This document shows, one piece after another, positions 1-64,000 of a stretch of DNA of 64,000 nucleotides; positions within the stretch are counted from its first letter, which is position 1; each line of letters begins with the position of its first letter. The stretch spans positions 1 through 64,000 of the forward strand of contig JAUXAX010000007.1 of assembly GCA_030619685.1 (NCBI GenBank), written 5' to 3'. This DNA comes from Dehalococcoidia bacterium (lineage in GTDB: Bacteria; Chloroflexota; Dehalococcoidia; SZUA-161). Both the position numbers and the translations under genes were made by a program. Under the pieces are notes generated by a model. That model was not told the DNA's origin and did no database searches. It saw only the letters and a list, made by a program, of their open reading frames with translations.

Positions 1-560
1 CGCTGCTGCACCCGGCGATGAAACACGCCCTAGGCCCTCGTCAGGAGATCGGGCTGCGCACTATCTTCAACATCCTGGGTCCCCTGAGCAACCCAGCGCG
101 GGCCAAGAGACAGCTCTTGGGGGTCTATGATGGCGGGCTCACCGAATTGATGGCGGAGGTGCTTCGTGCCCTGGGGAGCGAGCACGCTTTTGTAGTGCAT
201 GGCGCCGATGGGCTTGATGAATTATCGGTCACCGGACCAAACAAGGTATCGCGGCTTCATGAAGGCCATGTTGAAACCTATTACCTAGACCCCCAGGAGT
301 TGGGATTGCCCCGAGCCGGGCTTAGCGACCTCGCTGGAGGCACCACCGAGGACAATGCCGCCATAACAAAGGCACTGCTTGAAGGAGAGCAGGGGCCGAA
401 GAGAGACATTGTCCTGCTCAATGCCGCTGCTGTGCTCATGGCTGGGGGCAAGACAAACAGCCTCAACGAAGGGCTTGCGCTAGCAGCAGAAGCTATCGAC
501 AGCGGTGATGCCGTGCGCAAGTTGGAGCAGCTTATCGAGTTCAGCCGAAGCTTTAGCTAG
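1..560 (+). CDS. trpD: Anthranilate phosphoribosyltransferase, C-terminal part (cut by window edge)
   Basis: Transfers the phosphoribosyl group of PRPP to anthranilate, the second committed step of tryptophan synthesis, in the cytoplasm. The reading frame is open from the first base. The visible part begins at a family-typical HPAMKH segment, followed by the conserved LGPLSNPA motif and the VHGADGLDELS stretch that contacts substrate. About 185 of the usual 330-345 residues are present, so the N-terminal helical domain and PRPP loop lie outside the window. An internal ATG at 18 falls inside the conserved domain and is not the real start. trpC follows 9 bp after the stop, so the gene is part of a trp operon whose trpE/trpG genes are presumably upstream. 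Confidence 0.95.
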   Translation, partial: LLHPAMKHALGPRQEIGLRTIFNILGPLSNPARAKRQLLGVYDGGLTELMAEVLRALGSEHAFVVHGADGLDELSVTGPNKVSRLHEGHVETYYLDPQELGLPRAGLSDLAGGTTEDNAAITKALLEGEQGPKRDIVLLNAAAVLMAGGKTNSLNEGLALAAEAIDSGDAVRKLEQLIEFSRSFS

Positions 561-569
561 GGGAAAAAG

Positions 570-1361
570 GTGATACTGAATCAAATTGTAGAGTCAACCA
601 GAAGATCGCTGGCGCAACAGAAGTCCCAAGCACCTCTGGATGGCCTCAAGAGGGCCATAGGTTATCAAGACCCACCACGCGACTTTGCCACTGCTTTGGA
701 AGGACAGAACATCAGCCTGATCGCCGAGGTGAAACGGGCATCACCATCAAAGGGCTTGCTCTGCCCAAATCTGGCTGCGTCTTCTCTAGCGCGTATCTAT
801 AGTCAAAGCGGCGCTGCCGCTATCTCGGTGCTGACAGAACCGGACTACTTCTGGGGAAGCTTCGCCGATCTTGAGGCGGCACGCATAGAGGTAAAGCTGC
901 CTGTGCTGTGCAAGGACTTCATTATCGACCGCTATCAAATATACAAGGCCCGGGCTCATGGTGCCGACGCAGTCCTGCTCATTGCTGCCATCCTCACTCG
1001 ATATGAGCTCAGGATTCTGTTGGAGACCGCTCACTCTCTGGGTATGACAGCGCTAATCGAGGTACACAAGCGAGATGAGTTGGCAAAAGCTTTGAAACTG
1101 TCTCCCAGAATCATTGGCATAAACAACCGGAATCTGGCTGACTTCAGCGTTGATCTGAAGACTACCCTGAGCCTCCGTCCGCTGATTCCTCCAGAAGTTT
1201 TGGTAGTAAGCGAGAGCGGCATCCATACCCGTGATGACGTACTCAGCCTGCAGAAGGCAGACGTCGACGCCATTTTGGTTGGCGAGGCTCTGGTCACCAG
1301 TCCCAAACCAGGAGCCAAGATCAATGAACTTCTGGGACGGTTCAAGCAGGACAAGGTGTGA
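570..1361 (+). CDS. trpC: Indole-3-glycerol phosphate synthase
   Basis: Closes the indole ring: converts CdRP to indole-3-glycerol phosphate with loss of CO2 and water. The 263-residue length is normal for a single-domain TrpC (not fused to TrpF). The family signature is clear: IAEVKRASPSKG near residue 50 carries the catalytic Lys, followed by VLTEPDYFWGS, VLCKDFIID (Lys), GINNRNL, and VSESGI with the phosphate-binding glycine region at the C-terminus. The start is GTG at 570, preceded by a GGGGAAAAAGG Shine-Dalgarno-like tract. It lies 9 bp after trpD, and trpF starts 8 bp after its stop, so the three are almost certainly co-transcribed. Confidence 0.97.
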   Translation: MILNQIVESTRRSLAQQKSQAPLDGLKRAIGYQDPPRDFATALEGQNISLIAEVKRASPSKGLLCPNLAASSLARIYSQSGAAAISVLTEPDYFWGSFADLEAARIEVKLPVLCKDFIIDRYQIYKARAHGADAVLLIAAILTRYELRILLETAHSLGMTALIEVHKRDELAKALKLSPRIIGINNRNLADFSVDLKTTLSLRPLIPPEVLVVSESGIHTRDDVLSLQKADVDAILVGEALVTSPKPGAKINELLGRFKQDKV

Positions 1362-1368
1362 GTGTGCC

Positions 1369-2004
1369 ATGACAAAGATAAAGATCTGCGGCATAACTAA
1401 CCTTGACGATGCTTTGGCGGCGATAGAGTGTGGCGCTGATGCTCTGGGGTTTGTCTTCGCACCAAGCCCACGCCAAGTGACCACGTCGGCGGTCAGGGAC
1501 ATTGTAAGCAAGCTCCCGCCCTTTGTCTGTAAGGTAGGCGTCTTTGTCAACAGCGAACCCGCACTGGTACAGGAGACTATGGCCCTCTGCAACCTTGATC
1601 TAGCCCAACTTCACGGCGATGAAGATGCTGACTACTGCGCCGCTCTTTTCCCAAAAGCCATCAAGGTGTTTACCGCCGATAGCCTGCCATCCGGTCAGGA
1701 ATTGACCCACTACCGGGTTGCAGCATTTATGCTCGATAGAGACAAGCGAGTTGCTGCGAGTGATGCAGAGCGAGAGCGGCTCTGGCAACTCGCCCGTGAG
1801 ATCAGAGACTATGGCCCCGTGATACTGGCCGGAGGGCTGGACCCGGAGAACGTGGGGCATGCAATCGAGGTGGCCCGCCCCTACGCTGTAGATGTCTCCA
1901 GTGGGATAGAGGCAGAGCCGGGAAAGAAGAACTACGATAAATTACGTGCCTTCATTGCAGCAGTAAAATCTTCAAGACAGGCACAATCATCATCATACCC
2001 GTAG
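1369..2004 (+). CDS. trpF: Phosphoribosylanthranilate isomerase
   Basis: Catalyses the Amadori rearrangement of phosphoribosylanthranilate to CdRP. The 211-residue TIM-barrel protein opens with the signature KICGITN (catalytic Cys at residue 7) and has GFVFAPSPRQV, QLHGDE, the catalytic Asp in FMLDRD, LAGGLDPENV (phosphate site) and VDVSSGIE near the end. I chose the ATG at 1369 because the signature starts right after it; the frame stays open upstream into trpC but that part is not TrpF-like. The last codons and stop are formed by the start of a REP-like repeat (1998-2047), which suggests that insertion of the mobile repeat replaced the original 3' end. Confidence 0.96.
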   Translation: MTKIKICGITNLDDALAAIECGADALGFVFAPSPRQVTTSAVRDIVSKLPPFVCKVGVFVNSEPALVQETMALCNLDLAQLHGDEDADYCAALFPKAIKVFTADSLPSGQELTHYRVAAFMLDRDKRVAASDAERERLWQLAREIRDYGPVILAGGLDPENVGHAIEVARPYAVDVSSGIEAEPGKKNYDKLRAFIAAVKSSRQAQSSSYP

Positions 2005-2047
2005 GGGCAGACCAGCGTGTCTGCCCAAATCAGGGCAATCACAGGAG
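1998..2047 (+). repeat. REP-like imperfect palindrome, copy 1
   Basis: Begins with GTAGGGGCAGAC, continues with GTGTCTGCCC, and ends with CAGGGCAATCAC. GGGCAGAC and GTCTGCCC can form a hairpin. Near-identical sequence recurs twice inside the adjacent transposase gene (2292-2456). It overlaps the trpF stop codon. The genomic link with a REP-associated transposase is the expected arrangement for this element class. Confidence 0.75.
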
Positions 2048-2049
2048 TG

Positions 2050-2733
2050 ATGAAATACGATCCTGATAGAAACCACCGCCGTTCCATTCGGCTGAAGGAA
2101 TACGATTATTCCCAGGTGGGTGCATATTTCGTAACGATTTGCACTCAGAACCGCGATCTGTTGCTGGATGACATCGGGATAAGATCAATGATTCAAAAAT
2201 GGTGGGATGCTTTGCCCAAGAAATTCCCTGATATTCGGACCGACCAATTCGTCATTATGCCCAATCACATACACGGCATCATTTTCATTGTATCCGTAGG
2301 GGCAGACCTGCGTGTCTGCCCTAATCAGGGCAATCACTGCCCAGATCTGGGCAATCACATCGGATTGCCCCTACAGAACTGGTCGAACACACACGTAGAG
2401 GCAGACCCGCGTGTCTGCCCTAATCACGGGCAATCACGTTGGATTGCCCCTACAACACCGGCCGAACACAGAAGTTCGCCACAACCAAAACCAACATTGG
2501 GAAGAATCGTGCAGTGGTTCAAAACAATAACCACCAACGATTACATTAAAGCTGTCAGAATGAACAATGCTAAACCATTCCCAGGGAAATTGTGGCAGCG
2601 CAATTATTACGAACATATCATCCGGAATGAGCCCGATTCGAACAGCATTCGACAATATATCATAGATAATCCCGCCAAATGGGAAGATGATGAGGACAAT
2701 CCCAAGAACCTTGCTAAAGGCACGAGGTGCTAA
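2050..2733 (+). mobile_element. REP-associated tyrosine transposase (RAYT, Y1_Tnp family)
   Basis: A 227-residue HUH-type single-strand transposase related to IS200/IS605 TnpA, of the domesticated type that is associated with REP palindromes. The N-terminus has the typical RRSIRL...YFVTICT segment; PNHIHGIIF holds the HxH metal-binding pair; the C-terminus has NYYEHIIRNE and IRQYIIDNPAKW, typical of RAYTs and including the catalytic Tyr. I chose the ATG at 2050 because AGGAG precedes it; an upstream GTG at 2017 would lie within the REP hairpin. A low-complexity loop of about 50 residues in the middle is encoded by two further REP copies. The gene interrupts the trp operon in the same orientation, between trpF and trpB, so trpB expression may depend on read-through or a local promoter. 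Confidence 0.9.
2292..2456 (+). repeat. Two REP-like palindromes inside the RAYT coding sequence (copies 2 and 3)
   Basis: Copy 2 (about 2292-2373) and copy 3 (about 2393-2454) repeat the GTAGGGGCAGAC...GTCTGCCCTAATCA...GGGCAATCAC unit found at 1998-2047, each closing with GGATTGCCCCTAC. Both stay in frame, so they add residues to a non-conserved loop of the transposase without breaking it. Confidence 0.8.
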
Positions 2734-2770
2734 GCCCTCGCGGTAGGAAAGGAAAGAAACGGGGGATAGA

Positions 2771-3961
2771 TTGAAACTACCGGATGAACAAGGCCACTAT
2801 GGACCCTATGGCGGCAAATTCGTGCCCGAGACCCTCATGCCTGCCTTGAGCGAGCTTGAATCAGCCTATAGTCAGGCGTGTGCTGACCCAAATTTCTGGG
2901 AGCAGTTCAACTCGCTGTGCCGCGATTATGCTGGCCGCCCCACACCCCTCTACCACACCCAGAAACTGACGCAGAAGCTTGGTGGGGCGCAAGTCATGCT
3001 TAAGCGAGAGGACCTGGCTCATACCGGCGCCCACAAGATCAACAACACTCTCGGTCAGGGGCTGTTGGCTCTTCGAATGGGCAAGCGACGAGTGATAGCA
3101 GAGACCGGCGCCGGGCAACATGGTGTAGCAGTAGCCACCGTATGTGCCATGTTGGGGCTGGACTGCGTTGTCTACATGGGCGAGGAGGATGTTCGGCGCC
3201 AATCCCTGAATGTTTTCAGGATGAAGCTGCTCGGCGCTGAAGTGCGCCCGGTTCCCTCAGGGAGCCGTACCCTTAAGGATGCCATCAATGAAGCTATCCG
3301 CGATTGGGTGACCAATGTGCGCACAACTCACTATCTGCTGGGCTCCGTCGTTGGCCCTCACCCCTATCCAATGATAGTGCGCGATTTCCAATCAATAATC
3401 GGGCGAGAGACCAGAGAGCAGATAATGGCAGCTCAGGGAAGACTTCCCGATTACATAATTGCCTGTGTGGGGGGCGGCAGCAATGCTATCGGCATCTTCC
3501 ATCCCTTTATCGATGAGCCTGATGTAAAGCTCATCGGGGTTGAGGCGGCGGGGCTTGGCCTAGGCAATGGAAACCATGCTGCCCCCTTGGTAGCTGGCAG
3601 CCCAGGCGTACTCCACGGTGCTAAGTCCTATTTGTTGCAGGACAAACATGGCCAGGTAAGAGATACGCGCAGCATCGCCCCCGGCCTGGACTATCCTGGG
3701 GTAGGTCCCGAGCATAGCTACTACAGAGACACGGGGCGAATAAGCTACGTCGCAGTCACCGATGACCAGGCGCTGGAGGGATTTCAGCTCCTGACCACTA
3801 CCGAGGGTATAATCCCCGCCCTCGAGCCAGCCCACGCTATATATTACGCCGCGCAAATAGCACCTGAGCTAGGCAAAGACAAGCTTATGGTAGTCAATCT
3901 CTCCGGTCGAGGCGACAAGGATATCTCCATTGTGGTTGAGGCGTTAGGAATAAGCCTGTGA
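2771..3961 (+). CDS. trpB: Tryptophan synthase beta chain (TrpB1 type)
   Basis: PLP enzyme that joins indole and serine to make tryptophan, working as an alpha2beta2 complex with TrpA. The 396-residue length is normal. It starts at TTG (2771), followed by [19 protein letters not shown] contains the PLP-binding Lys, [10 protein letters not shown] carries the catalytic Glu region, and GGGSNAIG binds the PLP phosphate. The stop overlaps the trpA start by 4 bp (GTGA), which implies translational coupling and stoichiometric synthesis. It is separated from trpF by the RAYT element. Confidence 0.97.
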
Positions 3962-4758
3962 GTGGAATCAAGGATATCTTTGCTAAGACGGGGCATAAGG
4001 CACTTATTACCTACCTCACTGTGGGCTATCCCAACGTGGAGACTACTCTGGAGATAGTCCCCCTGATAGCCTCTTCCGGATGCGACCTCGTAGAGCTGGG
4101 GATACCCTTCTCAGACCCCTTAGCCGATGGTGCCACGATCCAGAGAGCGAGCTATCATGCGCTAAAACAAGGGATCACCCCAGAGCTCTGTCTCGGGATA
4201 GCTCAAAAGCTGAGAGCACAGGTAGACATACCGCTCGTTTTCATGACCTATTTCAACCCGGTGCATAGATATGGGCTGGACGCCTTCTGCCGAGATTGTT
4301 CCCAGGCGGGTATCGGTGGGCTGATCGTCCCCGACCTGCCTCCCGAGGAGGGGGCAGAACTGGAGGACATCTCCCTGAGTCATGGCCTCGACCTTATTTA
4401 CCTGCTTGCTCCCACGAGCACCGACGAACGCATCAACATGGTAGCAGCGAGGTCACGGGGGTTCATCTATCTTGTGTCGCTAACCGGGGTTACAGGGGCT
4501 CGGGACAGGTTACCCCAAGAGCTGGAAAGCTTCGTCTCAAAGGTGCGAAAGAGAGCCCGGCAGCCACTTTGTGTCGGCTTCGGGATATCCAGCCCGGACG
4601 AGGCACGCCGGGTGGCAAAGGTAGCAGATGGAGTTATCGTAGGCAGCCGTCTCATACAACTGATCGAAGAACAAAATCCTGCCCCCAGGGTGCGCTCCTT
4701 TGTCCAAAGCCTGAGGGATGCCCTTTCTGACCAAGCCAAAGACTCCGCCGGGAGCTGA
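3958..4758 (+). CDS. trpA: Tryptophan synthase alpha chain
   Basis: Cleaves indole-3-glycerol phosphate to indole and glyceraldehyde 3-phosphate; indole is channelled to TrpB. It is a 266-residue TIM barrel. The signature [15 protein letters not shown] contains the catalytic Glu and Asp; the barrel continues with [22 protein letters not shown], and [10 protein letters not shown] with the phosphate-binding VGSRL. The GTG start at 3958 overlaps the trpB stop. A short non-coding gap with several purine-rich tracts separates it from the second trpB-like gene. Confidence 0.97.
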
Positions 4759-4832
4759 ACTGAGAAAAGGAGGTCTTTATGTAGCAGGCCACTTGGCTGA
4801 AAGCTTTAAGTCCATAAAACGAAAGGAGAGAA

Positions 4833-6188
4833 ATGGACACAAAGATTATCTTGACTGAAAAGGAGATCCCCACCTCCTGGTACAACATTCAGGCCGACCT
4901 GCCGGAGCCGCTGCCGCCCCTGCGTCACCCCGGCACCAAGGAGCCGACGCGTCTACCACCTCCCCTATTCGCCCGTGAGCTCGATGAGCAGGAGTTCAGC
5001 AAGGAGCGCTACATCGATATCCCCGAGGAGGTGCAGGAGGTCTATAAGCTGTGGAGACCCACCCCACTCTACAGGGCCTACCGCCTGGAGAAGGCACTCG
5101 ACACACCAGCCCATATCTATTATAAGTATGAAGGCGTGAGCCCTGCGGGAAGCCATAAACCGAACACTGCGGTAGCCCAGGCGTACTACGCCAAGAAAGA
5201 AGGATGCAAGCGCCTGGCCACCGAGACCGGCGCTGGTCAGTGGGGCAGTGCCCTAGCCCTGGGCTGCCAGTTCTTCGGTCTCGAGCTAAAGGTCTACATG
5301 GTCAAGGTCAGCTACCACCAAAAGCCATACCGCCGGGTCATGATGGAGACCTGGGGAGCCACGGTGGTGCCCAGTCCCAGCCAGGACACCGAGATAGGGA
5401 GAAAGATCCTCAAGGAAGACCCCGAGTGCACGGGAAGCCTCGGGATCGCCATCAGCGAGGCATGCGAGGATGCCGGGGGCCGCGACGACAGCCTGTACTC
5501 CCTGGGCAGTGTCGTCAACCACGTGCTGCTTCATCAGACCGTCGTCGGGCAGGAGGCTATAAAGCAGCTTGAGAAGATCGATGTCTACCCCGACATGATC
5601 GTCGGCTGCATCGGCGGCGGCTCAAACTTCGCCGGGGTGTTCCTGCCCTTTGTCAAGGACAAGATCGCAGGGAAAAAGCCGAACCTGCAGATAATCTGTG
5701 TCGAGCCCGAGGCCTGCCCATCGGTCACCAAGGGTCCCTACACCTGGGACTACGGCGACGTAATCGGCAATGCACCCATTGTCCTGATGTATACCCTGGG
5801 GCATACCTTCGTGCCCCCTCCGGTCCACGCCGGTGGCCTTCGCTACCACGGCATGGCACCCATCATCAGCCACCTCCATAAGCTGGGGTTCATCGAGGCC
5901 CGCGCTGAGTATCAGATCCCTGTTTTTCAGGCGGCGGTGCAGTTCGCCCAGACCGAGGGGATCATACCGGCACCGGAGCCAGCACATGCCATCAAGGTCG
6001 TTATCGACGAGGCCCTCAAGTGCAAAGAGTCAGGCGAGAAGAAGAACATACTGCTCGCCCTGAGCGGACACGGCCACTTCGACCTGGGCGCCTATGAACA
6101 ATACCTCTCGGGGCAGCTCGAAGACTACGAGTATCCCAAGGAGAAGGTGGAGGAAGCACTCAAGCAATTGCCCCAAGTACCGGCGTAA
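4833..6188 (+). CDS. TrpB2-type tryptophan synthase beta-like protein
   Basis: A 451-residue PLP enzyme of the TrpB2/trpB_rel subfamily, longer than TrpB1 by an N-terminal extension. [11 protein letters not shown] holds the PLP Lys, [10 protein letters not shown] the catalytic Glu region, and GCIGGGSNF the phosphate loop. Family members condense indole and serine without a stable partner TrpA and are often thought to salvage indole. The ATG at 4833 is preceded by GAAAGGAGAG at good spacing. The gene is 74 bp downstream of trpA in the same direction, so it may belong to the same operon, and a hairpin at 6224-6289 could end that operon. It is clearly not a recent duplicate of the trpB at 2771 because the sequences are very different. 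Confidence 0.93.
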
Positions 6189-6223
6189 GTGCTTCGCCCA
6201 CTCAGCTTGATTTTAGCCTTTGA

Positions 6224-6289
6224 CAGAGACGCGAGGCGAGCCCTCGGCACCGATATGGAGCTGAGGGTTTGCCTCGCGTTGTCTCCTCT
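6224..6289 (+). terminator. Probable terminator hairpin after the trp/trpB2 genes
   Basis: GAGACGCGAGGC on the left arm pairs with GCCTCGCGTTGTCTC on the right arm, with an inner GCCCTCGGC/GAGGGT partial stem, followed by CCTCTTTTAG. Its position 36 bp after the stop of the last trp-linked gene fits an operon terminator, although the U-tract is short. Confidence 0.6.
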
Positions 6290-6461
6290 TTTAGGTCTCG
6301 CAATTGACACAGATAGCAATTGATTCAGCTATACGTATCACAGGCTTCCCCCAGAGACTCTCTGATAAAGGGTCTTAGCTCAGACCATTGCGCTCAAGGA
6401 GCAAAGGATGATAATATAAACTTGGGCTGAAAGCGATGGCGTTTAGGGGAGAGACTCACAG

Positions 6462-7436
6462 ATGGAACTAGTTGAAAAGATGTTGAGCGGCGACGAGCGA
6501 TCCCTCTCACACCTTATTACCTTGGCGGAAAGGGATGCCCCGGAAGTGCCTCAGATAATGAGAGAGATTTGCTCCCAAACAGGGAAGGCGTACTGCATCG
6601 GCGTTACCGGTCCTCCTGGCAGCGGCAAGAGCACCCTTGTAGACAGGCTAACCGCAATAGCCAGGGGTAAGGGTCTATTGGTGGGTATAATAGCAGTTGA
6701 TCCCACCAGCCCCTTCTCTGGGGGAGCAGTGCTTGGCGACCGCATACGGATGCAGCAGCACTATCTCGATAGCGGGGTTTTCATTCGCAGCATGGCAACA
6801 AGGGGCAGCCTCGGTGGGCTCCCCCACACAGCCCGAAGGGTGACAAAGCTCCTGGATGCCTTCGGCAAAGATATCATCATACTGGAGACAGTGGGTGTAG
6901 GACAGACTGAGCTAGATATCATAGAAGCTGCGGACACAACCACAGTAGTCCTGTTCCCTGGGGGTGGGGATGCAATCCAAACCATGAAGGCTGGTCTGAT
7001 GGAGATTGCCGATATCTTCGTGGTCAATAAGGCCGACCGCCAAGGAGCAGAGCAAGTAGTCGCTGAGCTTGAAGCAATGCTATCGCTAGGCCCGAAAGAC
7101 TCCCACTGGCAGGTGCCAGTTCTGACTACCCAGGCAATCAACAACGTGGGCATCGAGGAGCTTTACCACGAGATCGAAAGGCACCGCAACGTCCTTGAGT
7201 CCACAGGGCAGCTCTCTCTGCAGCGCCAGGAGCAACTGAAGAAGGAGCTTGTTCGAGAAATCGAGCAGGGTGTCAGTGAGCAGCTTTCCAGGCTAATGGT
7301 AAAGGACAAGAACCTGGTTGCGCTCTCCGAGAAGGTGGGAAGAGGCGAGATCGACCCCTACTCCACGGCCAGAGAGATCCTGGCGAACCAGGCTATGCTC
7401 AGGGATTGGCTATCGAAGCTGCAGAATGAAGGCTAG
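6462..7436 (+). CDS. meaB: MeaB/ArgK-family P-loop GTPase
   Basis: A G3E-family GTPase that chaperones adenosylcobalamin loading and protects methylmalonyl-CoA mutase-type enzymes. The 324-residue length is typical. It has the Walker A GPPGSGKST (about residues 50-58), the MeaB-type ETVGVGQTE switch, and VNKAD for guanine specificity. ATG at 6462 follows a GGGGAGAG tract. No mutase gene is seen in the window, so the client enzyme must be elsewhere. The gene stands alone between the trp region and tRNA-Thr, and marks the last clearly core gene before the accessory region. Confidence 0.92.
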   Translation: MELVEKMLSGDERSLSHLITLAERDAPEVPQIMREICSQTGKAYCIGVTGPPGSGKSTLVDRLTAIARGKGLLVGIIAVDPTSPFSGGAVLGDRIRMQQHYLDSGVFIRSMATRGSLGGLPHTARRVTKLLDAFGKDIIILETVGVGQTELDIIEAADTTTVVLFPGGGDAIQTMKAGLMEIADIFVVNKADRQGAEQVVAELEAMLSLGPKDSHWQVPVLTTQAINNVGIEELYHEIERHRNVLESTGQLSLQRQEQLKKELVREIEQGVSEQLSRLMVKDKNLVALSEKVGRGEIDPYSTAREILANQAMLRDWLSKLQNEG

Positions 7437-7484
7437 CAGGGGGGATACAAAGCGATAGCAGCTTTGTTAAAGTTGTAGCTTTGG

Positions 7485-7559
7485 GCCAGCGTAGCTCAGT
7501 GGAAGAGCAGCGGTTTCGTAAACCGCAGGTCGTCGGTTCGAATCCGACCGCTGGCTCCA
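7485..7559 (+). tRNA. tRNA-Thr (anticodon CGT)
   Basis: A complete cloverleaf: acceptor GCCAGCG pairs with CGCTGGC, D-arm GCTC/GAGC, anticodon stem GCGGT/ACCGC around the loop TTCGTAA (anticodon CGT, Thr), T-arm GTCGG-TTCGAAT-CCGAC. Discriminator T is followed by an encoded CCA. Its 3' half recurs as a degraded copy at 31805-31854. Confidence 0.97.
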
Positions 7560-7569
7560 GTTTTTGAAG
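7520..7569 (+). repeat. Direct repeat, left copy (tRNA-Thr 3' end; candidate attachment site)
   Basis: From the anticodon stem of tRNA-Thr through the CCA to a few bases beyond, 42 of 50 positions match 31805-31854 without a gap. A tRNA 3'-end duplication is the classic scar of integrase-mediated insertion. No integrase gene was found between the copies, so the interpretation rests on the repeat alone. Confidence 0.6.
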
Positions 7570-7675
7570 CTAAAATGAGGCCCCTCAGCGGGAGCAGAGC
7601 GAAAAACGAGAATAGGCGATGCCACGCACATGGCGGAACGTGGCGTCTATTATGATGTGGAGGGAGGTGAAGAGC

Positions 7676-7840
7676 ATGGGTGCATTAGGAGCCCTAGCGG
7701 CACCTGCCCTTATTGGCGTGATACTACTGGCACTGGGAACAGCAGTTCCGAACACGGAGCTAGCAGAAGGTGGGGCGTTGCTGTTTGTTCTAGGTCTTGC
7801 CTTCCTGGCAATCACATCATTCGCATGCAACCTTTTTTGA
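7676..7840 (+). CDS. Small two-helix membrane protein, unknown function
   Basis: A 54-residue protein with two hydrophobic segments (about residues 6-23 and 31-50), the second ending in a Cys. ATG at 7676 is preceded by GGGAGGTGAAGAGC, a strong ribosome binding site at good spacing, which favours this start over the upstream ATG at 7619. It is the first gene after tRNA-Thr. I do not recognise a family. Similar tiny membrane proteins occur in prophages and islands, but nothing here proves that origin. Confidence 0.5.
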   Translation: MGALGALAAPALIGVILLALGTAVPNTELAEGGALLFVLGLAFLAITSFACNLF

Positions 7841-7931
7841 GAACGAGCAAAGTAATTGGCGAGAGTGTTAAAATTACCAGTAACAGTGGGGTAAAGATAT
7901 TGAACGCCGTCGTGACCAGAAGGTCGTCAAA

Positions 7932-8081
7932 TTACTCGACAATCTTGGAGCCAAGCTTGACGCCGAGGGGGATGGCGAGCTCGGTGAGGACGTTGGTGAT
8001 GGCGTTCTTAATGCCTTTGCCCTCGTACTGGCTGAGGTTGTAGCGGGTGAGTATAAGGCGCGGCAGAAGTAGAAAGGAAAC
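7932..8081 (-). pseudogene. C-terminal gene fragment, unknown protein
   Basis: On the minus strand a frame open for 49 codons ends in a natural-looking sequence (RYNLSQYEGKGIKN, then TELAIPLGVKLGSKIVE) with C-rich third positions typical of the coding strand in this genome. It has no start codon and begins right behind the truncated IS256 transposase on the same strand, so it may be the tail of a gene cut by that element. The complementary frame on the plus strand looks like an antisense artefact (mostly G-first codons). Family not recognised. Confidence 0.35.
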
Positions 8082-8098
8082 TCAGGGGTTGAACCCGG

Positions 8099-8590
8099 TT
8101 AAGCGCTGATCCTTTTCATGGGCAAGGCATCCAGGCTGCGGGCCACTTGGGACACCGTTTGGGGGCTGGGAGCCTCCCCAAGCACGGGGGCCAGCACCTC
8201 CCCTACCCGGCGGGTGCTGACCCCAGCCAGGAACACCTCCCGAATCAACTGGTTGACCCGGTTCTGGCAGTGCTGATACCGCTCCACTACCGTTGGCTGG
8301 TAGCTTCCTTCACGATCCCGAGGTACCCGTAGACGTTCCACCAGACCCAGTTCGGTAAGCAGGCTGCGCTGGCGATAGCCGTTGCGGTAGCCCCGCCTCA
8401 GTTCGGTGCGTCGGTAGCGCCCCACCCGTAGGCACTCCAGAAGTTCCTCTTCCATCGCACTCTCCAGCAGCCTCTTCACCACCCGCAGGGTCTCCTGCTT
8501 CAGATCCCCCCACCAATCCTCCTCCTCCCCCTTGACTTCCCGCCATAAATCTTCTACCTTGAGTTCGGTCAGGTCTTTGACCTGTACCAT
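8099..8590 (-). pseudogene. IS256-family (Mutator) transposase, truncated N-terminal part
   Basis: A 163-residue protein matching the first 40% of an IS256-type transposase (usually about 400 residues). It contains the RRGYRNGYRQR segment, a LRVPRDREGSY strand, the NRVNQLIREVFLAGVSTRRV helix region and TVSQVARSLD, and then stops just before the catalytic DDE core. Without the Asp/Asp/Glu triad it cannot transpose. ATG at 8590 has an AGGAGGACACA-type ribosome site on the minus strand, so a short product could still be made. It marks mobile-element activity next to tRNA-Thr. Confidence 0.88.
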
Positions 8591-8933
8591 GGGGTGTGTC
8601 CTCCTTTCCAGATTATTCTCTATTCCCTGGAAGGATACGCCTCCTTCTTTTTACACACAATATGTTACACTACCGATTTGCCGTAGGGGCTTGACAAACT
8701 TGACGAAAAGTGGTAAAAGTCCATAGTCCGTTGGTAGGCTCTGGCTTGCGGACTAAAAGCGGCTGCCACGTTTAGAATCGGGACATCTTCAGTCCGTAAG
8801 TCCACCAGGTGCGTTGAACGTTAGCAGATACAACCACAGACGACTGAAGAGGTGATTTGGCCTTGGTTTTGGTCTTGAGGGGCATTAACAGCAGACGGTG
8901 CAAGAGCTGCCAGCATTATGACGATGAGGAGGG
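8591..8933. other. Intergenic, no gene seen
   Basis: No open frame with family resemblance or ribosome site. The left end probably contains the promoter end of the IS256 remnant. A GAACGTTAGCAGAT stretch near 8817 weakly resembles the 21-bp repeat at 25270 and 26481. Confidence 0.5.
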
Positions 8934-9164
8934 ATGATGGACTGTAGGGGCTTAATCGTAGAACGCCTAACATTGCCAACAGCCAGGCAACTTGAGGCGC
9001 TGAAACTTGCATCGACCGGCTTGACCAACAAGGAGATAGCCAATGAGTGGGGCCTCTCCGAGCAGACGATCAAGAACCACTTTGCTGCCTTGTATCTCAA
9101 ACTTGGCGCGCATGACAGGGCCCACGCTGTCGCACTTGGCTTGAAGAAGAGATTGATAATATGA
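8934..9164 (+). CDS. Stand-alone LuxR/GerE helix-turn-helix protein
   Basis: A 76-residue DNA-binding domain with no receiver or ligand domain. LTARQLEAL-type residues at 14-21 are followed by GLTNKEIANEWGLSEQTIKNH, which is the canonical GerE helix-turn-helix, and by YLKLGAHDRAHAV. ATG at 8934 (or 8937) follows GAGGAGGG. The stop overlaps the next small gene by 4 bp. Such single-domain GerE proteins are common in phages and mobile elements and in orphan regulators; the target is unknown. Confidence 0.75.
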   Translation: MMDCRGLIVERLTLPTARQLEALKLASTGLTNKEIANEWGLSEQTIKNHFAALYLKLGAHDRAHAVALGLKKRLII

Positions 9165-9295
9165 CCAAGTGCAGGGCTGAGCGCACCTGGACCGACTTTT
9201 GCGAGCGGTGGTTTGACTCCAAGGCCGAGGCCGAAAGAGGCGAAGAGCTTAGAGTGCTGGAGATGACTGGGGACATAAAGAACTTGCGCTATTAA
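9161..9295 (+). CDS. Small hydrophilic protein coupled to the GerE gene
   Basis: A 44-residue charged peptide (many Glu, Arg, Lys, Trp; two Cys) whose ATG at 9161 overlaps the TGA of the GerE gene (ATGA). This implies translational coupling, and it is the main evidence that it is real. No family recognised. It could be a partner or modulator of the regulator. Confidence 0.45.
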   Translation: MTKCRAERTWTDFCERWFDSKAEAERGEELRVLEMTGDIKNLRY

Positions 9296-9539
9296 CCAAG
9301 GTTTCAGTTGTCCCGCGAAGACAATCCTATTAGTGTTTCAATAGCTATTGACTTCTGTTATAGCGTGCCTGATGGTTCAGGCGGTGGTTAGCGGAGTTTC
9401 AGGAGAGTAGACAGCTATACAGACCAACGCGTCGTTCTTCAGTTCCATCGGCCAAAGCAAGGCCTCGACACTCGTGGACTGAGGGAACGTAGAACAAAGC
9501 GTATCGCGGATAATACGGGATCCACCGCATGAAGACGAC

Positions 9540-9722
9540 ATGGGCTTGATAATAGAACACAAGAAAAGGATATCCACCCGTTTCCAAGAGACCATTATTG
9601 ACATTGAAACTGTCGGTGAATTCCACGGGAAGTTTGCTGGGAACTACCCCAGCGACTCCAGGGAGTACGGCGACCTCAGGCAAATCATATTTGGATACAT
9701 AATGATATTCGTCAAGGGTTGA
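9540..9722 (+). pseudogene. Possible N-terminal fragment of a DEDD (RNase H-like) exonuclease
   Basis: A 60-residue frame that reads as the first strand of a DnaQ/RNase H-like fold, with a DIET-type motif I (IDIETVGEF) and a following REYGDLRQIIFGYI segment. No catalytic motif II or III follows in any frame I could read, so if real it is a broken gene. A longer minus-strand frame (9399-9851) overlaps but has no recognisable features. Apart from this the 9296-9857 stretch shows no convincing gene. Confidence 0.3.
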
Positions 9723-9857
9723 TACACGACAACGAAGCACTTGGTTTTGGTAGCGCCTAGCTACATCCCAGGACCCAGCGTTGGAGGTGGGTCGCATGGT
9801 GGAGGCCGTTGAATTCTCTAACGTTACACTCTTAGGCATAAGGTGCTTCATACCATT

Positions 9858-10853
9858 TCAAGGCTCCACCAGGATCTTTCCCCCCTCACCCCTCAAGGCT
9901 TTTTCGAATGCCTCGTTGATTTCATCTAAGGGCATTTTATGCGTTACCAGAGGAGCCACATCGATCCTCCGATCCTTTATGAGGTTAAGTGCAGAGGCAT
10001 ATTCACCCGGCGAAAAACACTGGGAGCCCTTAATCGTAAGCCCTTTCAATACAATGCTATTGAATATCACTTCAACGGGATCGAAGCATATCGCTTCAAC
10101 TACGACCGTTCCAGCCTTCCTCACCAGAGCTATCGACTGCTGTGAGGTGGGAACACTTCCCGCGCATTCGAATACGATGTCTGGGCCCACACCATGTGTG
10201 AGTTCCAGGATTCTGTCAACGGGATTGGTCAGGTTCGCATCTATGACCTCGTCCACGGCATCCCTGGCCAGCTCGATCCTGGATTTGCTGATCTCGGAAG
10301 CGTAAACTGCTTTGGCACCGGAGGCTTTTGCAACTCGTGCCATAAGCTGCCCGATGGGGCCCAGCCCCAGCACGGCAACAACATCCCCTTCCTGCAACCC
10401 GGACAATTTGACGGCATGCAAAGCACACGTTGTCGGCTCAACTAATGCTCCCTGCTCATAGCTCATGTCTTCAGGGAGCTTGTGCAGGTTATAATGCTTA
10501 GCCTTGGCGTAGGTGGCAAACCTACCTTTGGATCTTATCAACTCAACGTAGAATTGCTCGCAGAGTCCCAAATCGCCCTGACGGCACCAAAAACACTTGC
10601 CGCATGAGGTGTTGGGCTCAAATGCGACTCGGTCCCCTATTCCCCATCCCTTCACATCTGACCCTATTTCAACAATATCGCCCGAGAGCTCATGACCAGC
10701 CCCTACACCGGCGCCTTCCTTGAAAATATGCAAGTCACCACCGCATATTCCGCAATACTTTACTTTTATCAAGACCTCATCTTTATCTGTAACGGGGTCT
10801 GGCACCTCTGCAATTGCGAATTTTCTTTTGTCCTCTAACACAGCTTCCTTCAT
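9858..10853 (-). CDS. Zinc-dependent medium-chain alcohol dehydrogenase
   Basis: A 331-residue NAD(P)-dependent oxidoreductase of the sorbitol/threonine dehydrogenase group. Catalytic zinc ligands are C34 in CGICGGD and H54-E55 in GHE. The structural-zinc cysteines C84, C87, C90 and C98 are all present, and the Rossmann motif GLGPIG lies around residue 163. ATG at 10853 follows a GAGGGAACGAG ribosome site. The substrate cannot be read from sequence; a polyol or secondary alcohol is likely for the group. Immediately upstream lies a fragment of a ThDP enzyme gene, so an original operon may have been lost. Confidence 0.88.
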   Translation of the reverse strand: MKEAVLEDKRKFAIAEVPDPVTDKDEVLIKVKYCGICGGDLHIFKEGAGVGAGHELSGDIVEIGSDVKGWGIGDRVAFEPNTSCGKCFWCRQGDLGLCEQFYVELIRSKGRFATYAKAKHYNLHKLPEDMSYEQGALVEPTTCALHAVKLSGLQEGDVVAVLGLGPIGQLMARVAKASGAKAVYASEISKSRIELARDAVDEVIDANLTNPVDRILELTHGVGPDIVFECAGSVPTSQQSIALVRKAGTVVVEAICFDPVEVIFNSIVLKGLTIKGSQCFSPGEYASALNLIKDRRIDVAPLVTHKMPLDEINEAFEKALRGEGGKILVEP

Positions 10854-10992
10854 CTCGTTCCCTCCTCAATTATCACTGACGAAGCCTCAATACACGTACC
10901 AAGACCTCTCGTCCTCCATACTGCCGTTCACGCTGAAAGCCGGAAAGCAACGTTTTCCAGCGGTCAACATATGCAGCGGGTGAAATGCTCCT

Positions 10993-11166
10993 TCATGACG
11001 TGGCTAGAGCCACGGCCTGTTCATGTCTCATGTCTACAAGCTCAATACCCTCGTCAACACATGTATCATATATCTCGCTGAGCTCGCCGCTGAGGGTGAA
11101 AATGGACCTTACGCCCTCATTCTTTAGGGCCCTACCGACAAGTGTACTCCCTCTTACTGTTGCCAT
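10993..11166 (-). pseudogene. Truncated N-terminus of a ThDP-dependent enzyme (acetolactate synthase/decarboxylase type)
   Basis: A 57-residue frame that matches the first half of a TPP_enzyme_N domain: LVGRALKNEGV, then a FTLSGELSEIYD segment, and ELVDMRHEQAVALA, which contains the conserved Glu that activates ThDP (HEQ). It has a perfect AGGAGG ribosome site upstream of ATG 11166 but stops after about 10% of a normal 550-residue protein. No continuation is visible in other frames. It is therefore a decayed gene or a deletion scar. Confidence 0.65.
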
Positions 11167-11463
11167 CTCTACCTCCTACATTTGGAATCGTATTGCTCCG
11201 CTGATCCTCAGTTACCGACAGGCATAATTAGAGTCACGGGGATGAAACTAGATGCCGCTGGTCATGTACTATTCCACGAAGGTACATCAGGATGCGATTC
11301 TAGCCTATTCGCAGACAATTTTCAAATGTATAAATGCTGGTTCCCCTAGTCTCCTTGACGAGCAGAATGTGGAGCCTTATAATCGCGGTGCACACGTCGG
11401 AAGACGCTCAGCCCTACTCATGAGAATCTGACGTGCCTAACTTTGGATTGAAGGAGGCAGCGG

Positions 11464-12225
11464 ATGACAATTCCCAACCTTTCCTTGGAGGGCAAGATAG
11501 CCATCGTCACCGGGGGGAGCAGGGGTATCGGTAGGGCGATCGCACTGGGATTCGCTCAGGGGGGTGCGGATGTGGTGATCGTCAGCCGGACCATCGCTGA
11601 TCTTGAGAAAGTGGCCAAGGAGATTGAGGCCCTAGGCCAGCGTGTCCTGGCGGTTGAAACCAATATCGCCGTAAAAAGTGAAGTAGACAATATGGTGTCA
11701 AAAACGCTTGAGAAGTTTCACACCATCGATATTCTGGTCAACAATGCGGCGACCAATATTATGTGCCCCCTTACCGAGCTTCGAGAGGACGGCTGGGATA
11801 AGGTGATGAATGTCTGCCTCAAGGGATATTACCTATGTAGCCAAGCAGTAGCAAAAATAATGATGGAAAAGGAAAGCGGAAGCATAATCAATATTGCGTC
11901 GACTGGAGCCGCGAAAGCCGCCCCAGGCCTAGGGGCCTACAGCATATCAAAGGCCGGAGTGGTCATGCTCACCCAAGTCCTTGCTGTCGAGCTTGCTCGT
12001 TATAACATTCGTGTCAATGCTATAGGACCGTATCTGGTAAAGACAGCTTTCAGCAAGCCAATGTGGAGCAATCCGGATATGCTCAAAGCTATTGAGGCCA
12101 GCATCCCGCTAGGTCACATCGCTGAGCCTGAGGACATCATGTCGCTAGCCTTGTTTCTCGCCTCCAACGCTTCAAGCTGTATCACAGGGCAGACCATATA
12201 TATCGATGGCGGCATCCTGGCCTGA
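11464..12225 (+). CDS. SDR-family oxidoreductase (3-oxoacyl-ACP reductase/glucose dehydrogenase-like)
   Basis: A 253-residue classical short-chain dehydrogenase. TGGSRGIG (residues about 16-23) binds the nucleotide; NNAA is present; the catalytic Ser lies in IASTG and the YSISK motif supplies the Tyr and Lys; the C-terminus ends in the usual ITGQTIYIDGG. The Arg after the first strand (SRTIAD) suggests NADP preference, which is an inference. ATG at 11464 follows AAGGAGGCAGCGG. It is monocistronic, with a terminator at 12232-12263. The substrate is unknown. Confidence 0.9.
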   Translation: MTIPNLSLEGKIAIVTGGSRGIGRAIALGFAQGGADVVIVSRTIADLEKVAKEIEALGQRVLAVETNIAVKSEVDNMVSKTLEKFHTIDILVNNAATNIMCPLTELREDGWDKVMNVCLKGYYLCSQAVAKIMMEKESGSIINIASTGAAKAAPGLGAYSISKAGVVMLTQVLAVELARYNIRVNAIGPYLVKTAFSKPMWSNPDMLKAIEASIPLGHIAEPEDIMSLALFLASNASSCITGQTIYIDGGILA

Positions 12226-12231
12226 AGCTAG

Positions 12232-12263
12232 AGGCCACTCGTGCAAACGAGCGGTCCTTTTTC
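12232..12263 (+). terminator. Rho-independent terminator after the SDR gene
   Basis: AGGCCACTCGT and ACGAGCGGTCC form a near-perfect stem with a GCAA tetraloop, followed by TTTTT. It sits 7 bp after the SDR stop codon. Confidence 0.8.
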
Positions 12264-12312
12264 ATTCCAGGACTTCACGTAGCACTTGGGGCACGGTATG
12301 AAAAACGAATGA

Positions 12313-13044
12313 CTATATAATACTACTTCCAATAGAGAGCATGCCTGCCACCATTACGATGAAGATTGCTATTTTTTTAAATAAAGATGCACTCAATCGA
12401 TTCAGTGCTTTACTGCCAAGGTAGAACCCTATTATTAAAGCAGGAGTGTAAATAAAGGCAGCTACTATTGATTTGCTTGTTGTAATTCCAATGAGGATCA
12501 GTATTGGAAGTGTCACGCAATTAAGAAAAAGGAAGTAGGCTACGAGATTGGCTCTAAATGATTCTTTTGACCATCCTTGACTAAGAGCAAAAAGCACCAC
12601 TGGAGGTCCACTTAAGCTGGTACTGATTTGCAATGTCCCGCTGGCGAAACCTGCAATACTACCACCAAAGCCTTTCTTCTTAATGTGGTGTTCACGACCA
12701 AAGGCCAAGGGGATTACGAAGATAAGTACAAGCACTCCTACCAATAGTTGCAGGAAGGGTACCGTGATTTGCAACAGAATATAGGCCCCTAGTGGTAAGC
12801 CTAATATACCACCGACAGCAAATGGCACTATTCTCTTAAGTTCTAGATAAGACCTAGACTGCCACACTATGAATACGCTTAAGAACATGCTTAGAAGTAG
12901 ATTAATGAATATCACTGACTTCGTATGCATTAGAAGAAGCAGCAAAGGTGTTGCAATAAGGGCGAAGCCAAAACCAGTGAGGCTCATAGTGAATGATGCA
13001 AATATGACAATTAAAAAACCGATACCAATCTCTGGAATAGTCAA
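12313..13044 (-). CDS. TauE/SafE-family membrane permease
   Basis: A 243-residue integral membrane protein with about seven to eight hydrophobic segments and the family's repeated topology. GFGFALIATPLLLL near the N-terminus and GFASGTLQISTSLSGPPVVL in the middle match the TauE/SafE (DUF81) halves. Members export or import sulfite, sulfonates or sulfoacetate. With a sulfatase-like gene nearby (15436) a sulfur-compound role is possible but only inferred. Local composition is more AT-rich than its neighbours, which is compatible with transfer. Confidence 0.85.
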   Translation of the reverse strand: MTIPEIGIGFLIVIFASFTMSLTGFGFALIATPLLLLLMHTKSVIFINLLLSMFLSVFIVWQSRSYLELKRIVPFAVGGILGLPLGAYILLQITVPFLQLLVGVLVLIFVIPLAFGREHHIKKKGFGGSIAGFASGTLQISTSLSGPPVVLFALSQGWSKESFRANLVAYFLFLNCVTLPILILIGITTSKSIVAAFIYTPALIIGFYLGSKALNRLSASLFKKIAIFIVMVAGMLSIGSSII

Positions 13045-13382
13045 ATACAGGTCCTGAACAAGTTATTTTGAGACTTCACACATTATATGCTTCTGAAGTG
13101 ATTTGAACAGACATGAATCGTATTAATGTCCCTTTTTCTTGCCCGTGCCTCCACAGCCACCAGATTCAAATGAAAAAGGTCCACCCCGGTTCACTTGCCG
13201 CCGTAGCTTAGGCAGCTCGCAGTTCTCAAGCCGTCTAGCGCCCCTTTTTCTGCCTCCGTGACAACGCGCTGCCTGAGTGCTAGACCTGTCGGGAACACGG
13301 AGTATTTCAAAGCGTCGCGGGGAAAGAAGTTGCCTTGGGCAGTAGCTCAACGAAGGAAAGCCAGCGTAGCTCTTCTCTGGTA
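13045..13382. other. Intergenic, no gene seen
   Basis: A minus-strand frame at 13123-13350 lacks a ribosome site and any family features, so I do not call it. The region probably carries the promoter of the TauE-like gene. Confidence 0.5.
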
Positions 13383-15326
13383 CTAGTCCTCTCTCTTCGC
13401 CGCACGCGACTCCTGAATCTTTGCGCTTATCTCCTCAACTTTTTCTTTACCCAGAGGATACATCCTCAGGAAAACCAGTAATATGGCTACGTAAAGGGCT
13501 GTGAAACCAACCATGCCGACTCTGATTCCCATGTCCATGAACTCCGGCTTGGGTTGCCCTGCAACATAGCCGATAAGCGTGCCCAGAACAATAGAGCTGC
13601 TCACTCCTATGATCACAAATGACAGCTTCTCACCAGCCTTAACTGCTCCATAGTAAGCGCCTTCTCTCCTGGCACCAGTTTCGACCTCATCTGCGTCCGG
13701 CAAATCCGCCGTCATGACTCCACGAGACAGCAGCACCCCTGAGACAGCAGCTCCAACACAGAATGCCCATATGGCTCCTTGCCAGGTGGCCTGGATGAAC
13801 AGAACCGGTATGAAGGCCACGGCAACGGCTATCGATGCAACCGCCAGCGTGAACTTGGGCCCACGGCGCATGTACACCTTTCTCCAGATCAGGAAGAAGC
13901 TGAAAATGCCGAGCATTGTGGGAGCAAATAGCAAAGGAAGCTCATTCAGCCCCAACCCGAGACAATGCGTGGCGAAAAAGGGAAGCATCGCCGTAAGCCA
14001 GCCAAACATACACCATGTCATCAAGTTCACTACCATGAAAGTGAGAAATGTCTTATTCATAAAGGTCGTTTTGAGAGATCTGGCAACCGACCAGGATTTA
14101 TCCAACACAAATCCCTTCGGTTCGTGGACTCCTAATAGCGAGAGTAAGAACGAAACCGAGAACACGATTCCTACAATCAAGCCGGCCCATGTCCACCCGC
14201 TAAACGACCCCTTTTCATGCTCAGAAGCTACCTCGATGCCCAGTTGCCCGCTGGCCTCATTTGGAGGAGTGGCACTATCGGTGACCATAACAGTGAATTT
14301 ATATTCCGCCTCGTCGGTTGGCTCCCCTGATATAGTGCCCGTTTCACCATCTATCTCCGTCCCGTAGGGCAAACACTGATCTTCCTTTTCTACAAACGTC
14401 CACGTGTACGGAGGCTCTCCCCCTAACGCTTCTAACACTGCTTCATATTCCTCACCTTCCCGCCCCTCGCTCAGGCTCCTGGTAGCAATACTAAGCGGTG
14501 CCCCCTCCTCCCTTATAAAGACATTGACCTCCTGGCTGCTCGTACCCGATTTGGCGTCGGCAACCTCTACCATAAAGGTGTAATCACCCGCAAACGCAGG
14601 TGTCCCCGATAGGGTGCCGCTGCTATCCAGCTTCAAATTGCCGGGCAGCATACTCCCGTCCTCCAACGACCATGTATAGGGCTCTGACTCACCTACTGCA
14701 CGCAATTCCTCAGTATATGGCACACCCACCATACCATCAGACAGCTCCACAGTAGTAATCCCGAGCGGGGTTGCAGAAAAAAAGACCACCATGATGGGGA
14801 ATATCATAATGGCAACGGCACCGCCTACTACCGCAAAGAGCTGATTCCAAATAGTAACATCAGTCCTGTCCTTCACGCTTTGCCACATCTGAGGTAACAG
14901 CGCGTACCAGGGAATTGCAACCATGCTGTACGCCCACGACCAGCAAAACAGAATGCCGGTGGCAAAGAGAAATATCCCCATATCCCTCGGCTCTTCAAGA
15001 GGTATACCCCCAACAGGAGGTGACCAGATAAGAACAAAGAATACGAGCGTAAGTGGGACTCCCACTAAGATCCACGGCCTCCTCCGCCCGATCCTGGTAT
15101 GAGTCTTATCGGATAAAACCCCGATTATCGGGTCGTTTATCGCATTCCACAATCCAAAGGAGATAGCGAAGGCCAACCCGGCCAGCCATGTGTCAAGACG
15201 GACCACCTCTACGAGGAAAAATATTGAAAATGCAGCGACTAATTGATAGAAACCTGTATAGCCCAGACCGCCAAATGCATAGGCTAGTTTTTGGGATCTC
15301 CCCGTTAAAGGCAAATGCATCTTCAC
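13383..15326 (-). CDS. GPH-type (MelB-like) sugar symporter with two Ig-like domains inserted in a loop
   Basis: A 647-residue MFS transporter of the glycoside-pentoside-hexuronide family. The N-terminal half shows the family signature NDPIIGVLSDKTHTRIGRRRPW (about residues 64-85) and five membrane helices up to residue 183. Residues about 186-372 are not transporter-like: they form two tandem Ig-like repeats of the He_PIG type (PYTWSLEDGSMLPGNLKLD...GTLSGTP; PYTWTF...GTISGEPTDEAEYKFTV). Membrane helices resume at 378 and continue to the end. The insertion falls in the helix 5-6 loop, which should be extracellular in this family. ATG at 15326. The gene ends just before the sulfatase-like gene on the same strand (order: hydrolase, then transporter), suggesting uptake of a processed glycoside or sulfated sugar. 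Confidence 0.88.
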   Translation of the reverse strand: MKMHLPLTGRSQKLAYAFGGLGYTGFYQLVAAFSIFFLVEVVRLDTWLAGLAFAISFGLWNAINDPIIGVLSDKTHTRIGRRRPWILVGVPLTLVFFVLIWSPPVGGIPLEEPRDMGIFLFATGILFCWSWAYSMVAIPWYALLPQMWQSVKDRTDVTIWNQLFAVVGGAVAIMIFPIMVVFFSATPLGITTVELSDGMVGVPYTEELRAVGESEPYTWSLEDGSMLPGNLKLDSSGTLSGTPAFAGDYTFMVEVADAKSGTSSQEVNVFIREEGAPLSIATRSLSEGREGEEYEAVLEALGGEPPYTWTFVEKEDQCLPYGTEIDGETGTISGEPTDEAEYKFTVMVTDSATPPNEASGQLGIEVASEHEKGSFSGWTWAGLIVGIVFSVSFLLSLLGVHEPKGFVLDKSWSVARSLKTTFMNKTFLTFMVVNLMTWCMFGWLTAMLPFFATHCLGLGLNELPLLFAPTMLGIFSFFLIWRKVYMRRGPKFTLAVASIAVAVAFIPVLFIQATWQGAIWAFCVGAAVSGVLLSRGVMTADLPDADEVETGARREGAYYGAVKAGEKLSFVIIGVSSSIVLGTLIGYVAGQPKPEFMDMGIRVGMVGFTALYVAILLVFLRMYPLGKEKVEEISAKIQESRAAKRED

Positions 15327-15435
15327 CCTTCTTTCAGTAGATAAAGAACCCTCGCCCTTGTAGGACCTACCTTCTTATCTTGCATTTCCCGTTCTGCATC
15401 GGTTCCTACAGACCTCGACCTCGTCTGCTACAGCC

Positions 15436-16920
15436 TTACAGCACGCGGTAGGCCAACTCCTGCACTATCTCATCCCAGTGGGGCAAAATCGGTCCCCCGT
15501 CGGCATCGGCGAGTATCAGATCGAATAGGCGCTTCACAATCCTGGGCTTGTCCGAGGCAAGATTCTCGCGCTGCTCAGGGTCATTCCTCATGTCAAAGAG
15601 CTGTGGGTTTGCGCCGGTGTTGTGGTCGATAAGTATGTACTCACCATCATCACACCACACGTGCAAGAGGAAACCGCAGGTAGCATAATCTCGAACTTTG
15701 TCTTTCTTACCATCCAGTATTGTCATTAGGTCCTTGCCGTCCAGCTCATAGGGATGCTTTACACCGAGGAAGTTGAGTACAGTTGCACATATGTCGTGGT
15801 GCTGAACTAGCGACCCGTTCCTCTGCCCCTCTCCCACACCTTCGGGATGCCGGATCATGAGCACTGAGTCGATCAACTCCCAAAACGGTATTAGCTTGCC
15901 GGCGAAACCGTGCTCTCCAAGCATGTGGCCGTGGTCGGAAGTCACAATAATCAGGGTGTCGTCAAGAAGGCCCAGACCTCGTACTTTATCCATGAACTTG
16001 CCGAACCAGGTGTCCACCATAGTGACTTCTCCAGCGTACAGAGCACGCATATGTTTCAGTTCCTTCTCTGTCATTTGATCGGTATGACCGTAGTGGGGAT
16101 GGATCATCTCTAAGCCCTTGTAGCCTGGGTCGTAGAGGTCAACGTAGTGCTGAGGTGGGTCCCAGGGCTCATGAGGGTCCCAGGCGTCGACACAAAGGAA
16201 GAACGAATCGTCCGCCTCGCGGTTATCCTCCAGATATTCGATGGCAGCACGGAAGACTTGGGGGGCAAAGAAGTCCTCTTCGCATTTCCACTTAGCTGTG
16301 ACCGCCAGATGACCGAGGAGCTCCCTTTCCTCCCAACTACCCTTCAACCAGGGCGGTATGAAACGGTCTATATCCCATTTCCTGGCCAGAACGGGTGAGC
16401 CGTAGTGGTCGCCGCATTGCCCGCGAATGAAATCCCAGTGGGAGAACCCCCTGTTGTAGTTCATAGACGGACCAAAGTATGGCGAGCAATCGGTTATCAA
16501 AGCGGTGCGGTAGGCCACACCTGTTCCACCGGTGCCGTCCCGCAGCTCCCTTCGCCTGTGCTGCTCAGTTGCCACTCCGACCCCCCGGATCATTTCGGGG
16601 AGAGTTACCAGGTCCCAGGGGATGGGGGCCCATCCAGGCAATGCACCGAGGGGTATCGCCAGGAAAGTCGCCCCTGCCTGTATGGCATCCTGTTTTGAAG
16701 GAAAGAACTCTTTGGTGAAGGGGAAGACACGCATGCCTGTGAACATTGCTCGCCGCACCTGCAAGGTGGGAAGGGCCTCGGCCACACAACGGTCGAATAC
16801 TATGCTTTCCTTAGCAAACGCATCCAGGTTCGGTGTCTTTATCCATTTATTCCCGTAGCAGCCGACGTGATCGCGACGCAGTGTGTCGATCATCACAATG
16901 ATGACATTCTTTGCATCCAT
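15436..16920 (-). CDS. Sulfatase-like hydrolase (alkaline phosphatase superfamily) with Thr at the nucleophile position
   Basis: A 494-residue enzyme of the sulfatase fold. Metal ligands are seen in IVMIDTLRRDHVGCYG (Asp12) and TSDHGHMLGEHG (Asp-His). The C-terminal region has the sulfatase-type LFDMRNDPEQRENLA segment. Where true sulfatases carry the C/S-x-P-x-R motif that is converted to formylglycine, this protein has T52-L-Q-V-R56. It therefore cannot form formylglycine and probably uses Thr directly as nucleophile, as phosphodiesterase-type members of the superfamily do. It sits upstream of the GPH symporter gene on the same strand. ATG at 16920 follows AAGGAGG. Confidence 0.87.
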   Translation of the reverse strand: MDAKNVIIVMIDTLRRDHVGCYGNKWIKTPNLDAFAKESIVFDRCVAEALPTLQVRRAMFTGMRVFPFTKEFFPSKQDAIQAGATFLAIPLGALPGWAPIPWDLVTLPEMIRGVGVATEQHRRRELRDGTGGTGVAYRTALITDCSPYFGPSMNYNRGFSHWDFIRGQCGDHYGSPVLARKWDIDRFIPPWLKGSWEERELLGHLAVTAKWKCEEDFFAPQVFRAAIEYLEDNREADDSFFLCVDAWDPHEPWDPPQHYVDLYDPGYKGLEMIHPHYGHTDQMTEKELKHMRALYAGEVTMVDTWFGKFMDKVRGLGLLDDTLIIVTSDHGHMLGEHGFAGKLIPFWELIDSVLMIRHPEGVGEGQRNGSLVQHHDICATVLNFLGVKHPYELDGKDLMTILDGKKDKVRDYATCGFLLHVWCDDGEYILIDHNTGANPQLFDMRNDPEQRENLASDKPRIVKRLFDLILADADGGPILPHWDEIVQELAYRVL

Positions 16921-17298
16921 TGAACCTCCTTCCAGAGTACTGTCTTAGAATACTTGAATGACCACGGCAGAGAAGCCAGTCACAAAGAGAAGGACATACA
17001 GCACAATTGCCGTCTGTTTGCGCTCGATTCTATCAAGTCTCTATTCAATACTGCTCAATCTGGAGTCTAGAGATGATAGACTGAACAGCTAATTCCATAT
17101 TCGTTTCAGCACAGCAGCTCTCTCCAAAGCCGCATGGCGGTGCTAGTCTATCACAAGGCAGACCTCTTGGTCAAAGCCTCCAAGACAGCGGCGAGCCAGC
17201 GTTCCTCTTTTGGGACACACACCGGTTCGGTTGGGGGTGGTTGGCTGGAGTCTCGGCGAATTCATCAAGAAGCAGGGCTTTGGCTTCTCAAGTATCCA
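16921..17298. other. Intergenic, contains 38-bp dispersed repeat
   Basis: No gene. Contains the first copy of a 38-bp repeat (17195-17232). The region also presumably carries the promoter of the sulfatase-like gene and the 3' end of the ferredoxin transcript. Confidence 0.5.
17195..17232 (+). repeat. 38-bp dispersed direct repeat, copy A
   Basis: Starts GCCAGCGTTCCTC, ends ACCGGTTCGGTT. Identical over all 38 bases to 18738-18775, and diverged at 25482-25519. All three copies have the same orientation. Copies A and B flank the ferredoxin gene pair. Confidence 0.9.
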
Positions 17299-17604
17299 TT
17301 ATCTGTGGGGCCAGAATGCCCTTCTTTTCCCGCAGTACAGACCGAGAGCAATAGCATCCCTGATTTTCTGGCGAAACGATCGTCGCCGCACTGAGATGGC
17401 TTGCTGAGGACAGAAGGCCAGGCATTCCAGGCAGCTCGTGCACTGCAAAGCAAGCAGAGGAAAGATGATCCAGTCTCGGGCTGGCATGCCCGGCTCCCTT
17501 GGCACACGGGGATAGGTTCCGAACACCTTCTCAGGGCAGCGATCCAGACACAGCCGACAGTCCAGCGGGTTGCGACAAGCCTGCGTATTGACTTCTATCT
17601 TCAT
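17299..17604 (-). CDS. Small 4Fe-4S ferredoxin-like protein
   Basis: A 101-residue protein with two cysteine clusters: CRNPLDCRLCLDRCP (about residues 10-24) and CTSCLECLAFCP (about residues 55-66), fitting two 4Fe-4S sites with unusual spacing in the first. I take ATG 17604, preceded by GAGGTGAC, rather than longer in-frame options that read into the upstream gene. It begins 14 bp after the larger ferredoxin gene and is surely in the same operon. It probably passes electrons to an unknown partner. Confidence 0.75.
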   Translation of the reverse strand: MKIEVNTQACRNPLDCRLCLDRCPEKVFGTYPRVPREPGMPARDWIIFPLLALQCTSCLECLAFCPQQAISVRRRSFRQKIRDAIALGLYCGKRRAFWPHR

Positions 17605-17618
17605 TGTCACCTCGAACG

Positions 17619-18425
17619 CTACCAGGGCAACCTGGCGAAGCTGGCTCTGGGCTTCAGGGTGATAGCCCCTCGGTCGCAGACAGCTCGACACACACCGCAG
17701 CCATAGCACTGTTTCATCTCGATGGTAGTCCTTTTCATGGTGTTGGAGTAGCGGATGGCCCCGAACTGGCAGTGCAACAAGCACTTCTTGCAGCCGTTGC
17801 ATAGATCCCAGTCCACCAGCGCCACGTACTCCGCCCGGAACATGATTTCTGTCAGGCTTGCCTTGACGTGGAGACGGTAGACCAGGCAATCCTGATCGCA
17901 GTTGCAGATGCCACAGATGTAGGGCGTCTTGAAGGTCCAGATGGTGTGCACCATGCCTTGCTTGTCGAAGGAGCGCAGGATCTTCTTGGCCTCTTCCCTC
18001 TCCAGCACTTCTAAGCTATGGGAGTAGTCGGGATACTTGCCCAGTATGCCCACCACGTCGATGCCGATGCCGAAGCAATAGCGGACTTGGCGACCCGTGG
18101 TCAGGCTGCGGCAGACACAGGGCAGGCGCACGATGGAGTCCTGTAGATCCACGATTTGCTCCACGTCCTCTATGGGCACCACCTGACCCCAGTGCATGGC
18201 CTTTTGCTTACGGATAACCATGCGGCGGACGAAGCGGTAGACCACAGGGATATCGCTGACTGCGTCCGCTAGCGCCACCGCCGTTCCATACTTATCCTCA
18301 AAATGGGCCATGAAATCCTCCATGAACTCCACCCGCCCTTGCTGGGCCCAGAGTTCGCGCGAGTAGTTACGCATGACCAGATACCACTTCTTTCCCTCAC
18401 CGTGCTGAACGCAGAACTCACACAT
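17619..18425 (-). CDS. 4Fe-4S dicluster-containing protein with N-terminal Cys motif
   Basis: A 268-residue protein. It opens with MCEFCVQHGEGKKWYL, has a middle region with CVCRSL and a CGICNCDQDC cluster, and ends in a classic bacterial ferredoxin domain: CNGCKKCLLHC and CYGCGVCRAVC. The ATG at 18425 is chosen because AGGTGAC precedes it and the MCEFC opening is typical of this family of large ferredoxin-like proteins in anaerobes; upstream codons read through non-conserved sequence. Its redox partner is unknown. The pair with the 17299 gene is bracketed by identical 38-bp repeats. Confidence 0.8.
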   Translation of the reverse strand: MCEFCVQHGEGKKWYLVMRNYSRELWAQQGRVEFMEDFMAHFEDKYGTAVALADAVSDIPVVYRFVRRMVIRKQKAMHWGQVVPIEDVEQIVDLQDSIVRLPCVCRSLTTGRQVRYCFGIGIDVVGILGKYPDYSHSLEVLEREEAKKILRSFDKQGMVHTIWTFKTPYICGICNCDQDCLVYRLHVKASLTEIMFRAEYVALVDWDLCNGCKKCLLHCQFGAIRYSNTMKRTTIEMKQCYGCGVCRAVCDRGAITLKPRASFARLPW

Positions 18426-18737
18426 TTTGTCACCTCGCCAAACCGGGATGCTCTGTTCCAACAAGGATAGGTCTTGGCCCACCGGGGGGCGCACTAGCTT
18501 CTCGTAACATTCAGACTTATAGTGGGATCCATTACTTGCCCTAGCATCATATCGGCTAGGGCAATTTCTTTGCGACCTGCTGGCAAGAATCCTTTTTACT
18601 ACACATGATACCACAGGAAGCCCATAACAGGAAGCCCATACCATGGCACCCAGGAAGTTGGCTGCTTTGGAGATGAGTAGAAGGAGCCTGAAACAATCAA
18701 GCGTATTTCTTGGTCAACGATTCTAGGAAACTCGCCA

Positions 18738-18775
18738 GCCAGCGTTCCTCTTTTGGGACACACACCGGTTCGGTT
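18738..18775 (+). repeat. 38-bp dispersed direct repeat, copy B
   Basis: Identical to 17195-17232. Resemblance extends weakly upstream (CTTGGTCAA in both copies). Confidence 0.9.
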
Positions 18776-18805
18776 TCGGGAGCATTGTAGAATCGAAGAG
18801 ACACC

Positions 18806-18854
18806 GGACAAGCAAGAAGGGGCGGCCTGAGATCCTGCCCCTTCTTGCTTGTCC
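18806..18854. terminator. Long perfect hairpin downstream of the dehydrogenase/RLP/kinase operon
   Basis: An 18-bp arm (GGACAAGCAAGAAGGGGC) and its exact complement are separated by 13 bases. It lies 55 bp past the stop of the last operon gene, where a terminator is expected, but neither side has a clear T-run. It may be an mRNA 3'-end stabiliser or a bidirectional terminator. Confidence 0.55.
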
Positions 18855-18909
18855 GCAATTCCCTGATCTTGCTAGGAAAAAAGGAACCTCTGTGAACGGG
18901 CTGCGGCTG

Positions 18910-20127
18910 CTAACCAAACAGCTCTACTCTTTGTGAATTCCCGTCCTTGTCAATATGCTCGATGACTATGGGAAAACCTTTCCCTTCGCCCAAGCTTACC
19001 TTGGTTCGCGCAAGCTCCAGCAGATCCATCGGGCTAACGCAGGTCTCAGGTGGATTGACTCCTTTTGCGTCTACTTTTCCTGTAGCCATAAGAATCGCCC
19101 CAAGCGCAGCAGGAATGCCTGTGCCTTCACCCATTCCCTGTCCTCTCGATGACATCGAGAAAACGTAGGCGTTCCTTTCCCCATTCTTGTAGCCTGTCAC
19201 GACTATCTTCAGGCAGCCCATAGGTTCGCTAAGCCCGGCCTCTCTCATCAATTCCTGCCTTCGCGAGAGAATGAATGCTACTGCGAATTCGAGAGGGACA
19301 ATTTTCTGGCCCTGAACCTCAATCGGCTCTTCATCTGTGACGCCCAACCTCACCATTCCTTTGATCAGTTCCGCGTAGGCAGGCGGCAGCACCAGTCCCA
19401 GATTTGTTACTTTCTTCACGTTTGTCAAGTGCTTTGGCAGCGTTAACGTTTCCGGATGTGGATAGGCATAGACGTTGTAGCTACCAACATCTCTAAATTC
19501 TACCTCCTCTTCTAGCGCCTTTCCGCTTTCCTCAAAGAGTCTTACTGTTGTGAATTGGCCGTTGAGGAACATGGGTATGTCCATTTTCATGGAGTGAATT
19601 CTATGCTTCACAACTGCCGGCCCTTCGACCTTTTCTCCACCGTGGGCATGATATATGTCAACCGCCTCAACTTGATCAAGCATAGAGTCAGCACAGAATC
19701 TGACCAGCACGTTGGCCACGCCCGGGGAACTGCCCATTCCGATTAATGCCGAAATTCCAGCATTCTTGGCATCGTCGTCCATGTCGAGTAGCTTCTCGGT
19801 GGCATCAAGGTCATCGCAGACATCTACGTAGTTGGTTTTAGAATCAATGACTGCCTTCAATATGATGGGACCATACTTGTAAAAGGGGCCGACGCAGTTT
19901 AGAACAATCGATGAGCCGTTGATAGCGTTTCTTATGCTCTGCGGACTTGCCGCATCAAACTCAACAACTGAAGCATTGCCCAAGCCCAGCCTGTCTGCCA
20001 TTATTCTCGCCTGTGTGATCTCAATATCAGCAATCACTACTTCGGAGAATACTCCGCTTGAGACTAGGGTTTCAGCCGCTATACTTCCGACGACTCCGCA
20101 CCCCCCCAAAATAGTAACTTTCGACAT
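18910..20127 (-). CDS. Saccharopine-dehydrogenase-like oxidoreductase
   Basis: A 405-residue NAD(P)-binding protein of the saccharopine dehydrogenase/Lys9 fold. The N-terminal Rossmann motif is ILGGCGVVGS; NCVGPFYKYG and TNYVDVCDD follow, as in family members. I use the second Met (20127) because GGAGG lies 5 bases before it; a longer start at 20139 is possible. It is the last gene of a three-gene operon, starting 18 bp after the RuBisCO-like gene stop. Related proteins act on amino acids or carboxylated sugars, so the substrate here is open; the context suggests a sugar-acid pathway. Confidence 0.82.
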   Translation of the reverse strand: MSKVTILGGCGVVGSIAAETLVSSGVFSEVVIADIEITQARIMADRLGLGNASVVEFDAASPQSIRNAINGSSIVLNCVGPFYKYGPIILKAVIDSKTNYVDVCDDLDATEKLLDMDDDAKNAGISALIGMGSSPGVANVLVRFCADSMLDQVEAVDIYHAHGGEKVEGPAVVKHRIHSMKMDIPMFLNGQFTTVRLFEESGKALEEEVEFRDVGSYNVYAYPHPETLTLPKHLTNVKKVTNLGLVLPPAYAELIKGMVRLGVTDEEPIEVQGQKIVPLEFAVAFILSRRQELMREAGLSEPMGCLKIVVTGYKNGERNAYVFSMSSRGQGMGEGTGIPAALGAILMATGKVDAKGVNPPETCVSPMDLLELARTKVSLGEGKGFPIVIEHIDKDGNSQRVELFG

Positions 20128-20145
20128 TACGTCCTCCATTTCAGC

Positions 20146-21456
20146 CTAACCCGAAATGCCTTTGCCAAATGGGTCAGCCCATTGCTTTAGCACAACATCC
20201 AGTTCCGGATTCTCCTTTGCATACTCTGCCAAAGAGATTCCCTGCATTGCTGCGTCAATGGCCTGGCGGAATGCTTTCCCGCCCGCGACCGGACCTTGCG
20301 GATGGGCATGAATGCCGCCTCCCGAACCTATCACAATGTCAGTGCCTAGGTCTGCTATCGCTTTGGGTACCATGGACGGAGTAATCCCACCGGACGGCAT
20401 CGGAAAAGTCGGTTTTAAGTGGTATAGGGGGAACGTCAGGTTCTTGGCAACATTCTTGAATTTGTCGGGAATTACCGGGGCTTTGCCGTAAGGTGCAGGT
20501 ATGACGACCACGTCTGCACCAGCGAGGCGCGGCAGTTTCCCGAGCACTATGTGGGAGCTAACACCATGTAAAGGCGACATGTACATCGCCCCGGCGATGT
20601 CCATGTGGGCGAGAATGGGGACGTTTATGTTGGGATCCTCCGCCAGAGCCTGCATAACTGGCAATCCAACAGCGAGATAGTTTACCATGAGCGCATTGCA
20701 TCCCAACTCCACAGCGCGCCTGGCATTCTCGAAGACTTTTGGCACTGCGTCTGTTATGTTAACGGTATAAAGAGTGTGCTCACCCGTCTCCTCGTAAACC
20801 TGCTTCTCGATCTCCATGTAACGTTTTACACGGCCCTCCACAGAATTGAACGAGGCATCCGCTATCAGTTCATCATCCTTGATAATGTCGCAGCCACCCA
20901 GGGCGGCTTCCCTGAACAGGTTAGCCCCGAGTTCCAAGGGGTAACCTGTGCACGGCTTTATCATGTTGTTTAGAAGGGGTCGACTCAGGACCCCCAGGAT
21001 TTCTCTTATGCCAGTAATGCCGAATTTGGGCCCCTTGAAACCAGCGACATATTTCTCTGGAAACCGGACGTCCAATAGCTTGATATTTCCGCCCATTGAG
21101 ATATTCCCGATTACGGATGTCAATAGCATCGGTATTTGCGCCCCAATGTTGACCTCCGGATAAGCCACCTGGATAACCCAGTTCCTGGTTTGCACCGAGG
21201 GAGGCACCTCAAACTCAAAGTCTGGCACCTCGTACACGCCCAGCACCTTGGCAACATGACGGCGGCGAACCTCCGGAGTCTCGCCTGGAACCGGTACCCA
21301 GGTGCCGGTGCTCTGCTCGACCGCAAGCACCATGGACAGCAAGGGAATAGGCACCTCTGCCGGAAAAGAAGCAAGGTAGGTAGCGATTATGTATTCGTTG
21401 TAGTCAATACCGTCCGGCAGCGCCATAGGGAGCCCTAATATTTCCTCGGTATTCAT
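20146..21456 (-). CDS. RuBisCO-like protein (form IV)
   Basis: A 436-residue member of the RuBisCO superfamily. The activation and metal site is intact: K193-D194-D195-E196 in GGCDIIKDDE aligns with the carbamylated Lys, Asp and Glu of RuBisCO. K167 (IKPCTGYP) aligns with the first Lys of KPKxG, but the second Lys is Cys169. HMDIAGAM replaces the RuBisCO HRAMH-type motif, and PSGGI near residue 375 is the phosphate-binding SGG. These changes place it among RLPs that enolise a phosphorylated substrate rather than fix CO2. Its start overlaps the kinase stop by 4 bp. The kinase probably makes its phosphorylated substrate, as in apiose-type or tetritol-type RLP pathways; the actual sugar is unknown. 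Confidence 0.9.
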   Translation of the reverse strand: MNTEEILGLPMALPDGIDYNEYIIATYLASFPAEVPIPLLSMVLAVEQSTGTWVPVPGETPEVRRRHVAKVLGVYEVPDFEFEVPPSVQTRNWVIQVAYPEVNIGAQIPMLLTSVIGNISMGGNIKLLDVRFPEKYVAGFKGPKFGITGIREILGVLSRPLLNNMIKPCTGYPLELGANLFREAALGGCDIIKDDELIADASFNSVEGRVKRYMEIEKQVYEETGEHTLYTVNITDAVPKVFENARRAVELGCNALMVNYLAVGLPVMQALAEDPNINVPILAHMDIAGAMYMSPLHGVSSHIVLGKLPRLAGADVVVIPAPYGKAPVIPDKFKNVAKNLTFPLYHLKPTFPMPSGGITPSMVPKAIADLGTDIVIGSGGGIHAHPQGPVAGGKAFRQAIDAAMQGISLAEYAKENPELDVVLKQWADPFGKGISG

Positions 21457-23033
21457 TTGGACACCTCCTTACGTAAGCGTGCTTCGTCGAACCTCTTCTT
21501 GTTCAGCCGTTTATAGAAGCGTCGCAGGCTTCTGTATGCCTCCTGATATGAATGGAAAAGTGAATCGTAAACCTTGCGGTTCTCCTCTTGTGGCTTAAAG
21601 ACCTTGTCTACTTTCACAACATCCTTAAGCGCCTCGAAGTTCGGATATATCCCCAGACCTATCGCCGCAATAAGTGCGGCTCCAACTGCTCCGGCCTCTT
21701 GAGGGTCGCGGACGGTCTCAACCCGCCTGCAAGTTACGTCAGACAGAATCTGCATCCAAGGTTCACTCCTGGCCGCTCCACCTATGACGCGAAGCGTTGG
21801 CAGAGGGAATCTGAAGTGTTTGTCCACGATTTCAACAATCCATCTTATGTTGAATGCTACCCCCTCATAGACAGCACGCAGCAAGTTCTCGCGGGTGTGG
21901 TCAGCACTCAGGTTAAGGAAAGCAGAGCGAACGTTGCAGTCAGCTATGGGAGCCCTTTCCCCGTACATCCACGGGGTGAAAATCAAGTAGTTAGAGCCCG
22001 GTGGAACTTGGCCAACTTTCTCGTCCATTATAGCGTAAATGTTGGACATATGGGGATCCCTTTTCTCTGACTTGTAAAGCTCATCACCTATCCACTGTAA
22101 GCAGGCACCGGCTGTTTCCGTTTCAGCGATCAGAAACGCCTTGTTTGGGTCTGCCGAATGGATTGTTGCTGCTCCGTGTTTACCACGGGGCGTACGCTTT
22201 GTTACCACACCCACCCATCCCGAGGTACCAAGGTAGACATGCCCATCACCTTCACCTACAGCACCGGAACCGACAGCTGCACAAGGTGCATCTCCTGCGC
22301 CAGCTATGACCGGCGTGCCTTGGAGAAGTCCAAGCTCACTGGCTGCTTCTCTTGACAACACTCCGACTTGATCAATCGGTTGCACAAGTGGGGGTGCCTT
22401 TTCTGGATCAAGCCCAACATAGCGAAAGAGACCCTTGAGCCACGTTTTCTTCTTGAGGTTAATTCCAAACACGGAAGCGCCTGTCCATTCCATAACCATA
22501 TTGCCTGTGGTCCGATAAATGAGGTAACCATTGACGTCAAGAAAATACTTCATCTTCTGGTATATGTCGGGTTCTTCCGATTTAAGCCACAGTAGCTTCG
22601 GTACGCAATCCTTTCCACATAAGGTAGTGCCGGCAATAAGCGCAAAGACACGAGGGTGAACGAACTTCCTCATTATGCTCTCCGCCTGCTTGCAAGCCCT
22701 GTTATCAAGCCAGATTATTGCGGGCCTTAGGTGTCTTCCTTCTGAGTCCATCGGCACTATACCAAGCATCTGTGCACTAAACGTCACACAAAGTACATCG
22801 TTCGGTGACACTCCTGCCTGCTCTATAAGACGCTTTGTAGTGGTCTTCACAGCGTTCCACCAATCATCAGGCTCTTGCTCAGCCCAGTCAGCCTTTGGAT
22901 AGCAGACGGAGAAATTCTCGGAACATTTGCCGTGGATCTGACCCTTAATGTCTACCAGAACTGCTTTGTTCGCGCTTGTCCCCACGTCATGCGCAACTAT
23001 ATATTTATCCATTTTCCTCAACTCAAGTGACAT
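21453..23033 (-). CDS. FGGY-family carbohydrate kinase (xylulokinase-like)
   Basis: A 526-residue ASKHA-fold sugar kinase. IVAHDVGTSANKAVL is the N-terminal phosphate loop; WLDNRACKQAE carries the catalytic Asp region; PVIAGAGDAPCAAVGSGAVGEG and RVIGGAARSEPWMQILSD are the FGGY adenosine and phosphate motifs. The C-terminal 30 residues are very basic. The start could be ATG 23033 or 23012 (the latter has a close GAGG). First gene of the kinase-RLP-dehydrogenase operon, with a 4-bp overlap to the RLP. Xylulokinase is the nearest label, but substrate range in this family is wide and the RLP partner suggests something other than xylulose. Confidence 0.9.
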   Translation of the reverse strand: MSLELRKMDKYIVAHDVGTSANKAVLVDIKGQIHGKCSENFSVCYPKADWAEQEPDDWWNAVKTTTKRLIEQAGVSPNDVLCVTFSAQMLGIVPMDSEGRHLRPAIIWLDNRACKQAESIMRKFVHPRVFALIAGTTLCGKDCVPKLLWLKSEEPDIYQKMKYFLDVNGYLIYRTTGNMVMEWTGASVFGINLKKKTWLKGLFRYVGLDPEKAPPLVQPIDQVGVLSREAASELGLLQGTPVIAGAGDAPCAAVGSGAVGEGDGHVYLGTSGWVGVVTKRTPRGKHGAATIHSADPNKAFLIAETETAGACLQWIGDELYKSEKRDPHMSNIYAIMDEKVGQVPPGSNYLIFTPWMYGERAPIADCNVRSAFLNLSADHTRENLLRAVYEGVAFNIRWIVEIVDKHFRFPLPTLRVIGGAARSEPWMQILSDVTCRRVETVRDPQEAGAVGAALIAAIGLGIYPNFEALKDVVKVDKVFKPQEENRKVYDSLFHSYQEAYRSLRRFYKRLNKKRFDEARLRKEVSK

Positions 23034-23408
23034 TATGCTACAGGTAGCATTGTCTGCGCAATAGCGGCATTGTCACCAATTGCAATTTCGCCCGGCATCA
23101 ACGTTATCATACTTGTCAATAGCCAGATATGCCTGTTGCTTTTGATACTTTATGTTCTCAAAACCCTTTCAAGAATATGCATCACGTTTTGCTGCTCTCT
23201 AAACTTGTTTCTTTAGTGATGTGCCACCTGGGCGAGCGGCCGAGAGCACAACATGGTGCTTCTTCTCACAGTTCAATCTAGGTGGCCTGGCAAACGTTTT
23301 TGTCAGTGCACTGCCCAGAATTGAATCTCGGCTTCAACTATAGTAGAGAAAAAGGAGAGAAAAAGGAAGCCTTCATGGTATTTTTGCGGTACAATATCTG
23401 TACGTCAA
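23034..23408. other. Divergent promoter region
   Basis: 375 bp between the kinase operon (minus) and the M28 peptidase (plus). It must hold both promoters. I see no clear operator palindrome or riboswitch. Confidence 0.5.
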
Positions 23409-24611
23409 ATGAATATGCCCGCGGATAAATATAAAGACTACATGTATTCCTTGGTCAAAAGAGTTATCGATGAGATCGGCCCACGCCCATCTTGCAGTGA
23501 AGAGGAAAAAAAGCTGGGCCGCCTTCTGGTTGAGGAATGGAAGCCGGTTTGTGACAGGGTCGTGGTGGAGAAGTTCACATGCAGTCCTTCCGCGTTTCTG
23601 GGCTCCATTCCTTTGTCAGTATTGCTTTACTTTACTGCCGTCATCCTCTATTGGTTCTACCCCCCGATCTCCTTCGCAATAGCCATCATTAGCTCTATCA
23701 TCCTGTTTTTGGAGTTCAGGTACCATGAGTTCGTTGATTTCCTATTTCCCCGCAAAGAAGGCGAAAATGTCATCGGCGTAATTCGACCTAAGCACGAACC
23801 AAGACAGCGAGTTATCGTCAGCGCTCACATGGATTCGGCATACGAGTACAACCTCTTCTATCACCTTAAAAACGCCGCAATCCTAGTTATGGTAATTGCT
23901 ATCCTAGGACTAGTTGTGGTTTTAGGAGGCAGTCTGGCAAAAACCATTGCGTACTTCGGTGGCTCAGCAGATGCGGCAGCTTTCACCGGAGTTGGAATAA
24001 TGGCAATTGTATTCACCCCTGTTATCGGCCTATTCCTGTTTTTCCATACATACAGGCCAGTCCCTGGCGCCAGCGATGACATGGCAGGTCTCGCCGTAGT
24101 CGCTGGTCTGGCCAAGTACCTTGATGAGTCAAAAAGGAATGGGAATTGGATTCCTGAAGGAACCGAAGTAATTCTACTCGCTACATCATCGGAGGAAGCT
24201 GGGTTACGGGGGGCCAAGAGATACGTGAGAAAGCACCTGAAAGAGATGAAAGAACTCCCAACGTATGGATTGTTCCTGGAAACCATATGCGATGAGAGAT
24301 TTCTGACCGTGATAGACCGCGAAATATTCACTGGTGCGAAACACGACCCTGAACTGGTCAAGATGGCTCAGGATGTGGCCGCAAGCCACGACTGGCCTAT
24401 AACTATCAAGCCAAATCCGTTGGGTAGTACCGATGCTGGCGCCTTTTCGGTGAAAGGAATCCCCTCCATATGCCTGCTTTGCATGGACACTTCCAAAATC
24501 CAGCCAAATTATCATACCCGCGAAGATACCTATGAACACATCCGACCGCAATCGTTGTCAGTGTCGCTTCAGCTAGTCATCGACATGATCGAGTGGATCG
24601 ACAAGAAGTAG
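23409..24611 (+). CDS. Membrane-embedded M28-family zinc peptidase
   Basis: A 400-residue aminopeptidase-like protein. Zinc-site residues are all visible: H140 in VSAHMDS, D223-D224 in PGASDDMAG, E262-E263 in ATSSEEAG, an acidic residue in LETICDE, and the final His in YHTREDTYEHI. Two hydrophobic hairpins interrupt the fold: residues about 64-102 before the first ligand, and about 155-212 between the first and second ligands. The catalytic domain is thus assembled around membrane helices. ATG at 23409 or 23415. Terminator-like hairpin follows. It could be a membrane aminopeptidase; the substrate is unknown. Confidence 0.85.
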   Translation: MNMPADKYKDYMYSLVKRVIDEIGPRPSCSEEEKKLGRLLVEEWKPVCDRVVVEKFTCSPSAFLGSIPLSVLLYFTAVILYWFYPPISFAIAIISSIILFLEFRYHEFVDFLFPRKEGENVIGVIRPKHEPRQRVIVSAHMDSAYEYNLFYHLKNAAILVMVIAILGLVVVLGGSLAKTIAYFGGSADAAAFTGVGIMAIVFTPVIGLFLFFHTYRPVPGASDDMAGLAVVAGLAKYLDESKRNGNWIPEGTEVILLATSSEEAGLRGAKRYVRKHLKEMKELPTYGLFLETICDERFLTVIDREIFTGAKHDPELVKMAQDVAASHDWPITIKPNPLGSTDAGAFSVKGIPSICLLCMDTSKIQPNYHTREDTYEHIRPQSLSVSLQLVIDMIEWIDKK

Positions 24612-24619
24612 GAGATAGA

Positions 24620-24660
24620 GGCTCTCCCGGATGCTGTGGTGCAGCTCAGGGAGAGAGCCC
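24620..24660 (+). terminator. Hairpin after the M28 peptidase
   Basis: GGCTCTCCC pairs with GGGAGAGAGCC across a 20-base loop containing a smaller GCTG/CAGC stem. It begins 8 bp after the stop. No strong T-run. Confidence 0.5.
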
Positions 24661-24838
24661 AATAAGGACTTCGTATCCAGCAGACCCGTGAGTCAGAAGC
24701 TCCTTGAGAACTTGCGACCTTGCAAGGTTGAGCACAGCATAATCCAAAGCACATACCTGACAAAACTAGGTCGATATTCGTTATATATACAGGAAACACA
24801 CACAAACTCTTGATTTCCAGACATTAGGGAGGGTACCA

Positions 24839-25129
24839 ATGACATTAGCTCGCGAACACACTCAGACGGAGCCGTCGGTCGTGGATTTGACTTACCACGA
24901 GATGATGGCTGGATATGAGCCGTCGGCGGAACTGGTGACGACGCTCGAAGGAATAAATGAGACTGTCCAGATTGCACACGAGAGGATGGCGTCCGAAATC
25001 TGTAACTGCTACGCCGAGATGCTCAGAGAAGTAAAGAAAGGTCTCCGGATTCTACACGACCAAATCATGTCCGAACTCTCGACTTGCTACGAGATAGCTC
25101 CGCGGATGACCGGACTGAAGGCCTCATAG
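24839..25129 (+). CDS. Hypothetical helical protein
   Basis: A 96-residue acidic, mostly helical protein with two short similar segments (HERMASEICNCYAEM and HDQIMSELSTCYEIA), suggesting an internal repeat of about 30 residues, each with a Cys. ATG at 24839 follows AGGGAGGGTACCA, a strong ribosome site. I do not recognise a family. No membrane segment. Confidence 0.6.
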   Translation: MTLAREHTQTEPSVVDLTYHEMMAGYEPSAELVTTLEGINETVQIAHERMASEICNCYAEMLREVKKGLRILHDQIMSELSTCYEIAPRMTGLKAS

Positions 25130-25269
25130 CCAATGTGAGACCACCAAATTGGAACGCTGGATCACCCAATCGAAACACCCTGCAAGCCGATTGCCCTGTG
25201 TTATTTCGTAGCTGAACCGCCCCTTCAGACTCCCGTTCTGTGCCCTCTTATGTCACCCAGTGTCGCCGA

Positions 25270-25290
25270 GTTCGTTAGCTAAATGTTAGC
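25270..25290 (+). repeat. 21-bp direct repeat, left copy
   Basis: Starts GTTCGTTAGC, ends ATGTTAGC; identical to 26481-26501, and both copies are preceded by GTGTCGC. The two copies bracket the deiodinase-like gene. The left copy supplies the last codons of the truncated lipoprotein on the opposite strand. Confidence 0.85.
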
Positions 25291-25416
25291 TACTCGCCAA
25301 TTCGGTGTCGGTGTTTGTGTCGGCGTAGGCTTTGTCTCCTCGCCACCACAGCCGATAGCACCGAGGACCAGGGACATTATCAACAAGGGTATCAACACAA
25401 TCGCTAGCTTTCTCAT
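25279..25416 (-). pseudogene. Truncated lipoprotein (signal peptide only)
   Basis: A 45-residue frame: MRKLAIVLIPLLIMSLVLGAIGC is a textbook lipoprotein signal peptide with the lipobox LGAIGC; then GGEETKPTPTQTPTP, a Thr/Pro linker common in substrate-binding lipoproteins, and a stop. ATG 25416 follows AAGGAGGAAGCAAC. The body of the protein is missing, cut exactly at the 21-bp repeat, so a deletion or recombination at the repeat is likely. Confidence 0.7.
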
Positions 25417-25481
25417 GTTGCTTCCTCCTTTTCCTATTGCCCTCTCCAAATCCGCCTGGCTTTGACCAAGAAACGAAACAA

Positions 25482-25519
25482 GCAGCGTTCCTCTTTTGAG
25501 ACACATACTGGAGCGGTTT
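25482..25519 (+). repeat. 38-bp dispersed repeat, diverged copy C
   Basis: GCAGCGTTCCTCTTTTGAGA, then ACACATACTGGAGCGGTTT: the same element as 17195 and 18738 with several substitutions, and the same orientation. It lies just upstream of the truncated lipoprotein's ribosome site (on the other strand). Confidence 0.75.
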
Positions 25520-25687
25520 CTAGCAGAACGCGGAAATCCTTCCCTCGTTTGCCTTGCAAACGCAGAGTCTTTTCCGTATATTACTTGGTAGGCGGCGGAT
25601 CATCTTCCTGGTTTAATGTTGAGGAAAAGAATCTAAATGGCCACTTCGCTTTGAAATCAGTATCTATTACATAACGAGGAGTCAACC

Positions 25688-26305
25688 ATGTTCAAAGCAA
25701 TTCGAGCAAGGAAACGGATCAAAGAATGGCGGAAGCAATTCATACCTCTTGCTCCGAAGGCAGGAGATATGGCCCCAGATTTCGAATTGTATGACACTAA
25801 GGGTAAGGACTCGATGCGTCTGTCTGACCTCAGAGGCAAGAAACCGGTAGCGTTGATCTTCGGCAGTTATACCTGACCACCCTTTGTAAAGGGGACCGTG
25901 AGTCTCCACGATCTCTACGAACAGTATCACGATCGGGTGCAGTTTATCGTAATCTATATGCGTGAAGCGCACCCGGTTGATGGGTGGTGGCTCGGCGGGG
26001 GTGTATTTGGCTTGGCGATGAAAGTGCGCGGGGCGAAAGCCGCCACGGATGTGTATGATCCCAAGACCATGGAGGAGCGCAGACAAATAGCAGCAAGGTG
26101 TGAATCGGCGCTGCGGTATGGGATCCCAACTCTAGTGGATGAAATTGATGACCCAGTCAATCGTGCCTATGCTGCAATGCCTACGCGGCTGTATTTAATT
26201 GGGATGGATGGGCGTGTGGTATATGCCGGAGGATTAGGTCCATTTGGCTTCAAGCCGCAAGAATTGAAGAAGGCTATTGAAAGACTGTTAGACGACAATG
26301 CTTGA
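25688..26305 (+). CDS. Deiodinase-like redoxin with in-frame UGA (probable selenoprotein)
   Basis: Read with the TGA at 25874-25876 as selenocysteine, this is a 205-residue protein of the iodothyronine-deiodinase-like (T4_deiodinase) branch of the thioredoxin fold. The N-terminus has GDMAPDFELYD and LSDLRGKKPVALIFGSYT as in peroxiredoxin-like proteins, then residue 63 = U followed by PPF, exactly the deiodinase active site (GSCT-U-PPF in animals). The same frame continues to the end: FIVIYMREAHPVDGWW, RYGIPTLVDEIDDPVNRAY and a C-terminal KKAIERLL helix. ATG at 25688 follows a GAGGAGTCAACC ribosome site. A SECIS-like hairpin sits 14 bases after the UGA. If not selenocysteine, it is a nonsense-mutated pseudogene. 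No selA, selB or selC is in the window. The two 21-bp repeats flank it. Confidence 0.8.
25891..25907 (+). promoter_or_regulatory. Candidate bacterial SECIS element
   Basis: GGGGAC and GTCTCC form a 6-bp stem (one G-U pair) closing a CGTGA loop with an exposed G-U. The loop begins 20 bases after the UGA, inside the 16-37 base range usual for bacterial SECIS elements. A smaller CCCTT/AAGGG hairpin just upstream (25880-25893) would compete with it. Confidence 0.55.
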
Positions 26306-26665
26306 GCTACTATTTAGTATGTCAAAAACGTTCAATCTTCGAGGAATTGACACTCGGCGACCAGCGGATTTGAAGTGCTACGAATGGCGTGCTGTGAGGT
26401 GCTGCCAGATACCATTCCGCACACCTGTTCGGGGCTGTTGCGTATCTGTTGTGTTGCTCCGTGATGTTCCGTGTCGCTGGGTTCGTTAGCTAAATGTTAG
26501 CAGATGTTGGAGACAGCGTCCGTCCCTGGTGCGGCATGTTTACCTCAATCAGGTCCTGGGTGCTATATTCGCCGGCGTTAGAAATCCGACCGTTGTTCAT
26601 GGAGCGACCCAGACCTACTGGGACGCGACGCCAATGCCCAAGAATTGTGGAGGAGGACTGGAGAA
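26306..26665. other. Intergenic with 21-bp repeat
   Basis: No convincing gene. Holds the right copy of the 21-bp repeat (26481-26501). The promoter of the methyltransferase gene should lie near 26560-26640. Confidence 0.5.
26481..26501 (+). repeat. 21-bp direct repeat, right copy
   Basis: Identical to 25270-25290, with the flanking GTGTCGC shared. Confidence 0.85.
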
Positions 26666-27682
26666 ATGAAAGTGAATCTGTTTGATGCTGAGAATCTGGA
26701 GGCGGCGACGGCGCTACTGGAACTCCACTGGCAATTTCGGGTGTCACGAGTTCTGATGACAGCTCATCAGCTTGGGATTTTCGAAGCCCTCAGGGAGCGA
26801 AAAAAGGCGGCAGAGGTAGCAGCACAATGCGCAACCGACCCGGGCATGACCGAAAAGCTGCTCATCGCATGCTGCGCCCTGGGTGTTGTGCGGCGGGACA
26901 AGGATCATTTCGCCCTGACGCGGTTAGCATCCGATACCCTCTTGCGCGAAAGCCCACGCTATCTTGGCGGCGTTCTCGATCACGGCGAAAGCCTGTGGTG
27001 GGCCAGTACGGGGCTTCCCGATATCATACGCACGGGAGAGCGTGGAGCAGCACCAAAGCCACCTGAACATTTCATCTCCCACTGGCACGAGAACTGGATC
27101 TGGGCAATGCACGGCAACGCTGCCAATGGCGTAGGGCAATGGGTAGCAAGACAAGTAGACTTGAGCGACAGAAGTCTGCTGCTCGACGTCGGTGGGGGTC
27201 CGGGCACCTACAGCATCGCCATGTGCCAACGTTTCCCCAATCTAAGGGCTATAGTATGGGATGTGCCACAAACTATTGCTATTGCGCAGCAGGTGATCGA
27301 GCGGTTCCACATGGAAGACCGTATAGCTGTGAAGGAAGGTGACTGGAACTGCGACGAGTTCGGCACAGGATACGATTGCATCCTCATGTCCAACATAATG
27401 CATGGGCACGGCAGTCAGGCAGAGACGAGGCTGAAGCAGGGAATGCGTGCGCTTGAACCAGGTGGACTGCTTATCGCGCATGATTTCTTGCTGAATAATG
27501 ACAAGAGTGGGCCTCTCCCGGCAGCGCTGTTCAACTTGATGATCGGTGTCTACACTGTGAATGAGCTGATTGCAATCATTCGTTCGGCGGGTTTTGCTGA
27601 CGTGTCTCTTATTGCCTACAACGCCCAGCGAGGGAGCGGCATTGTCACGGGGGCTGTTACCCAGAGGGCGAGAAGTAGCTAG
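26666..27682 (+). CDS. O-methyltransferase-type SAM-dependent methyltransferase
   Basis: A 338-residue protein with the two-domain plan of plant/bacterial O-methyltransferases (Methyltransf_2): an N-terminal winged-helix dimerisation domain (FRVSRVLMTAHQLGIFEAL; ALTRLASDTLL) and a C-terminal Rossmann domain whose SAM motif is LLDVGGGPGTYS (about residue 170). The DVPQTI and EGDWN segments contact SAM, and an MSNIMHGH segment holds the usual catalytic-site His. The ATG at 26666 is preferred over an upstream GTG because a GGAG lies before it. The acceptor could be a phenol, a quinone or a secondary metabolite. It overlaps the convergent small gene by 4 bp. Confidence 0.85.
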   Translation: MKVNLFDAENLEAATALLELHWQFRVSRVLMTAHQLGIFEALRERKKAAEVAAQCATDPGMTEKLLIACCALGVVRRDKDHFALTRLASDTLLRESPRYLGGVLDHGESLWWASTGLPDIIRTGERGAAPKPPEHFISHWHENWIWAMHGNAANGVGQWVARQVDLSDRSLLLDVGGGPGTYSIAMCQRFPNLRAIVWDVPQTIAIAQQVIERFHMEDRIAVKEGDWNCDEFGTGYDCILMSNIMHGHGSQAETRLKQGMRALEPGGLLIAHDFLLNNDKSGPLPAALFNLMIGVYTVNELIAIIRSAGFADVSLIAYNAQRGSGIVTGAVTQRARSS

Positions 27683-27900
27683 GGATTGCGCCTATCATCA
27701 AAGGCGTCCAAGAAATAGTCAGGTATTGGAGTAGCAGCTTGAGGTATCGGAGCGTGCGTATTCATGAACTCTTGGCACCCTTCGACAAACCTTTGAAATG
27801 CGTTGAAATCAGGAAAGACGACTGCACCCTGAGCGACGCCTTGCAGAGTCAAGTAGATTTGATTGCTATTTGATATGTAGATACTCGCCTGTATGTCCAT
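27679..27900 (-). CDS. Hypothetical protein, 73 residues
   Basis: A well-balanced, compact sequence: two strands (IYISNSNQIYLTLQG, AVVFPDFNAF), a helix (QRFVEGCQEFMNTH) and a Pro-rich tail ending in PIPDYFLDAFDD. That beta-beta-helix plan and its clean convergent 4-bp overlap with the methyltransferase gene argue that it is real. ATG at 27900; the ribosome site is weak (GAGAGCC). Family not recognised. Confidence 0.5.
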   Translation of the reverse strand: MDIQASIYISNSNQIYLTLQGVAQGAVVFPDFNAFQRFVEGCQEFMNTHAPIPQAATPIPDYFLDAFDDRRNP

Positions 27901-28275
27901 GGCTCTCGGCTTTTCTGCGTACTAGGTGGCTATTGCGCCATCGCGGTTGCAATACTAACACAGATACCATTGCTCGCACCATAGCCATTTCGTTCAATTC
28001 TCGCCGCCATGGCTGGCACAACAGTACTGTCACCAAACATAGTACTAGCAGCTTACACTGTAAGACATCGCCGCATACGCTTGAATTTGAAAGCCACCGG
28101 AAATCAAGGTGGCAAACCTGTTCTCTCGCAGTTGCGGTACCATTTTCCCAACGGCCATCACCTTAAAGAACCATTGTATAGATAGTGGTGGGTATGATAA
28201 TGTTGACCTAGGACAGCAGTACTGCTGATAAACTAGCCCATCGAGTCACGGGCGGGTTTCGCAGGGAGGAGAAAA
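27901..28275. other. Intergenic, no gene seen
   Basis: 375 bp between divergent genes. A TATGATAAT near 28193 could be a -10 element for the histidine kinase gene; nothing else stands out. Confidence 0.4.
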
Positions 28276-29235
28276 GTGGCGCCAAGAAGCAAGTCCATGC
28301 AGAATAGGCCTCTGCCAGCCGCTATTCGGCTATCGAACGAGGCGGAGAGAAAGCCAAGGAACTACGTGGGAACGCCCCTAGACCGCTGCATCGCGGTTGA
28401 CGAAGAAACAGACCATGCCAGCACAAGGTCTGCTGGCAAAAGGCTGCCAAATATCTCAGATGAGTCGCTGCGAGAAGAGGCGTGCAACTACCATAGGACA
28501 GTATTCGAAGGCAGGCTTACAGAGCTGGCAGCTAGAATCGGTTACGAGTTGAATGATCCCCTCGCTGGAGTCATGGCCTATACCCAGCTTCTAATAGCAA
28601 GGGAACCCGCGGATGAGACCACAAACGGTTGTCTGGAGGCTATATACAGGGAAGCAGAGCGAGCCACCAGGGTCATCAATAACCTGCTTTCCTTTGCCCG
28701 CAGGCATAAGCCTGAGAAAAGCCTCATCTCCATCAACGAAGTTGTCGAGAAAAACCTGGAACTCCACGCTTACCGCATGAGGGTCAACAACATCGAGGTC
28801 GTGACAGAACTGGACCCTGATCTTCCAAAGACTATGGCTGACTTCCACCAGATGCAGCAGGTCTTCGTCAACATCATCACCAACGCTGAGCAGGCTATGA
28901 CTGAGGCACACGGCAAAGGTAAGTTTGTTATCAAGACGCAAAGAGCGGGCGAAATGATTCAGATAGCCTTTACCGACGATGGGCCTGGTATTTCAGAGAA
29001 CAACCTAAAGAGCATATTTGACCCGTTCTTCACCACCAAAAAGGTGGGGAAAGGGACAGGGCTGGGGCTCAGCATCTGCTACGGCATCGTCCAGCAGCAT
29101 GGTGGCCATCTGTATGCCGAGAGCAAGCTCGGCGAAGGAACTACCTTTGTGGTAGAGGTACCCATTGTCTCCCTAGATCATCCCGCTGAGGAAATCCACT
29201 CAACCCACCACTTGCAATCTACCTCTCACTACTAG
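28276..29235 (+). CDS. Histidine-kinase-like ATPase lacking the phospho-acceptor His
   Basis: A 319-residue soluble protein with the order: about 75 residues of unstructured N-terminus, dimerisation (HisKA-like) helices, HATPase. The ATPase is complete: N-box QQVFVNIITNAEQAM, G1 D234-DGPGIS, F-box FDPFFTTK, G2 GTGLGLSICYGIV. In the H-box, where relatives read HELNNPL, this one reads Y90-ELNDPL, so the phosphorylated His is replaced by Tyr (codon TAC, one transition from CAC). No sensor, no membrane segment, no neighbouring response regulator. It starts at GTG 28276 with GGAGGAG upstream. It could be an inactive or non-canonical kinase, or a regulator of another kinase. Confidence 0.85.
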   Translation: MAPRSKSMQNRPLPAAIRLSNEAERKPRNYVGTPLDRCIAVDEETDHASTRSAGKRLPNISDESLREEACNYHRTVFEGRLTELAARIGYELNDPLAGVMAYTQLLIAREPADETTNGCLEAIYREAERATRVINNLLSFARRHKPEKSLISINEVVEKNLELHAYRMRVNNIEVVTELDPDLPKTMADFHQMQQVFVNIITNAEQAMTEAHGKGKFVIKTQRAGEMIQIAFTDDGPGISENNLKSIFDPFFTTKKVGKGTGLGLSICYGIVQQHGGHLYAESKLGEGTTFVVEVPIVSLDHPAEEIHSTHHLQSTSHY

Positions 29236-29759
29236 TAGCATCTTGCAAGGGCGTCGGTTGCCCATCGGCACACTGCCCACCTAATGTGGAGTCAAACGCA
29301 AGATAACCACCTCAGAATTAGGGGCAGAGTGGTAAACAGCCTCCAGGCCGCCTTCGGAGTCGAATCCTCCGGGAATGAATCGTTCTCTTCATCTGGCTCC
29401 ACCCAGCTTAAGATAGATGGAGCGAGCTCCAGCTCAACTATTGTCTCCTGCCTCGGGCTTTCCAAGCGCGGCCGTAAATTGACCTTTGCCTTCCGTCGTA
29501 ACAAGAAGGCCACCGACCAGCCAATGCAGCTGATGTCTGTGGCCTCTCTCTCGCAAGATAAGGTTTTGTTGACAATTCGACCAGGGCATCAGGCCTAGAC
29601 CTGTCCCAAAAGGTATTTGCGCTGCCTCCCATCCCCCGTAGAACGAGCTAGAGCTAATGCCCCAGCACCAGGGAGCGGAACTCTTCAGCCTGCTTGATCC
29701 CTAAGAAGGCACGCCGATGGTTCCGCTGCCAACATTATTCCGTCTGGATGAACCCGTGG
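29236..29759. other. Gene-poor stretch
   Basis: 524 bp. Overlapping short frames on both strands (for example 29284-29598 on plus) lack ribosome sites and family features. Possibly decayed sequence. Confidence 0.45.
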
Positions 29760-30269
29760 TTAACCTCGTACAGGAATAGTGTCCTTCGCAGAGTAGTCCG
29801 CCGGTACTACCTCTATATACAGCAATTCGGCTATCTTGCCCTGCAATACCCGGAGTATCCTTTGTAGCTCCTCGTGCTCTGGTGGTGACAAAGTGGACAT
29901 GACCTCTGTAATCAGGGCCTTCGCGACCTGTACTCCGGCATCGGCGGCTTCCGTCCCCTTGTCAGTTATCTTAACTTCTGTGTATGGCTTCCCTTTCCGC
30001 TTCGCGTATCTCCTCACCAAGCCCTCTCTCTCCATTCTATTGAGCAACCCCGTGACGCTTTGTTCTTCCCGGAAGATCAAACGAGATAGCTCGGCAGGGG
30101 TCATTAGGCCAGGATAGTCCCTGCAAATCCAGAGGATGTCGACCTGCTCAGGTGTCAGGCCTGACTTGGCAAGTTTGCGCTCGGCTACCTTCTGCATCCC
30201 AGACCAAGTTTGGCGACAGAGTACCCAGCTTGTCAAAGCCACGTCGGAGAACTTATAGTCATACATCAT
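29760..30269 (-). CDS. MarR-family transcriptional regulator
   Basis: A 169-residue winged-helix repressor. LTPEQVDILWICRDYPGLMTPAELSRLI forms the DNA-recognition helices, and SVTGLLNRMEREGLVRRYAKRKGKPYTEVKITDKG the recognition helix and wing of MarR proteins. The ATG at 30269 (or 30266) is chosen because GAGG precedes it; a GTG two codons upstream is also possible. A C-terminal dimerisation helix follows. The adjacent genes on the same strand include a small winged-helix-like protein. The ligand is unknown. Confidence 0.88.
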   Translation of the reverse strand: MMYDYKFSDVALTSWVLCRQTWSGMQKVAERKLAKSGLTPEQVDILWICRDYPGLMTPAELSRLIFREEQSVTGLLNRMEREGLVRRYAKRKGKPYTEVKITDKGTEAADAGVQVAKALITEVMSTLSPPEHEELQRILRVLQGKIAELLYIEVVPADYSAKDTIPVRG

Positions 30270-30423
30270 AGCCACCTCATGTTATCGGTATCAAACCACA
30301 ATGTTAGCATTGTATCACAAGCCAGGCTGTGAAACAACCACCATCGACGGTAGCGTAGTGTAGCATTTTCTGTGTCAAAGAAGGGGGCATATCCTTTCAG
30401 GGAGAAGAAGACAACCTAGATCC

Positions 30424-30744
30424 TCATTGTTTAAGGCCCCATCCGTCGCCCACCAGTCTTCGGTAGCATTCCATGCCATCCGATGTCGGTCTGTAGGAGT
30501 AAACAGATAGCCTGCCACCTGCCTGTCGCTCCAGCAACCCCCCTGATAGCAGAGTCCGCACTGCAACCTCCTTCAAGTACCCCGAGATAGGAAGATGATG
30601 ATCGGGCACGGGTTCGTTGCTTGCTTCGTATTCCTTACAAATGGCATAGAGCAGGGTGACCGGCTCCTTCTCCAGGGCGGCCAGAACCTGCTGCATCACA
30701 TCCGTCTGCCTCAACCTCTCGATGAGGTCCTCGTACGCTCCCAT
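30424..30744 (-). CDS. Small winged-helix-like hypothetical protein
   Basis: A 106-residue protein with helices (YEDLIERLRQTDVMQQVLAAL; VTLLYAICKEYEAS) followed by VAVRTLLSGGLLERQAGGRLSVYSYRPTSDG, which reads as a recognition helix plus beta-wing. Starts at ATG 30744. Located 154 bp upstream of marR on the same strand. I do not recognise a named family; a role in transcription is inferred only from the fold-like pattern. Confidence 0.55.
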   Translation of the reverse strand: MGAYEDLIERLRQTDVMQQVLAALEKEPVTLLYAICKEYEASNEPVPDHHLPISGYLKEVAVRTLLSGGLLERQAGGRLSVYSYRPTSDGMECYRRLVGDGWGLKQ

Positions 30745-31001
30745 ATTCTTGCGACAAGGGTCCTTTGGCGAGGTTAAATCCTGTCAAGGTATATCATAGA
30801 CCATGGGCATGAGTCATTCAAGGCGGCACAATTGTCTTCCTGAAGTCGCTCTTGTCGGCTTTGTAGATCAGCAAACGCGATTTGTCAATATTTGCTTTCA
30901 ATTGCCTCATCGATGGGAAAGTGAAGCATGTTGCGAATGGGATAAAAGGGATGTAGGATATGAGGTGAGTCTGAAGCATATCCGCAGGGCCGGGGGTCAT
31001 C

Positions 31002-31406
31002 TTGATACACAGGATAGGCGTAAGCACCAAGGCGAGAGTGGAGTTTAAGGACATTACTGAAGAAGTTCAGGATATGGTGAAATCCAGTGGCATTGAAAGT
31101 GGCGTTTGCCATGTTTTCGTCCCACATACCACAGCCGCAATTACAGTAAATGAGAACGCCGACCCCAGCGTAGCAGCAGACATTACCACACAGCTTGAGG
31201 CTATAGTACCTAGACACAGTGACTACCGCCATATGGAAGGCAATGCTCCTGCCCATATCAAGGCTAGCTTGATAGGCAACTCTCGGACACTGCTGATAGA
31301 AGGCGGGAAAGTGGTTTTGGGGACGTGGCAGGGTATCTTCTTTTGCGAGTTTGATGGCCCAAGGAACCGTACTGTTTTAATCAAGATTGTACCAGACGAG
31401 CCCTGA
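31002..31406 (+). CDS. YjbQ/UPF0047-family protein
   Basis: A 134-residue protein with all the family's conserved blocks: FVPHTTAAITVNENADP, HMEGNAPAHIKASLIG and LGTWQGIFFCEFDGPR. The His and Glu residues in these blocks form a metal or phosphate site. Members have weak thiamine phosphate synthase activity in vitro; their true role is not settled. It starts at TTG 31002 with a GGGGG tract upstream; no ATG or GTG alternative fits. A thiC gene is in the window but far away (62 kb). Confidence 0.9.
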   Translation: MIHRIGVSTKARVEFKDITEEVQDMVKSSGIESGVCHVFVPHTTAAITVNENADPSVAADITTQLEAIVPRHSDYRHMEGNAPAHIKASLIGNSRTLLIEGGKVVLGTWQGIFFCEFDGPRNRTVLIKIVPDEP

Positions 31407-31804
31407 CCCTAGCTACTAATCCAAACGGCGGCTGAACGCATGAGTCCGACGGTGAAGCCGTGCAGCTAGACATTTGAAGGAATGGCCGGGTTGGCTCGTC
31501 TAACGTCCCCTGATCTTTGCTGCGCTGAGCACCCCGCTCTGCAATTATCGGCAAACTTGCAATCAGTGATATTCGCGGAAACGCCCGAAAACGTGCCGAG
31601 ATGATAAGAAATAGAACAGTCGAATTTAGAATCCTTGCCGGGGATTTACCATCGAGGCAGCATATGGTAACATACTCCTCGGCCATTGACCTGCGCCAAA
31701 GCGGAAGATAATACCAAGCCGACATGGTCAGATTGCAGTTCATTTTCCTAGCCCGCCGTTCCCTCGAATCTGATTCTGCCAGCAATCTAACAAAGGCACT
31801 TCAC
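31407..31804. other. Intergenic, no gene seen
   Basis: 398 bp upstream of the tRNA-Thr-like remnant and degV. A minus-strand frame (31381-31785) overlaps yjbQ and has no recognisable features. Confidence 0.45.
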
Positions 31805-31854
31805 AAACCGCAGCCCGTCGGTCCGGATCCGACCGCTGGCTGCATCTTTTGAGG
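31805..31854 (+). repeat. Degraded tRNA-Thr 3' end (right copy of direct repeat)
   Basis: Contains the anticodon-stem 3' half, a T-arm (GTCGG-TCCGGAT-CCGAC) and the acceptor 3' strand CGCTGGC, followed by T-GCA instead of T-CCA and CTTTTGAGG. 42 of 50 positions match 7520-7569. The 5' half of a tRNA is absent, so it is not a functional tRNA. The degV ribosome site begins inside or right after it. Confidence 0.75.
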
Positions 31855-31865
31855 AGAGTATACAA

Positions 31866-32726
31866 ATGAGAAAGGTCGCCGTCATTACCGATAGCACATG
31901 TTGCCTGCCTAGCGAGCTGGTGGAGAAATACAATATATGTTTGATACCCATCTTCATAGTCTATCAAGATAAGAGCTACCGCGATGGAGTTGATATAAGC
32001 CCGGGCGAGGTCTATAAGATTATGCGAAGAAGAAAGGACCTCCCCACCACCTCAACCCCATCAGCAGGGGACTTCCTAGAAGCCTTCCGCCAGTTAAGCC
32101 AGGAGGCAGAGAGCATAGTTTGTATAACCCTCACCGGCCTGCAAAGCAAGACCTTCGAAGCTGCAGTGATCGCCAGTGAGAAAGCTAGTGAGGTAATCCC
32201 AGATACCGCTATCGAGGTAGTTGACAGCCGTGCTGTAGCCGGTGCATTAGGATTTGTCGCCCTTGAGGCAGCTCGCGTTGCCAGCCAGGGGGCAGAGCTG
32301 CCCCAGGTAGTCGATGCTGCAAGGAGCATGATCGGCAGGGTAAATCTCCTGGCCATGTTGGACACACTCTACTATCTCGCGAGAACCGGTCGCACTGCCA
32401 GGGCGGCAGCCTGGGCTGGGGCGGTATTAAATATGAAGCCTGTACTCGAGCATTCTACCTCAGTAGGAGAGACCACCCCCGTGGCACGTCCGAGGACAAA
32501 GTCGAAGGCCGTAAAGCTCATGCTGGAGCTAATGGCGGAGAGAGTAGGAAACTCCACCGTGCACGTAATGGTGCACCACGCCGATGAACTGGAGGAAGGA
32601 GAGAAGCTCAAGGCAGAGATCGGTTCAAGATTTAGCTGTGCCGAACTCTATCTCACGGAGTTCACCCCCGGCATGGGTGTCCATGCCGGACCCGGCATCC
32701 TTGGCTTGTCCTTTTACACTGATTAA
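31866..32726 (+). CDS. DegV-family fatty-acid-binding protein
   Basis: A 286-residue DegV protein. The family carries fatty acids, and in many bacteria it acts as the FakB subunit that presents fatty acids to the kinase FakA. Motifs: VAVITDSTCCLP at the N-terminus, TSTPSAGDF with the conserved Ser/Thr that hold the carboxylate, YLARTGRTARAAAW in the second domain, and HAGPGILGLSFY at the C-terminus. ATG 31866 follows GAGGAGAGTATACAA. No FakA is visible nearby. It marks the resumption of core genes after the accessory block. Confidence 0.92.
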   Translation: MRKVAVITDSTCCLPSELVEKYNICLIPIFIVYQDKSYRDGVDISPGEVYKIMRRRKDLPTTSTPSAGDFLEAFRQLSQEAESIVCITLTGLQSKTFEAAVIASEKASEVIPDTAIEVVDSRAVAGALGFVALEAARVASQGAELPQVVDAARSMIGRVNLLAMLDTLYYLARTGRTARAAAWAGAVLNMKPVLEHSTSVGETTPVARPRTKSKAVKLMLELMAERVGNSTVHVMVHHADELEEGEKLKAEIGSRFSCAELYLTEFTPGMGVHAGPGILGLSFYTD

Positions 32727-33112
32727 GATGTCTATTCGTGACCGTTCAGCCGTCAGCTTTCAGTAAATCCCCCTAAATCCCCCTTTAGAAAAGGGAGACT
32801 TAGGGGGATTCTGCGACCTTTTTGAATGAAAAATCGGTATGAATTTGGCTAGGTAATCGTACCTGAGTGAATCGTATTATCCTACAATGGAGCGAGACAG
32901 GCCTCCCGCCGATCCCCGGGCGGGGAGACATAGACAGGCTCGGCCTCCGCCAACAAGGGCTGCGGCTTGACACCTGACCAGGCAGGCAGTTATGCTACTC
33001 CATGGAATTTCAGGCTCCCTAGGCCCACATAATCAAATGGCATGTAGTTAGTTCGAATTCGACCGCAGGCCTGCTGACTTAGCTGAAATGCAGAGAAGCA
33101 AAGAGGGAGAAC
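32727..33112. other. Intergenic with palindromic repeat and tRNA-like scrap
   Basis: Holds the palindrome at 32766-32810, a GC-rich hairpin near 32908 (CTCCCGCC/GGCGGGGAG) that could terminate degV-region transcripts, and GTTCGAATTCGACCGCAGGC near 33051, which looks like a scrap of the tRNA-Thr 3' end. Confidence 0.5.
32766..32810. repeat. 45-bp palindromic repeat (CCCCCTAA type)
   Basis: AATCCCCCTAA at the left is exactly complementary to TTAGGGGGATT at the right, with a second internal stem (CCCTTTAGAAAAGGG). This looks like a small non-autonomous palindromic element. Confidence 0.75.
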
Positions 33113-33904
33113 ATGAGCAAGCTTCTGGATAAGCTAGAGCGGATCTCTGAGGGAAGAACTCAGCCTCTGGGTTTCGGGGCCGCGGTGACCAGGGGGAAGA
33201 GCTTACCCATGGTGATCGTCGCCAGCGTACCTTTGGGAAATGCCAAGCTAGCCGCCATCGCTGCAAAGGCGGGCGCCGATGCTTTATTGATGACCATTAA
33301 GCATCAGGAGAAGATGGACAAAGCTCTGGCCAAACTCAGCAGCGCTGAGACTGATATTCCCTGGGGGGTATCCCTGAATGCAGTAACCAAGGATGAGGTC
33401 GAGCAACTCATTGAGATGGGTTGCGACTTTGTGGTCTTCGCCCCAGACAAAACCCCGGCAGCAGTCCTGGGGAAGGAGAAAATCGGTAAGGTGCTTCAGA
33501 TAGACTCTTCGTTGAGCGATAGCCTGGCCAAAGCCATAAACCGCTTGCCCATCGATGCCGTGCTCCTAGGCCCGGTTAGTGAGGACGAATCCCCCCTTAC
33601 TGTGCATCAGCTAATGATCTACGAGCGACTAGCCGCTGGAGCGGGAAAGTACCTCCTGGCGGCCATGCCCCCCGGTTTGCCAATTGACGATATTCAAAGC
33701 CTGTGGGGACTGGGAGTGCGGGGAGTTGTGGTAGACCTGGCAGTAAAGGACCCCGAACAGAGGCTATCTCAGGTGAAGGAAGCGATTCAGAAGCTGCCGA
33801 CGACGAGAAAGAAGCCAGGAGAGAAAATCAGCGCCTCACTGCCTCTTTCAAGGGAGTTGTCAGTGGCGGCGCCACCTGAGGAAGAGGATGACGAGTGGGT
33901 TTAG
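33113..33904 (+). CDS. Hypothetical protein with TIM-barrel-like pattern
   Basis: A 263-residue cytoplasmic protein. The core alternates strands and helices as in a (beta/alpha)8 barrel: MVIVASVPLGN, ADALLMTIKH, PWGVSLNAV, CDFVVFAPD, KVLQID, DAVLLGPV, KYLLAAM, GVRGVVVDL. The last 30 residues are a low-complexity acidic tail. No catalytic signature is recognisable. ATG 33113 follows GAGGGAGAAC. It ends in a 4-bp convergent overlap with the small tail-anchored gene. Confidence 0.65.
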   Translation: MSKLLDKLERISEGRTQPLGFGAAVTRGKSLPMVIVASVPLGNAKLAAIAAKAGADALLMTIKHQEKMDKALAKLSSAETDIPWGVSLNAVTKDEVEQLIEMGCDFVVFAPDKTPAAVLGKEKIGKVLQIDSSLSDSLAKAINRLPIDAVLLGPVSEDESPLTVHQLMIYERLAAGAGKYLLAAMPPGLPIDDIQSLWGLGVRGVVVDLAVKDPEQRLSQVKEAIQKLPTTRKKPGEKISASLPLSRELSVAAPPEEEDDEWV

Positions 33905-34200
33905 CCCAGCACGAAGGTCAGCACAATTAGGATGATGATCATCATCCCAGCCAGAATACCGATCCTCTTCAGGTCAGCCCTCACGTATTGATAACTGGCA
34001 GCGGCTCGCTTTGGCTGGGGTTGCGTCCTGGGCGCAGTCTTGGAGACCTGGCTCTTGATTGGCTTGGGCTCAGCTATCTCCTGAGATTTGGGCGCAGAAA
34101 TCGTTCCCGTTTCAAGTGAAGGGCTACCTCGTTGTTTCTTCTTCTTTGCCCTACTCAACTGCGAGTACTTTGCCGCTGTCTTGCGCGATTTCTTGGCCAT
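33901..34200 (-). CDS. Small Lys-rich tail-anchored membrane protein
   Basis: A 99-residue protein. The first 70 residues are strongly basic and Ser/Pro/Lys-rich (AKKSRKTAAKYSQLSRAKKK), and the last 20 form a single hydrophobic helix (IGILAGMMIIILIVLTFVLG). Such a plan places the basic domain in the cytoplasm. ATG 34200 has GGGGAAGGAAG upstream; earlier in-frame starts would add a non-conserved extension. Function unknown. Confidence 0.6.
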   Translation of the reverse strand: MAKKSRKTAAKYSQLSRAKKKKQRGSPSLETGTISAPKSQEIAEPKPIKSQVSKTAPRTQPQPKRAAASYQYVRADLKRIGILAGMMIIILIVLTFVLG

Positions 34201-34396
34201 CTTCCTTCCCCGTACTTTTGAGAATGCCCTTTCAAATTCCTGCTGCCAGCTTGTCAGTCTCCACCTAATTCTAGCCCTTCGGGATTGCTTTGGCAAGTGT
34301 CTACAGAAACCCGGCAACCAAATAGACATACCCCCCGCGATGTGATAGACTTTCGCTACCCTTGGATGTAATAGAGCTGGCTTAGGGGAGGCGGAG

Positions 34397-35419
34397 ATGC
34401 GCGAGGCTATGCTCTACGAGAAACTGGCTGACTCCGCAGTTCGCTGCCACGTCTGCCAGTGGCGCTGCGTAATCAGGCCAAAGAAGTCCGGCCTTTGCCA
34501 GGTGCGCCAGAACATCGATGGCGTCCTCCATATCCTGAACTACGCTGAGGTATCCTCAGTCGCAGTGGACCCTATCGAGAAGAAGCCGTTGTTCCACTTC
34601 CATCCCACGAGCCTGGTCTTTTCCCTCGGAGGGTGGGGCTGCAATTTTCACTGCAAGCACTGTCAGAACTGGCAGATCTCCTGTCGGGCACCCTGGGAAG
34701 AGAGGAGTGGCTCGCAACAGATCTTCCCTGAGGCTTCCATCGGACTCACCAGACGCTACGGCTGCGAGGGGATCGCCTGGACCTATAACGAGCCTGGCAT
34801 CTGGCTGGAGTACACACTGGATGCAGCCAAGCTCGCCAAAGCGGAGGGCCTGTACACCGTATATGTGACCAACGGCTATTCTACCCCCGAGGCGCTGGAC
34901 GCTATCGGGCCTTATCTCGATACCTGGAGAGTCGATGTAAAAGGGTTCTCCGACTCCTTTTACAGGCAACTGGCTAAGGTCTCGCAGTGGCGGGGTATTC
35001 TTGAGGTCGCCGAGAGGGCACAGGAGAAGTGGGGCATGCATGTCGAGGTGGTGACCAATATCATCCCCACCATGAACGACGACGATGCCCAGCTCGAGGG
35101 CATCGCTACCTGGATTCGGGACCGCCTGGGCGAGCTCACCCCCTGGCATGTGACCCGCTTCTACCCACAGCATGAACTACAACACATACCCCCGACGCCA
35201 GTGTCGACAATCGAGCGTGCCTACAGCATAGGGCAAAGGGTAGGACTTCGCTTCGTTTACGTGGGCAACCTGCAGGGCCATGAGGGCGAGAACACCACCT
35301 GCTACTCCTGTGGCCGCCTGGTGGTAAAGCGCGTAGGCTACCAGACCGAGCGAGTTGGTCTGGACGGCTCCAAGTGTCGCTTTTGTGGAGCAGAGCTCAA
35401 TTTTAGGATAAAATCCTAA
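34397..35419 (+). CDS. amrS: AmmeMemoRadiSam system radical SAM enzyme
   Basis: A 340-residue radical SAM protein of the AmrS (PflA-like) family. The 4Fe-4S-binding Cys are C82, C86 and C89 in GCNFHCKHCQNW. N-terminal CHVCQWRC and C-terminal CYSCG...CRFCGAEL add further metal-binding cysteines. ATG 34397 follows GGGGAGGCGGAG. It is the first gene of a tight three-gene set with amrB (15 bp gap) and amrA (12 bp gap). The three families occur together across bacteria and archaea; their joint reaction is not established, though a modification of a protein or small molecule is assumed. Confidence 0.95.
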   Translation: MREAMLYEKLADSAVRCHVCQWRCVIRPKKSGLCQVRQNIDGVLHILNYAEVSSVAVDPIEKKPLFHFHPTSLVFSLGGWGCNFHCKHCQNWQISCRAPWEERSGSQQIFPEASIGLTRRYGCEGIAWTYNEPGIWLEYTLDAAKLAKAEGLYTVYVTNGYSTPEALDAIGPYLDTWRVDVKGFSDSFYRQLAKVSQWRGILEVAERAQEKWGMHVEVVTNIIPTMNDDDAQLEGIATWIRDRLGELTPWHVTRFYPQHELQHIPPTPVSTIERAYSIGQRVGLRFVYVGNLQGHEGENTTCYSCGRLVVKRVGYQTERVGLDGSKCRFCGAELNFRIKS

Positions 35420-35434
35420 AGGGAGGGGATCGCC

Positions 35435-36241
35435 ATGATCAGGAATCCGATTGTCGCGGGCCACTTTTACCCAGCATCGGCTTCTTCGCTAGAAGCGCAG
35501 GTTAGGGGATTCATCGATGAAAAGGCGCCGAAAGAAGATGTGATTGGGCTGGTCTCACCCCACGCTGGATATGTCTACTCCGGATCAGTGGCTGGCGCAG
35601 TCATGTCCAGAATCCAGTTCAAAGACACCTTTATCATGCTCGGCCCCAGCCACACAGGGGCTGGCAGGCCCTTCAGCATTATGACCGAAGGCTCATGGGA
35701 AACACCCCTCGGCGAAGTAGGAATCGACTCGCGCCTGGGCAAACAGATCCTAACCAGGTCCAGGCACCTGGAAGAAGATCACGTGGCGCATGTACACGAG
35801 CACTCTATCGAGGTCCAGCTGCCGTTTCTGCAATACTTCAAACGGGACGTCAGAATAGTGCCTATCGTATTCTCTCACGCCGCCGCCTCCGTCTACAAGG
35901 AGATCGGTAAGGAGATAGCCGGGGCAGTCAAGGAGTTAAGGGCAGAGACAGTAATCATCGCCAGCAGCGATATGACTCACTACGAGCCCCAGGAATCAGC
36001 CAGGAGGAAGGATACCCAGGCCATAAACGCCATATTGGAGCTGGATGAAGACGAGCTCATGAGGCGCATAAGAGACCTGAACATATCGATGTGCGGGTAT
36101 GCGCCAACGGTAGCTCTCATCTCAGCCGCTAAAGAATTGGGGGCAAAACGGGCGGAATTGATCAGGTATCAAACAAGCGGTGATGTAACCGGTGATTACA
36201 GCGGTGTAGTAGGCTATGCAGGGATAATAATAGCGAGTTGA
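35435..36241 (+). CDS. amrB: AmmeMemoRadiSam system protein B (MEMO1-like)
   Basis: A 268-residue protein of the MEMO family, related to class III extradiol dioxygenases. Conserved features: AGHFYPASA at the N-terminus, VSPHAGYVYSG with the metal-type His, LGPSHTG, an HEHSIEVQLPFLQYF block, and SSDMTHY. ATG 35435 follows GGGAGGGGATCGCC. It sits between amrS and amrA, all same strand with short gaps. Confidence 0.95.
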   Translation: MIRNPIVAGHFYPASASSLEAQVRGFIDEKAPKEDVIGLVSPHAGYVYSGSVAGAVMSRIQFKDTFIMLGPSHTGAGRPFSIMTEGSWETPLGEVGIDSRLGKQILTRSRHLEEDHVAHVHEHSIEVQLPFLQYFKRDVRIVPIVFSHAAASVYKEIGKEIAGAVKELRAETVIIASSDMTHYEPQESARRKDTQAINAILELDEDELMRRIRDLNISMCGYAPTVALISAAKELGAKRAELIRYQTSGDVTGDYSGVVGYAGIIIAS

Positions 36242-36253
36242 AGGGAGGGGAAA

Positions 36254-36772
36254 ATGGAACCTGAGGAGATGCACCCACTGGCGAGGTTGGCCAAGGAGAC
36301 CGTAGAGGGCTACGTCCGAGAGGGAACGCTTCCCCACCCAGCGGAGCTAACGCCCGAGATGAGGGAAAAGGCAGGAGTTTTCGTTACTCTCAAGAAGCAT
36401 GGTCAACTGAGGGGCTGCATTGGTACCTTCGAGCCAACGCGGCCCAACGTCGCCGAGGAGATAATCAACAACGCCATAGGCTCGTCGACCAAGGACCCGC
36501 GCTTCCAGCCGATGGCCGCGGAGGAGCTGCCCGATCTTACCTACAGCGTCGATGTCCTCACCAGTCCGATGCCGGTGCAAAGCGAGGAAGAGCTTGACCC
36601 CAGGAGGTACGGCGTAATCGTGGAGTGTGGGGGGCAACGGGGGCTACTGCTCCCCGACCTCGAAGGGGTGGATACCGTGGAGCAGCAGATCAATATCTGC
36701 CGTCAGAAAGCCGGGATACTTCCCGACGAGCCGGTAAAGCTATTCAGGTTTGAGGTTAAGAGGTACAGGTAG
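36254..36772 (+). CDS. amrA: AmmeMemoRadiSam system protein A (AMMECR1-like)
   Basis: A 172-residue AMMECR1-domain protein: [21 protein letters not shown] holds the signature LRGCIG, and [22 protein letters not shown] and [20 protein letters not shown] follow. ATG 36254 has GGGAGGGGAAA upstream. Its stop overlaps the start of the TPR gene by one base, so the TPR protein is probably co-expressed with the amr genes. Confidence 0.95.
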
Positions 36773-38346
36773 TGGCCATAGACCCTATTTCAATCGGAGT
36801 CGGTGCGTTCTGGAAAATCGCAGACTTGGTTAGAGGACGCCTGCGGTCAAAAGAAGAAGAGCGCAGACACAGGGACATTCTTGAAATCGAGAGCAGAAAG
36901 GCAACTGCCTTAGAGCGGATCGCTGATTCTATTTCCGAATATGTCGATGGCCTGCCGCAGGCTGCGCCCGAGATAAGAGACCCCTTCAAGCAGGGCATGG
37001 CCCACAAGGAGAAGTACGAATACGGGGAAGCCATCAGGCTCTTCAGGCAGGCTCTCGCGCTGGGGCCAACGGGAAGCGAGAAGGCAGCTCTTTTGGGATT
37101 GATCGGCACCTGCTTCTTTGAGCAAGCCGAGCTTGAGGAGGCCGAGGGGCACTACAAAGAGGCCCAGGCAGCAGCCATAGAGGCTGGAGACCAAAAAGCC
37201 CTGGCCACCGCCTATAACAACATCGGGCTCATCTACGACTCCCGCAGCGACTACGACCAGGCACTGGAGTGGTACCACAAGAGCCTCAAGATTAAAGAGG
37301 AGATCGGCGACCGCGCCGGCCTCGCCACTACCTATAACAACATCGGAAGCATCCACGACTCCCGCAGCGACTACGACCAGGCCCTCCACTGGTACCACAA
37401 GAGCCTCAAGATAAACAAGGAGATCGACGACCAGGCTGGGCTGGCTGCAACTTATAACAACATGGGAACAATCCACAGGTCCCGCGGCGACTACGACCAG
37501 GCCCTAGACTGGTTCCAGAAGAGCCTCAAGATAACCGAGGAGATCGGCCACCGCTCCGGCCTCGCCACTACCTATAACAACATCGGCCTTATCTACGACT
37601 CCCGCGGTGACTACGACCAGGCCCTTGACTGGTACCACAAGAGCCTGAAGATAAAAGAGGAGATCGGCGACCGCGCCGGCCTCGCCACTACCTATAACAA
37701 CATCGGAGAAATCCACAGGGACCGTGGCGACTTCGACCAAGCACTGCAGTGTTATGACAAGAGCCTCAAGATAAAAGAGCAAAGCGGCGACCGCGCCGGC
37801 CTCGCCACTACCTATAATAACATCGGAACCGTCTACGACTCCCGGCGCGACTACGAGCAGGCCCTCGAGTGGTATAACAAGAGCCTCAAGATAGCCGAGG
37901 AGATCGGCGACCGCGCCGGCCTCGCTGCTACCTATAACAACATCGGCCTTATCTACGACTCCCGCGGCGACTACGACCAGGCTCTCCAGTGGTACATGAA
38001 AGACCTGAAGATAAGTGAGGAGATCGGCGACCGCGCCGGCCTCGCCACCACCTATAACAACATCGGGCTAATCCACAAAGCCCGCGGAGACTACGACCAG
38101 GCACTCGAGTGGTACCACAAGAGCCTCAAGATAAGAGAGGAGATCGGCGACCGCGCTGGCCTCGGCCCCACCTATAACAACATCGGGCTTATCCACGACT
38201 CGCGCGGCGACTTCGACCAGGCACTCGACTGGGCCCAGCAAGCACTAGCGATATTCGAGGAAATAGGCGCCAAGGACAGTGCCCGGCAGGTCAAGGAGAA
38301 CATGAAAATGCTTAAGTCGAAAGGGCAAAAGAGGTCGAAGAAGTGA
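36772..38346 (+). CDS. Tetratricopeptide-repeat protein with nine near-identical 40-residue units
   Basis: A 524-residue protein: an amphipathic N-terminus with a coiled-coil-like region (RSKEEERRHRDILEIESRKATALERIADS), two degenerate TPRs (about residues 75-140), then nine 40-residue TPR_12-type units (consensus start ATTYNNIG, middle DYDQAL, end KIKEEIGDRAGL) and a short basic tail. The units form a superhelical protein-binding scaffold. DNA identity between units is very high, pointing to recent expansion or gene conversion. It starts at GTG 36772 overlapping the amrA stop, and its own stop overlaps rarA (GTGA). Binding partner unknown. Confidence 0.9.
   Translation: MAIDPISIGVGAFWKIADLVRGRLRSKEEERRHRDILEIESRKATALERIADSISEYVDGLPQAAPEIRDPFKQGMAHKEKYEYGEAIRLFRQALALGPTGSEKAALLGLIGTCFFEQAELEEAEGHYKEAQAAAIEAGDQKALATAYNNIGLIYDSRSDYDQALEWYHKSLKIKEEIGDRAGLATTYNNIGSIHDSRSDYDQALHWYHKSLKINKEIDDQAGLAATYNNMGTIHRSRGDYDQALDWFQKSLKITEEIGHRSGLATTYNNIGLIYDSRGDYDQALDWYHKSLKIKEEIGDRAGLATTYNNIGEIHRDRGDFDQALQCYDKSLKIKEQSGDRAGLATTYNNIGTVYDSRRDYEQALEWYNKSLKIAEEIGDRAGLAATYNNIGLIYDSRGDYDQALQWYMKDLKISEEIGDRAGLATTYNNIGLIHKARGDYDQALEWYHKSLKIREEIGDRAGLGPTYNNIGLIHDSRGDFDQALDWAQQALAIFEEIGAKDSARQVKENMKMLKSKGQKRSKK
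37198..38277 (+). repeat. Nine tandem 120-bp coding repeats
   Basis: Period of exactly 120 bp, with stretches such as CCTATAACAACATCGG and GGAGATCGGCGACCGCG recurring almost unchanged. Unit number is likely to vary among relatives and to be difficult for short-read assembly. Confidence 0.9.
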
Positions 38347-39722
38347 AACAGTATAGGAAAGGCCCAGACCTTTTTCAGCACGTCGGTGAGAGGCAGTTGA
38401 AGCACGAGGCGCCCCTTGCTGCGCGGATGAGGCCGCGGAGCTTTGACGAGTTCGTGGGGCAGGAGCACATCGTGGGCGAGGGGCACGTGCTGAGAAAAAG
38501 CATCGAGGCCGACCAGGTCCCCTCGATTATCTTCTGGGGGCCGCCGGGGAACGGCAAGACCACCCTCGCCTATATCATCGCCAGCGTCACCAGGTCCCAC
38601 TTCAGCCCAATATCCGCGGTGGCCTCCGGCGTCGCCGACCTGCGCCGCATCGTGGATGAGGCCAGGGAGCGCCGCGGCCTCTACCAGCAGAGGACTATCC
38701 TGTTCATCGACGAGATACATCGCTTCAACAAGGCGCAGCAGGACGCCATACTCCCCTACGTGGAGAACGGCACCGTCACCCTCATCGGCGCCACCACCGA
38801 GAACCCCTCCTTCGAGGTGATCTCCCCCCTGCTCTCCCGCTGCCGCGTGTTCACCCTCGACGCGCTCACCGATGAGCAGGTCGGGCTCATAGTCCGGCAG
38901 GCGCTGCAGGACAAGGAGCGGGGGCTGGGCAATATGAAGGTGAAACTGGACGGCGATGCTCTCGACCTCTTGTTAGTTATGTCAAATGGAGACGCCAGGG
39001 TCGCGCTCAATGCTCTGGAGCTTGCCGCCTCGACAACCCTGCCCTCAAAGGACGGCAAGCGCCACGTCAAGCTGGGTGACATCGAAGACGCACTTCAGCA
39101 CCGCGCCCTGCTCTACGACAAGGCCGGTGAGGAGCACTACAACATCATCTCCGCCCTTCATAAGTCGCTCAGGGACTCCGACCCCGACGCTGCCCTCTAC
39201 TGGATGGGGCGCATGCTGGAGGCCGGCGAGGACCCGCTGTACATCGCGCGGCGACTGGTGAGGTTCGCCTCGGAGGATGTGGGCATGGCCGATCCCCAAG
39301 CGCTGGTCATCGCCACCTCAGCCCAGCAGGCGGTTCACTTCATCGGCATGCCCGAAGGCAACCTGGCACTGGCCCAGGCGGTGGTCTACCTGGCTACAGC
39401 GCCCAAGAGCAACGCCCTCTACAAGGCCTACACCAGGGTGCAGCAGGACGTGGAAAAGACGAGGACCGACCCTGTCCCGCTCCACCTGCGCAACCCGGTC
39501 ACAGGCCTGATGCGCAGGGTGGGCTACGGCAAGGGCTATAAATACGCTCACGATTTCCCCGGACACTTCGTCGAGCAGCAGCACCTCCCCGATTCACTCA
39601 AGGGAAGGAAGTACTACGAGCCCAGCGAGGAGGGCTTCGAGAAGGAGATCGAGGGCCGGCTCAAGAAATGGCGCGGAAGGGGGAAGGGTGAGGCACGAAC
39701 TCAGAAAGAGGATAAGCCATAA
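38343..39722 (+). CDS. rarA: Replication-associated recombination protein A (RarA/MgsA/WRNIP1)
   Basis: A 459-residue AAA+ ATPase acting at stalled replication forks, at the DNA. Walker A is GPPGNGKTTL (about residues 66-75), Walker B LFIDEIHRFNKAQQD (typical of RarA), sensor 1 LIGATTENPSFE, and the C-terminal tetramerisation region has the typical ALYWMGRMLEAGEDP, RRLVRFASEDVG and PKSNALYKAY blocks. The GTG start at 38343 overlaps the TPR stop (GTGA). An N-terminal LAARMRPRSFDEFVGQEH segment is standard. Confidence 0.96.
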   Translation: MKQYRKGPDLFQHVGERQLKHEAPLAARMRPRSFDEFVGQEHIVGEGHVLRKSIEADQVPSIIFWGPPGNGKTTLAYIIASVTRSHFSPISAVASGVADLRRIVDEARERRGLYQQRTILFIDEIHRFNKAQQDAILPYVENGTVTLIGATTENPSFEVISPLLSRCRVFTLDALTDEQVGLIVRQALQDKERGLGNMKVKLDGDALDLLLVMSNGDARVALNALELAASTTLPSKDGKRHVKLGDIEDALQHRALLYDKAGEEHYNIISALHKSLRDSDPDAALYWMGRMLEAGEDPLYIARRLVRFASEDVGMADPQALVIATSAQQAVHFIGMPEGNLALAQAVVYLATAPKSNALYKAYTRVQQDVEKTRTDPVPLHLRNPVTGLMRRVGYGKGYKYAHDFPGHFVEQQHLPDSLKGRKYYEPSEEGFEKEIEGRLKKWRGRGKGEARTQKEDKP

Positions 39723-39778
39723 CCGAGACCAGGGCAACATTTCGCTGTGGCGACCTCTCCCTTGAGGGCGTCTCCAGC

Positions 39779-40366
39779 GTGCCCGAGGGGAAAGGGGCTT
39801 CTGCTGCGGTGGTGGTCTGCCACCCCCATCCCTTCCGCGGCGGCATGATGGACAATAACGTGGTCATCGCCATCTGCCGGGCGCTAACGCAGACATCCAT
39901 CGCCTCTCTAAGGTTTAACTTTCGCGGCGTTGGTAGAAGCCAGGGAAAGCACGGCGACGGAATCGGCGAGCAGGACGATGTCGCCGCAGCGCTCTCCTTC
40001 CTGTCGTCAATGGAGACAGTCGACCAAGCCAGGATCGGGCTTTGCGGTTATTCCTTCGGCGCCGACGTTGCCCTTCAAGTCGCCGCCAGGGACGAGCAGG
40101 TGAAGGCATTGGCGCTGGTATCTCCCATCCTCTCTCGTCCCTCCCCGATAGAGAGTTATGTCAAGCCGAAGCTCCTCCTCTGGGGCAGCCAGGACCTGGT
40201 GCTGCCCGCCGCCGATCTTAAGAGCTTCACCGAGGAACTACCGGAGCCGAAACAATACGAGGTAATCCCCATGGCTGACCACTCTTGGTGGGGCTATGAG
40301 GACAAGGTGGCTACCAAGGTTGCTGCCTTCTTCGCAGACACCCTCAAGCCACCTGCTCAGGGCTAG
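39779..40366 (+). CDS. Alpha/beta hydrolase (start uncertain)
   Basis: Serine hydrolase of the small alpha/beta type: CHPHPFRGGMMDN, RFNFRGVGRSQG (oxyanion region), GYSFGADVA nucleophile elbow, an Asp in LLLWGSQDLVLP and His in ADHSWWG. The first usable start is GTG 39779 (195 residues), but 20 upstream codons in frame (TETRATFRCGDLSLEGV) look like the real family N-terminus and begin at ATA 39719, which overlaps the rarA stop as ATAA where one expects ATGA. So either an AUA start is used, or a mutation has shortened the protein. Reaction unknown. Confidence 0.85.
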   Translation: MPEGKGASAAVVVCHPHPFRGGMMDNNVVIAICRALTQTSIASLRFNFRGVGRSQGKHGDGIGEQDDVAAALSFLSSMETVDQARIGLCGYSFGADVALQVAARDEQVKALALVSPILSRPSPIESYVKPKLLLWGSQDLVLPAADLKSFTEELPEPKQYEVIPMADHSWWGYEDKVATKVAAFFADTLKPPAQG

Positions 40367-40817
40367 GCCAATTCCTCTGACTCTCCGGGGATATCCTTCT
40401 CAAATCCGGTCCTTTCTCACCTAGCTGACGGCGAAAGGCTTCGAAGGACGGCATAGAGGAGAAGTAGACCAGGTGGGATCGGCATCCGCAACCCGATGAG
40501 CCAAAGCCAGCAAGTAACACCTGGGCCCGGGACATAGCTGCCGCAGCCTGGTACCAGCGACATTCCAACCTCTCATCGGAAACCAGATACCAGACCTCGA
40601 CTAGTTTTGCTTCCTGCCTCAGATAATCGATATGCCAGTGAAGCTTCTTACCACCCCGGATGTGCCGCCCCACTCTGGGGAAGAGCCCTCCCTGGGCGCT
40701 GCCCAGGTAGATGTAGTAGCCCTGAGGAAAGGAGAAGGGGGCTAGCTTCCCCACGGTGATGGCAGTCTCTTTATCCAGGACGAGAAGGAGAGCGTAGGTG
40801 CCTCTGACATTTGCCAC
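40344..40817 (-). CDS. GIY-YIG nuclease-like (DUF123) protein
   Basis: A 157-residue protein with the DUF123-type GIY-YIG pattern: GTYALLLVL, then FPQGYYIYLGSAQGGLFPRVGRHIRG, KLHWHIDYLR and a CGCRSHLVYF block toward the end. ATG 40817. It overlaps the convergent hydrolase gene by 23 bp. DUF123 proteins are sometimes fused to endonuclease III; here it is alone. Function unproven. Confidence 0.85.
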   Translation of the reverse strand: MANVRGTYALLLVLDKETAITVGKLAPFSFPQGYYIYLGSAQGGLFPRVGRHIRGGKKLHWHIDYLRQEAKLVEVWYLVSDERLECRWYQAAAAMSRAQVLLAGFGSSGCGCRSHLVYFSSMPSFEAFRRQLGEKGPDLRRISPESQRNWPSPEQVA

Positions 40818-40871
40818 GAAGCGATTCTAGGCTGCAGACAGGGGAGTGTCAATGACTCACCACCAGCCCAG

Positions 40872-40899
40872 GTAGGGGCGTTCAATTGAACGCCCCTAC
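40872..40899. repeat. 28-bp perfect palindrome (GTAGGGGCG type)
   Basis: GTAGGGGCGTTCAA is followed at once by its exact complement. The GTAGGGGC/GCCCCTAC ends match the REP-like units near the RAYT at 2 kb, so it is probably a member of the same mobilised family, or a terminator for the region before lspA. Confidence 0.75.
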
Positions 40900-40925
40900 A
40901 AGATGTGCTAAACTCGGAATCGAAA

Positions 40926-41438
40926 ATGAGACAGTGGCTGCAACAGGTTTCAACGGCGAGATCAGAGGCCTTTAGACTCGGACTGACAAGAGGTCTGCCC
41001 TTATTCTTGATCGCCCTGTCAGTAATCGGCGTTGACCAGCTCACCAAGTACCTGATCAGGGCTAACATGGAGATGGGGCAGTCGATACCCAGCGGAGGCG
41101 TAGTGGGGCTTCACTACACTACCAATACTGGCGGTGCCTTCGGCCTTTTCGCCAACCAGACATTTCTCCTGTCCATGGCCGCTGTTATTGGAATCGCGGT
41201 TCTTGTCCTTTATCTTCGCTACCTCCCTCCAAGGAGCACGCTACTCAAGGTGGGGCTGGGGCTTGATCTGGGGGGCGCCATCGGCAATCTGATCGACCGC
41301 CTTCGCCTTGGAGCGGTAACTGATTTTATCGACTTTGGTTTCTGGCCGGTATTTAACCTCGCCGATACGGCCATAGTTGTCGGCACTTTCCTTATCGCTT
41401 TTTACTTGCTCTTCGCCGCCAGAAAGAGGGCCCGTTAG
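40926..41438 (+). CDS. lspA: Lipoprotein signal peptidase (signal peptidase II)
   Basis: A 170-residue inner-membrane aspartic protease that removes lipoprotein signal peptides after diacylglyceryl transfer. Four membrane helices; conserved DQLTKYLI at the first helix end, NTGGAFGLF, GGAIGNLIDRLRLGAVTDFID with the first catalytic Asp, and FNLADTAI with the second. I take ATG 40926; an in-frame GTG at 40905 is possible. The downstream rluD starts within 20 bp, a pairing seen widely in bacteria. Confidence 0.95.
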   Translation: MRQWLQQVSTARSEAFRLGLTRGLPLFLIALSVIGVDQLTKYLIRANMEMGQSIPSGGVVGLHYTTNTGGAFGLFANQTFLLSMAAVIGIAVLVLYLRYLPPRSTLLKVGLGLDLGGAIGNLIDRLRLGAVTDFIDFGFWPVFNLADTAIVVGTFLIAFYLLFAARKRAR

Positions 41439-41454
41439 CGGGAAAGACACCCGC

Positions 41455-42381
41455 TTGACTTCTATTACAGAGAGGAATAAGAAGCTTGAGTTCACCGTCA
41501 GCAGCCCCGGCAGTCGCCTTGATAGGTACATAGCGGAGCAGTGCCAGATCTCTCGCACCTATGCTCAGCAGTTGATCAGCGAGGGGCAGATAACGGTTGA
41601 TGGCCACCCCTCCAAAGCGAGCCACAGGCTCGCCGCTGGTGAGAGAGTTGTTGCCGCTGTACCCCCACCATCCCCCATTTCCCTGGCCCCTGAGGAGATA
41701 CCGCTCAAAGTTGTCTACGAGGATAGCGACCTCATAGTGGTCGATAAGCCAGCGGGTCTACTCGTTCACCCCGCTGCAGGCCAACGTACTGGCACACTGG
41801 TAAATGCCCTCCTCGCCCACTGCCCTGACCTCCAAGGAATCGACGGCTCGGTTCGCCCCGGCATAGTGCACCGACTGGACAAGAATACCTCTGGACTGAT
41901 GGTGGTAGCCAAGAACGACGCTGCTCAGATGAGCCTGTCCCGCCAGATCAAGCAGCGCTCAATCACTAAGGGATACGTTGCTCTGGTTGCGGGACGCCTC
42001 TCTCCAGAGCGTGGCGCCATCGAGGCCCCCGTGGGCCGCCATCCCAAGAATAGGAAGCGCATGGCGGTGGTCTCGGGAGGCAGGGAGGCACGGACGCAAT
42101 ACCAGGTGATCAAATACCTGAACGGATACACCTTGCTTGAGGCGATGCCGGAAACCGGGCGCACCCACCAGATCAGGGTTCACTTCTCAGCGATAGGCCA
42201 CCCTATCTTCGGCGACCCTGTTTATGGGAAAAGGTCGCCGCTACTGGCACGGCAGTTTCTCCATGCTCACCGCCTCGGCTTCAGGCTGCCCTCCAGTGAG
42301 GAGTATGTAGAGTTCAGGTCGGAGTTGCCCCCGGAACTCGATGAAGTGCTGGAACGTCTGACCGCAGAAGACACAGGTTAG
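41455..42381 (+). CDS. rluD: RluD/RluA-family rRNA pseudouridine synthase
   Basis: A 308-residue enzyme with an N-terminal S4 RNA-binding domain (RLDRYIAEQCQISRTYAQQLISEGQITVDG) and the RluA catalytic domain: PGIVHRLDKNTSGLMVVAK holds the catalytic Asp; TGRTHQIRVH and the HAHRLGF strand follow. The start is probably TTG 41455; longer frames run into lspA. RluD modifies helix 69 of 23S rRNA. It follows lspA. Confidence 0.93.
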   Translation: MTSITERNKKLEFTVSSPGSRLDRYIAEQCQISRTYAQQLISEGQITVDGHPSKASHRLAAGERVVAAVPPPSPISLAPEEIPLKVVYEDSDLIVVDKPAGLLVHPAAGQRTGTLVNALLAHCPDLQGIDGSVRPGIVHRLDKNTSGLMVVAKNDAAQMSLSRQIKQRSITKGYVALVAGRLSPERGAIEAPVGRHPKNRKRMAVVSGGREARTQYQVIKYLNGYTLLEAMPETGRTHQIRVHFSAIGHPIFGDPVYGKRSPLLARQFLHAHRLGFRLPSSEEYVEFRSELPPELDEVLERLTAEDTG

Positions 42382-42496
42382 CCGGCGTTGGCGAGTTACA
42401 GCCAGGCTGATAGAATGACAGATACAAAAGCGGTAGAATCAGCGAGCCGGTTCATGTATTTCGCAGACTAAAAGCCCAGGGCCGCACACCGTCTTC

Positions 42497-44185
42497 TCAA
42501 AGCTTCTTCTCGATCTTGGCCCACGAATCGCGTAAAGTGACCGTCCGGTTGAATACCATCCGTTCGCCAGAGGAGTCTTTCGAATCAACACAGAAATATC
42601 CCAGCCGCTCGAACTGATACCGACTTCCCGGGGCTGCGCCCGCCAAGCTGGGTTCGATATACCCCGTCAAAGTCTGCAGCGAATCGGGATTCAAAACGCT
42701 TCCAAAATCAGCCCCATCCCTGACATCGCCGGGGTTCTCCATAGCGAAGAGCCGATCGTAAAGGCGCACTTCAGCCTCGAGCGCGTGGGCAGCCGAAACC
42801 CAGTGAATGGTCCCCCTAACCTTGCGTCCGTCCGGAGCCGTTCCCCCTCGTGTCTCCGGATCATAAGTGCAATGCAACTCAACCACTTCGCCAGTCTGCT
42901 CATCCTTCACCACTCCGACACAGGTGATGAAATACGCATATCGTAACCTTACCTCACGACCTGGGGCCAGACGGAAGAACTTCTCCGGCGGGTGCTCACG
43001 GAAATCATCCTGCTCGATGTAGAGCACGCGTGAAAAGGGTACCTTCCGCGTCCCCATATCGGGGTCTTCCGGATTGTTGACAGCATCTACCTCTTCGGTC
43101 TGGTCTTGGGGATAGTTGTCGATGACCACACGGAGGGGACGCAACACGCACATAACGCGCGGGGAGCGTTTGTTCAAATCCTCCCGGATGCAGTGCTCAA
43201 GCAGCGCAATGTCGATGATGCTATCGGTCTTGGCTACGCCGATACGCTCGCAGAAATTCCCGATGGACTGCGGCGTGTATCCGCGTCTGCGCAAACCCGA
43301 AATGGTCGGCATCCGTGGGTCATCCCATCCGGTGACATGTCCCTGCTCCACCAGTTGCAGCAGCTTTCGCTTGCTCAGCACGGTGTAGGTGAGATTGAGG
43401 CGAGCGAACTCGATCTGCTGTGGATGATAGACTCCCAGTTCGCCAAGAAACCAGTCGTACAATGGGCGGTGATCTTCGAATTCCAGCGTGCAAATGGAAT
43501 GGGTAATTCCCTCGATAGAATCCTCAAGTCCATGGGCCCAATCATACATCGGATAGATGCACCACTTGTTGCCCGAACGGTGATGTTCTGCATGCAGGAT
43601 GCGGTACATGGTCGGATCGCGCAGATTCAAGTTTGGTGATGCCATGTCGATTCTGGCGCGGAGCACCCGGGAACCATCCTCAAACTCTCCTGCCCGCATG
43701 CGTTGGAACAAATCCAGATTCTCTTCGACCGAACGGTTGCGGTGCGGACTCTCCTTGCCAAGATCAATGAGAGTGCCCCGGTACTCTCTGATCTCATCCA
43801 CGCTCAGATCATCAACATAGGCCTTACCGGCTTTGACCAACTGCACAGCGTAATCGTACATTTGATCGAAGTAGTCTGATGCATAAAACAGCCGATCCTC
43901 CCAGTCAAACCCGAGCCAGCGCACGTCTTCTTTGATCGATTCAACGTATTCACCTTCTTCTTTGGTGGGATTTGTATCATCGAACCGCAAATTGCACAGG
44001 CCTCTGTACTGGGCGGCGATGCCGAAATTAAGGCAGATGGACTTGGCGTGCCCGATGTGCAAATAGCCGTTCGGCTCCGGCGGGAACCGCGTGTGCACAC
44101 GCCCCCCGTATTTGTTGTTTTCGAGGTCCTCGTTGATGATATTCCGAATGAAGTCGGAGGGAGCGGTTGATTCAGGTGTGGTCAC
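42497..44185 (-). CDS. glnS: Glutamine--tRNA ligase
   Basis: A 562-residue class I aminoacyl-tRNA synthetase. [16 protein letters not shown] contains the HIGH motif, DDTNPTKEE is typical of GlnRS, and VLSKRKL is the KMSKS equivalent. The C-terminal beta-barrel anticodon domain is present ([17 protein letters not shown]). A GlnRS is a minority trait in bacteria, where Gln-tRNA is otherwise made by GatCAB; the family spread by horizontal transfer. ATG 44185. The divergent gltX starts 181 bp away, and a tRNA-Gln and a tRNA-Glu lie 5 kb downstream. Confidence 0.95.
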
Positions 44186-44366
44186 AATACCGGGATTACC
44201 TCATCAAATTCAACGCGGTTCAGCTCCTTGTCGAGCCATTCTTTCATCTCATCGCTAAAGCTACAATTTCCAATTGCCTTTGTCAAGCATTGGGCTGACT
44301 GGATGACCCTCGAATAGACTCTCACTTCCGATGGTGCTAGAATAGGAAACGATTGAACGGAGAGCC

Positions 44367-45842
44367 ATGAGCGAAGGAAAGGTTCGGGTGCGCTTCGCCC
44401 CCAGCCCAACCGGATACCCTCACATAGGGAATATCAGGACCGCCCTGTTTAACTGGCTCTTCGCCAGGCACAGAGGCGGCAGCTTTATCGTGCGCATCGA
44501 AGACACCGATGTCACCCGCAAGGTCAGGGGTGCCCTCGAAGCCATACTGGACAGCCTGCGCTGGCTAGGGATAGATTGGGACGAAGGGCCGGATGCAGGC
44601 GGTGACTACGGGCCCTACTTCCAGTCGCAGCGCCTGGACATCTACAAACAGATCGCCCAGCTCTTGCTAGCGGAAGACCATGCCTATCGCTGCTATTGCT
44701 CCCCGGAGCGGCTTGCCAGGATGCGCGCCGAAATGGCCCAGCGCAAGGAATCCACGCGCACCTACGACCGCTACTGTCGCAACCTGAGCCAGGAGGAGCG
44801 TAACAAACTCGAATCTCAGGGCATCACCCCTGTAGTTCGGTTCAAGACCCCCCTTGAGGGACAGACCAGCTTCAACGACCTGATTAGGGGAGAGGTGACC
44901 TTCGATAACAGCACCCTGGATGACTTCGTGCTCCTCAAGTCGGACGGATATCCCACCTATCACCTTGCTAATATAGCTGACGACCACCTGATGCAGGTCT
45001 CCCACGTACTTAGAGCCGATGAGTGGCTGTCGAGCACCCCGCGCCATATCCTGCTCTACAGCGCCCTGGGGTATGAGCCACCACTGTTTGCGCACCTGCC
45101 TATGATCCTGGGAAGCGATCGCAGCAAGTTGAGTAAAAGGCACGGCGCTGCATCTATCACTCAATATCGCGACCAGGGATACCTGCCGCAGGCGATGATG
45201 AACTTCCTCGCCCTGCTTGGCTGGTCGCTGGATGACCGCACCGAGCTCCTCAGCAGAGAGGAACTGGTGCGTCATTTCTCCTTAGAGCGCATCAGCAAGA
45301 CCGGGGCTATCTTCAGTCACGATAAGCTTGAGTGGATGAATGGAGTCTACATCCGCAACATGAGCACTGAGGAGCTGACGGAGCAGCTACTGCCCTTCCT
45401 GGAAAGAGACCTGCCCGAGGAAGTGGAGCGACCTATCTCACGGGAATATGTGCAGCAGATAACGCCGCTGATCCAGGAGCGGCTGACGTGTTTTGGTGAC
45501 GCAGCCGAACACCACGGCTTTTTCTTCATTGATGAACTCGTTTATGATGCCGACCTGCTTCTGGGCAAGAACCTGACCAGGGAAGCTGCGGTGGCAGGTC
45601 TTGAAGCCGCCGTAGGGCGGCTTCAAGACCTGCCCTTCGACGCCTCATCGCTCGAACTCGCGCTCCGTTCCCTCGCCGCCGAGCTGGGACTGAAAACGGG
45701 GGAATTCTTCGCCCTGCTGCGGGTGGCGACTACCGGGCGCACCGCCGCCCCACCCCTCTTCCAGACCATGGCAGTGCTGGGCAAAGACAGGTGCCTCAAG
45801 CGTATCAAGGTAGCACTCGATAGATTGCGTGGTAAACCCTAA
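44367..45842 (+). CDS. gltX: Glutamate--tRNA ligase
   Basis: A 491-residue GluRS. RFAPSPTGYPHIGNIRTALFNW holds the HIGH motif; a CYCSPERL Cys segment lies near residue 110; SKLSKRHGA is KMSKS; the C-terminal helical anticodon domain is complete (TGEFFALLRVATTGRTAAPPLF). ATG 44367 follows CGGAGAGCC. Together with glnS this provides direct charging of both tRNAs; whether this GluRS still mischarges tRNA-Gln cannot be read from sequence. Confidence 0.96.
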   Translation: MSEGKVRVRFAPSPTGYPHIGNIRTALFNWLFARHRGGSFIVRIEDTDVTRKVRGALEAILDSLRWLGIDWDEGPDAGGDYGPYFQSQRLDIYKQIAQLLLAEDHAYRCYCSPERLARMRAEMAQRKESTRTYDRYCRNLSQEERNKLESQGITPVVRFKTPLEGQTSFNDLIRGEVTFDNSTLDDFVLLKSDGYPTYHLANIADDHLMQVSHVLRADEWLSSTPRHILLYSALGYEPPLFAHLPMILGSDRSKLSKRHGAASITQYRDQGYLPQAMMNFLALLGWSLDDRTELLSREELVRHFSLERISKTGAIFSHDKLEWMNGVYIRNMSTEELTEQLLPFLERDLPEEVERPISREYVQQITPLIQERLTCFGDAAEHHGFFFIDELVYDADLLLGKNLTREAAVAGLEAAVGRLQDLPFDASSLELALRSLAAELGLKTGEFFALLRVATTGRTAAPPLFQTMAVLGKDRCLKRIKVALDRLRGKP

Positions 45843-46010
45843 AGGGTGTTTAAAGGGATAGCTTCCCCCTAAGAGTGACATTCCTTCTGCACCTCAAGCC
45901 CCTGATGGGGGTTCCATTACAGCCTTTTTGTGATATCATATACCGCAAGCGAGGCCCGTAGATGGGTCGAAACGGGAAACCCACCAACAAAAGAGTAGAG
46001 GAGGTATACA

Positions 46011-46217
46011 ATGGGCTTCTTTAGCTTCTTCGCTATCCTGTCTGCTATTCCCGCCTTCTTCTTCTGCGCCTGGATTGCCATGATGTTCTCGCGCGTCATT
46101 GGCCCGCATTTCAACGTAGAGAACATAGACTACCCTATGGCCATGGTGATGACCATAGGGCTCTGGCTGGTGGTTGCCCCTTTGGCCGCCACCGTCAGAA
46201 AGGGCAAAGGCCGCTAG
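46011..46217 (+). CDS. Small two-helix membrane protein
   Basis: A 68-residue protein with two membrane helices (about residues 3-26 and 43-61) and a positively charged end (RKGKGR). A strong AGAGGAGGTATACA ribosome site before ATG 46011 makes it a credible gene. Unknown function. Confidence 0.7.
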   Translation: MGFFSFFAILSAIPAFFFCAWIAMMFSRVIGPHFNVENIDYPMAMVMTIGLWLVVAPLAATVRKGKGR

Positions 46218-46262
46218 CGGGAAAAAGGGCTCCACAGACAATAGGGACCTTTGGCTGGATAA

Positions 46263-46529
46263 ATGGCCAATATGGAAAACAGATACCCGTCTCAACAGAA
46301 GGAAGGCTCCACGTACTGCTCCAAGCACAGGCGGTACTACAGGCCCGACCGTGGTTGCCCGATCTGCCGATACGAAGAATCCGTCCTTAGACACAGAAGC
46401 GGAGGCATTCCTCGGAGACAGAAGTGCCCAGTTTGTGGAGAGATGTCGCTTATCTGGTACCAGTGCAGTAATAGATGTGAATGCCTCAATCTCGAATGCA
46501 AGCTACAGCAGGCAGAGGCTGAGTACTAG
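46263..46529 (+). CDS. Small cysteine-rich zinc-ribbon-like protein
   Basis: An 88-residue protein with paired Cys motifs: a YCSKHRRYYRPDRGCPIC knuckle, then KCPVCG, and CSNRCECLNLEC near the C-terminus, arranged like two zinc knuckles. It starts at ATG 46263 or 46272; no strong ribosome site is visible. An overlapping frame (46174-46542) has no such features. It may follow the small membrane gene as a pair. Confidence 0.6.
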   Translation: MANMENRYPSQQKEGSTYCSKHRRYYRPDRGCPICRYEESVLRHRSGGIPRRQKCPVCGEMSLIWYQCSNRCECLNLECKLQQAEAEY

Positions 46530-47989
46530 CTTCCGGCGGTAGAAGTGCCACCCGCCTTGCCGGTGGATGAGCAAACGGCGAGGCAAAGGCTAATGGCTTT
46601 GCACAGCGCTGCCGTTGTGGGACCTAGGCTGAGGCCATGGAACCTTAAAAACGCTAGGTAAATATATTCCCGGTAGTATGCTGCCCGCTTCTCCCTCGTG
46701 CTTTCCCTAATACACTTTGTATACCAGAATGTACACACAGGAAGACAGATTGTCCTACGTGGCGAACATGCGTTCCGAACGCTACCTGAATCGCTTTTTT
46801 ATGTTAACCCCACGTCCCTCTTGTTTGGAACTTATGTTCCACCAGCTATGGGGCGCGCCTGCTTCGCATTCTATGCCCCCTTCCACCAGCCTAGACGCTC
46901 GCAGATGCAAAGAGGAGAGAGACACACACTCGCCACCACGACAAAACCGTCAGATGCTGATCTCAGAGCTTCTGGCGATTTGTTATGCCATCTTCTGCAT
47001 TAGCCACCCTCAAGTTCCACAGTGGTTACCTCACTCGAGCCAGTTGTGTAGTCCGTCTTAGTGTCGTCCCAGAACTTCAGCGCAGCCACAGCTTGTCCCC
47101 TGGGTAGCGAGGTCCTGTGCCAGTCGAGCCATCAGCGACACAGCACGCCCTCGATAACCCCAATAACCATCTTCACATCCGCTCGGTCTACCCCCAAAGA
47201 ACAGCTAAAAAAGTCTTCCCCCCACGATTGACCACTTTTGACCACTAGCGCACACTCCTCTACTCACATTTTGCGCACAAATGCTGCACAAATTTCAAAA
47301 CACTTGCATAATAGCCCACCGCAAGACTAGTGTTTTGACCTACTCAAACTGTTCATCCCAGCTCTAGATTAGCGCTACGATAAGGCCTGCGCTTCATATA
47401 GTTCCCTACCGATTATCGATCATCGCCACATTATCACAGCCATCTTCAAGTCTCTTTCCCACTAATATCTCCGAAAAAACTTATTAGAAGTGAATAATAT
47501 CACACATTTTTGCCACCCTATGCATACTCCCTATCTTTCTCTTCCCAATCTTCCACCTTCTGTTGTAAGCTCTGCCTCTTGCTCCAGCTTTTCTTTTTTG
47601 CCCTGCCAATAGTTACTAGTCAATATCCTGAAGGTTGAGGCTGCCATTCACTTAGAGCATCCCTTGTTATCAATCGCCTTTTTGTGACCTTGCTGATGAC
47701 CATCATTCACAAAAGGGGGAGCCCTTACCACTAGGTGTGGAGACCTCCAGAAGATGCAGGCATGCCCTTCATGTAATGGAGATTGGTGGCCAGCCCTTTT
47801 CCTTTCTCGCCCGAACCATTGTGACTGCGTTGTGGTTCACATTTCTTGACCTTGTTACGACGAAACATTGAGCGAGTTTGAGCTTTCGTTCAACATACCA
47901 TGATGGAATATGTCTGCTATCCCAGACACCCTCCTATGCACTGATTCGTCTTGACACAAGTGATATAATCTCGGCAAAGGGGGTGCAAA
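46530..47989. other. 1.46-kb gene-poor stretch
   Basis: No frame with a ribosome site or family features; the right two thirds are AT-rich. It holds nested palindromes at 46763-46784 (CGAACATGCGTTCC and GCGTTCCGAACGC). It may contain an RNA gene or be decayed sequence. Confidence 0.5.
47961..47969 (+). promoter_or_regulatory. Extended -10 promoter element
   Basis: TGATATAAT (TGn-TATAAT) lies 20 bp before the ATG of the next gene. A TTGACA just upstream is too close (7 bp) to be its -35, so an extended -10 promoter without -35 is likely. Confidence 0.5.
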
Positions 47990-48838
47990 ATGCTGGAAAC
48001 CAGGGTTACCACTATTAGGAAAGCAAAAGCATCCATCCAAGACGAGAAAGTGAAGAGCAGGAAAAGGAGGAAAAAATCTCCGATAATGGAGGAGTATGAA
48101 GGATATCTGAAGAAACTGGAACGCGGGAAGGCGATAGGGTTTGCTCTCAAGGAAGGCGACAAATACCAGACTATAAAGTATAGGCTCAACAATGCCGCCA
48201 AATCACTGGGCATAAAGAACCTCAAGATAGAACGTGCCAGCAACAAGGTTGTCTTCTACAAAGAGGTAAGACCTCGCACCCGGAAAGTGGTGCAACACAA
48301 AGCAGAAGTCTCGCCCCTACAGGACGAGAGCAAAGAAGAACAGTATTTGTACGAATCTGAATATCAACCGGAACCTGAAGCTGAACCTGCACGCCCAGAC
48401 ACACCTGCAACTCAATCTGCGTTTGCAGCTACAGCCGCACAGGATTTGACGGATACGCCGACTTCTGCCCCGATGCCTGAACAAGAAGAAGAGCTTCTGG
48501 CCTTCGATTTCGATGAGGAGTGGGAAGAACCGATGGTACATGGGCAGAAAACTTGTGAAGCTAGAATAGAGAGGTACGCCGGCACCACTTTTGAGGCTTT
48601 CGGCTATCCGTTTGTTATCACGAAGGCCGAACAGCTGGCATTGGGTGATATCTCACAGAAGTTGTTCAAGCAGCACGGTTTTTTCAGCCCGAGAGAATTC
48701 CAAGAGGTTTGGAAGCAGCGCCATGAAGGAGTGTTTGACCCAGAGCAGAAGGCTTGGTTGCACCATTTCAGGAGAGGGTTTGACACCCCGATTGAACCGG
48801 ATTCCGACGTATACCCTGAACCCGAAGTCCAAGATTGA
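47990..48838 (+). CDS. Basic N-terminal/ASCH-like C-terminal hypothetical protein
   Basis: A 282-residue protein in three parts: a Lys/Arg-rich N-terminal 100 residues (KSRKRRKKSP, with an AIGFALKEGDKY segment that may bind nucleic acid), an acidic Pro/Ala linker (about 105-175), and a C-terminal domain starting at GQKTCEARIERYAG that resembles ASCH-type domains (KT-x-x-R-x-x-RYG, then GYPFVITKAEQLALGDI, then SPREFQEVWKQRH). ASCH domains act in RNA metabolism. ATG 47990 has GGGGG upstream. A terminator follows (48942). Flanked by a gene-poor stretch and tRNAs. Confidence 0.65.
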   Translation: MLETRVTTIRKAKASIQDEKVKSRKRRKKSPIMEEYEGYLKKLERGKAIGFALKEGDKYQTIKYRLNNAAKSLGIKNLKIERASNKVVFYKEVRPRTRKVVQHKAEVSPLQDESKEEQYLYESEYQPEPEAEPARPDTPATQSAFAATAAQDLTDTPTSAPMPEQEEELLAFDFDEEWEEPMVHGQKTCEARIERYAGTTFEAFGYPFVITKAEQLALGDISQKLFKQHGFFSPREFQEVWKQRHEGVFDPEQKAWLHHFRRGFDTPIEPDSDVYPEPEVQD

Positions 48839-48941
48839 CTGAGCGGCCTTGGAAGTCAGCCGTAATACGCGATGGAAAAGAAGTCAGCACGGAGGTCAGC
48901 GGGGCACCCATCCCCCCAACGATTCCGTGGCGTAGTCTCAG

Positions 48942-48971
48942 AAGCCCTAGAATCAAAATCTGGGGCTTTTT
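48942..48971 (+). terminator. Rho-independent terminator
   Basis: AAGCCCTAGA and TCTGGGGCTT form a 10-bp stem with an ATCAAAA loop, followed by TTT. About 100 bp after the ASCH-like gene. Confidence 0.7.
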
Positions 48972-49103
48972 GATGCTTGAGTATATGCCGTGTGCCATTG
49001 GCATTCTAGGGGAACACAGCAAAAGGAAAACGAAACCAAAGAAAAAGGAGGGTTGCTGCAGAAACGCCTACGTGTTATAATTCAGTCTCGACCGAGGCTT
49101 CGG

Positions 49104-49174
49104 TGGGGATTAGTCTAGCGGTAGGACAGCGGACTCTGGATCCGTAGGCCCAGGTTCGAATCCTGGATCCCCAG
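49104..49174 (+). tRNA. tRNA-Gln (anticodon CTG)
   Basis: Acceptor TGGGGAT/ATCCCCA with a U-A first pair and discriminator G, as usual for tRNA-Gln. Anticodon stem GCGGA/TCCGT encloses loop CTCTGGA (CTG). T-arm CCAGG-TTCGAAT-CCTGG. CCA is not encoded. Confidence 0.95.
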
Positions 49175-49201
49175 CTTTTCTCATGTCCGGAGTGCAAGAA
49201 T

Positions 49202-49278
49202 GGCGCATTCGTCTAGCGGCCCAGGACACCGCCCTCTCAAGGCGGAGATCAGGGGTTCGAATCCCCTATGCGCTACCA
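49202..49278 (+). tRNA. tRNA-Glu (anticodon CTC)
   Basis: Acceptor GGCGCAT/ATGCGCT (G1-U72 pair, as in many tRNA-Glu), D-arm GTCTAGCGGCCCAGGAC, anticodon stem CCGCC/GGCGG around CTCTCAA (CTC), T-arm AGGGG-TTCGAAT-CCCCT, discriminator A, CCA encoded. It starts 28 bp after tRNA-Gln, likely on the same transcript. Confidence 0.96.
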
Positions 49279-49298
49279 TTAATTGAATAGGGTGGTAT

Positions 49299-49610
49299 AT
49301 GAGCGACATATTGGATGAAGCTGCTGCCGTGGTGCAGTGCAAGGAGTGCCCCTGGTATAAATCCTGCGTAATGCCGATGAGGTTCACCATGGACGACATC
49401 AGAAGGCAGTTGCCAAGCTCATCCTTCACTACCGATGATGCCACCATGTCCAGGTATTTTGCTGAACTCGCCGCAGCGACGCAGAATTTCCTCCTCGAGG
49501 GCTGCCCCGTCTTCATCCAACGGCTGAGGGCCAGCCCCAAACTTGCAGAGCGGATCAAGCGGATGATGCAAAGTTGGGGAGGGGAAGAGGAGCCCGGCTC
49601 CCAGACTTAA
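49299..49610 (+). CDS. Hypothetical protein with Cys motif
   Basis: A 103-residue helical protein with CKECPWYKSC near the N-terminus (three Cys, possible metal site) and a later Cys. ATG 49299 follows AGGGTGGTAT. It begins 21 bp after tRNA-Glu. Family not recognised. Confidence 0.65.
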   Translation: MSDILDEAAAVVQCKECPWYKSCVMPMRFTMDDIRRQLPSSSFTTDDATMSRYFAELAAATQNFLLEGCPVFIQRLRASPKLAERIKRMMQSWGGEEEPGSQT

Positions 49611-49710
49611 GGCTCTTGTCCCTACCGATTCTGCCAGGCCCTCGGGCGCAAGGCTGTGTCACATCTTTATGGCCACCGCCACAACCCAAGTCTTCCCGCT
49701 ATCGCCGACA

Positions 49711-49719
49711 TGATATAAT
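49711..49719 (+). promoter_or_regulatory. Extended -10 promoter for the ABC transporter operon
   Basis: TGATATAAT lies 35 bp before the ATG of the ATPase gene. The same nonamer precedes the gene at 47990. Confidence 0.5.
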
Positions 49720-49753
49720 AGAGTCCGCGACTGCACCTAGGCATAGGAGCACT

Positions 49754-50443
49754 ATGATCGAACTGCACGATGTCTGGCGGCTGTACCGCATGGGTGACGA
49801 GACAATCAACGCCCTGGCCGGCATCGACCTGGAGGTCAGCCAGGGGGAATTCGTAGCCATCGTCGGCCCCTCAGGATCAGGCAAGAGCACTCTCCTTAAC
49901 ATTATCGGAGGACTTGATTCCCCCACCATGGGGAGAATCGAGGTCGATGGGCAGGACTTGGGCAAAGCCAGCGACAGAGAGCTCTCCTTATATCGCAACA
50001 AGAAGGTGGGCTTCATTTTTCAAACCTTCAATCTGCAACCCATTTATACCGCCTTGGAGAATGTGTCTCTACCCCTAGTGTTTGCCAAAGTCCCTCTACG
50101 GAGGCGCAAGCAAATAGCCAGGGAGGTCATGGAAACTCTAGCGCTATCGGACCGTCTGCGGCACAAGCCAAATCAGCTTTCAGGGGGAGAGAGGCAACGG
50201 GTCGCCATCGCCCGTGCGCTGGTAAACGAACCCAAGATCCTGCTCGCTGATGAGCCTACGGGAAACCTCGACAGCAAGACTGGCGAACAAATCATGGAGC
50301 TATTGACTCGATTGAATAAGGAGAGGGAGATAACGCTTTTGCTGGTTACCCATGACCTGAAAACCGCCGGCCATGCTGATCGCATGTTGCAAATGCACGA
50401 TGGCCAAATAGCTGAGACTGTTGATAGAAGGCAAGTGTTGTGA
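49754..50443 (+). CDS. ABC transporter ATP-binding protein (MacB/LolD type)
   Basis: A 229-residue ATPase of the MacB/LolD/FtsE group. Walker A is GPSGSGKST, Q-loop FIFQTFNLQP, signature LSGGERQRVAIARALV, Walker B ILLADEPTGNLDS, H-loop VTHD. ATG 49754 is chosen because TAGGAGCACT precedes it and the MIELHDVWRLY opening is typical; an upstream frame is just read-through. The permease overlaps its stop by 4 bp (GTGA). It probably energises export or mechanotransmission by the permease. Confidence 0.95.
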   Translation: MIELHDVWRLYRMGDETINALAGIDLEVSQGEFVAIVGPSGSGKSTLLNIIGGLDSPTMGRIEVDGQDLGKASDRELSLYRNKKVGFIFQTFNLQPIYTALENVSLPLVFAKVPLRRRKQIAREVMETLALSDRLRHKPNQLSGGERQRVAIARALVNEPKILLADEPTGNLDSKTGEQIMELLTRLNKEREITLLLVTHDLKTAGHADRMLQMHDGQIAETVDRRQVL

Positions 50444-51747
50444 GGTTCTTAGACCTTTTACGCAGCACCTTTTCCAACCTGAGGCGCAGGAAGCTGCGCA
50501 GTTTCCTGACCATCTTCGCTGTAGTCATCGGAGCATCCTTAGTATCACTGCTGGTCTCACTGGGAATCGGAACCAAGGACTTCCTCATTGCCCAGATCAG
50601 AGCGACCATACCCCCTGATGTAGTGATAGTTGCTTTCAACCCCAAGGCATTTGACATAGGCATTGGCGGTCCAGGCTTCGGCGGTAGTCCGCGGGAAGTA
50701 TCCGACGACGAAGGCAGCCCTTTTTCGTTCAGGCCGTTGACGCTGGAAAATATCGAAGCTGTGGAGGCTCTTGAGCATGTAGAGCAAATAGACCCCTATG
50801 TAATGCTAGAGGCAGAGTCGGTCAAATTGCAAGGCTCAGACAGGAGTTTCCGAACAGAGCTCAGGGCCATGCCGCAGTACCAGGTAGAAAGTACGGATCT
50901 TGTGGCAGGAAGGCATCTCACGGAGCAGTCTCGGGGGGAATGCATCATCGCCAATCAGTACCTCGACTCCTTCGGCTTAGAGCAGCCGGGGGATGCCTTG
51001 GGGCAAGAGGTAATAGTACGAGTCAGGCAAGTGACTAGCTGGATAGGGCTTCCCAGCGAAACCAAGGACTACAGCTTTGAGATAGTGGGGGTAACCGAGA
51101 AAACGCTGATATCAACTCAGGTCATAATCTCCATCGAGGAAGGCAAGGAGATTTCCCGCTTTTGGGCGGATAACCCCGACTGGTACACCGATGATATACC
51201 TCCTGCCATTCTACAAGTAAAGACAGAGGGCAGCCAGTATACTGACCAGGTAGCTCAGGCAGTTGAAGACCTCGGTCTGGGAGCGATGACAGCCGAAGAG
51301 GTGTTGGGGCTTGTTGGCACCATCTTTATTATCATTCAAGCAGTGCTCAGCGCCTTCGGGCTGATCGCGTTGGGAGTCGCCTCACTGGGGATCATCAATA
51401 CCTTGATCATGGCCATCCATGAGCGTACCAGGGAGATCGGGGTGATGAAGGCAGTAGGGGCGTCCAGGAGTACAATTCGTCTGCTGTTCACAATAGAAGG
51501 GGTGATCATCGGTTTTCTAGGAGGAGCTATTGGCGTGGGCATCGGCTATGGCCTTGGCCTTGCCATCAACAAGATTTCTCACGCCACCTTCCTCAAGGAC
51601 TTCGAGACGTTTAATATCTCCGCATTCCCGTGGTGGCTGATTGTGGGGGTCATCGCTCTGAGCACTATAATCGCCCTCGTAGCTACACTCTATCCAGCCT
51701 ATCGAGCTTCGAGGCTCGACCCCATCGAGGCATTGAGATACGAATAA
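50440..51747 (+). CDS. ABC transporter permease (MacB/FtsX type)
   Basis: A 435-residue permease: one N-terminal helix (SFLTIFAVVIGASLVSLLVSLG), an extracytoplasmic domain of about 250 residues (MacB_PCD-like), then three helices with the FtsX signature HERTREIGVMKAVGAS before the C-terminal helix pair and ASRLDPIEALRYE ending. GTG 50440 overlaps the ATPase stop. No periplasmic adaptor gene is adjacent, as expected for a bacterium without an outer membrane. The substrate (peptide, lipid or drug) is unknown. Confidence 0.93.
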   Translation: MRFLDLLRSTFSNLRRRKLRSFLTIFAVVIGASLVSLLVSLGIGTKDFLIAQIRATIPPDVVIVAFNPKAFDIGIGGPGFGGSPREVSDDEGSPFSFRPLTLENIEAVEALEHVEQIDPYVMLEAESVKLQGSDRSFRTELRAMPQYQVESTDLVAGRHLTEQSRGECIIANQYLDSFGLEQPGDALGQEVIVRVRQVTSWIGLPSETKDYSFEIVGVTEKTLISTQVIISIEEGKEISRFWADNPDWYTDDIPPAILQVKTEGSQYTDQVAQAVEDLGLGAMTAEEVLGLVGTIFIIIQAVLSAFGLIALGVASLGIINTLIMAIHERTREIGVMKAVGASRSTIRLLFTIEGVIIGFLGGAIGVGIGYGLGLAINKISHATFLKDFETFNISAFPWWLIVGVIALSTIIALVATLYPAYRASRLDPIEALRYE

Positions 51748-51890
51748 GACTTATATGGCTGCGGCACAGTAAGATTAAACCTTTCCACCAATCTAATAGA
51801 AGTGGGGCTTCCTTCGCCACGCTCGATACAGCGTGAAGGAACCCTCACCTCTCAGGCTAGCAAACATCATCAACCAACTAGGAGAATGAG

Positions 51891-52370
51891 TTGAGCTCAG
51901 AAGGTGAAAGCCAGGCACCGATAGTGCTAAGACCCATCGCCACCGTCAAGAACGACGTCAAGGAGGTAGGAAAGCGCGACTGGGCCCAGGTAGTGTCCGA
52001 GCTTGTGTTCGATGCCAGCTCCAAGGATGCTATGGATGGCCTGGAGGATTTCTCCCACATAATAGTGCTTTTCTGGATGCATCGGTCTCCTGCTTGGGAA
52101 TGTTCTATGTCCAAAACCCACCCACAAATGAGGCCAGACCTGCCTCTGATTGGGGTGTTAGCCACCCGTTCTCCAGTCAGGCCCAACCCACTGGGCCTGG
52201 CAGTGGTGAGGCTCCTGGAGCGAAGAGGGAATGTGCTTAGGGTTGAGGGGCTCGATGCCATCGATGGCACACCGGTAGTGGATATTAAGCCCTATCTCCC
52301 TAACGACTCGGCCGCCCAAGCCAGAGTGCCCGATTGGGTGCACAAATTGCACCAGTCTGACACAAAGTGA
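51891..52370 (+). CDS. trmO: tRNA (t6A37) methyltransferase TrmO
   Basis: A 159-residue SAM-dependent enzyme of the TsaA/YaeB family that N6-methylates threonylcarbamoyladenosine at tRNA position 37. IATVKNDV, LEDFSHIIVLFWMH, and the signature GVLATRSPVRPNPLGLAVVRL are diagnostic, as is the late GLDAIDGTPVVDIKPYLP. TTG start at 51891; a GGAGAATGAG tract precedes it. Confidence 0.92.
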   Translation: MSSEGESQAPIVLRPIATVKNDVKEVGKRDWAQVVSELVFDASSKDAMDGLEDFSHIIVLFWMHRSPAWECSMSKTHPQMRPDLPLIGVLATRSPVRPNPLGLAVVRLLERRGNVLRVEGLDAIDGTPVVDIKPYLPNDSAAQARVPDWVHKLHQSDTK

Positions 52371-52391
52371 CCTCTTGAGACCGACAAGGTT

Positions 52392-53093
52392 ATGGCTGGT
52401 ATAGAATACCCAGAATCAGATGTTAGTGAAGGTGCCGATCGCCCTTTAAGGCAACAACTAGCTGAAGTCTACCGTCTTCTCCTCGATCGCTACGGGCCGC
52501 AGCAGTGGTGGCCAGCAGATGCCCCCTTCGAGGTTATCGTGGGCGCTATCCTCACCCAATCTGCGGCCTGGGGAAATGTGGAGAAAGCCATTTTCAACCT
52601 CAAACAGGCAGCAGCCTTGACCCCTGTCTCCCTTCGCAAGCTTCCCCTCGACGAGCTTGCGGAACTCATCTACCCATCCGGTTACTACAATGCCAAGGCG
52701 CTAAAGATCAAATCGTTCGTCGAACACCTGGGGGATGCTCACCAAGACTCTCTGGAGAAACTGTTCTCCCTCGATGTTCCCAGCCTCCGTAGAGAGCTTC
52801 TCACCATCCACGGCATAGGCCCAGAAACGGCGGACTCGATAATCCTCTATGCTGCACGGAAGCCGATATTCGTTATCGACGCCTACACCAGACGCATACT
52901 CTCCCGGCTGGAGCTCAGCCCACCGCGAAACGACTACTCCGCTTTCCAAGAGCTATTCACGCAAAACTTGCCCACCGAAGAGAAGCTGTTCAATGAATAC
53001 CACGCTCTCCTCGTCCGCCACGGTAAGGAGGTATGCAAGAGGGTTCCCCTTTGCGATCAATGTTGTTTGAGAAGCATTTGCCTTTACCGGTAG
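52392..53093 (+). CDS. Endonuclease III-like DNA glycosylase (MagIII type)
   Basis: A 233-residue HhH-GPD protein with a C-terminal iron-sulfur loop (CKRVPLCDQCCLRSIC). The hairpin reads LTIHGIGPETADSI and the catalytic Asp is in FVIDAYTRR. In true Nth the hairpin has a catalytic Lys (GxGxKTA); here it is Glu, so it should act as a monofunctional glycosylase. ILTQSAAWGNVEKAI is typical of the MagIII 3-methyladenine glycosylases. Starts at 52392, 21 bp after trmO. Confidence 0.88.
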   Translation: MAGIEYPESDVSEGADRPLRQQLAEVYRLLLDRYGPQQWWPADAPFEVIVGAILTQSAAWGNVEKAIFNLKQAAALTPVSLRKLPLDELAELIYPSGYYNAKALKIKSFVEHLGDAHQDSLEKLFSLDVPSLRRELLTIHGIGPETADSIILYAARKPIFVIDAYTRRILSRLELSPPRNDYSAFQELFTQNLPTEEKLFNEYHALLVRHGKEVCKRVPLCDQCCLRSICLYR

Positions 53094-53280
53094 CGGTGGA
53101 TTCGAACTCCCAGACCCTATTGGAGCGAGCAGGTGGAATGATGAAGAAGCGTCCCTTTTAAACTGTTAGCTGCATGCCATCGTAGGCAAAGCGGTTTGGG
53201 GATGACCATGCACCCCCCGGAGCCCAAGATGGTCCATTTCATGGGATACAAAAAGACGTCTTTGCTTTCGCGGATTCAGG

Positions 53281-54765
53281 TTATGAACCCGCCTTCCTCA
53301 GAAAGAAGTCTGGCCTGAAGGGATCCCACCTGCCAACCAGCCGATCGAAGGCAGGATGGGGCAATGTCTTTTTGAATATCCGATAGTAATACAGCTCCTC
53401 TACAGAAGACAGGTATGGGTTACCGTCTACCTTATTGAATTCTGCCAGTTCGCTTTCGGATATTTGCTTCTCAGCCTGCGAGCGCATGATATACGCTACA
53501 CCTGAACCCTGAGCGAAGAACCGCTTTGGCTGATAAATGATGTGCTCGGGTAGACAACCCTCGAAGGCCTGGCGTAGAACCCACTTTCCAGCTCGTTCCT
53601 GGCCGTGAATCTTGCAATCTATCGGAATCTTCATGCAAAAATCCATCACCTTGGCGTCAAGAAAGGGCGTACGGGTTTCTATGGAGTTTGCAGCCGCCAG
53701 TCTGTCCAACCTTTGCAACGCTGTGTTATGGGCAACATTGAGAAGCTGATCGACTATACCGGCAACCTCCTCCTGGTTCCTTCCCTGTCTGAACTGACCG
53801 TCATACCCAGCAAGGAATTCATCTGCTCCCTCTCCGGTGAAAACGCACTTGGTATGTGGACTGACAAACCGCGCTGCCAGGAAATTGGCTATCGCCCCGT
53901 GCACACAGCTCTCCTCGTACATCTCCTGGTGATAGATGGCCTGAGGCAATATCTCGTTTATCTCCTTTTCACTGAACATTAAGATGTGATGCTTGATGCC
54001 CAGATAGGCAGTCACATCCTTAGCCAGCGGGAGGTCTTTTCCTTCCTCCATACTCACTGTAAAAGCTTCGATATCCGGCTTTATCTGATGGGCCATATAG
54101 ATAATAAGGCTACTATCCAGACCGCCGCTTAGGAGAACCCCTCCTACGGCGTTGTCTTTCATCCGCTTCTCTACTGCCTCTTCCAGCAGTTGACGTGTTA
54201 CCTTCTTGGCTTGCTCATAGTTCTCGAACTCAGGGGTCTCTACAGCTTCGCAGGTATATCGCTGGAACCCCAGTTCCCTGGAGTACACATAGCCAGGCGG
54301 AAACTCCTTTACATCGCCAGCAATGTCCACCAGGCTCTTTGCTTCAGAGGCGAAGCAAAAGCTCCCATCGCTACTATGCCCGTAGTACAGAGGTTTTACG
54401 CCCGCCCAATCACGAGCCAATATCATCCGACCCTTGTCAGATACAGCGCAGACAAAGTCACCATCTATCTTCTTGGCAAACTGCGTGCCGTACTTATCAT
54501 ACAGGGCCAGCACAGCCTCTGCATCAGTCATCTTCAATTTCTCTGGATTATATATACGTCCATCAAGGACAACTGTCCTCTTACCATCAGATGCGTGATG
54601 TGAGCCATCCTTCGAACCTCCCCCTACGTTCAGCTCACAGCATCCCAGGTTTATCTCTCCATCCCGATATATCCAGGTCTCATGCGGCCCCCTATGCTTG
54701 ATCCGCTCAAGCATCAGATCTAAACCACCGTTGTCAGCCCCTTGAATTCCAGCGATTCCTGCCAC
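53281..54765 (-). CDS. Asparagine-synthase-like protein lacking the glutaminase Cys
   Basis: A 494-residue protein with the class II amidotransferase fold followed by the synthetase domain (PP-loop SGGLDSS at residues 213-219; FTGEGADEFLAGYDGQF; ETRTPFLD). True AsnB begins Met-Cys-Gly-Ile; here residues 1-2 are Met-Ala (GTG GCA), so the nucleophilic Cys is gone. It must use free ammonia or another donor, or act as a ligase on a different acceptor. It is the last gene on the strand of the methyl-transfer cluster, 29 bp downstream of a corrinoid protein gene, so it may be co-transcribed with it. Confidence 0.9.
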   Translation of the reverse strand: MAGIAGIQGADNGGLDLMLERIKHRGPHETWIYRDGEINLGCCELNVGGGSKDGSHHASDGKRTVVLDGRIYNPEKLKMTDAEAVLALYDKYGTQFAKKIDGDFVCAVSDKGRMILARDWAGVKPLYYGHSSDGSFCFASEAKSLVDIAGDVKEFPPGYVYSRELGFQRYTCEAVETPEFENYEQAKKVTRQLLEEAVEKRMKDNAVGGVLLSGGLDSSLIIYMAHQIKPDIEAFTVSMEEGKDLPLAKDVTAYLGIKHHILMFSEKEINEILPQAIYHQEMYEESCVHGAIANFLAARFVSPHTKCVFTGEGADEFLAGYDGQFRQGRNQEEVAGIVDQLLNVAHNTALQRLDRLAAANSIETRTPFLDAKVMDFCMKIPIDCKIHGQERAGKWVLRQAFEGCLPEHIIYQPKRFFAQGSGVAYIMRSQAEKQISESELAEFNKVDGNPYLSSVEELYYYRIFKKTLPHPAFDRLVGRWDPFRPDFFLRKAGS

Positions 54766-54794
54766 AATTACTCTCTTTCTTCGATATCGCTATA

Positions 54795-55490
54795 TCACGT
54801 CTTCGCTTGTTGGAACGAGTCGAGCACCTTAATAGCGTGAAAACCATCCACGCAATAGGCATCCGCTCCTATTTCCTGGGCATACTCACTAGACACTGCT
54901 GCTCCCCCAATCAGAACCCTGACCTTATCTCTAAGACCATTATCCTTAAGCGCCTCAATTACCTCCCCCATGACCACCATTGTAGTAGTCAGCAAAGCGG
55001 AAAGCCCTAGAAAATCGGGGCTGTCTCGCTTGACAACTTCAACGATCTTCTCCGTAGGCACATCTATGCCCAGGTCTTCTACCTCGTAGCCCGACCCTTT
55101 GAGCAAGATGGCAACAATATTCTTTCCGATGTCGTGGATATCACCTTTTACCGTGGCTATGGCGAATTTCCCTTTTGTTTCAACAGACGAAGCTTCAAGA
55201 TACGGCTTTAGAATATCCATAGCCGCACCTACCGCTTCGGCGGAGGCTAGCATGTCTGGGATGAAGTATTCCTTCGTGGAGAATTTCTCTCCTACAACCT
55301 GCATTCCTGCAGTTAGACCCCGTGCGATTATTGCCTCCAGAGGGATGTTTTCCTCCAGTGCTAACTGTGTTAGCTCCAATACCCCGGGCTTCCCGGACAT
55401 ACCTTCATCCACCCCCTCATCATCCACGGTCTTTCTTCCCTGGATAACATTTTCCTTAAGCAAGGCAATAATGTCTTCACTCATTACCAT
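54795..55490 (-). CDS. Corrinoid protein for methyl transfer (MtbC/MttC type)
   Basis: A 231-residue cobalamin shuttle protein: an N-terminal four-helix cap (about residues 1-95) and a Rossmann-type B12 domain with D117-I-H119-D-I-G (His119 ligates cobalt), GYEVEDLGIDV, and LSALLTTTM, GGAAVSSEYAQEIGAD at the cofactor tail site. ATG 55490 follows AGAGGAGATGGTA. It would take a methyl group from an MttB-type enzyme and pass it on. It is one of two paralogues here (the other at 57866). Confidence 0.95.
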   Translation of the reverse strand: MVMSEDIIALLKENVIQGRKTVDDEGVDEGMSGKPGVLELTQLALEENIPLEAIIARGLTAGMQVVGEKFSTKEYFIPDMLASAEAVGAAMDILKPYLEASSVETKGKFAIATVKGDIHDIGKNIVAILLKGSGYEVEDLGIDVPTEKIVEVVKRDSPDFLGLSALLTTTMVVMGEVIEALKDNGLRDKVRVLIGGAAVSSEYAQEIGADAYCVDGFHAIKVLDSFQQAKT

Positions 55491-55702
55491 CTCCTCTGTT
55501 TAGATAACAGATGGTGTCTCTCTTTTAGTCATATGTCAAATGGCAACATCCAAATCTCCTGAGGGAGTTCAAATTTCAAAATCAAAAGTCCAAATCAAAT
55601 CCAAATGTCAAATACTCTTCTTCCTTCACCACCTTTACTTATCCACCAATCTTTCTTCCAACTCATATACTCTTTTATCATTCGCCCTTTGAGCCCCATT
55701 TG

Positions 55703-56083
55703 TCATTTATTCCTTTTGGGCAACAGAATGGAAGAAAATATCAATGTTAGTTCTTGTGCCTCGTTCCATAGTTTCTTGCATTCGTCTTTTTTACCTGGAT
55801 TTGCCCGTGCAATCATTCGTAGCCAATGTTTTGTTTCTTTTGACTCCTTCTTACAGATAGCAATTTTATGCCGAAAATCTTTTTTCGATTCCGCCCCATC
55901 TGCCTCCATGTAATTGGCGCCTATACTTGTACTAGAACGAATAATCTGGCTAATCAGTTCATTGTTAACCCTATCCTGTGGTAATGTTTTAACAAAATCA
56001 ATGACATTTTCTCCAAATAGGGCAGTTCTCTCTTCCAGATCGTAGACCTTCTTGTCATTTGGATTTTCGGCTTTATTTGTCAT
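55703..56083 (-). CDS. Four-helix-bundle protein (IVP/S23 family)
   Basis: A 126-residue helical protein of the family found as intervening sequences in rRNA genes and elsewhere. Conserved blocks: VYDLEERTALFGENVIDFVKTLP, IISQ-type RSSTSIGANYMEADGAESKKDFRHKIAICKKESKETKHWL. The start at 56083 is preferred over 56122, which would add a non-conserved extension. The AT-rich stretch around it and its place inside the methyl-transfer cluster suggest a mobile insertion. Function unknown. Confidence 0.88.
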   Translation of the reverse strand: MTNKAENPNDKKVYDLEERTALFGENVIDFVKTLPQDRVNNELISQIIRSSTSIGANYMEADGAESKKDFRHKIAICKKESKETKHWLRMIARANPGKKDECKKLWNEAQELTLIFSSILLPKRNK

Positions 56084-56127
56084 TCGAGCTTTGGAATTTA
56101 TCCTTCCCCCATGAAGGGTCACTATAT

Positions 56128-57660
56128 TTATTCGTATACGTTCAGCCTGGGCAATAGGCCAGGAATCTCTTTGAATATCCTGCTAGTGATGGTGGGATCT
56201 ATGTGCTCTACAGGTTTCGCAAGAAGCTCATTCATCCTCTCGTAGGCTAGTGCGAACACATTATCCATCTCCCCATCCCCTTCAAAGGGATAGGGCGCTG
56301 AAAGTTCCCCGCTACGCATCACGCGGCGTATATAGCTGATGTAGAGCTTCTGTGGCGTGGCCACCGCTTCTCTTATTTGCTTCCAGGTCTCAGCGATCTC
56401 TGTTTCGTTAATCCGCGGCGGCCTCAGGAAGAACTTGATCATCTGAAAATGGGCATCATCTATGACAGCCTGGAGAAGACAGAAAACTGAGTTGCAGTCG
56501 AGGAGACCGTATGCACAGTGCAAGTACTGGGGCCCGCTCAGAGTGACTAGTATATCTGAGAACAATCTCTCAATTGAGGCCTGTGTCCCCGGCGTCTTCG
56601 TGTCGCAAACGCCCGCGGTAGAGTAGTTGGGCAATTTGTAGAATCGTGCCATTTGAACGCAGTCGACGGTGTACTGGCTGGTTTCAACGGCACCATAGGA
56701 ATCGCCAAGAGTATCCATCCGCGCTCTAACGGGCACGCTCCCGTAGATCACCGGTGTTCCCTGATTGACCAACTGGCTCAATGCTATGCCTGCTAGGACT
56801 TCAGCGTTTATTTGAGCCATAATGCCAGCTTCCTTGATAGGAGCAGTGCTTCCAGCCTGTGGTGAGGAGGAAACCACTATAGGTAGCCCCCTCCTGCAAA
56901 TCGCAATAAGAGTGTCTGTCGTATCGTCAACGAATTGCAGAGGACTCTTGACCAAACAGGTGATAAAGGAAATGATGGGGTTTTCCTTGAGTTCGTCTTC
57001 GCCTCCAGCTATTAGCTTTGCCATGTTGACCACGTTATCCAGCTGTTTCAGGCTGGTTAGCCCTGACATAACATGTTTGGTGGTGTTATTCAACGAGGCA
57101 AAGAATTTGTTAACATCCTTATTGTCCTCTGTGATATCTTTATCCTGGATATTTACAGTACGGATGTAGCCATCCAGAGTAACCAGATGCTCACAGACAT
57201 GCGCTGACTGGCAGAGGTCAGCAACCGTACCACGTCGCGGGTGAAATTCAGGAACCCGAATCTCAGTGCTGGGGTCAGATTTCTTAACATAGGTTGGGAA
57301 CTCAACATCCAGCCAGATATTGGTTTCAGAGCCGGAAATGAAGTGTACCCTTGGCTCTTCACCATTCATCATCAGAGTGTTGTCCAGGTTCCTGGCACCT
57401 AACTTGACTGTCTTGGGTGCGCTATCGAGAGCATCGAGAACAAGTTTCTCCGGAATCTTCACCAGCCAGCATGGGTGGTCACTGGGAGAGACTGAGGTAA
57501 CCTCCGCGCCGTTGCCATCGAATATCTCGGCCGCTTCACGATTAAAACATGTCAAGCCAGGATCATTCAGAATCTCCATGGAAGCATGGTGAATCTGCAT
57601 TACCTGTTCCTTGGTCATCCTCTCGTAAGGGGTATCAATCAGAATTCCTTCTCTGGGCAC
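56128..57660 (-). CDS. Trimethylamine-methyltransferase-family (MttB-like) protein, no Pyl
   Basis: A 510-residue TIM-barrel methyltransferase of the MttB superfamily. It is complete with no in-frame amber codon, so it lacks the pyrrolysine of archaeal MttB and belongs with MtgB-like enzymes that demethylate quaternary amines such as glycine betaine. Blocks such as GCxxSTAGVCDTK-type (YSTAGVCDTKTPGTQASIERL) and LPIVVSSSPQAGSTAPI are conserved with the second MttB here. GTG 57660 is the start. Substrate unknown. A corrinoid protein gene (57866) is immediately upstream. Confidence 0.92.
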   Translation of the reverse strand: MPREGILIDTPYERMTKEQVMQIHHASMEILNDPGLTCFNREAAEIFDGNGAEVTSVSPSDHPCWLVKIPEKLVLDALDSAPKTVKLGARNLDNTLMMNGEEPRVHFISGSETNIWLDVEFPTYVKKSDPSTEIRVPEFHPRRGTVADLCQSAHVCEHLVTLDGYIRTVNIQDKDITEDNKDVNKFFASLNNTTKHVMSGLTSLKQLDNVVNMAKLIAGGEDELKENPIISFITCLVKSPLQFVDDTTDTLIAICRRGLPIVVSSSPQAGSTAPIKEAGIMAQINAEVLAGIALSQLVNQGTPVIYGSVPVRARMDTLGDSYGAVETSQYTVDCVQMARFYKLPNYSTAGVCDTKTPGTQASIERLFSDILVTLSGPQYLHCAYGLLDCNSVFCLLQAVIDDAHFQMIKFFLRPPRINETEIAETWKQIREAVATPQKLYISYIRRVMRSGELSAPYPFEGDGEMDNVFALAYERMNELLAKPVEHIDPTITSRIFKEIPGLLPRLNVYE

Positions 57661-57865
57661 TTTATCTCTCCTCGTTAGATTCCCAGTCCCGTCTTGAACC
57701 GTAGTGAGAGCCCTTGGAGGCTATCTGAGAAAGCATCAGTGAGCACACCTGGTGGAACATACTCCTTGAAAACAGCCCATCTTAAGATCAAAATGGGAGA
57801 TATCTGCCGATAACGGCCGCTGAGGCAAGACACCGGCGAGGACCTATCTTATACGTAGCGACACC

Positions 57866-58555
57866 TCACTTATCCTCAGCAGAGCGCAGAGCTTCCACTA
57901 CTCGTACCGCATTAAAACCGTCTGCTCCATAGCCATCAGCACCTATGCTTACAGCGAATTCTTCCGAGACCGGAGCTCCGCCAACGATGACCTTCACGCT
58001 GTCCCTCAGCCCGCTCTCCCTCAGCGCCTCGATGACATTCACCATATGCCTCATAGTGCTGGTTAGCAATGCGGATAAGCCCAAGAATTGAGGCCTCTCT
58101 TCTCTCACGGCCTCCACGATAGTCTGAGCATCAATGTCATTTCCCAGATCGTTGACCGTGTAACCAGCTCCCCGAAGCAATATGGAGACAATGTTCTTCC
58201 CGATATCGTGAAGGTCTCCTCTTACCGTGGCCACAATTATCTTGCCCTTAGGCTTTATACCACTCTTGCCAAGGTGGGGTTCCAGGATTTCCATGGCTGC
58301 TCCCACGGCTTCAGCAGAGGCCAGCATGTCTGGGATATAGTATTCCTCCGCCTCAAATTTCTGTCCCACAATGACCATGCCCGCGGTAAGCCCCCTATTG
58401 ATTATGTGCTCCACACCTATGCCCCGAGCGATGGCTTCCTGGGTAAGCTCGACAACTCCAGGTTGTCCTTCCATCCCCTCCTCTAGCCCTTCATCCTCCC
58501 GAGTTACTCTCCCCTGGATGACATTTTCTTTTATGAGGCCAAGCGTATCCTCCAC
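57866..58555 (-). CDS. Corrinoid protein for methyl transfer, second copy
   Basis: A 229-residue paralogue of the 54795 gene with the same cap-plus-B12 plan: D114-L-H116-D-I-G binds cobalt through His116, followed by GYTVNDLGNDI and GGAPVSEEFAVSIGAD. ATG 58555 follows AGAGGGAGAATATA. It lies between a methyltetrahydrofolate methyltransferase gene and an MttB gene, giving a complete methyl donor-carrier-acceptor set. Confidence 0.95.
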   Translation of the reverse strand: MEDTLGLIKENVIQGRVTREDEGLEEGMEGQPGVVELTQEAIARGIGVEHIINRGLTAGMVIVGQKFEAEEYYIPDMLASAEAVGAAMEILEPHLGKSGIKPKGKIIVATVRGDLHDIGKNIVSILLRGAGYTVNDLGNDIDAQTIVEAVREERPQFLGLSALLTSTMRHMVNVIEALRESGLRDSVKVIVGGAPVSEEFAVSIGADGYGADGFNAVRVVEALRSAEDK

Positions 58556-58660
58556 TATATTCTCCCTCTAAGTTTAGTGATCTCCCAGGTTTGCCAAAGG
58601 GATGGGCAACCGCCGAAGATACACCATATCTGATCCTTCTCGTCGCGCCCCCCATCTCTT

Positions 58661-59470
58661 CTAATCTACCAAAAGGCCCTTCCTATGGGCCCTGATAAAC
58701 CCTTTGCATAAGAGGTCTTTTCCAGTGAGCATGTCAGCAACCCTGACAAGGCTCATCATCTTGGCATCGAGGGGGTTCAAGATCACGGCATCAAGGCCCG
58801 CATAGGCTGCCATCAATAGAAAAGCTCGGTTGACCATCCTCCTCTGAGGCAGCCCATAGGAAATGTTGCTAAGTCCCATCACAGTCTTGGCAGACGGATA
58901 GCGGGATTTAATCTGCTCGATGGTCTTTAAAGTAACCAGCCCCTGGGTCGAATCCACAGCAATGGGGAGCACCAGGGGGTCAAAGAATATCTGCTCCTCC
59001 CCGACACCTAGCCGAGTCAAGTGCGTCACTATCAGCTCACAGGCAGCCAGTCGCTCCTCGACATTGTTGGGTATCCCCCCCGTTCCCATGGCCAGAGCTA
59101 CCAACATAGCCTGGCGCTGCGCTGCCAAGGGACCGACGGATTCCAGCTTCTCACGCTCAGCATTGACCGAGTTAATCATCACCCTATCAGCATGGTATTT
59201 GCGCAGGGCGGCTTCTATGACACTCGGGACGTCGCTATCAATAGCTAGCGGCTTGTCCGTGACTGCCTGGACCACCTCTACCAGCCACTCCATGGCGGCT
59301 TCTGGCTGCTCCCAGGCCTCGTGGCCTACACCGGCGTTTACATCGATGAAATCGGCCCCAGCAGCAGACTGTGACCTAGCGAGATTCTCCAGGAATTCCC
59401 GGTCTTTGCTGGAGATGGCTTCCCCTACAGACCTGTTTGATGCATTGATGTTCTCACCGATTACTAGCAT
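58661..59470 (-). CDS. Methyltetrahydrofolate:corrinoid methyltransferase (MtgA/MtvA type)
   Basis: A 269-residue pterin-binding TIM barrel. It opens with MLVIGENINASNRSV; FIDVNAGVG, PLAIDSDVP, INSVNAE and FFDPLVLPI are the family's pterin-site strands, and TVMGLSNISYGLP is typical. It transfers methyl from a methyl-corrinoid protein to tetrahydrofolate. The ATG at 59470 is chosen because GGAG precedes it. Sits between two MttB/corrinoid modules. Confidence 0.93.
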   Translation of the reverse strand: MLVIGENINASNRSVGEAISSKDREFLENLARSQSAAGADFIDVNAGVGHEAWEQPEAAMEWLVEVVQAVTDKPLAIDSDVPSVIEAALRKYHADRVMINSVNAEREKLESVGPLAAQRQAMLVALAMGTGGIPNNVEERLAACELIVTHLTRLGVGEEQIFFDPLVLPIAVDSTQGLVTLKTIEQIKSRYPSAKTVMGLSNISYGLPQRRMVNRAFLLMAAYAGLDAVILNPLDAKMMSLVRVADMLTGKDLLCKGFIRAHRKGLLVD

Positions 59471-59537
59471 ACTACTCCACAAAACAGTTCACAGGGGGTC
59501 AGCAATCAGCCATTCCTTTGATCTCCGTGAACCGCTA

Positions 59538-61007
59538 TCAGTCTACGATGCCAGCTATCTCCGAGAGCACCTGGCCTCTCGTGGTTTCAGGTAAGCTGAA
59601 ATGACGTGCTGCCATAATCTCTTTCACTTTTTCCGCCGCCCTCTCCCAGGTGGTTTTTCCACCCCGAGCCTCCCAATCCTCCCTGCTATCCCTATTGCTA
59701 AGGGAGGGTTCATAGTGCTCGCTCCGCATAAACCGCCTGGTATGCTTTGCAGTGACGAAATTGCCCCCTGGGCCCACATCTTTGATGAGATCAAAGGCCA
59801 GCGTGTCTTCGTTTACCTTTATGCCCTCGACCGCCCTCATTACCATTCCCAGTATCTCGTTATCTATGACATACTTCTCGTAGGAGACAGTGAGAGCGAA
59901 TTCCATCAGCCCTGCAGCATCGTGAATGAAATTTGCACCGGCCAGAGCGCAGAGCAGGGTGGTGATTGCAGATTCATAGCCACTCTGTGCGTCCAACACC
60001 TTGGAGTCGGTCATGCCACCAGTGGCGTAGAAGGGGAGTTTGTAGAACTGGGCCATCTGGGCACCAGCCGCATTGATGAGGCCCATTTCAACGGAGCCAG
60101 CCAGATACTTGAGGTCCCTGAGATCCGTGTTGCTGGATACCGAGCCAAGAATAACCGGTGTCCCCGGATTGACAATCTGGGTAAGCATCACGCCCATCAA
60201 GGAGTCAACGGTCTGGATCACCAGGTTCCCAGCGAGCGTCACCGGTGAGGTAGCTCCGCACAGTGGCTCAGCAGGACAGACCACGGGTATGCCACTTTTG
60301 GCAATGGCTGCGATGAAGTCACCGTATTCCCCATCCATCTTCAGCGGGCTTATGCTGCAGGCTATCATGGAGATAATAGGGCGCTGGCGAAGTCTCTCGC
60401 CAGAGCCAGCAACGATCTCCGCCATCCGTATCACCTGTTTAACTCCATCGAAGGTGAAAAGCCCTCCCATGACATGCGTGGTGGGATTGTCTAGACCGGC
60501 AAAGAAGCGGTTTACATCCACCTGCTCTACGGGCAACTCGTTGGGGTAGGTAGGCAGTAGGAAAAGATGAATATTATCTAGCCCATCGACCAGTTTGGCA
60601 ATGCGCTTTAAGTCGTCCAGGGTAGCCAACTGCTTTTCCCCGGTCTCCTGACGGTACACATAGAGAGCGGTTCCCCCAGTCCCTGTATAGACGCGGTTTC
60701 CGCCGAGGAGAATGTCGTGCTTCTCATCCTGGCCACAGAGCCTGACCTCCGACGGTGCCGTTCCTATGAGCTCCATGGCCTTTTTCTGAGGCAGGCGCAC
60801 CAAGCGCCTTTCGTGGTCTACCGAGGCCCCCGCTCCCCTGAAAAGTCCTAGTGCAGTATCTGAGTTTACCTGAAAGCCTACTTCCTCGATTACCTGTATC
60901 GCGGTCTGGTGAACCTTATGTATGGCCTCTTCGGTAAGGGGCTTGAAGCTACCTCCTGCTAGTCCTCTTCGAACCATATCCTGAGATTCTACCTTCTTCC
61001 CCGACAA
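59538..61007 (-). CDS. Second MttB-family methyltransferase, no Pyl
   Basis: A 489-residue MttB-superfamily protein, clearly paralogous to but diverged from the 56128 gene (YATGGMTDSKVLDAQSGYES; PVVCPAEPLCGATSPVTLAG). Complete without an amber codon. The start is probably TTG 61007, which overlaps the 3' end of the upstream activation-domain gene by about 19 bp. It likely acts on a different methylated amine than its paralogue. Confidence 0.92.
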   Translation of the reverse strand: MSGKKVESQDMVRRGLAGGSFKPLTEEAIHKVHQTAIQVIEEVGFQVNSDTALGLFRGAGASVDHERRLVRLPQKKAMELIGTAPSEVRLCGQDEKHDILLGGNRVYTGTGGTALYVYRQETGEKQLATLDDLKRIAKLVDGLDNIHLFLLPTYPNELPVEQVDVNRFFAGLDNPTTHVMGGLFTFDGVKQVIRMAEIVAGSGERLRQRPIISMIACSISPLKMDGEYGDFIAAIAKSGIPVVCPAEPLCGATSPVTLAGNLVIQTVDSLMGVMLTQIVNPGTPVILGSVSSNTDLRDLKYLAGSVEMGLINAAGAQMAQFYKLPFYATGGMTDSKVLDAQSGYESAITTLLCALAGANFIHDAAGLMEFALTVSYEKYVIDNEILGMVMRAVEGIKVNEDTLAFDLIKDVGPGGNFVTAKHTRRFMRSEHYEPSLSNRDSREDWEARGGKTTWERAAEKVKEIMAARHFSLPETTRGQVLSEIAGIVD

Positions 61008-61687
61008 TCGTCTTTGTCACAGGTCTTGCACGGATTATAATCCTCTACGTTGCCCTCGGAGGGTCCCAAGCCGATAATGCCTGAAATCGACTTTTGTGGG
61101 ATCATTAGACACCGATCAGTCAAGTGAACTCCTGCCGAATCACCAGTCACTGCACGGAAGACTGCCCTCTGCTGGCTTATGTCCCAGTCACAATAGCCAG
61201 GGCTGAAACGCCTGCTAATGACAAACCCTTCCGCATGAGCTGCTTTCTCTATCATGTTTTGAACAAAATCAGCTACCTTCTCAACAGCATCCGATCCTAT
61301 TGCATCCAGCACAGAGGCCTGAAGTATGAGTCCATCCTCAGCTAGCTTGCTGGTCATTTCCTCCAGGTGACTGCCTATTGTCACCAACAACACCGCAACC
61401 CTACGGCATTGTCTCAGCAACCGGGCGATGACCTCGCTTTCAAAGACAATAAGATGAGAAAGAAGATCGTCCGAACCTTCTACAAAAACGCGGGAGTCTT
61501 GAACCAGCTCGATATCCCTGATGACATATGAAAATGAAGGCACAATAAGGTGGTGAGCCTCCTCTGCATACTCCTCGATCAAAGACGAGATACGCGCCGG
61601 CGGCTCGCTATCAGCGCTATATCCTAGATAGCTACATACACTCTTTGTGTCGATCTCCATATCAACCTCGTAACTAATGACGGCCAT
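60989..61687 (-). CDS. B12-reactivation-like protein (methionine synthase activation-domain type)
   Basis: A 232-residue protein similar to the activation domain of MetH: SRRFSPGYCDWDISQQRAVF matches the RxSPGYxxxP-type SAM-binding motif, and GCHLT-type and SKSISGIIGLGPS segments follow. The C-terminus ends in NPCKTCDKDDC, three Cys that may bind metal. It may reductively reactivate the corrinoid proteins of the cluster, doing the job that RamA-type proteins do elsewhere. ATG 61687 (AGAGG upstream) or GTG 61696. First gene of the cluster on this strand. Confidence 0.85.
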   Translation of the reverse strand: MAVISYEVDMEIDTKSVCSYLGYSADSEPPARISSLIEEYAEEAHHLIVPSFSYVIRDIELVQDSRVFVEGSDDLLSHLIVFESEVIARLLRQCRRVAVLLVTIGSHLEEMTSKLAEDGLILQASVLDAIGSDAVEKVADFVQNMIEKAAHAEGFVISRRFSPGYCDWDISQQRAVFRAVTGDSAGVHLTDRCLMIPQKSISGIIGLGPSEGNVEDYNPCKTCDKDDCRGRR

Positions 61688-62121
61688 CTTGTTCACACCT
61701 CTTTCATCTGATACATAAGGAGCAGGTTAAGGGGCTTGTGCCTCTACGCCAACAAATCCAAGACATGTGTTGCCAATATAGAGGGTAATTCGCTGCGTTG
61801 CTGCGGAAAAGAAGGGTTTTAGGGGAACTAAAGACCAAGAGAGGTTACTGGAGGACTATAAGGGGAAAACCAAGATGCTATCCACCCACGGATAGTGCGG
61901 ATAGAGGCCCCCTGCTTATATGCGATACTTCTTGCATCAGATCACTTTGTGACCTCCTCGCGAGATTTCTCGCTCCTCTCTAAACTTTCGGTCTTCGACA
62001 ACGCCTATTCTAGCACATCAGCCCCCCCGCTGTCCAGCCCCCTAAAATAGGGTTCTGCTCGGATAATGCTGCTTGCATTCAAACGGAATTCGATGTATAC
62101 TCTAAGAAAGTGAATATTGAA
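61688..62121. other. Divergent regulatory region
   Basis: Carries the promoter of the methyl-transfer cluster on the minus strand and the promoter of thiC on the plus strand. No gene seen; a short plus-strand frame at 61798-61983 has no supporting features. Confidence 0.5.
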
Positions 62122-62206
62122 CCGCTAGGGGGGCTCAGAGGCTGAGAGGTGGCAGTGACACCAACCCTTGGAACCTGATCTCGGTAATCCGAGCGTAGGA
62201 AAGCGG
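62122..62206 (+). promoter_or_regulatory. TPP riboswitch (THI element)
   Basis: Closing stem CCGCT/AGCGG. GGCTGAGAGG and CCCTTGGAACCTGATC are the conserved pyrimidine-binding and junction sequences, and CCGAGCGTAGGAAAG completes the pyrophosphate-sensing arm. It lies 66 bp upstream of thiC and should shut it off when thiamine pyrophosphate is high. Confidence 0.95.
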
Positions 62207-62271
62207 ATACTACAGACAGAAAGTGACCGCGAACCTGGGTTCGTGGTCTTTTGCTTTCAGGGGGAATGGGG

Positions 62272-63567
62272 ATGACTCAACTAGAATTGGCACGAGAGGG
62301 CACTTTATCGCCGGCGATGAGGGCTATCGCCGAGAAGGAGGGGCTTGACCCGGAGTCGGTGCGCGCAAGGGTGGCCGATGGCTCTATCGTGATCCCGGCT
62401 AACATAAACCACAAAGGGGTAGATCCCTGTGGAATTGGGAAGGGGCTGTGCACAAAGGTCAATGCCAACATCGGCACTTCCTCGGACTACGGCGATGTCA
62501 ATAGCGAGCTGGAGAAGCTACAAGCGGCAGCCTCTGCCCAGGTTGACACGGTAATGGACTTGAGCACCGGCGGCGATATCAGCGCTATCCGCCGTGCTAT
62601 CATCGCCTCTACTTCCCTTCCGTTGGGCACTGTTCCCCTCTATCAGGCAGGGATCGAGGCCATCAACAGGTGGGGATCAATAGTAGCTATGCCGGTTGAC
62701 CATCTTTTCGCCGTGATCCAGGAGCAGGCAGAAGACGGGGTCGATTTCATGACAGTCCACTGCGGCGTAACTCAAAAAGCGGTAAGCCGTCTGAGGAAAT
62801 CGCCGAGAGTAACAGACGTAGTTTCCCGCGGCGGTGCCTTCATCATCGGCTGGATGCTTCACAACAAGCAAGAGAACCCCCTATATGAGCACTACGACCG
62901 TCTGCTGGAGATCGCGCGTAAGTATGACGTCACGCTCAGCCTGGGCGACGGGCTCCGACCTGGAAGCCTGGCAGACGCCTCAGACCGCTCCCAGATGGAA
63001 GAGTTGCTAACCATCGGAGAGCTGGTGGAGCAAAGTCGGGCAGCCGGGGTACAGGTGATGGTCGAGGGGCCGGGGCACATGCCCCTGGATCAGATCGCAG
63101 CCAACGTACAACTGGAGAAGATAGTCTGCAAGGGAGCGCCATTCTACGTGCTAGGCCCATTGGTAACCGACGTCGCCGCCGGCTATGACCATATCACCGC
63201 CGCAATCGGTGGGGCTATCGCTGCCTCAGCCGGCGCAGACTACCTTTGCTACGTCACCCCCTCAGAGCACCTGTCCCTCCCCGACTCAGAGGATGTAAGG
63301 GAGGGTGTAATCGCCACCCGCCTCGCCGCCCACGCCGGGGACATCGTAAAGGGAGTGAAGGGCGCTCTGGACTGGGACCTGAGGATGTCCCTCGCCCGCA
63401 AGAACCTTGACTGGAAAGAACAGATCGAGCTCTCTCTGGATCCAACCAGAGCAAGGAAAGCTCGTGCCCAGCACGATACCTCGGGGGCTGGCTGCAGCAT
63501 GTGTGGCCAATACTGCGCCATGGAGCTAGTCGCTGATTATCTTGGCACCAGCCCAGAACGCTGCTAG
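62272..63567 (+). CDS. thiC: Phosphomethylpyrimidine synthase
   Basis: A 431-residue radical SAM enzyme that turns AIR into HMP-P, the pyrimidine half of thiamine. The C-terminal iron-sulfur motif is [33 protein letters not shown] and [11 protein letters not shown] are all family blocks. It is the short bacterial form without the long N-terminal extension. I chose ATG 62272 because AGGGGG is 7 bases upstream; 62251 and 62266 are other options. A TPP riboswitch precedes it. Confidence 0.97.
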
Positions 63568-63604
63568 TTTTGCCAGCTATTCGGTGGGGATAGCCGGGTC
63601 GAGC

Positions 63605-64000
63605 CTACTTCCCATGACCGAACTCTGTTCTCGCGATAATATCATCCTGGATAGACTTGCCCAAGTCGGTGAAGAAGGCACTGTACCCGGAGACTCTGAC
63701 CACCAAATCAGTATAGTTTTGCGGGTGCTTTTGGGCATCTTCCAGCGTTTGGCGGGAGACCACGTTGAACTGCAGGTGCATGCCTCCTAAATGGAAATAG
63801 GTCTTGACCAACGACGCAACCTTTCTCAGCACGCCCTCATCCTGAACCAGCGAGGGAAGGAGTCTGAGATTCAAGGCATTCCCATTGGATATCAGCCTGT
63901 GCTCCAGTTTGGCCGCTGACTTGAGCACCGCCGTTGGACCTTTACTCTCCCGAGCGTTGGTAGGAGATATCCCGTTTGATATCGCTTCTCCTGCCATTCT
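63605..64000 (-). CDS. Glycyl radical enzyme, C-terminal part (cut by window edge)
   Basis: The last 131 residues of a pyruvate-formate-lyase-like enzyme. AISNGISPTNARESKGPTAVLKS is a typical active-site loop region, and VRVSGYSAFFTDLG contains the glycine that becomes a stable radical. The YSAFFTDL...QDDIIAR pattern is closer to the dehydratase/lyase branch (glycerol dehydratase, choline or isethionate lyases) than to PFL. The substrate cannot be fixed without the N-terminal part. The frame stays open to the window end; its activase is not in view. Oxygen-sensitive, so it supports an anaerobic lifestyle. Confidence 0.92.
   Translation of the reverse strand, partial: RMAGEAISNGISPTNARESKGPTAVLKSAAKLEHRLISNGNALNLRLLPSLVQDEGVLRKVASLVKTYFHLGGMHLQFNVVSRQTLEDAQKHPQNYTDLVVRVSGYSAFFTDLGKSIQDDIIARTEFGHGK

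Follow-up and report, generated by a model that had tools for sequence, protein, structure and literature searches.

Bacterial deiodinase-like selenoproteins are a known kind of selenoprotein, on record since 2005, when the first of them were described from the Sargasso Sea as four selenocysteine (Sec) sequences with Cys homologues; in the portions of that report available to us a redox function was proposed and left open, and the homologue table gives 4, 6, 0 and 0 in the family's row (PMC1088965). The corresponding row of the 2008 GOS table reads 22, 12 and 21, with no motif given in the accessible part of the source (PMC2398784), and tables in two reviews, from 2022 and 2026, list the family with a UxxC motif, a mismatch to the clade studied here (PMC9312934 and PMC13188914). 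Excerpts of two further sources record a fusion of a deiodinase-like domain with an EF-hand (PMC9402790) and mention gut bacterial deiodinase-like enzymes, naming no gene (PMC12521424). The searched sections of the literature on this family yielded no characterised bacterial enzyme.

The window, by which we mean the whole stretch of 64,000 nt analysed here (contig JAUXAX010000007.1 of a Dehalococcoidia bacterium), carries a gene that is almost certainly translated as a selenoprotein of the bacterial deiodinase-like family (PF00837), a judgement that leaves its substrate aside. The features of the locus are as follows.

25688..26305, + strand: deiodinase-like selenoprotein gene, 205 codons, UGA read as Sec, TGA stop
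25874..25876, + strand: in-frame UGA (Sec63), which the alignments put at the DIO2 and DIO3 active-site position
25891..25907, + strand: SECIS-like hairpin, 6-bp stem 25891-25896/25902-25907, loop CGUGA 25897-25901
25898..26305, + strand: 135-aa ORF with a GTG start downstream of the UGA, the usual gene-caller form of the family, judged an artefact
25955..25987, + strand: deiodinase loop-D signature YMREAHPVDGW, codons 90-100, with Y90, E93, H95 and W100 invariant in alignment A3
26099..26101, + strand: codon 138 (Cys138), the sole Cys besides Sec63; its position is observed, its resolving role proposed

The gene starts at ATG 25688, with AGGAG immediately 5' of the ATG. An earlier note on this DNA had claimed that the frame continues across TGA 25874-25876 (codon 63), and its coordinates proved exact, the frame staying open until the stop TGA at 26303-26305. 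Translation with U gives 205 aa with the active-site segment FGSYT-U-PPF. ORF calling with table 11 (at least 80 aa) returned only the 135-aa ORF from GTG 25898 in the deiodinase-like frame.

The product matched the Pfam model T4_deiodinase (PF00837) over residues 24-200 with 99 bits (cut-off 27), and the Redoxin (35.8 bits) and AhpC-TSA (32.2 bits) models also scored above their cut-offs. The NCBIfam model NF038285 (deiodinase_rel) reached 201.8 bits, under its cut-off of 250, and covered profile positions 176-344 of 347 only. A PDB sequence search returned DIO3 (4tr3, E 5e-21) and DIO2 (9h48, E 1.8e-16) as the top matches, and the earlier claim that the UGA falls at the animal deiodinase active site was right in substance. 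DIO2 and DIO3 were also the best PDB structural matches of the predicted model (pLDDT 92.2), exceeding peroxiredoxins and ResA by 3-4 Z units, with AhpE, Bcp and ResA next in rank; a thioredoxin/deiodinase fold is predicted from the model. The N-terminal helix (residues 2-21) is charged-looking, and a membrane anchor is absent by eye. On these sequence features the gene is assigned to the known bacterial deiodinase-like selenoprotein family (PF00837), its UxxC sub-type excepted. With the family members described in the available parts of PMC1088965 and PMC2398784 it shares PF00837, Sec or Cys at the deiodinase site, a hairpin just past the UGA and an occurrence on prokaryotic contigs; it differs in belonging to the Chloroflexota (Dehalococcoidia) and in that Sec machinery was traced in its nearest relative. 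The hairpin lies in the coding region, whereas the eukaryotic element is located in the 3'UTR, according to the same portions of PMC1088965.

Residues S60, T62, U63, Y90, E93, H95 and W100 align with the animal deiodinase network, each being kept in 48-49 of the 49 rows of alignment A3, and the loop start E-A-H-P-x-D-G-W is nearly invariant. The likeness to animal DIO1-3 (4tr3, 9h48) extends over the fold, the Sec position, this Ser/Thr/Tyr/Glu/His/Trp network and the start of loop D. In contrast, identity in the structural alignment is 25-32%, and the window protein is without the proximal Cys, the relay His, the Arg/Lys clamp and, by eye, the N-terminal anchor. With DIO residues numbered after PMC11592359, PMC9141512 and our own count, the window protein has Tyr61 for DIO3 Cys168, Pro125 for the relay His, Ile146 for Cys239 and Leu183 for Arg275. 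At the relay-His position (DIO1 His174, DIO2 His182), Pro125 is given by the DIO3 alignment, where 47 of the 49 rows have Pro and 2 have His; the DIO2 alignment is gapped there, and the window protein contains no His beyond His95. The carboxylate-clamp position (DIO3 Arg275, DIO2 Lys241) is occupied by Leu183; 24 of the 49 rows have Leu there, 5 have Arg and 2 Lys.

Unlike the UxxC listed in the tables of PMC9312934 and PMC13188914, the window protein has neither a UxxC nor a CxxU motif, and carries a conserved Cys138. The Sec+3 position is F in the window (UPPF), F or Y in 47 of the 49 A3 rows and Cys in none. Cys is found at position 138 or 139 in 47 of the 48 U-form rows of A3. It is missing in the U-form L025, and the Cys-form P0176 has a Cys in the corresponding segment, so the Sec63-Cys138 pairing is not strictly Sec-specific. 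Sequence does not favour the distal Cys of DIO3 (Cys239) as a homologue of Cys138, because it aligns with Ile146. The searched parts of the literature on the bacterial family make no mention of Cys138.

We take the protein to be a Sec/Cys redox enzyme whose active site is of deiodinase type. SelB and tRNA-Sec would read UGA 25874-25876 as Sec, guided by the adjoining 3' hairpin, a decoding step that is strongly supported, and the product would be 205 residues long, adopt the predicted thioredoxin/deiodinase fold and, as judged by eye, lack a membrane anchor. The Sec63 selenolate, positioned by Ser60, Thr62, Tyr90, Glu93, His95 and Trp100, would attack a soft electrophilic atom in a small substrate; the oxidised selenium would be resolved by Cys138 to give a selenenylsulfide, and recycling may proceed via a thioredoxin-type or low-molecular thiol. 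Given a selenoprotein, the chance of a peroxide or other non-halogen redox substrate is about even; a halogen substrate (iodo- or bromo-organic) is a less probable candidate, and only a small share falls to any other substrate. Iodothyronine deiodination appears unlikely.

The reading that fares best for this selenoprotein, falling just short of an even chance, is a Sec/Cys peroxidase or thiol-disulfide reductase in which halogens are not involved. The Redoxin and AhpC-TSA models score above cut-off, peroxiredoxins and ResA-type thioredoxins share the core fold, and AhpE, Bcp and ResA follow DIO2 and DIO3 in the structural ranking. Sec-Cys pairs are moreover typical for two-residue peroxidase cycles. 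The usual peroxiredoxin motif, however, has Thr three residues ahead of the catalytic residue, a spacing absent here, where Thr62 directly adjoins Sec63; the missing UxxC/CxxU motif also weighs against a peroxidase or reductase, as do the invariant deiodinase loop-D residues, which would be superfluous for a plain redoxin.

More tentatively, the same selenoprotein could be a reductive dehalogenase whose Sec63 takes iodine or bromine off organohalogens, as animal deiodinases do. The retention of the Ser, Thr, Sec, Tyr, Glu, His and Trp network together with the E-A-H-P-x-D-G-W loop start is consistent with such an activity, and so is the lead of DIO2 and DIO3 over peroxiredoxins and ResA. It is harder to reconcile with Tyr61, Pro125, Ile146 and Leu183 at the DIO3 Cys168, relay-His, Cys239 and Arg275 positions and with a protein devoid of His after His95; nor was any dehalogenase family present among the 10 recurrent-neighbour proteins scanned (3 without a Pfam match). 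We know of no iodinated substrate for the hosts of the gene, which also counts against a dehalogenase. The earlier note had suggested a possible reductive dehalogenase of aryl or alkyl iodides; the network is kept, but the proximal Cys, the relay His and the carboxylate clamp are absent. Still more speculative is a distinct deiodinase-fold branch with Sec63 and a distal resolving Cys138 that couples to thioredoxin and reductively dehalogenates natural organoiodine or organobromine compounds in sediment and groundwater Chloroflexota, which we consider improbable; if true, it would amount to a corrinoid-free dehalogenation route, hidden by gene callers that cut genes at UGA. Together, the pairing of Sec63 with Cys138 and a set of deiodinase residues that is kept only in part suggest a testable hypothesis on the working of this fold outside thyroid biology.

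Conservation of the UGA was assessed at the protein and DNA levels. Of 1368 candidates in a protein search, 1216 were relatives at E <= 0.001, and 120 of these relatives were listed. Pieces of 130-155 aa without the active-site motif made up 107 of the 120 matches listed, and the other 13 were full-length proteins that have W in place of Sec; a second protein search, made with the Cys form of L072 as query, added a 14th W form. W at this site in the 14 database proteins most likely reflects a code-4 gene-caller reading. The second search also yielded at least 19 N-terminal pieces (P0190-P0208), all stopping at FGSxT, one residue short of the Sec site, and it seems that long Sec forms related to NF038285 exist, in the shape of these 19 pieces. 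Full-length Cys forms with FGSxTCP were P0123, P0124, P0126, P0127 and P0176. NF038285 and the long Cys forms (P0123, P0124, P0126 and P0127) have a redoxin domain homologous to that of the window protein, with Cys at the Sec position; the long forms differ from it in their length of 348-360 aa and long N-terminal extension. A further entry of 135 aa, P0175 (Desulfoluna spongiiphila, 6.68 Mb contig), is labelled iodothyronine deiodinase and begins past the active-site segment, probably through the same post-UGA shortening. Because family entries are mis-annotated as C-terminal pieces, as N-terminal pieces or with W at the Sec site, automatic annotation conceals the active site. The family is well conserved and largely mis-annotated, and has been known by sequence for about 20 years with no substrate found in the literature searched.

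A genome scan with one genome per species found 355 relatives; the 80 top-ranking ones were used further as loci L001-L080. In all of these except L066, which is without the segment, the Sec site was located, and the 79 loci make 80 rows with the window. The codon at the site is TGA in 79 of the 80 rows, TGT in one (L072, Flavobacteriaceae) and TGG in none. Replacement of U by Cys in homologues, which the earlier note had raised, was thus seen in DNA (L072) and in protein (the five Cys forms above). In the genome of L072 (G053), selA, selB and selD are all under cut-off. Compared with its nearest relative L001, the window gene shows 86% protein identity and zero indels in 615 bp, with dN/dS of 0.39 upstream of the UGA and 0.17 downstream; judged by these ratios, purifying selection is acting on both sides of the UGA. 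Stop codons in 79 genes (the window and 78 loci) comprised 39 TGA, 21 TAA and 19 TAG; for L013 the table gives an internal TGA, and its true end is likewise TGA.

Several loci depart from the common pattern. L064 has a frameshift downstream of the UGA. L013 (6001-6645) contains a second in-frame TGA at the Trp101 position, its frame being otherwise open to the normal family end; a sequencing error, a mutation or a second Sec is possible. Two deiodinase-like selenoprotein genes occur in one genome bin in two cases (L007 with L010, and L041 with L078). In L079 (973-2505) the selenoprotein is fused in frame to a C-terminal domain of about 300 aa, which by eye resembles a carbohydrate esterase in its GQSNM motif.

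The stem of 6 bp described in the earlier note, 14 nt past the UGA, is present exactly so (GGGGAC/GUCUCC, loop CGUGA). In an alignment of 78 ungapped rows of 48 nt, 75 of them distinct (L064, L066 and L072 dropped), the stem pairs are formed in 87.6% of 450 cells, whereas shifting the partners by 1-3 columns gives 28-52%. Double-sided changes were counted in 42 cells versus a shuffled mean of 16.3, a count equalled in 0 of 500 shuffles, and the stem covariation score was 0.331 versus 0.196 shuffled. Two of the five covariation measures, pairs with double change (3) and further pair types (11), were not above shuffles; in 37 of the 75 rows the two outermost bases do not pair. The excess of synonymous-codon identity over the 78 rows gave z values of 11.8 (+6), 13.5 (+8), 15.2 (+9) and 21.8 (+10), with 3.3 at +7; since rows were treated as independent, these values are inflated by kinship, and what matters is how the positions compare with one another, whatever the magnitude of z. 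Codon -3 (Ser60), which lies outside the hairpin, reached z 12.2, for which we can offer no explanation beyond the codon-box inertia of Ser, and the next highest value was 6.3. The single-sequence folding energy of the window hairpin is ordinary (z -0.43 for 48 nt and -1.47 for 29 nt). By covariation and codon constraint, the element is classed as a bacterial SECIS-type hairpin downstream of the UGA, its small apical loop containing G.

That the TGA is a genuine stop, either as a nonsense mutation or as the boundary between two small genes (62 aa and the 135-aa ORF from 25898), is very improbable. Standard ORF calling does yield the 135-aa ORF and no full-length gene, and the 107 short pieces among the 120 listed relatives fit such a stop, but 79 of the 80 rows, which span several phyla, keep the TGA, the hairpin is conserved, purifying selection acts on both sides and the catalytic residue would be lost. 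A strain-specific nonsense mutation or pseudogene, which the earlier note had named as a possible refutation, was rejected on the 79 TGA rows and the dN/dS values. Reading of the UGA as tryptophan (code 4 or 25), suggested by the 14 W forms in the database, was likewise rejected and is the least probable of all, since 39 of the 79 family genes, the window gene included, stop at TGA, so that UGA is not simply reassigned, TGG occurs in 0 of 80 DNA rows at the site and an active-site Trp would be senseless against Sec or Cys.

For decoding of the UGA as Sec, the machinery of the window's lineage was judged from its closest relative, G001 (the genome of L001, Dehalococcoidia bacterium E44_bin56), and would be expected to correspond to it. 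GlnRS of the window (42497-44185) is 92% identical to that of G001; 12 of 18 genomes matched in this comparison, the second-best at 71%. Of the Sec genes that the earlier note had looked to, selA (C172:8889-10238, 544 bits), selB (C172:10331-12172, 362 bits) and tRNA-Sec (C172:12206-12298, 75.5 bits, anticodon TCA) adjoin each other in G001; SelD was under cut-off (best 68 bits versus 125), possibly owing to an incomplete bin. A complete lack of Sec genes, the other refutation named in the earlier note, was not seen in this relative. SelB was above cut-off in 62 of the 78 genomes reached via the loci (41 of 50 and 21 of 28), compared with 2 of 14 controls, and under it in 16 of the 78, whose completeness is unstated. 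In the first 50 genomes, tRNA-Sec exceeded the gathering score in 45 and reached at least 60 bits in 43, the 60-bit line being drawn since the gathering score was also exceeded in 5 of 14 controls and since scores of about 50 bits occur for other tRNAs, probably those for Ser. Five of the nine genomes without SelB in this set do carry tRNA-Sec of at least 60 bits, while G008, G029, G031 and G048 have neither SelB above cut-off nor such a tRNA-Sec. SelA and SelD were each above cut-off in 7 of 9 genomes (controls 1 of 14 and 2 of 14, respectively). Two strong tRNA-Sec genes each were observed in G009 (69.9 and 67.8 bits) and G045 (75.3 bits twice).

Record titles assign 49 of the 80 loci to Chloroflexota, a count that includes L036, which we presume to belong there; the non-Chloroflexota loci include Poribacteria, Latescibacterota, Planctomycetota, Neomarinimicrobiota and Desulfobacterales bins. 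Among 301 genomes from the phylum of G001 (G001 included), 140 had a match at E 0.001 and 5 scored above 120 bits, all 5 showing one TGA. The enzyme had been called unusual for this organism, which stands as to its patchy occurrence (5 of 301 Chloroflexota genomes above 120 bits) but not otherwise, with 355 relatives in the genome collection and a family known since 2005 (PMC1088965). In a 57-row tree, the long Cys forms made one supported clade among the bacterial rows, with the Cys form P0176 apart. A very long branch separates animal DIO2 and DIO3 from the bacterial rows, outside which they fall, in a tree whose bootstrap had yet to converge; as this branch has no reliable place, we make no statement on descent. 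The viral contigs searched contained no relative, leaving a viral origin unsupported, and a plasmid origin was rejected, with one distant plasmid match only (27% identity, Mycolicibacterium).

The window gene lies between a peptidase M28 gene (23409-24611, +) and an O-methyltransferase gene (26645-27682, +), with no operon partner evident. When the window was compared with 78 loci (79 places, many of which have short flanks), no family of neighbouring ORFs of at least 100 aa was shared by more than 7. A phosphofructokinase and an EamA transporter were found upstream in 6 loci of one sub-clade, and the remaining recurrent neighbours scanned belonged to unrelated or no Pfam families, GrdB-like genes excepted. 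GrdB-like genes with an in-frame UGA in UxxC occur near the deiodinase-like gene in L001 (1407-2204), L008 (4444-5661), L011 (2531-3745), L014 (2915-3862), L046 (8713-9939 and 10071-11321) and L048 (2215-2973). The L014 gene matches Pfam GRDB, and one L046 copy reads UxxxC. It is possible that the GrdB-like gene is a second selenoprotein in functional association; tblastn found none in the window.

A 31-bp direct repeat (94%) flanks the window gene at 25260-25290 and 26471-26501, 1211 bp apart. The second copy is part of a longer repeat (about 113-141 bp) that recurs in G001 (L001 647-787), which has only two matches to it, one on the deiodinase contig; folding gives no support (z 0.20) to an integron-like reading of the repeat around the gene. 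Elsewhere in the window, an Rfam PYLIS_3 match (55 bits, 59915-60014, -) sits inside an mttB-family gene (59538-61007, -). The frame of this gene is without TAG, so it would encode a non-pyrrolysine MttB homologue, the match is no evidence for Pyl decoding, and pyrrolysine decoding in the window was rejected. A second MTTB-family gene is located at 56128-57660 (-). At 20146-23033 (-), a RuBisCO-large-like gene adjoins an FGGY-family kinase gene, followed by a saccharopine-dehydrogenase-like gene, and these possibly form a RuBisCO-like sugar pathway.
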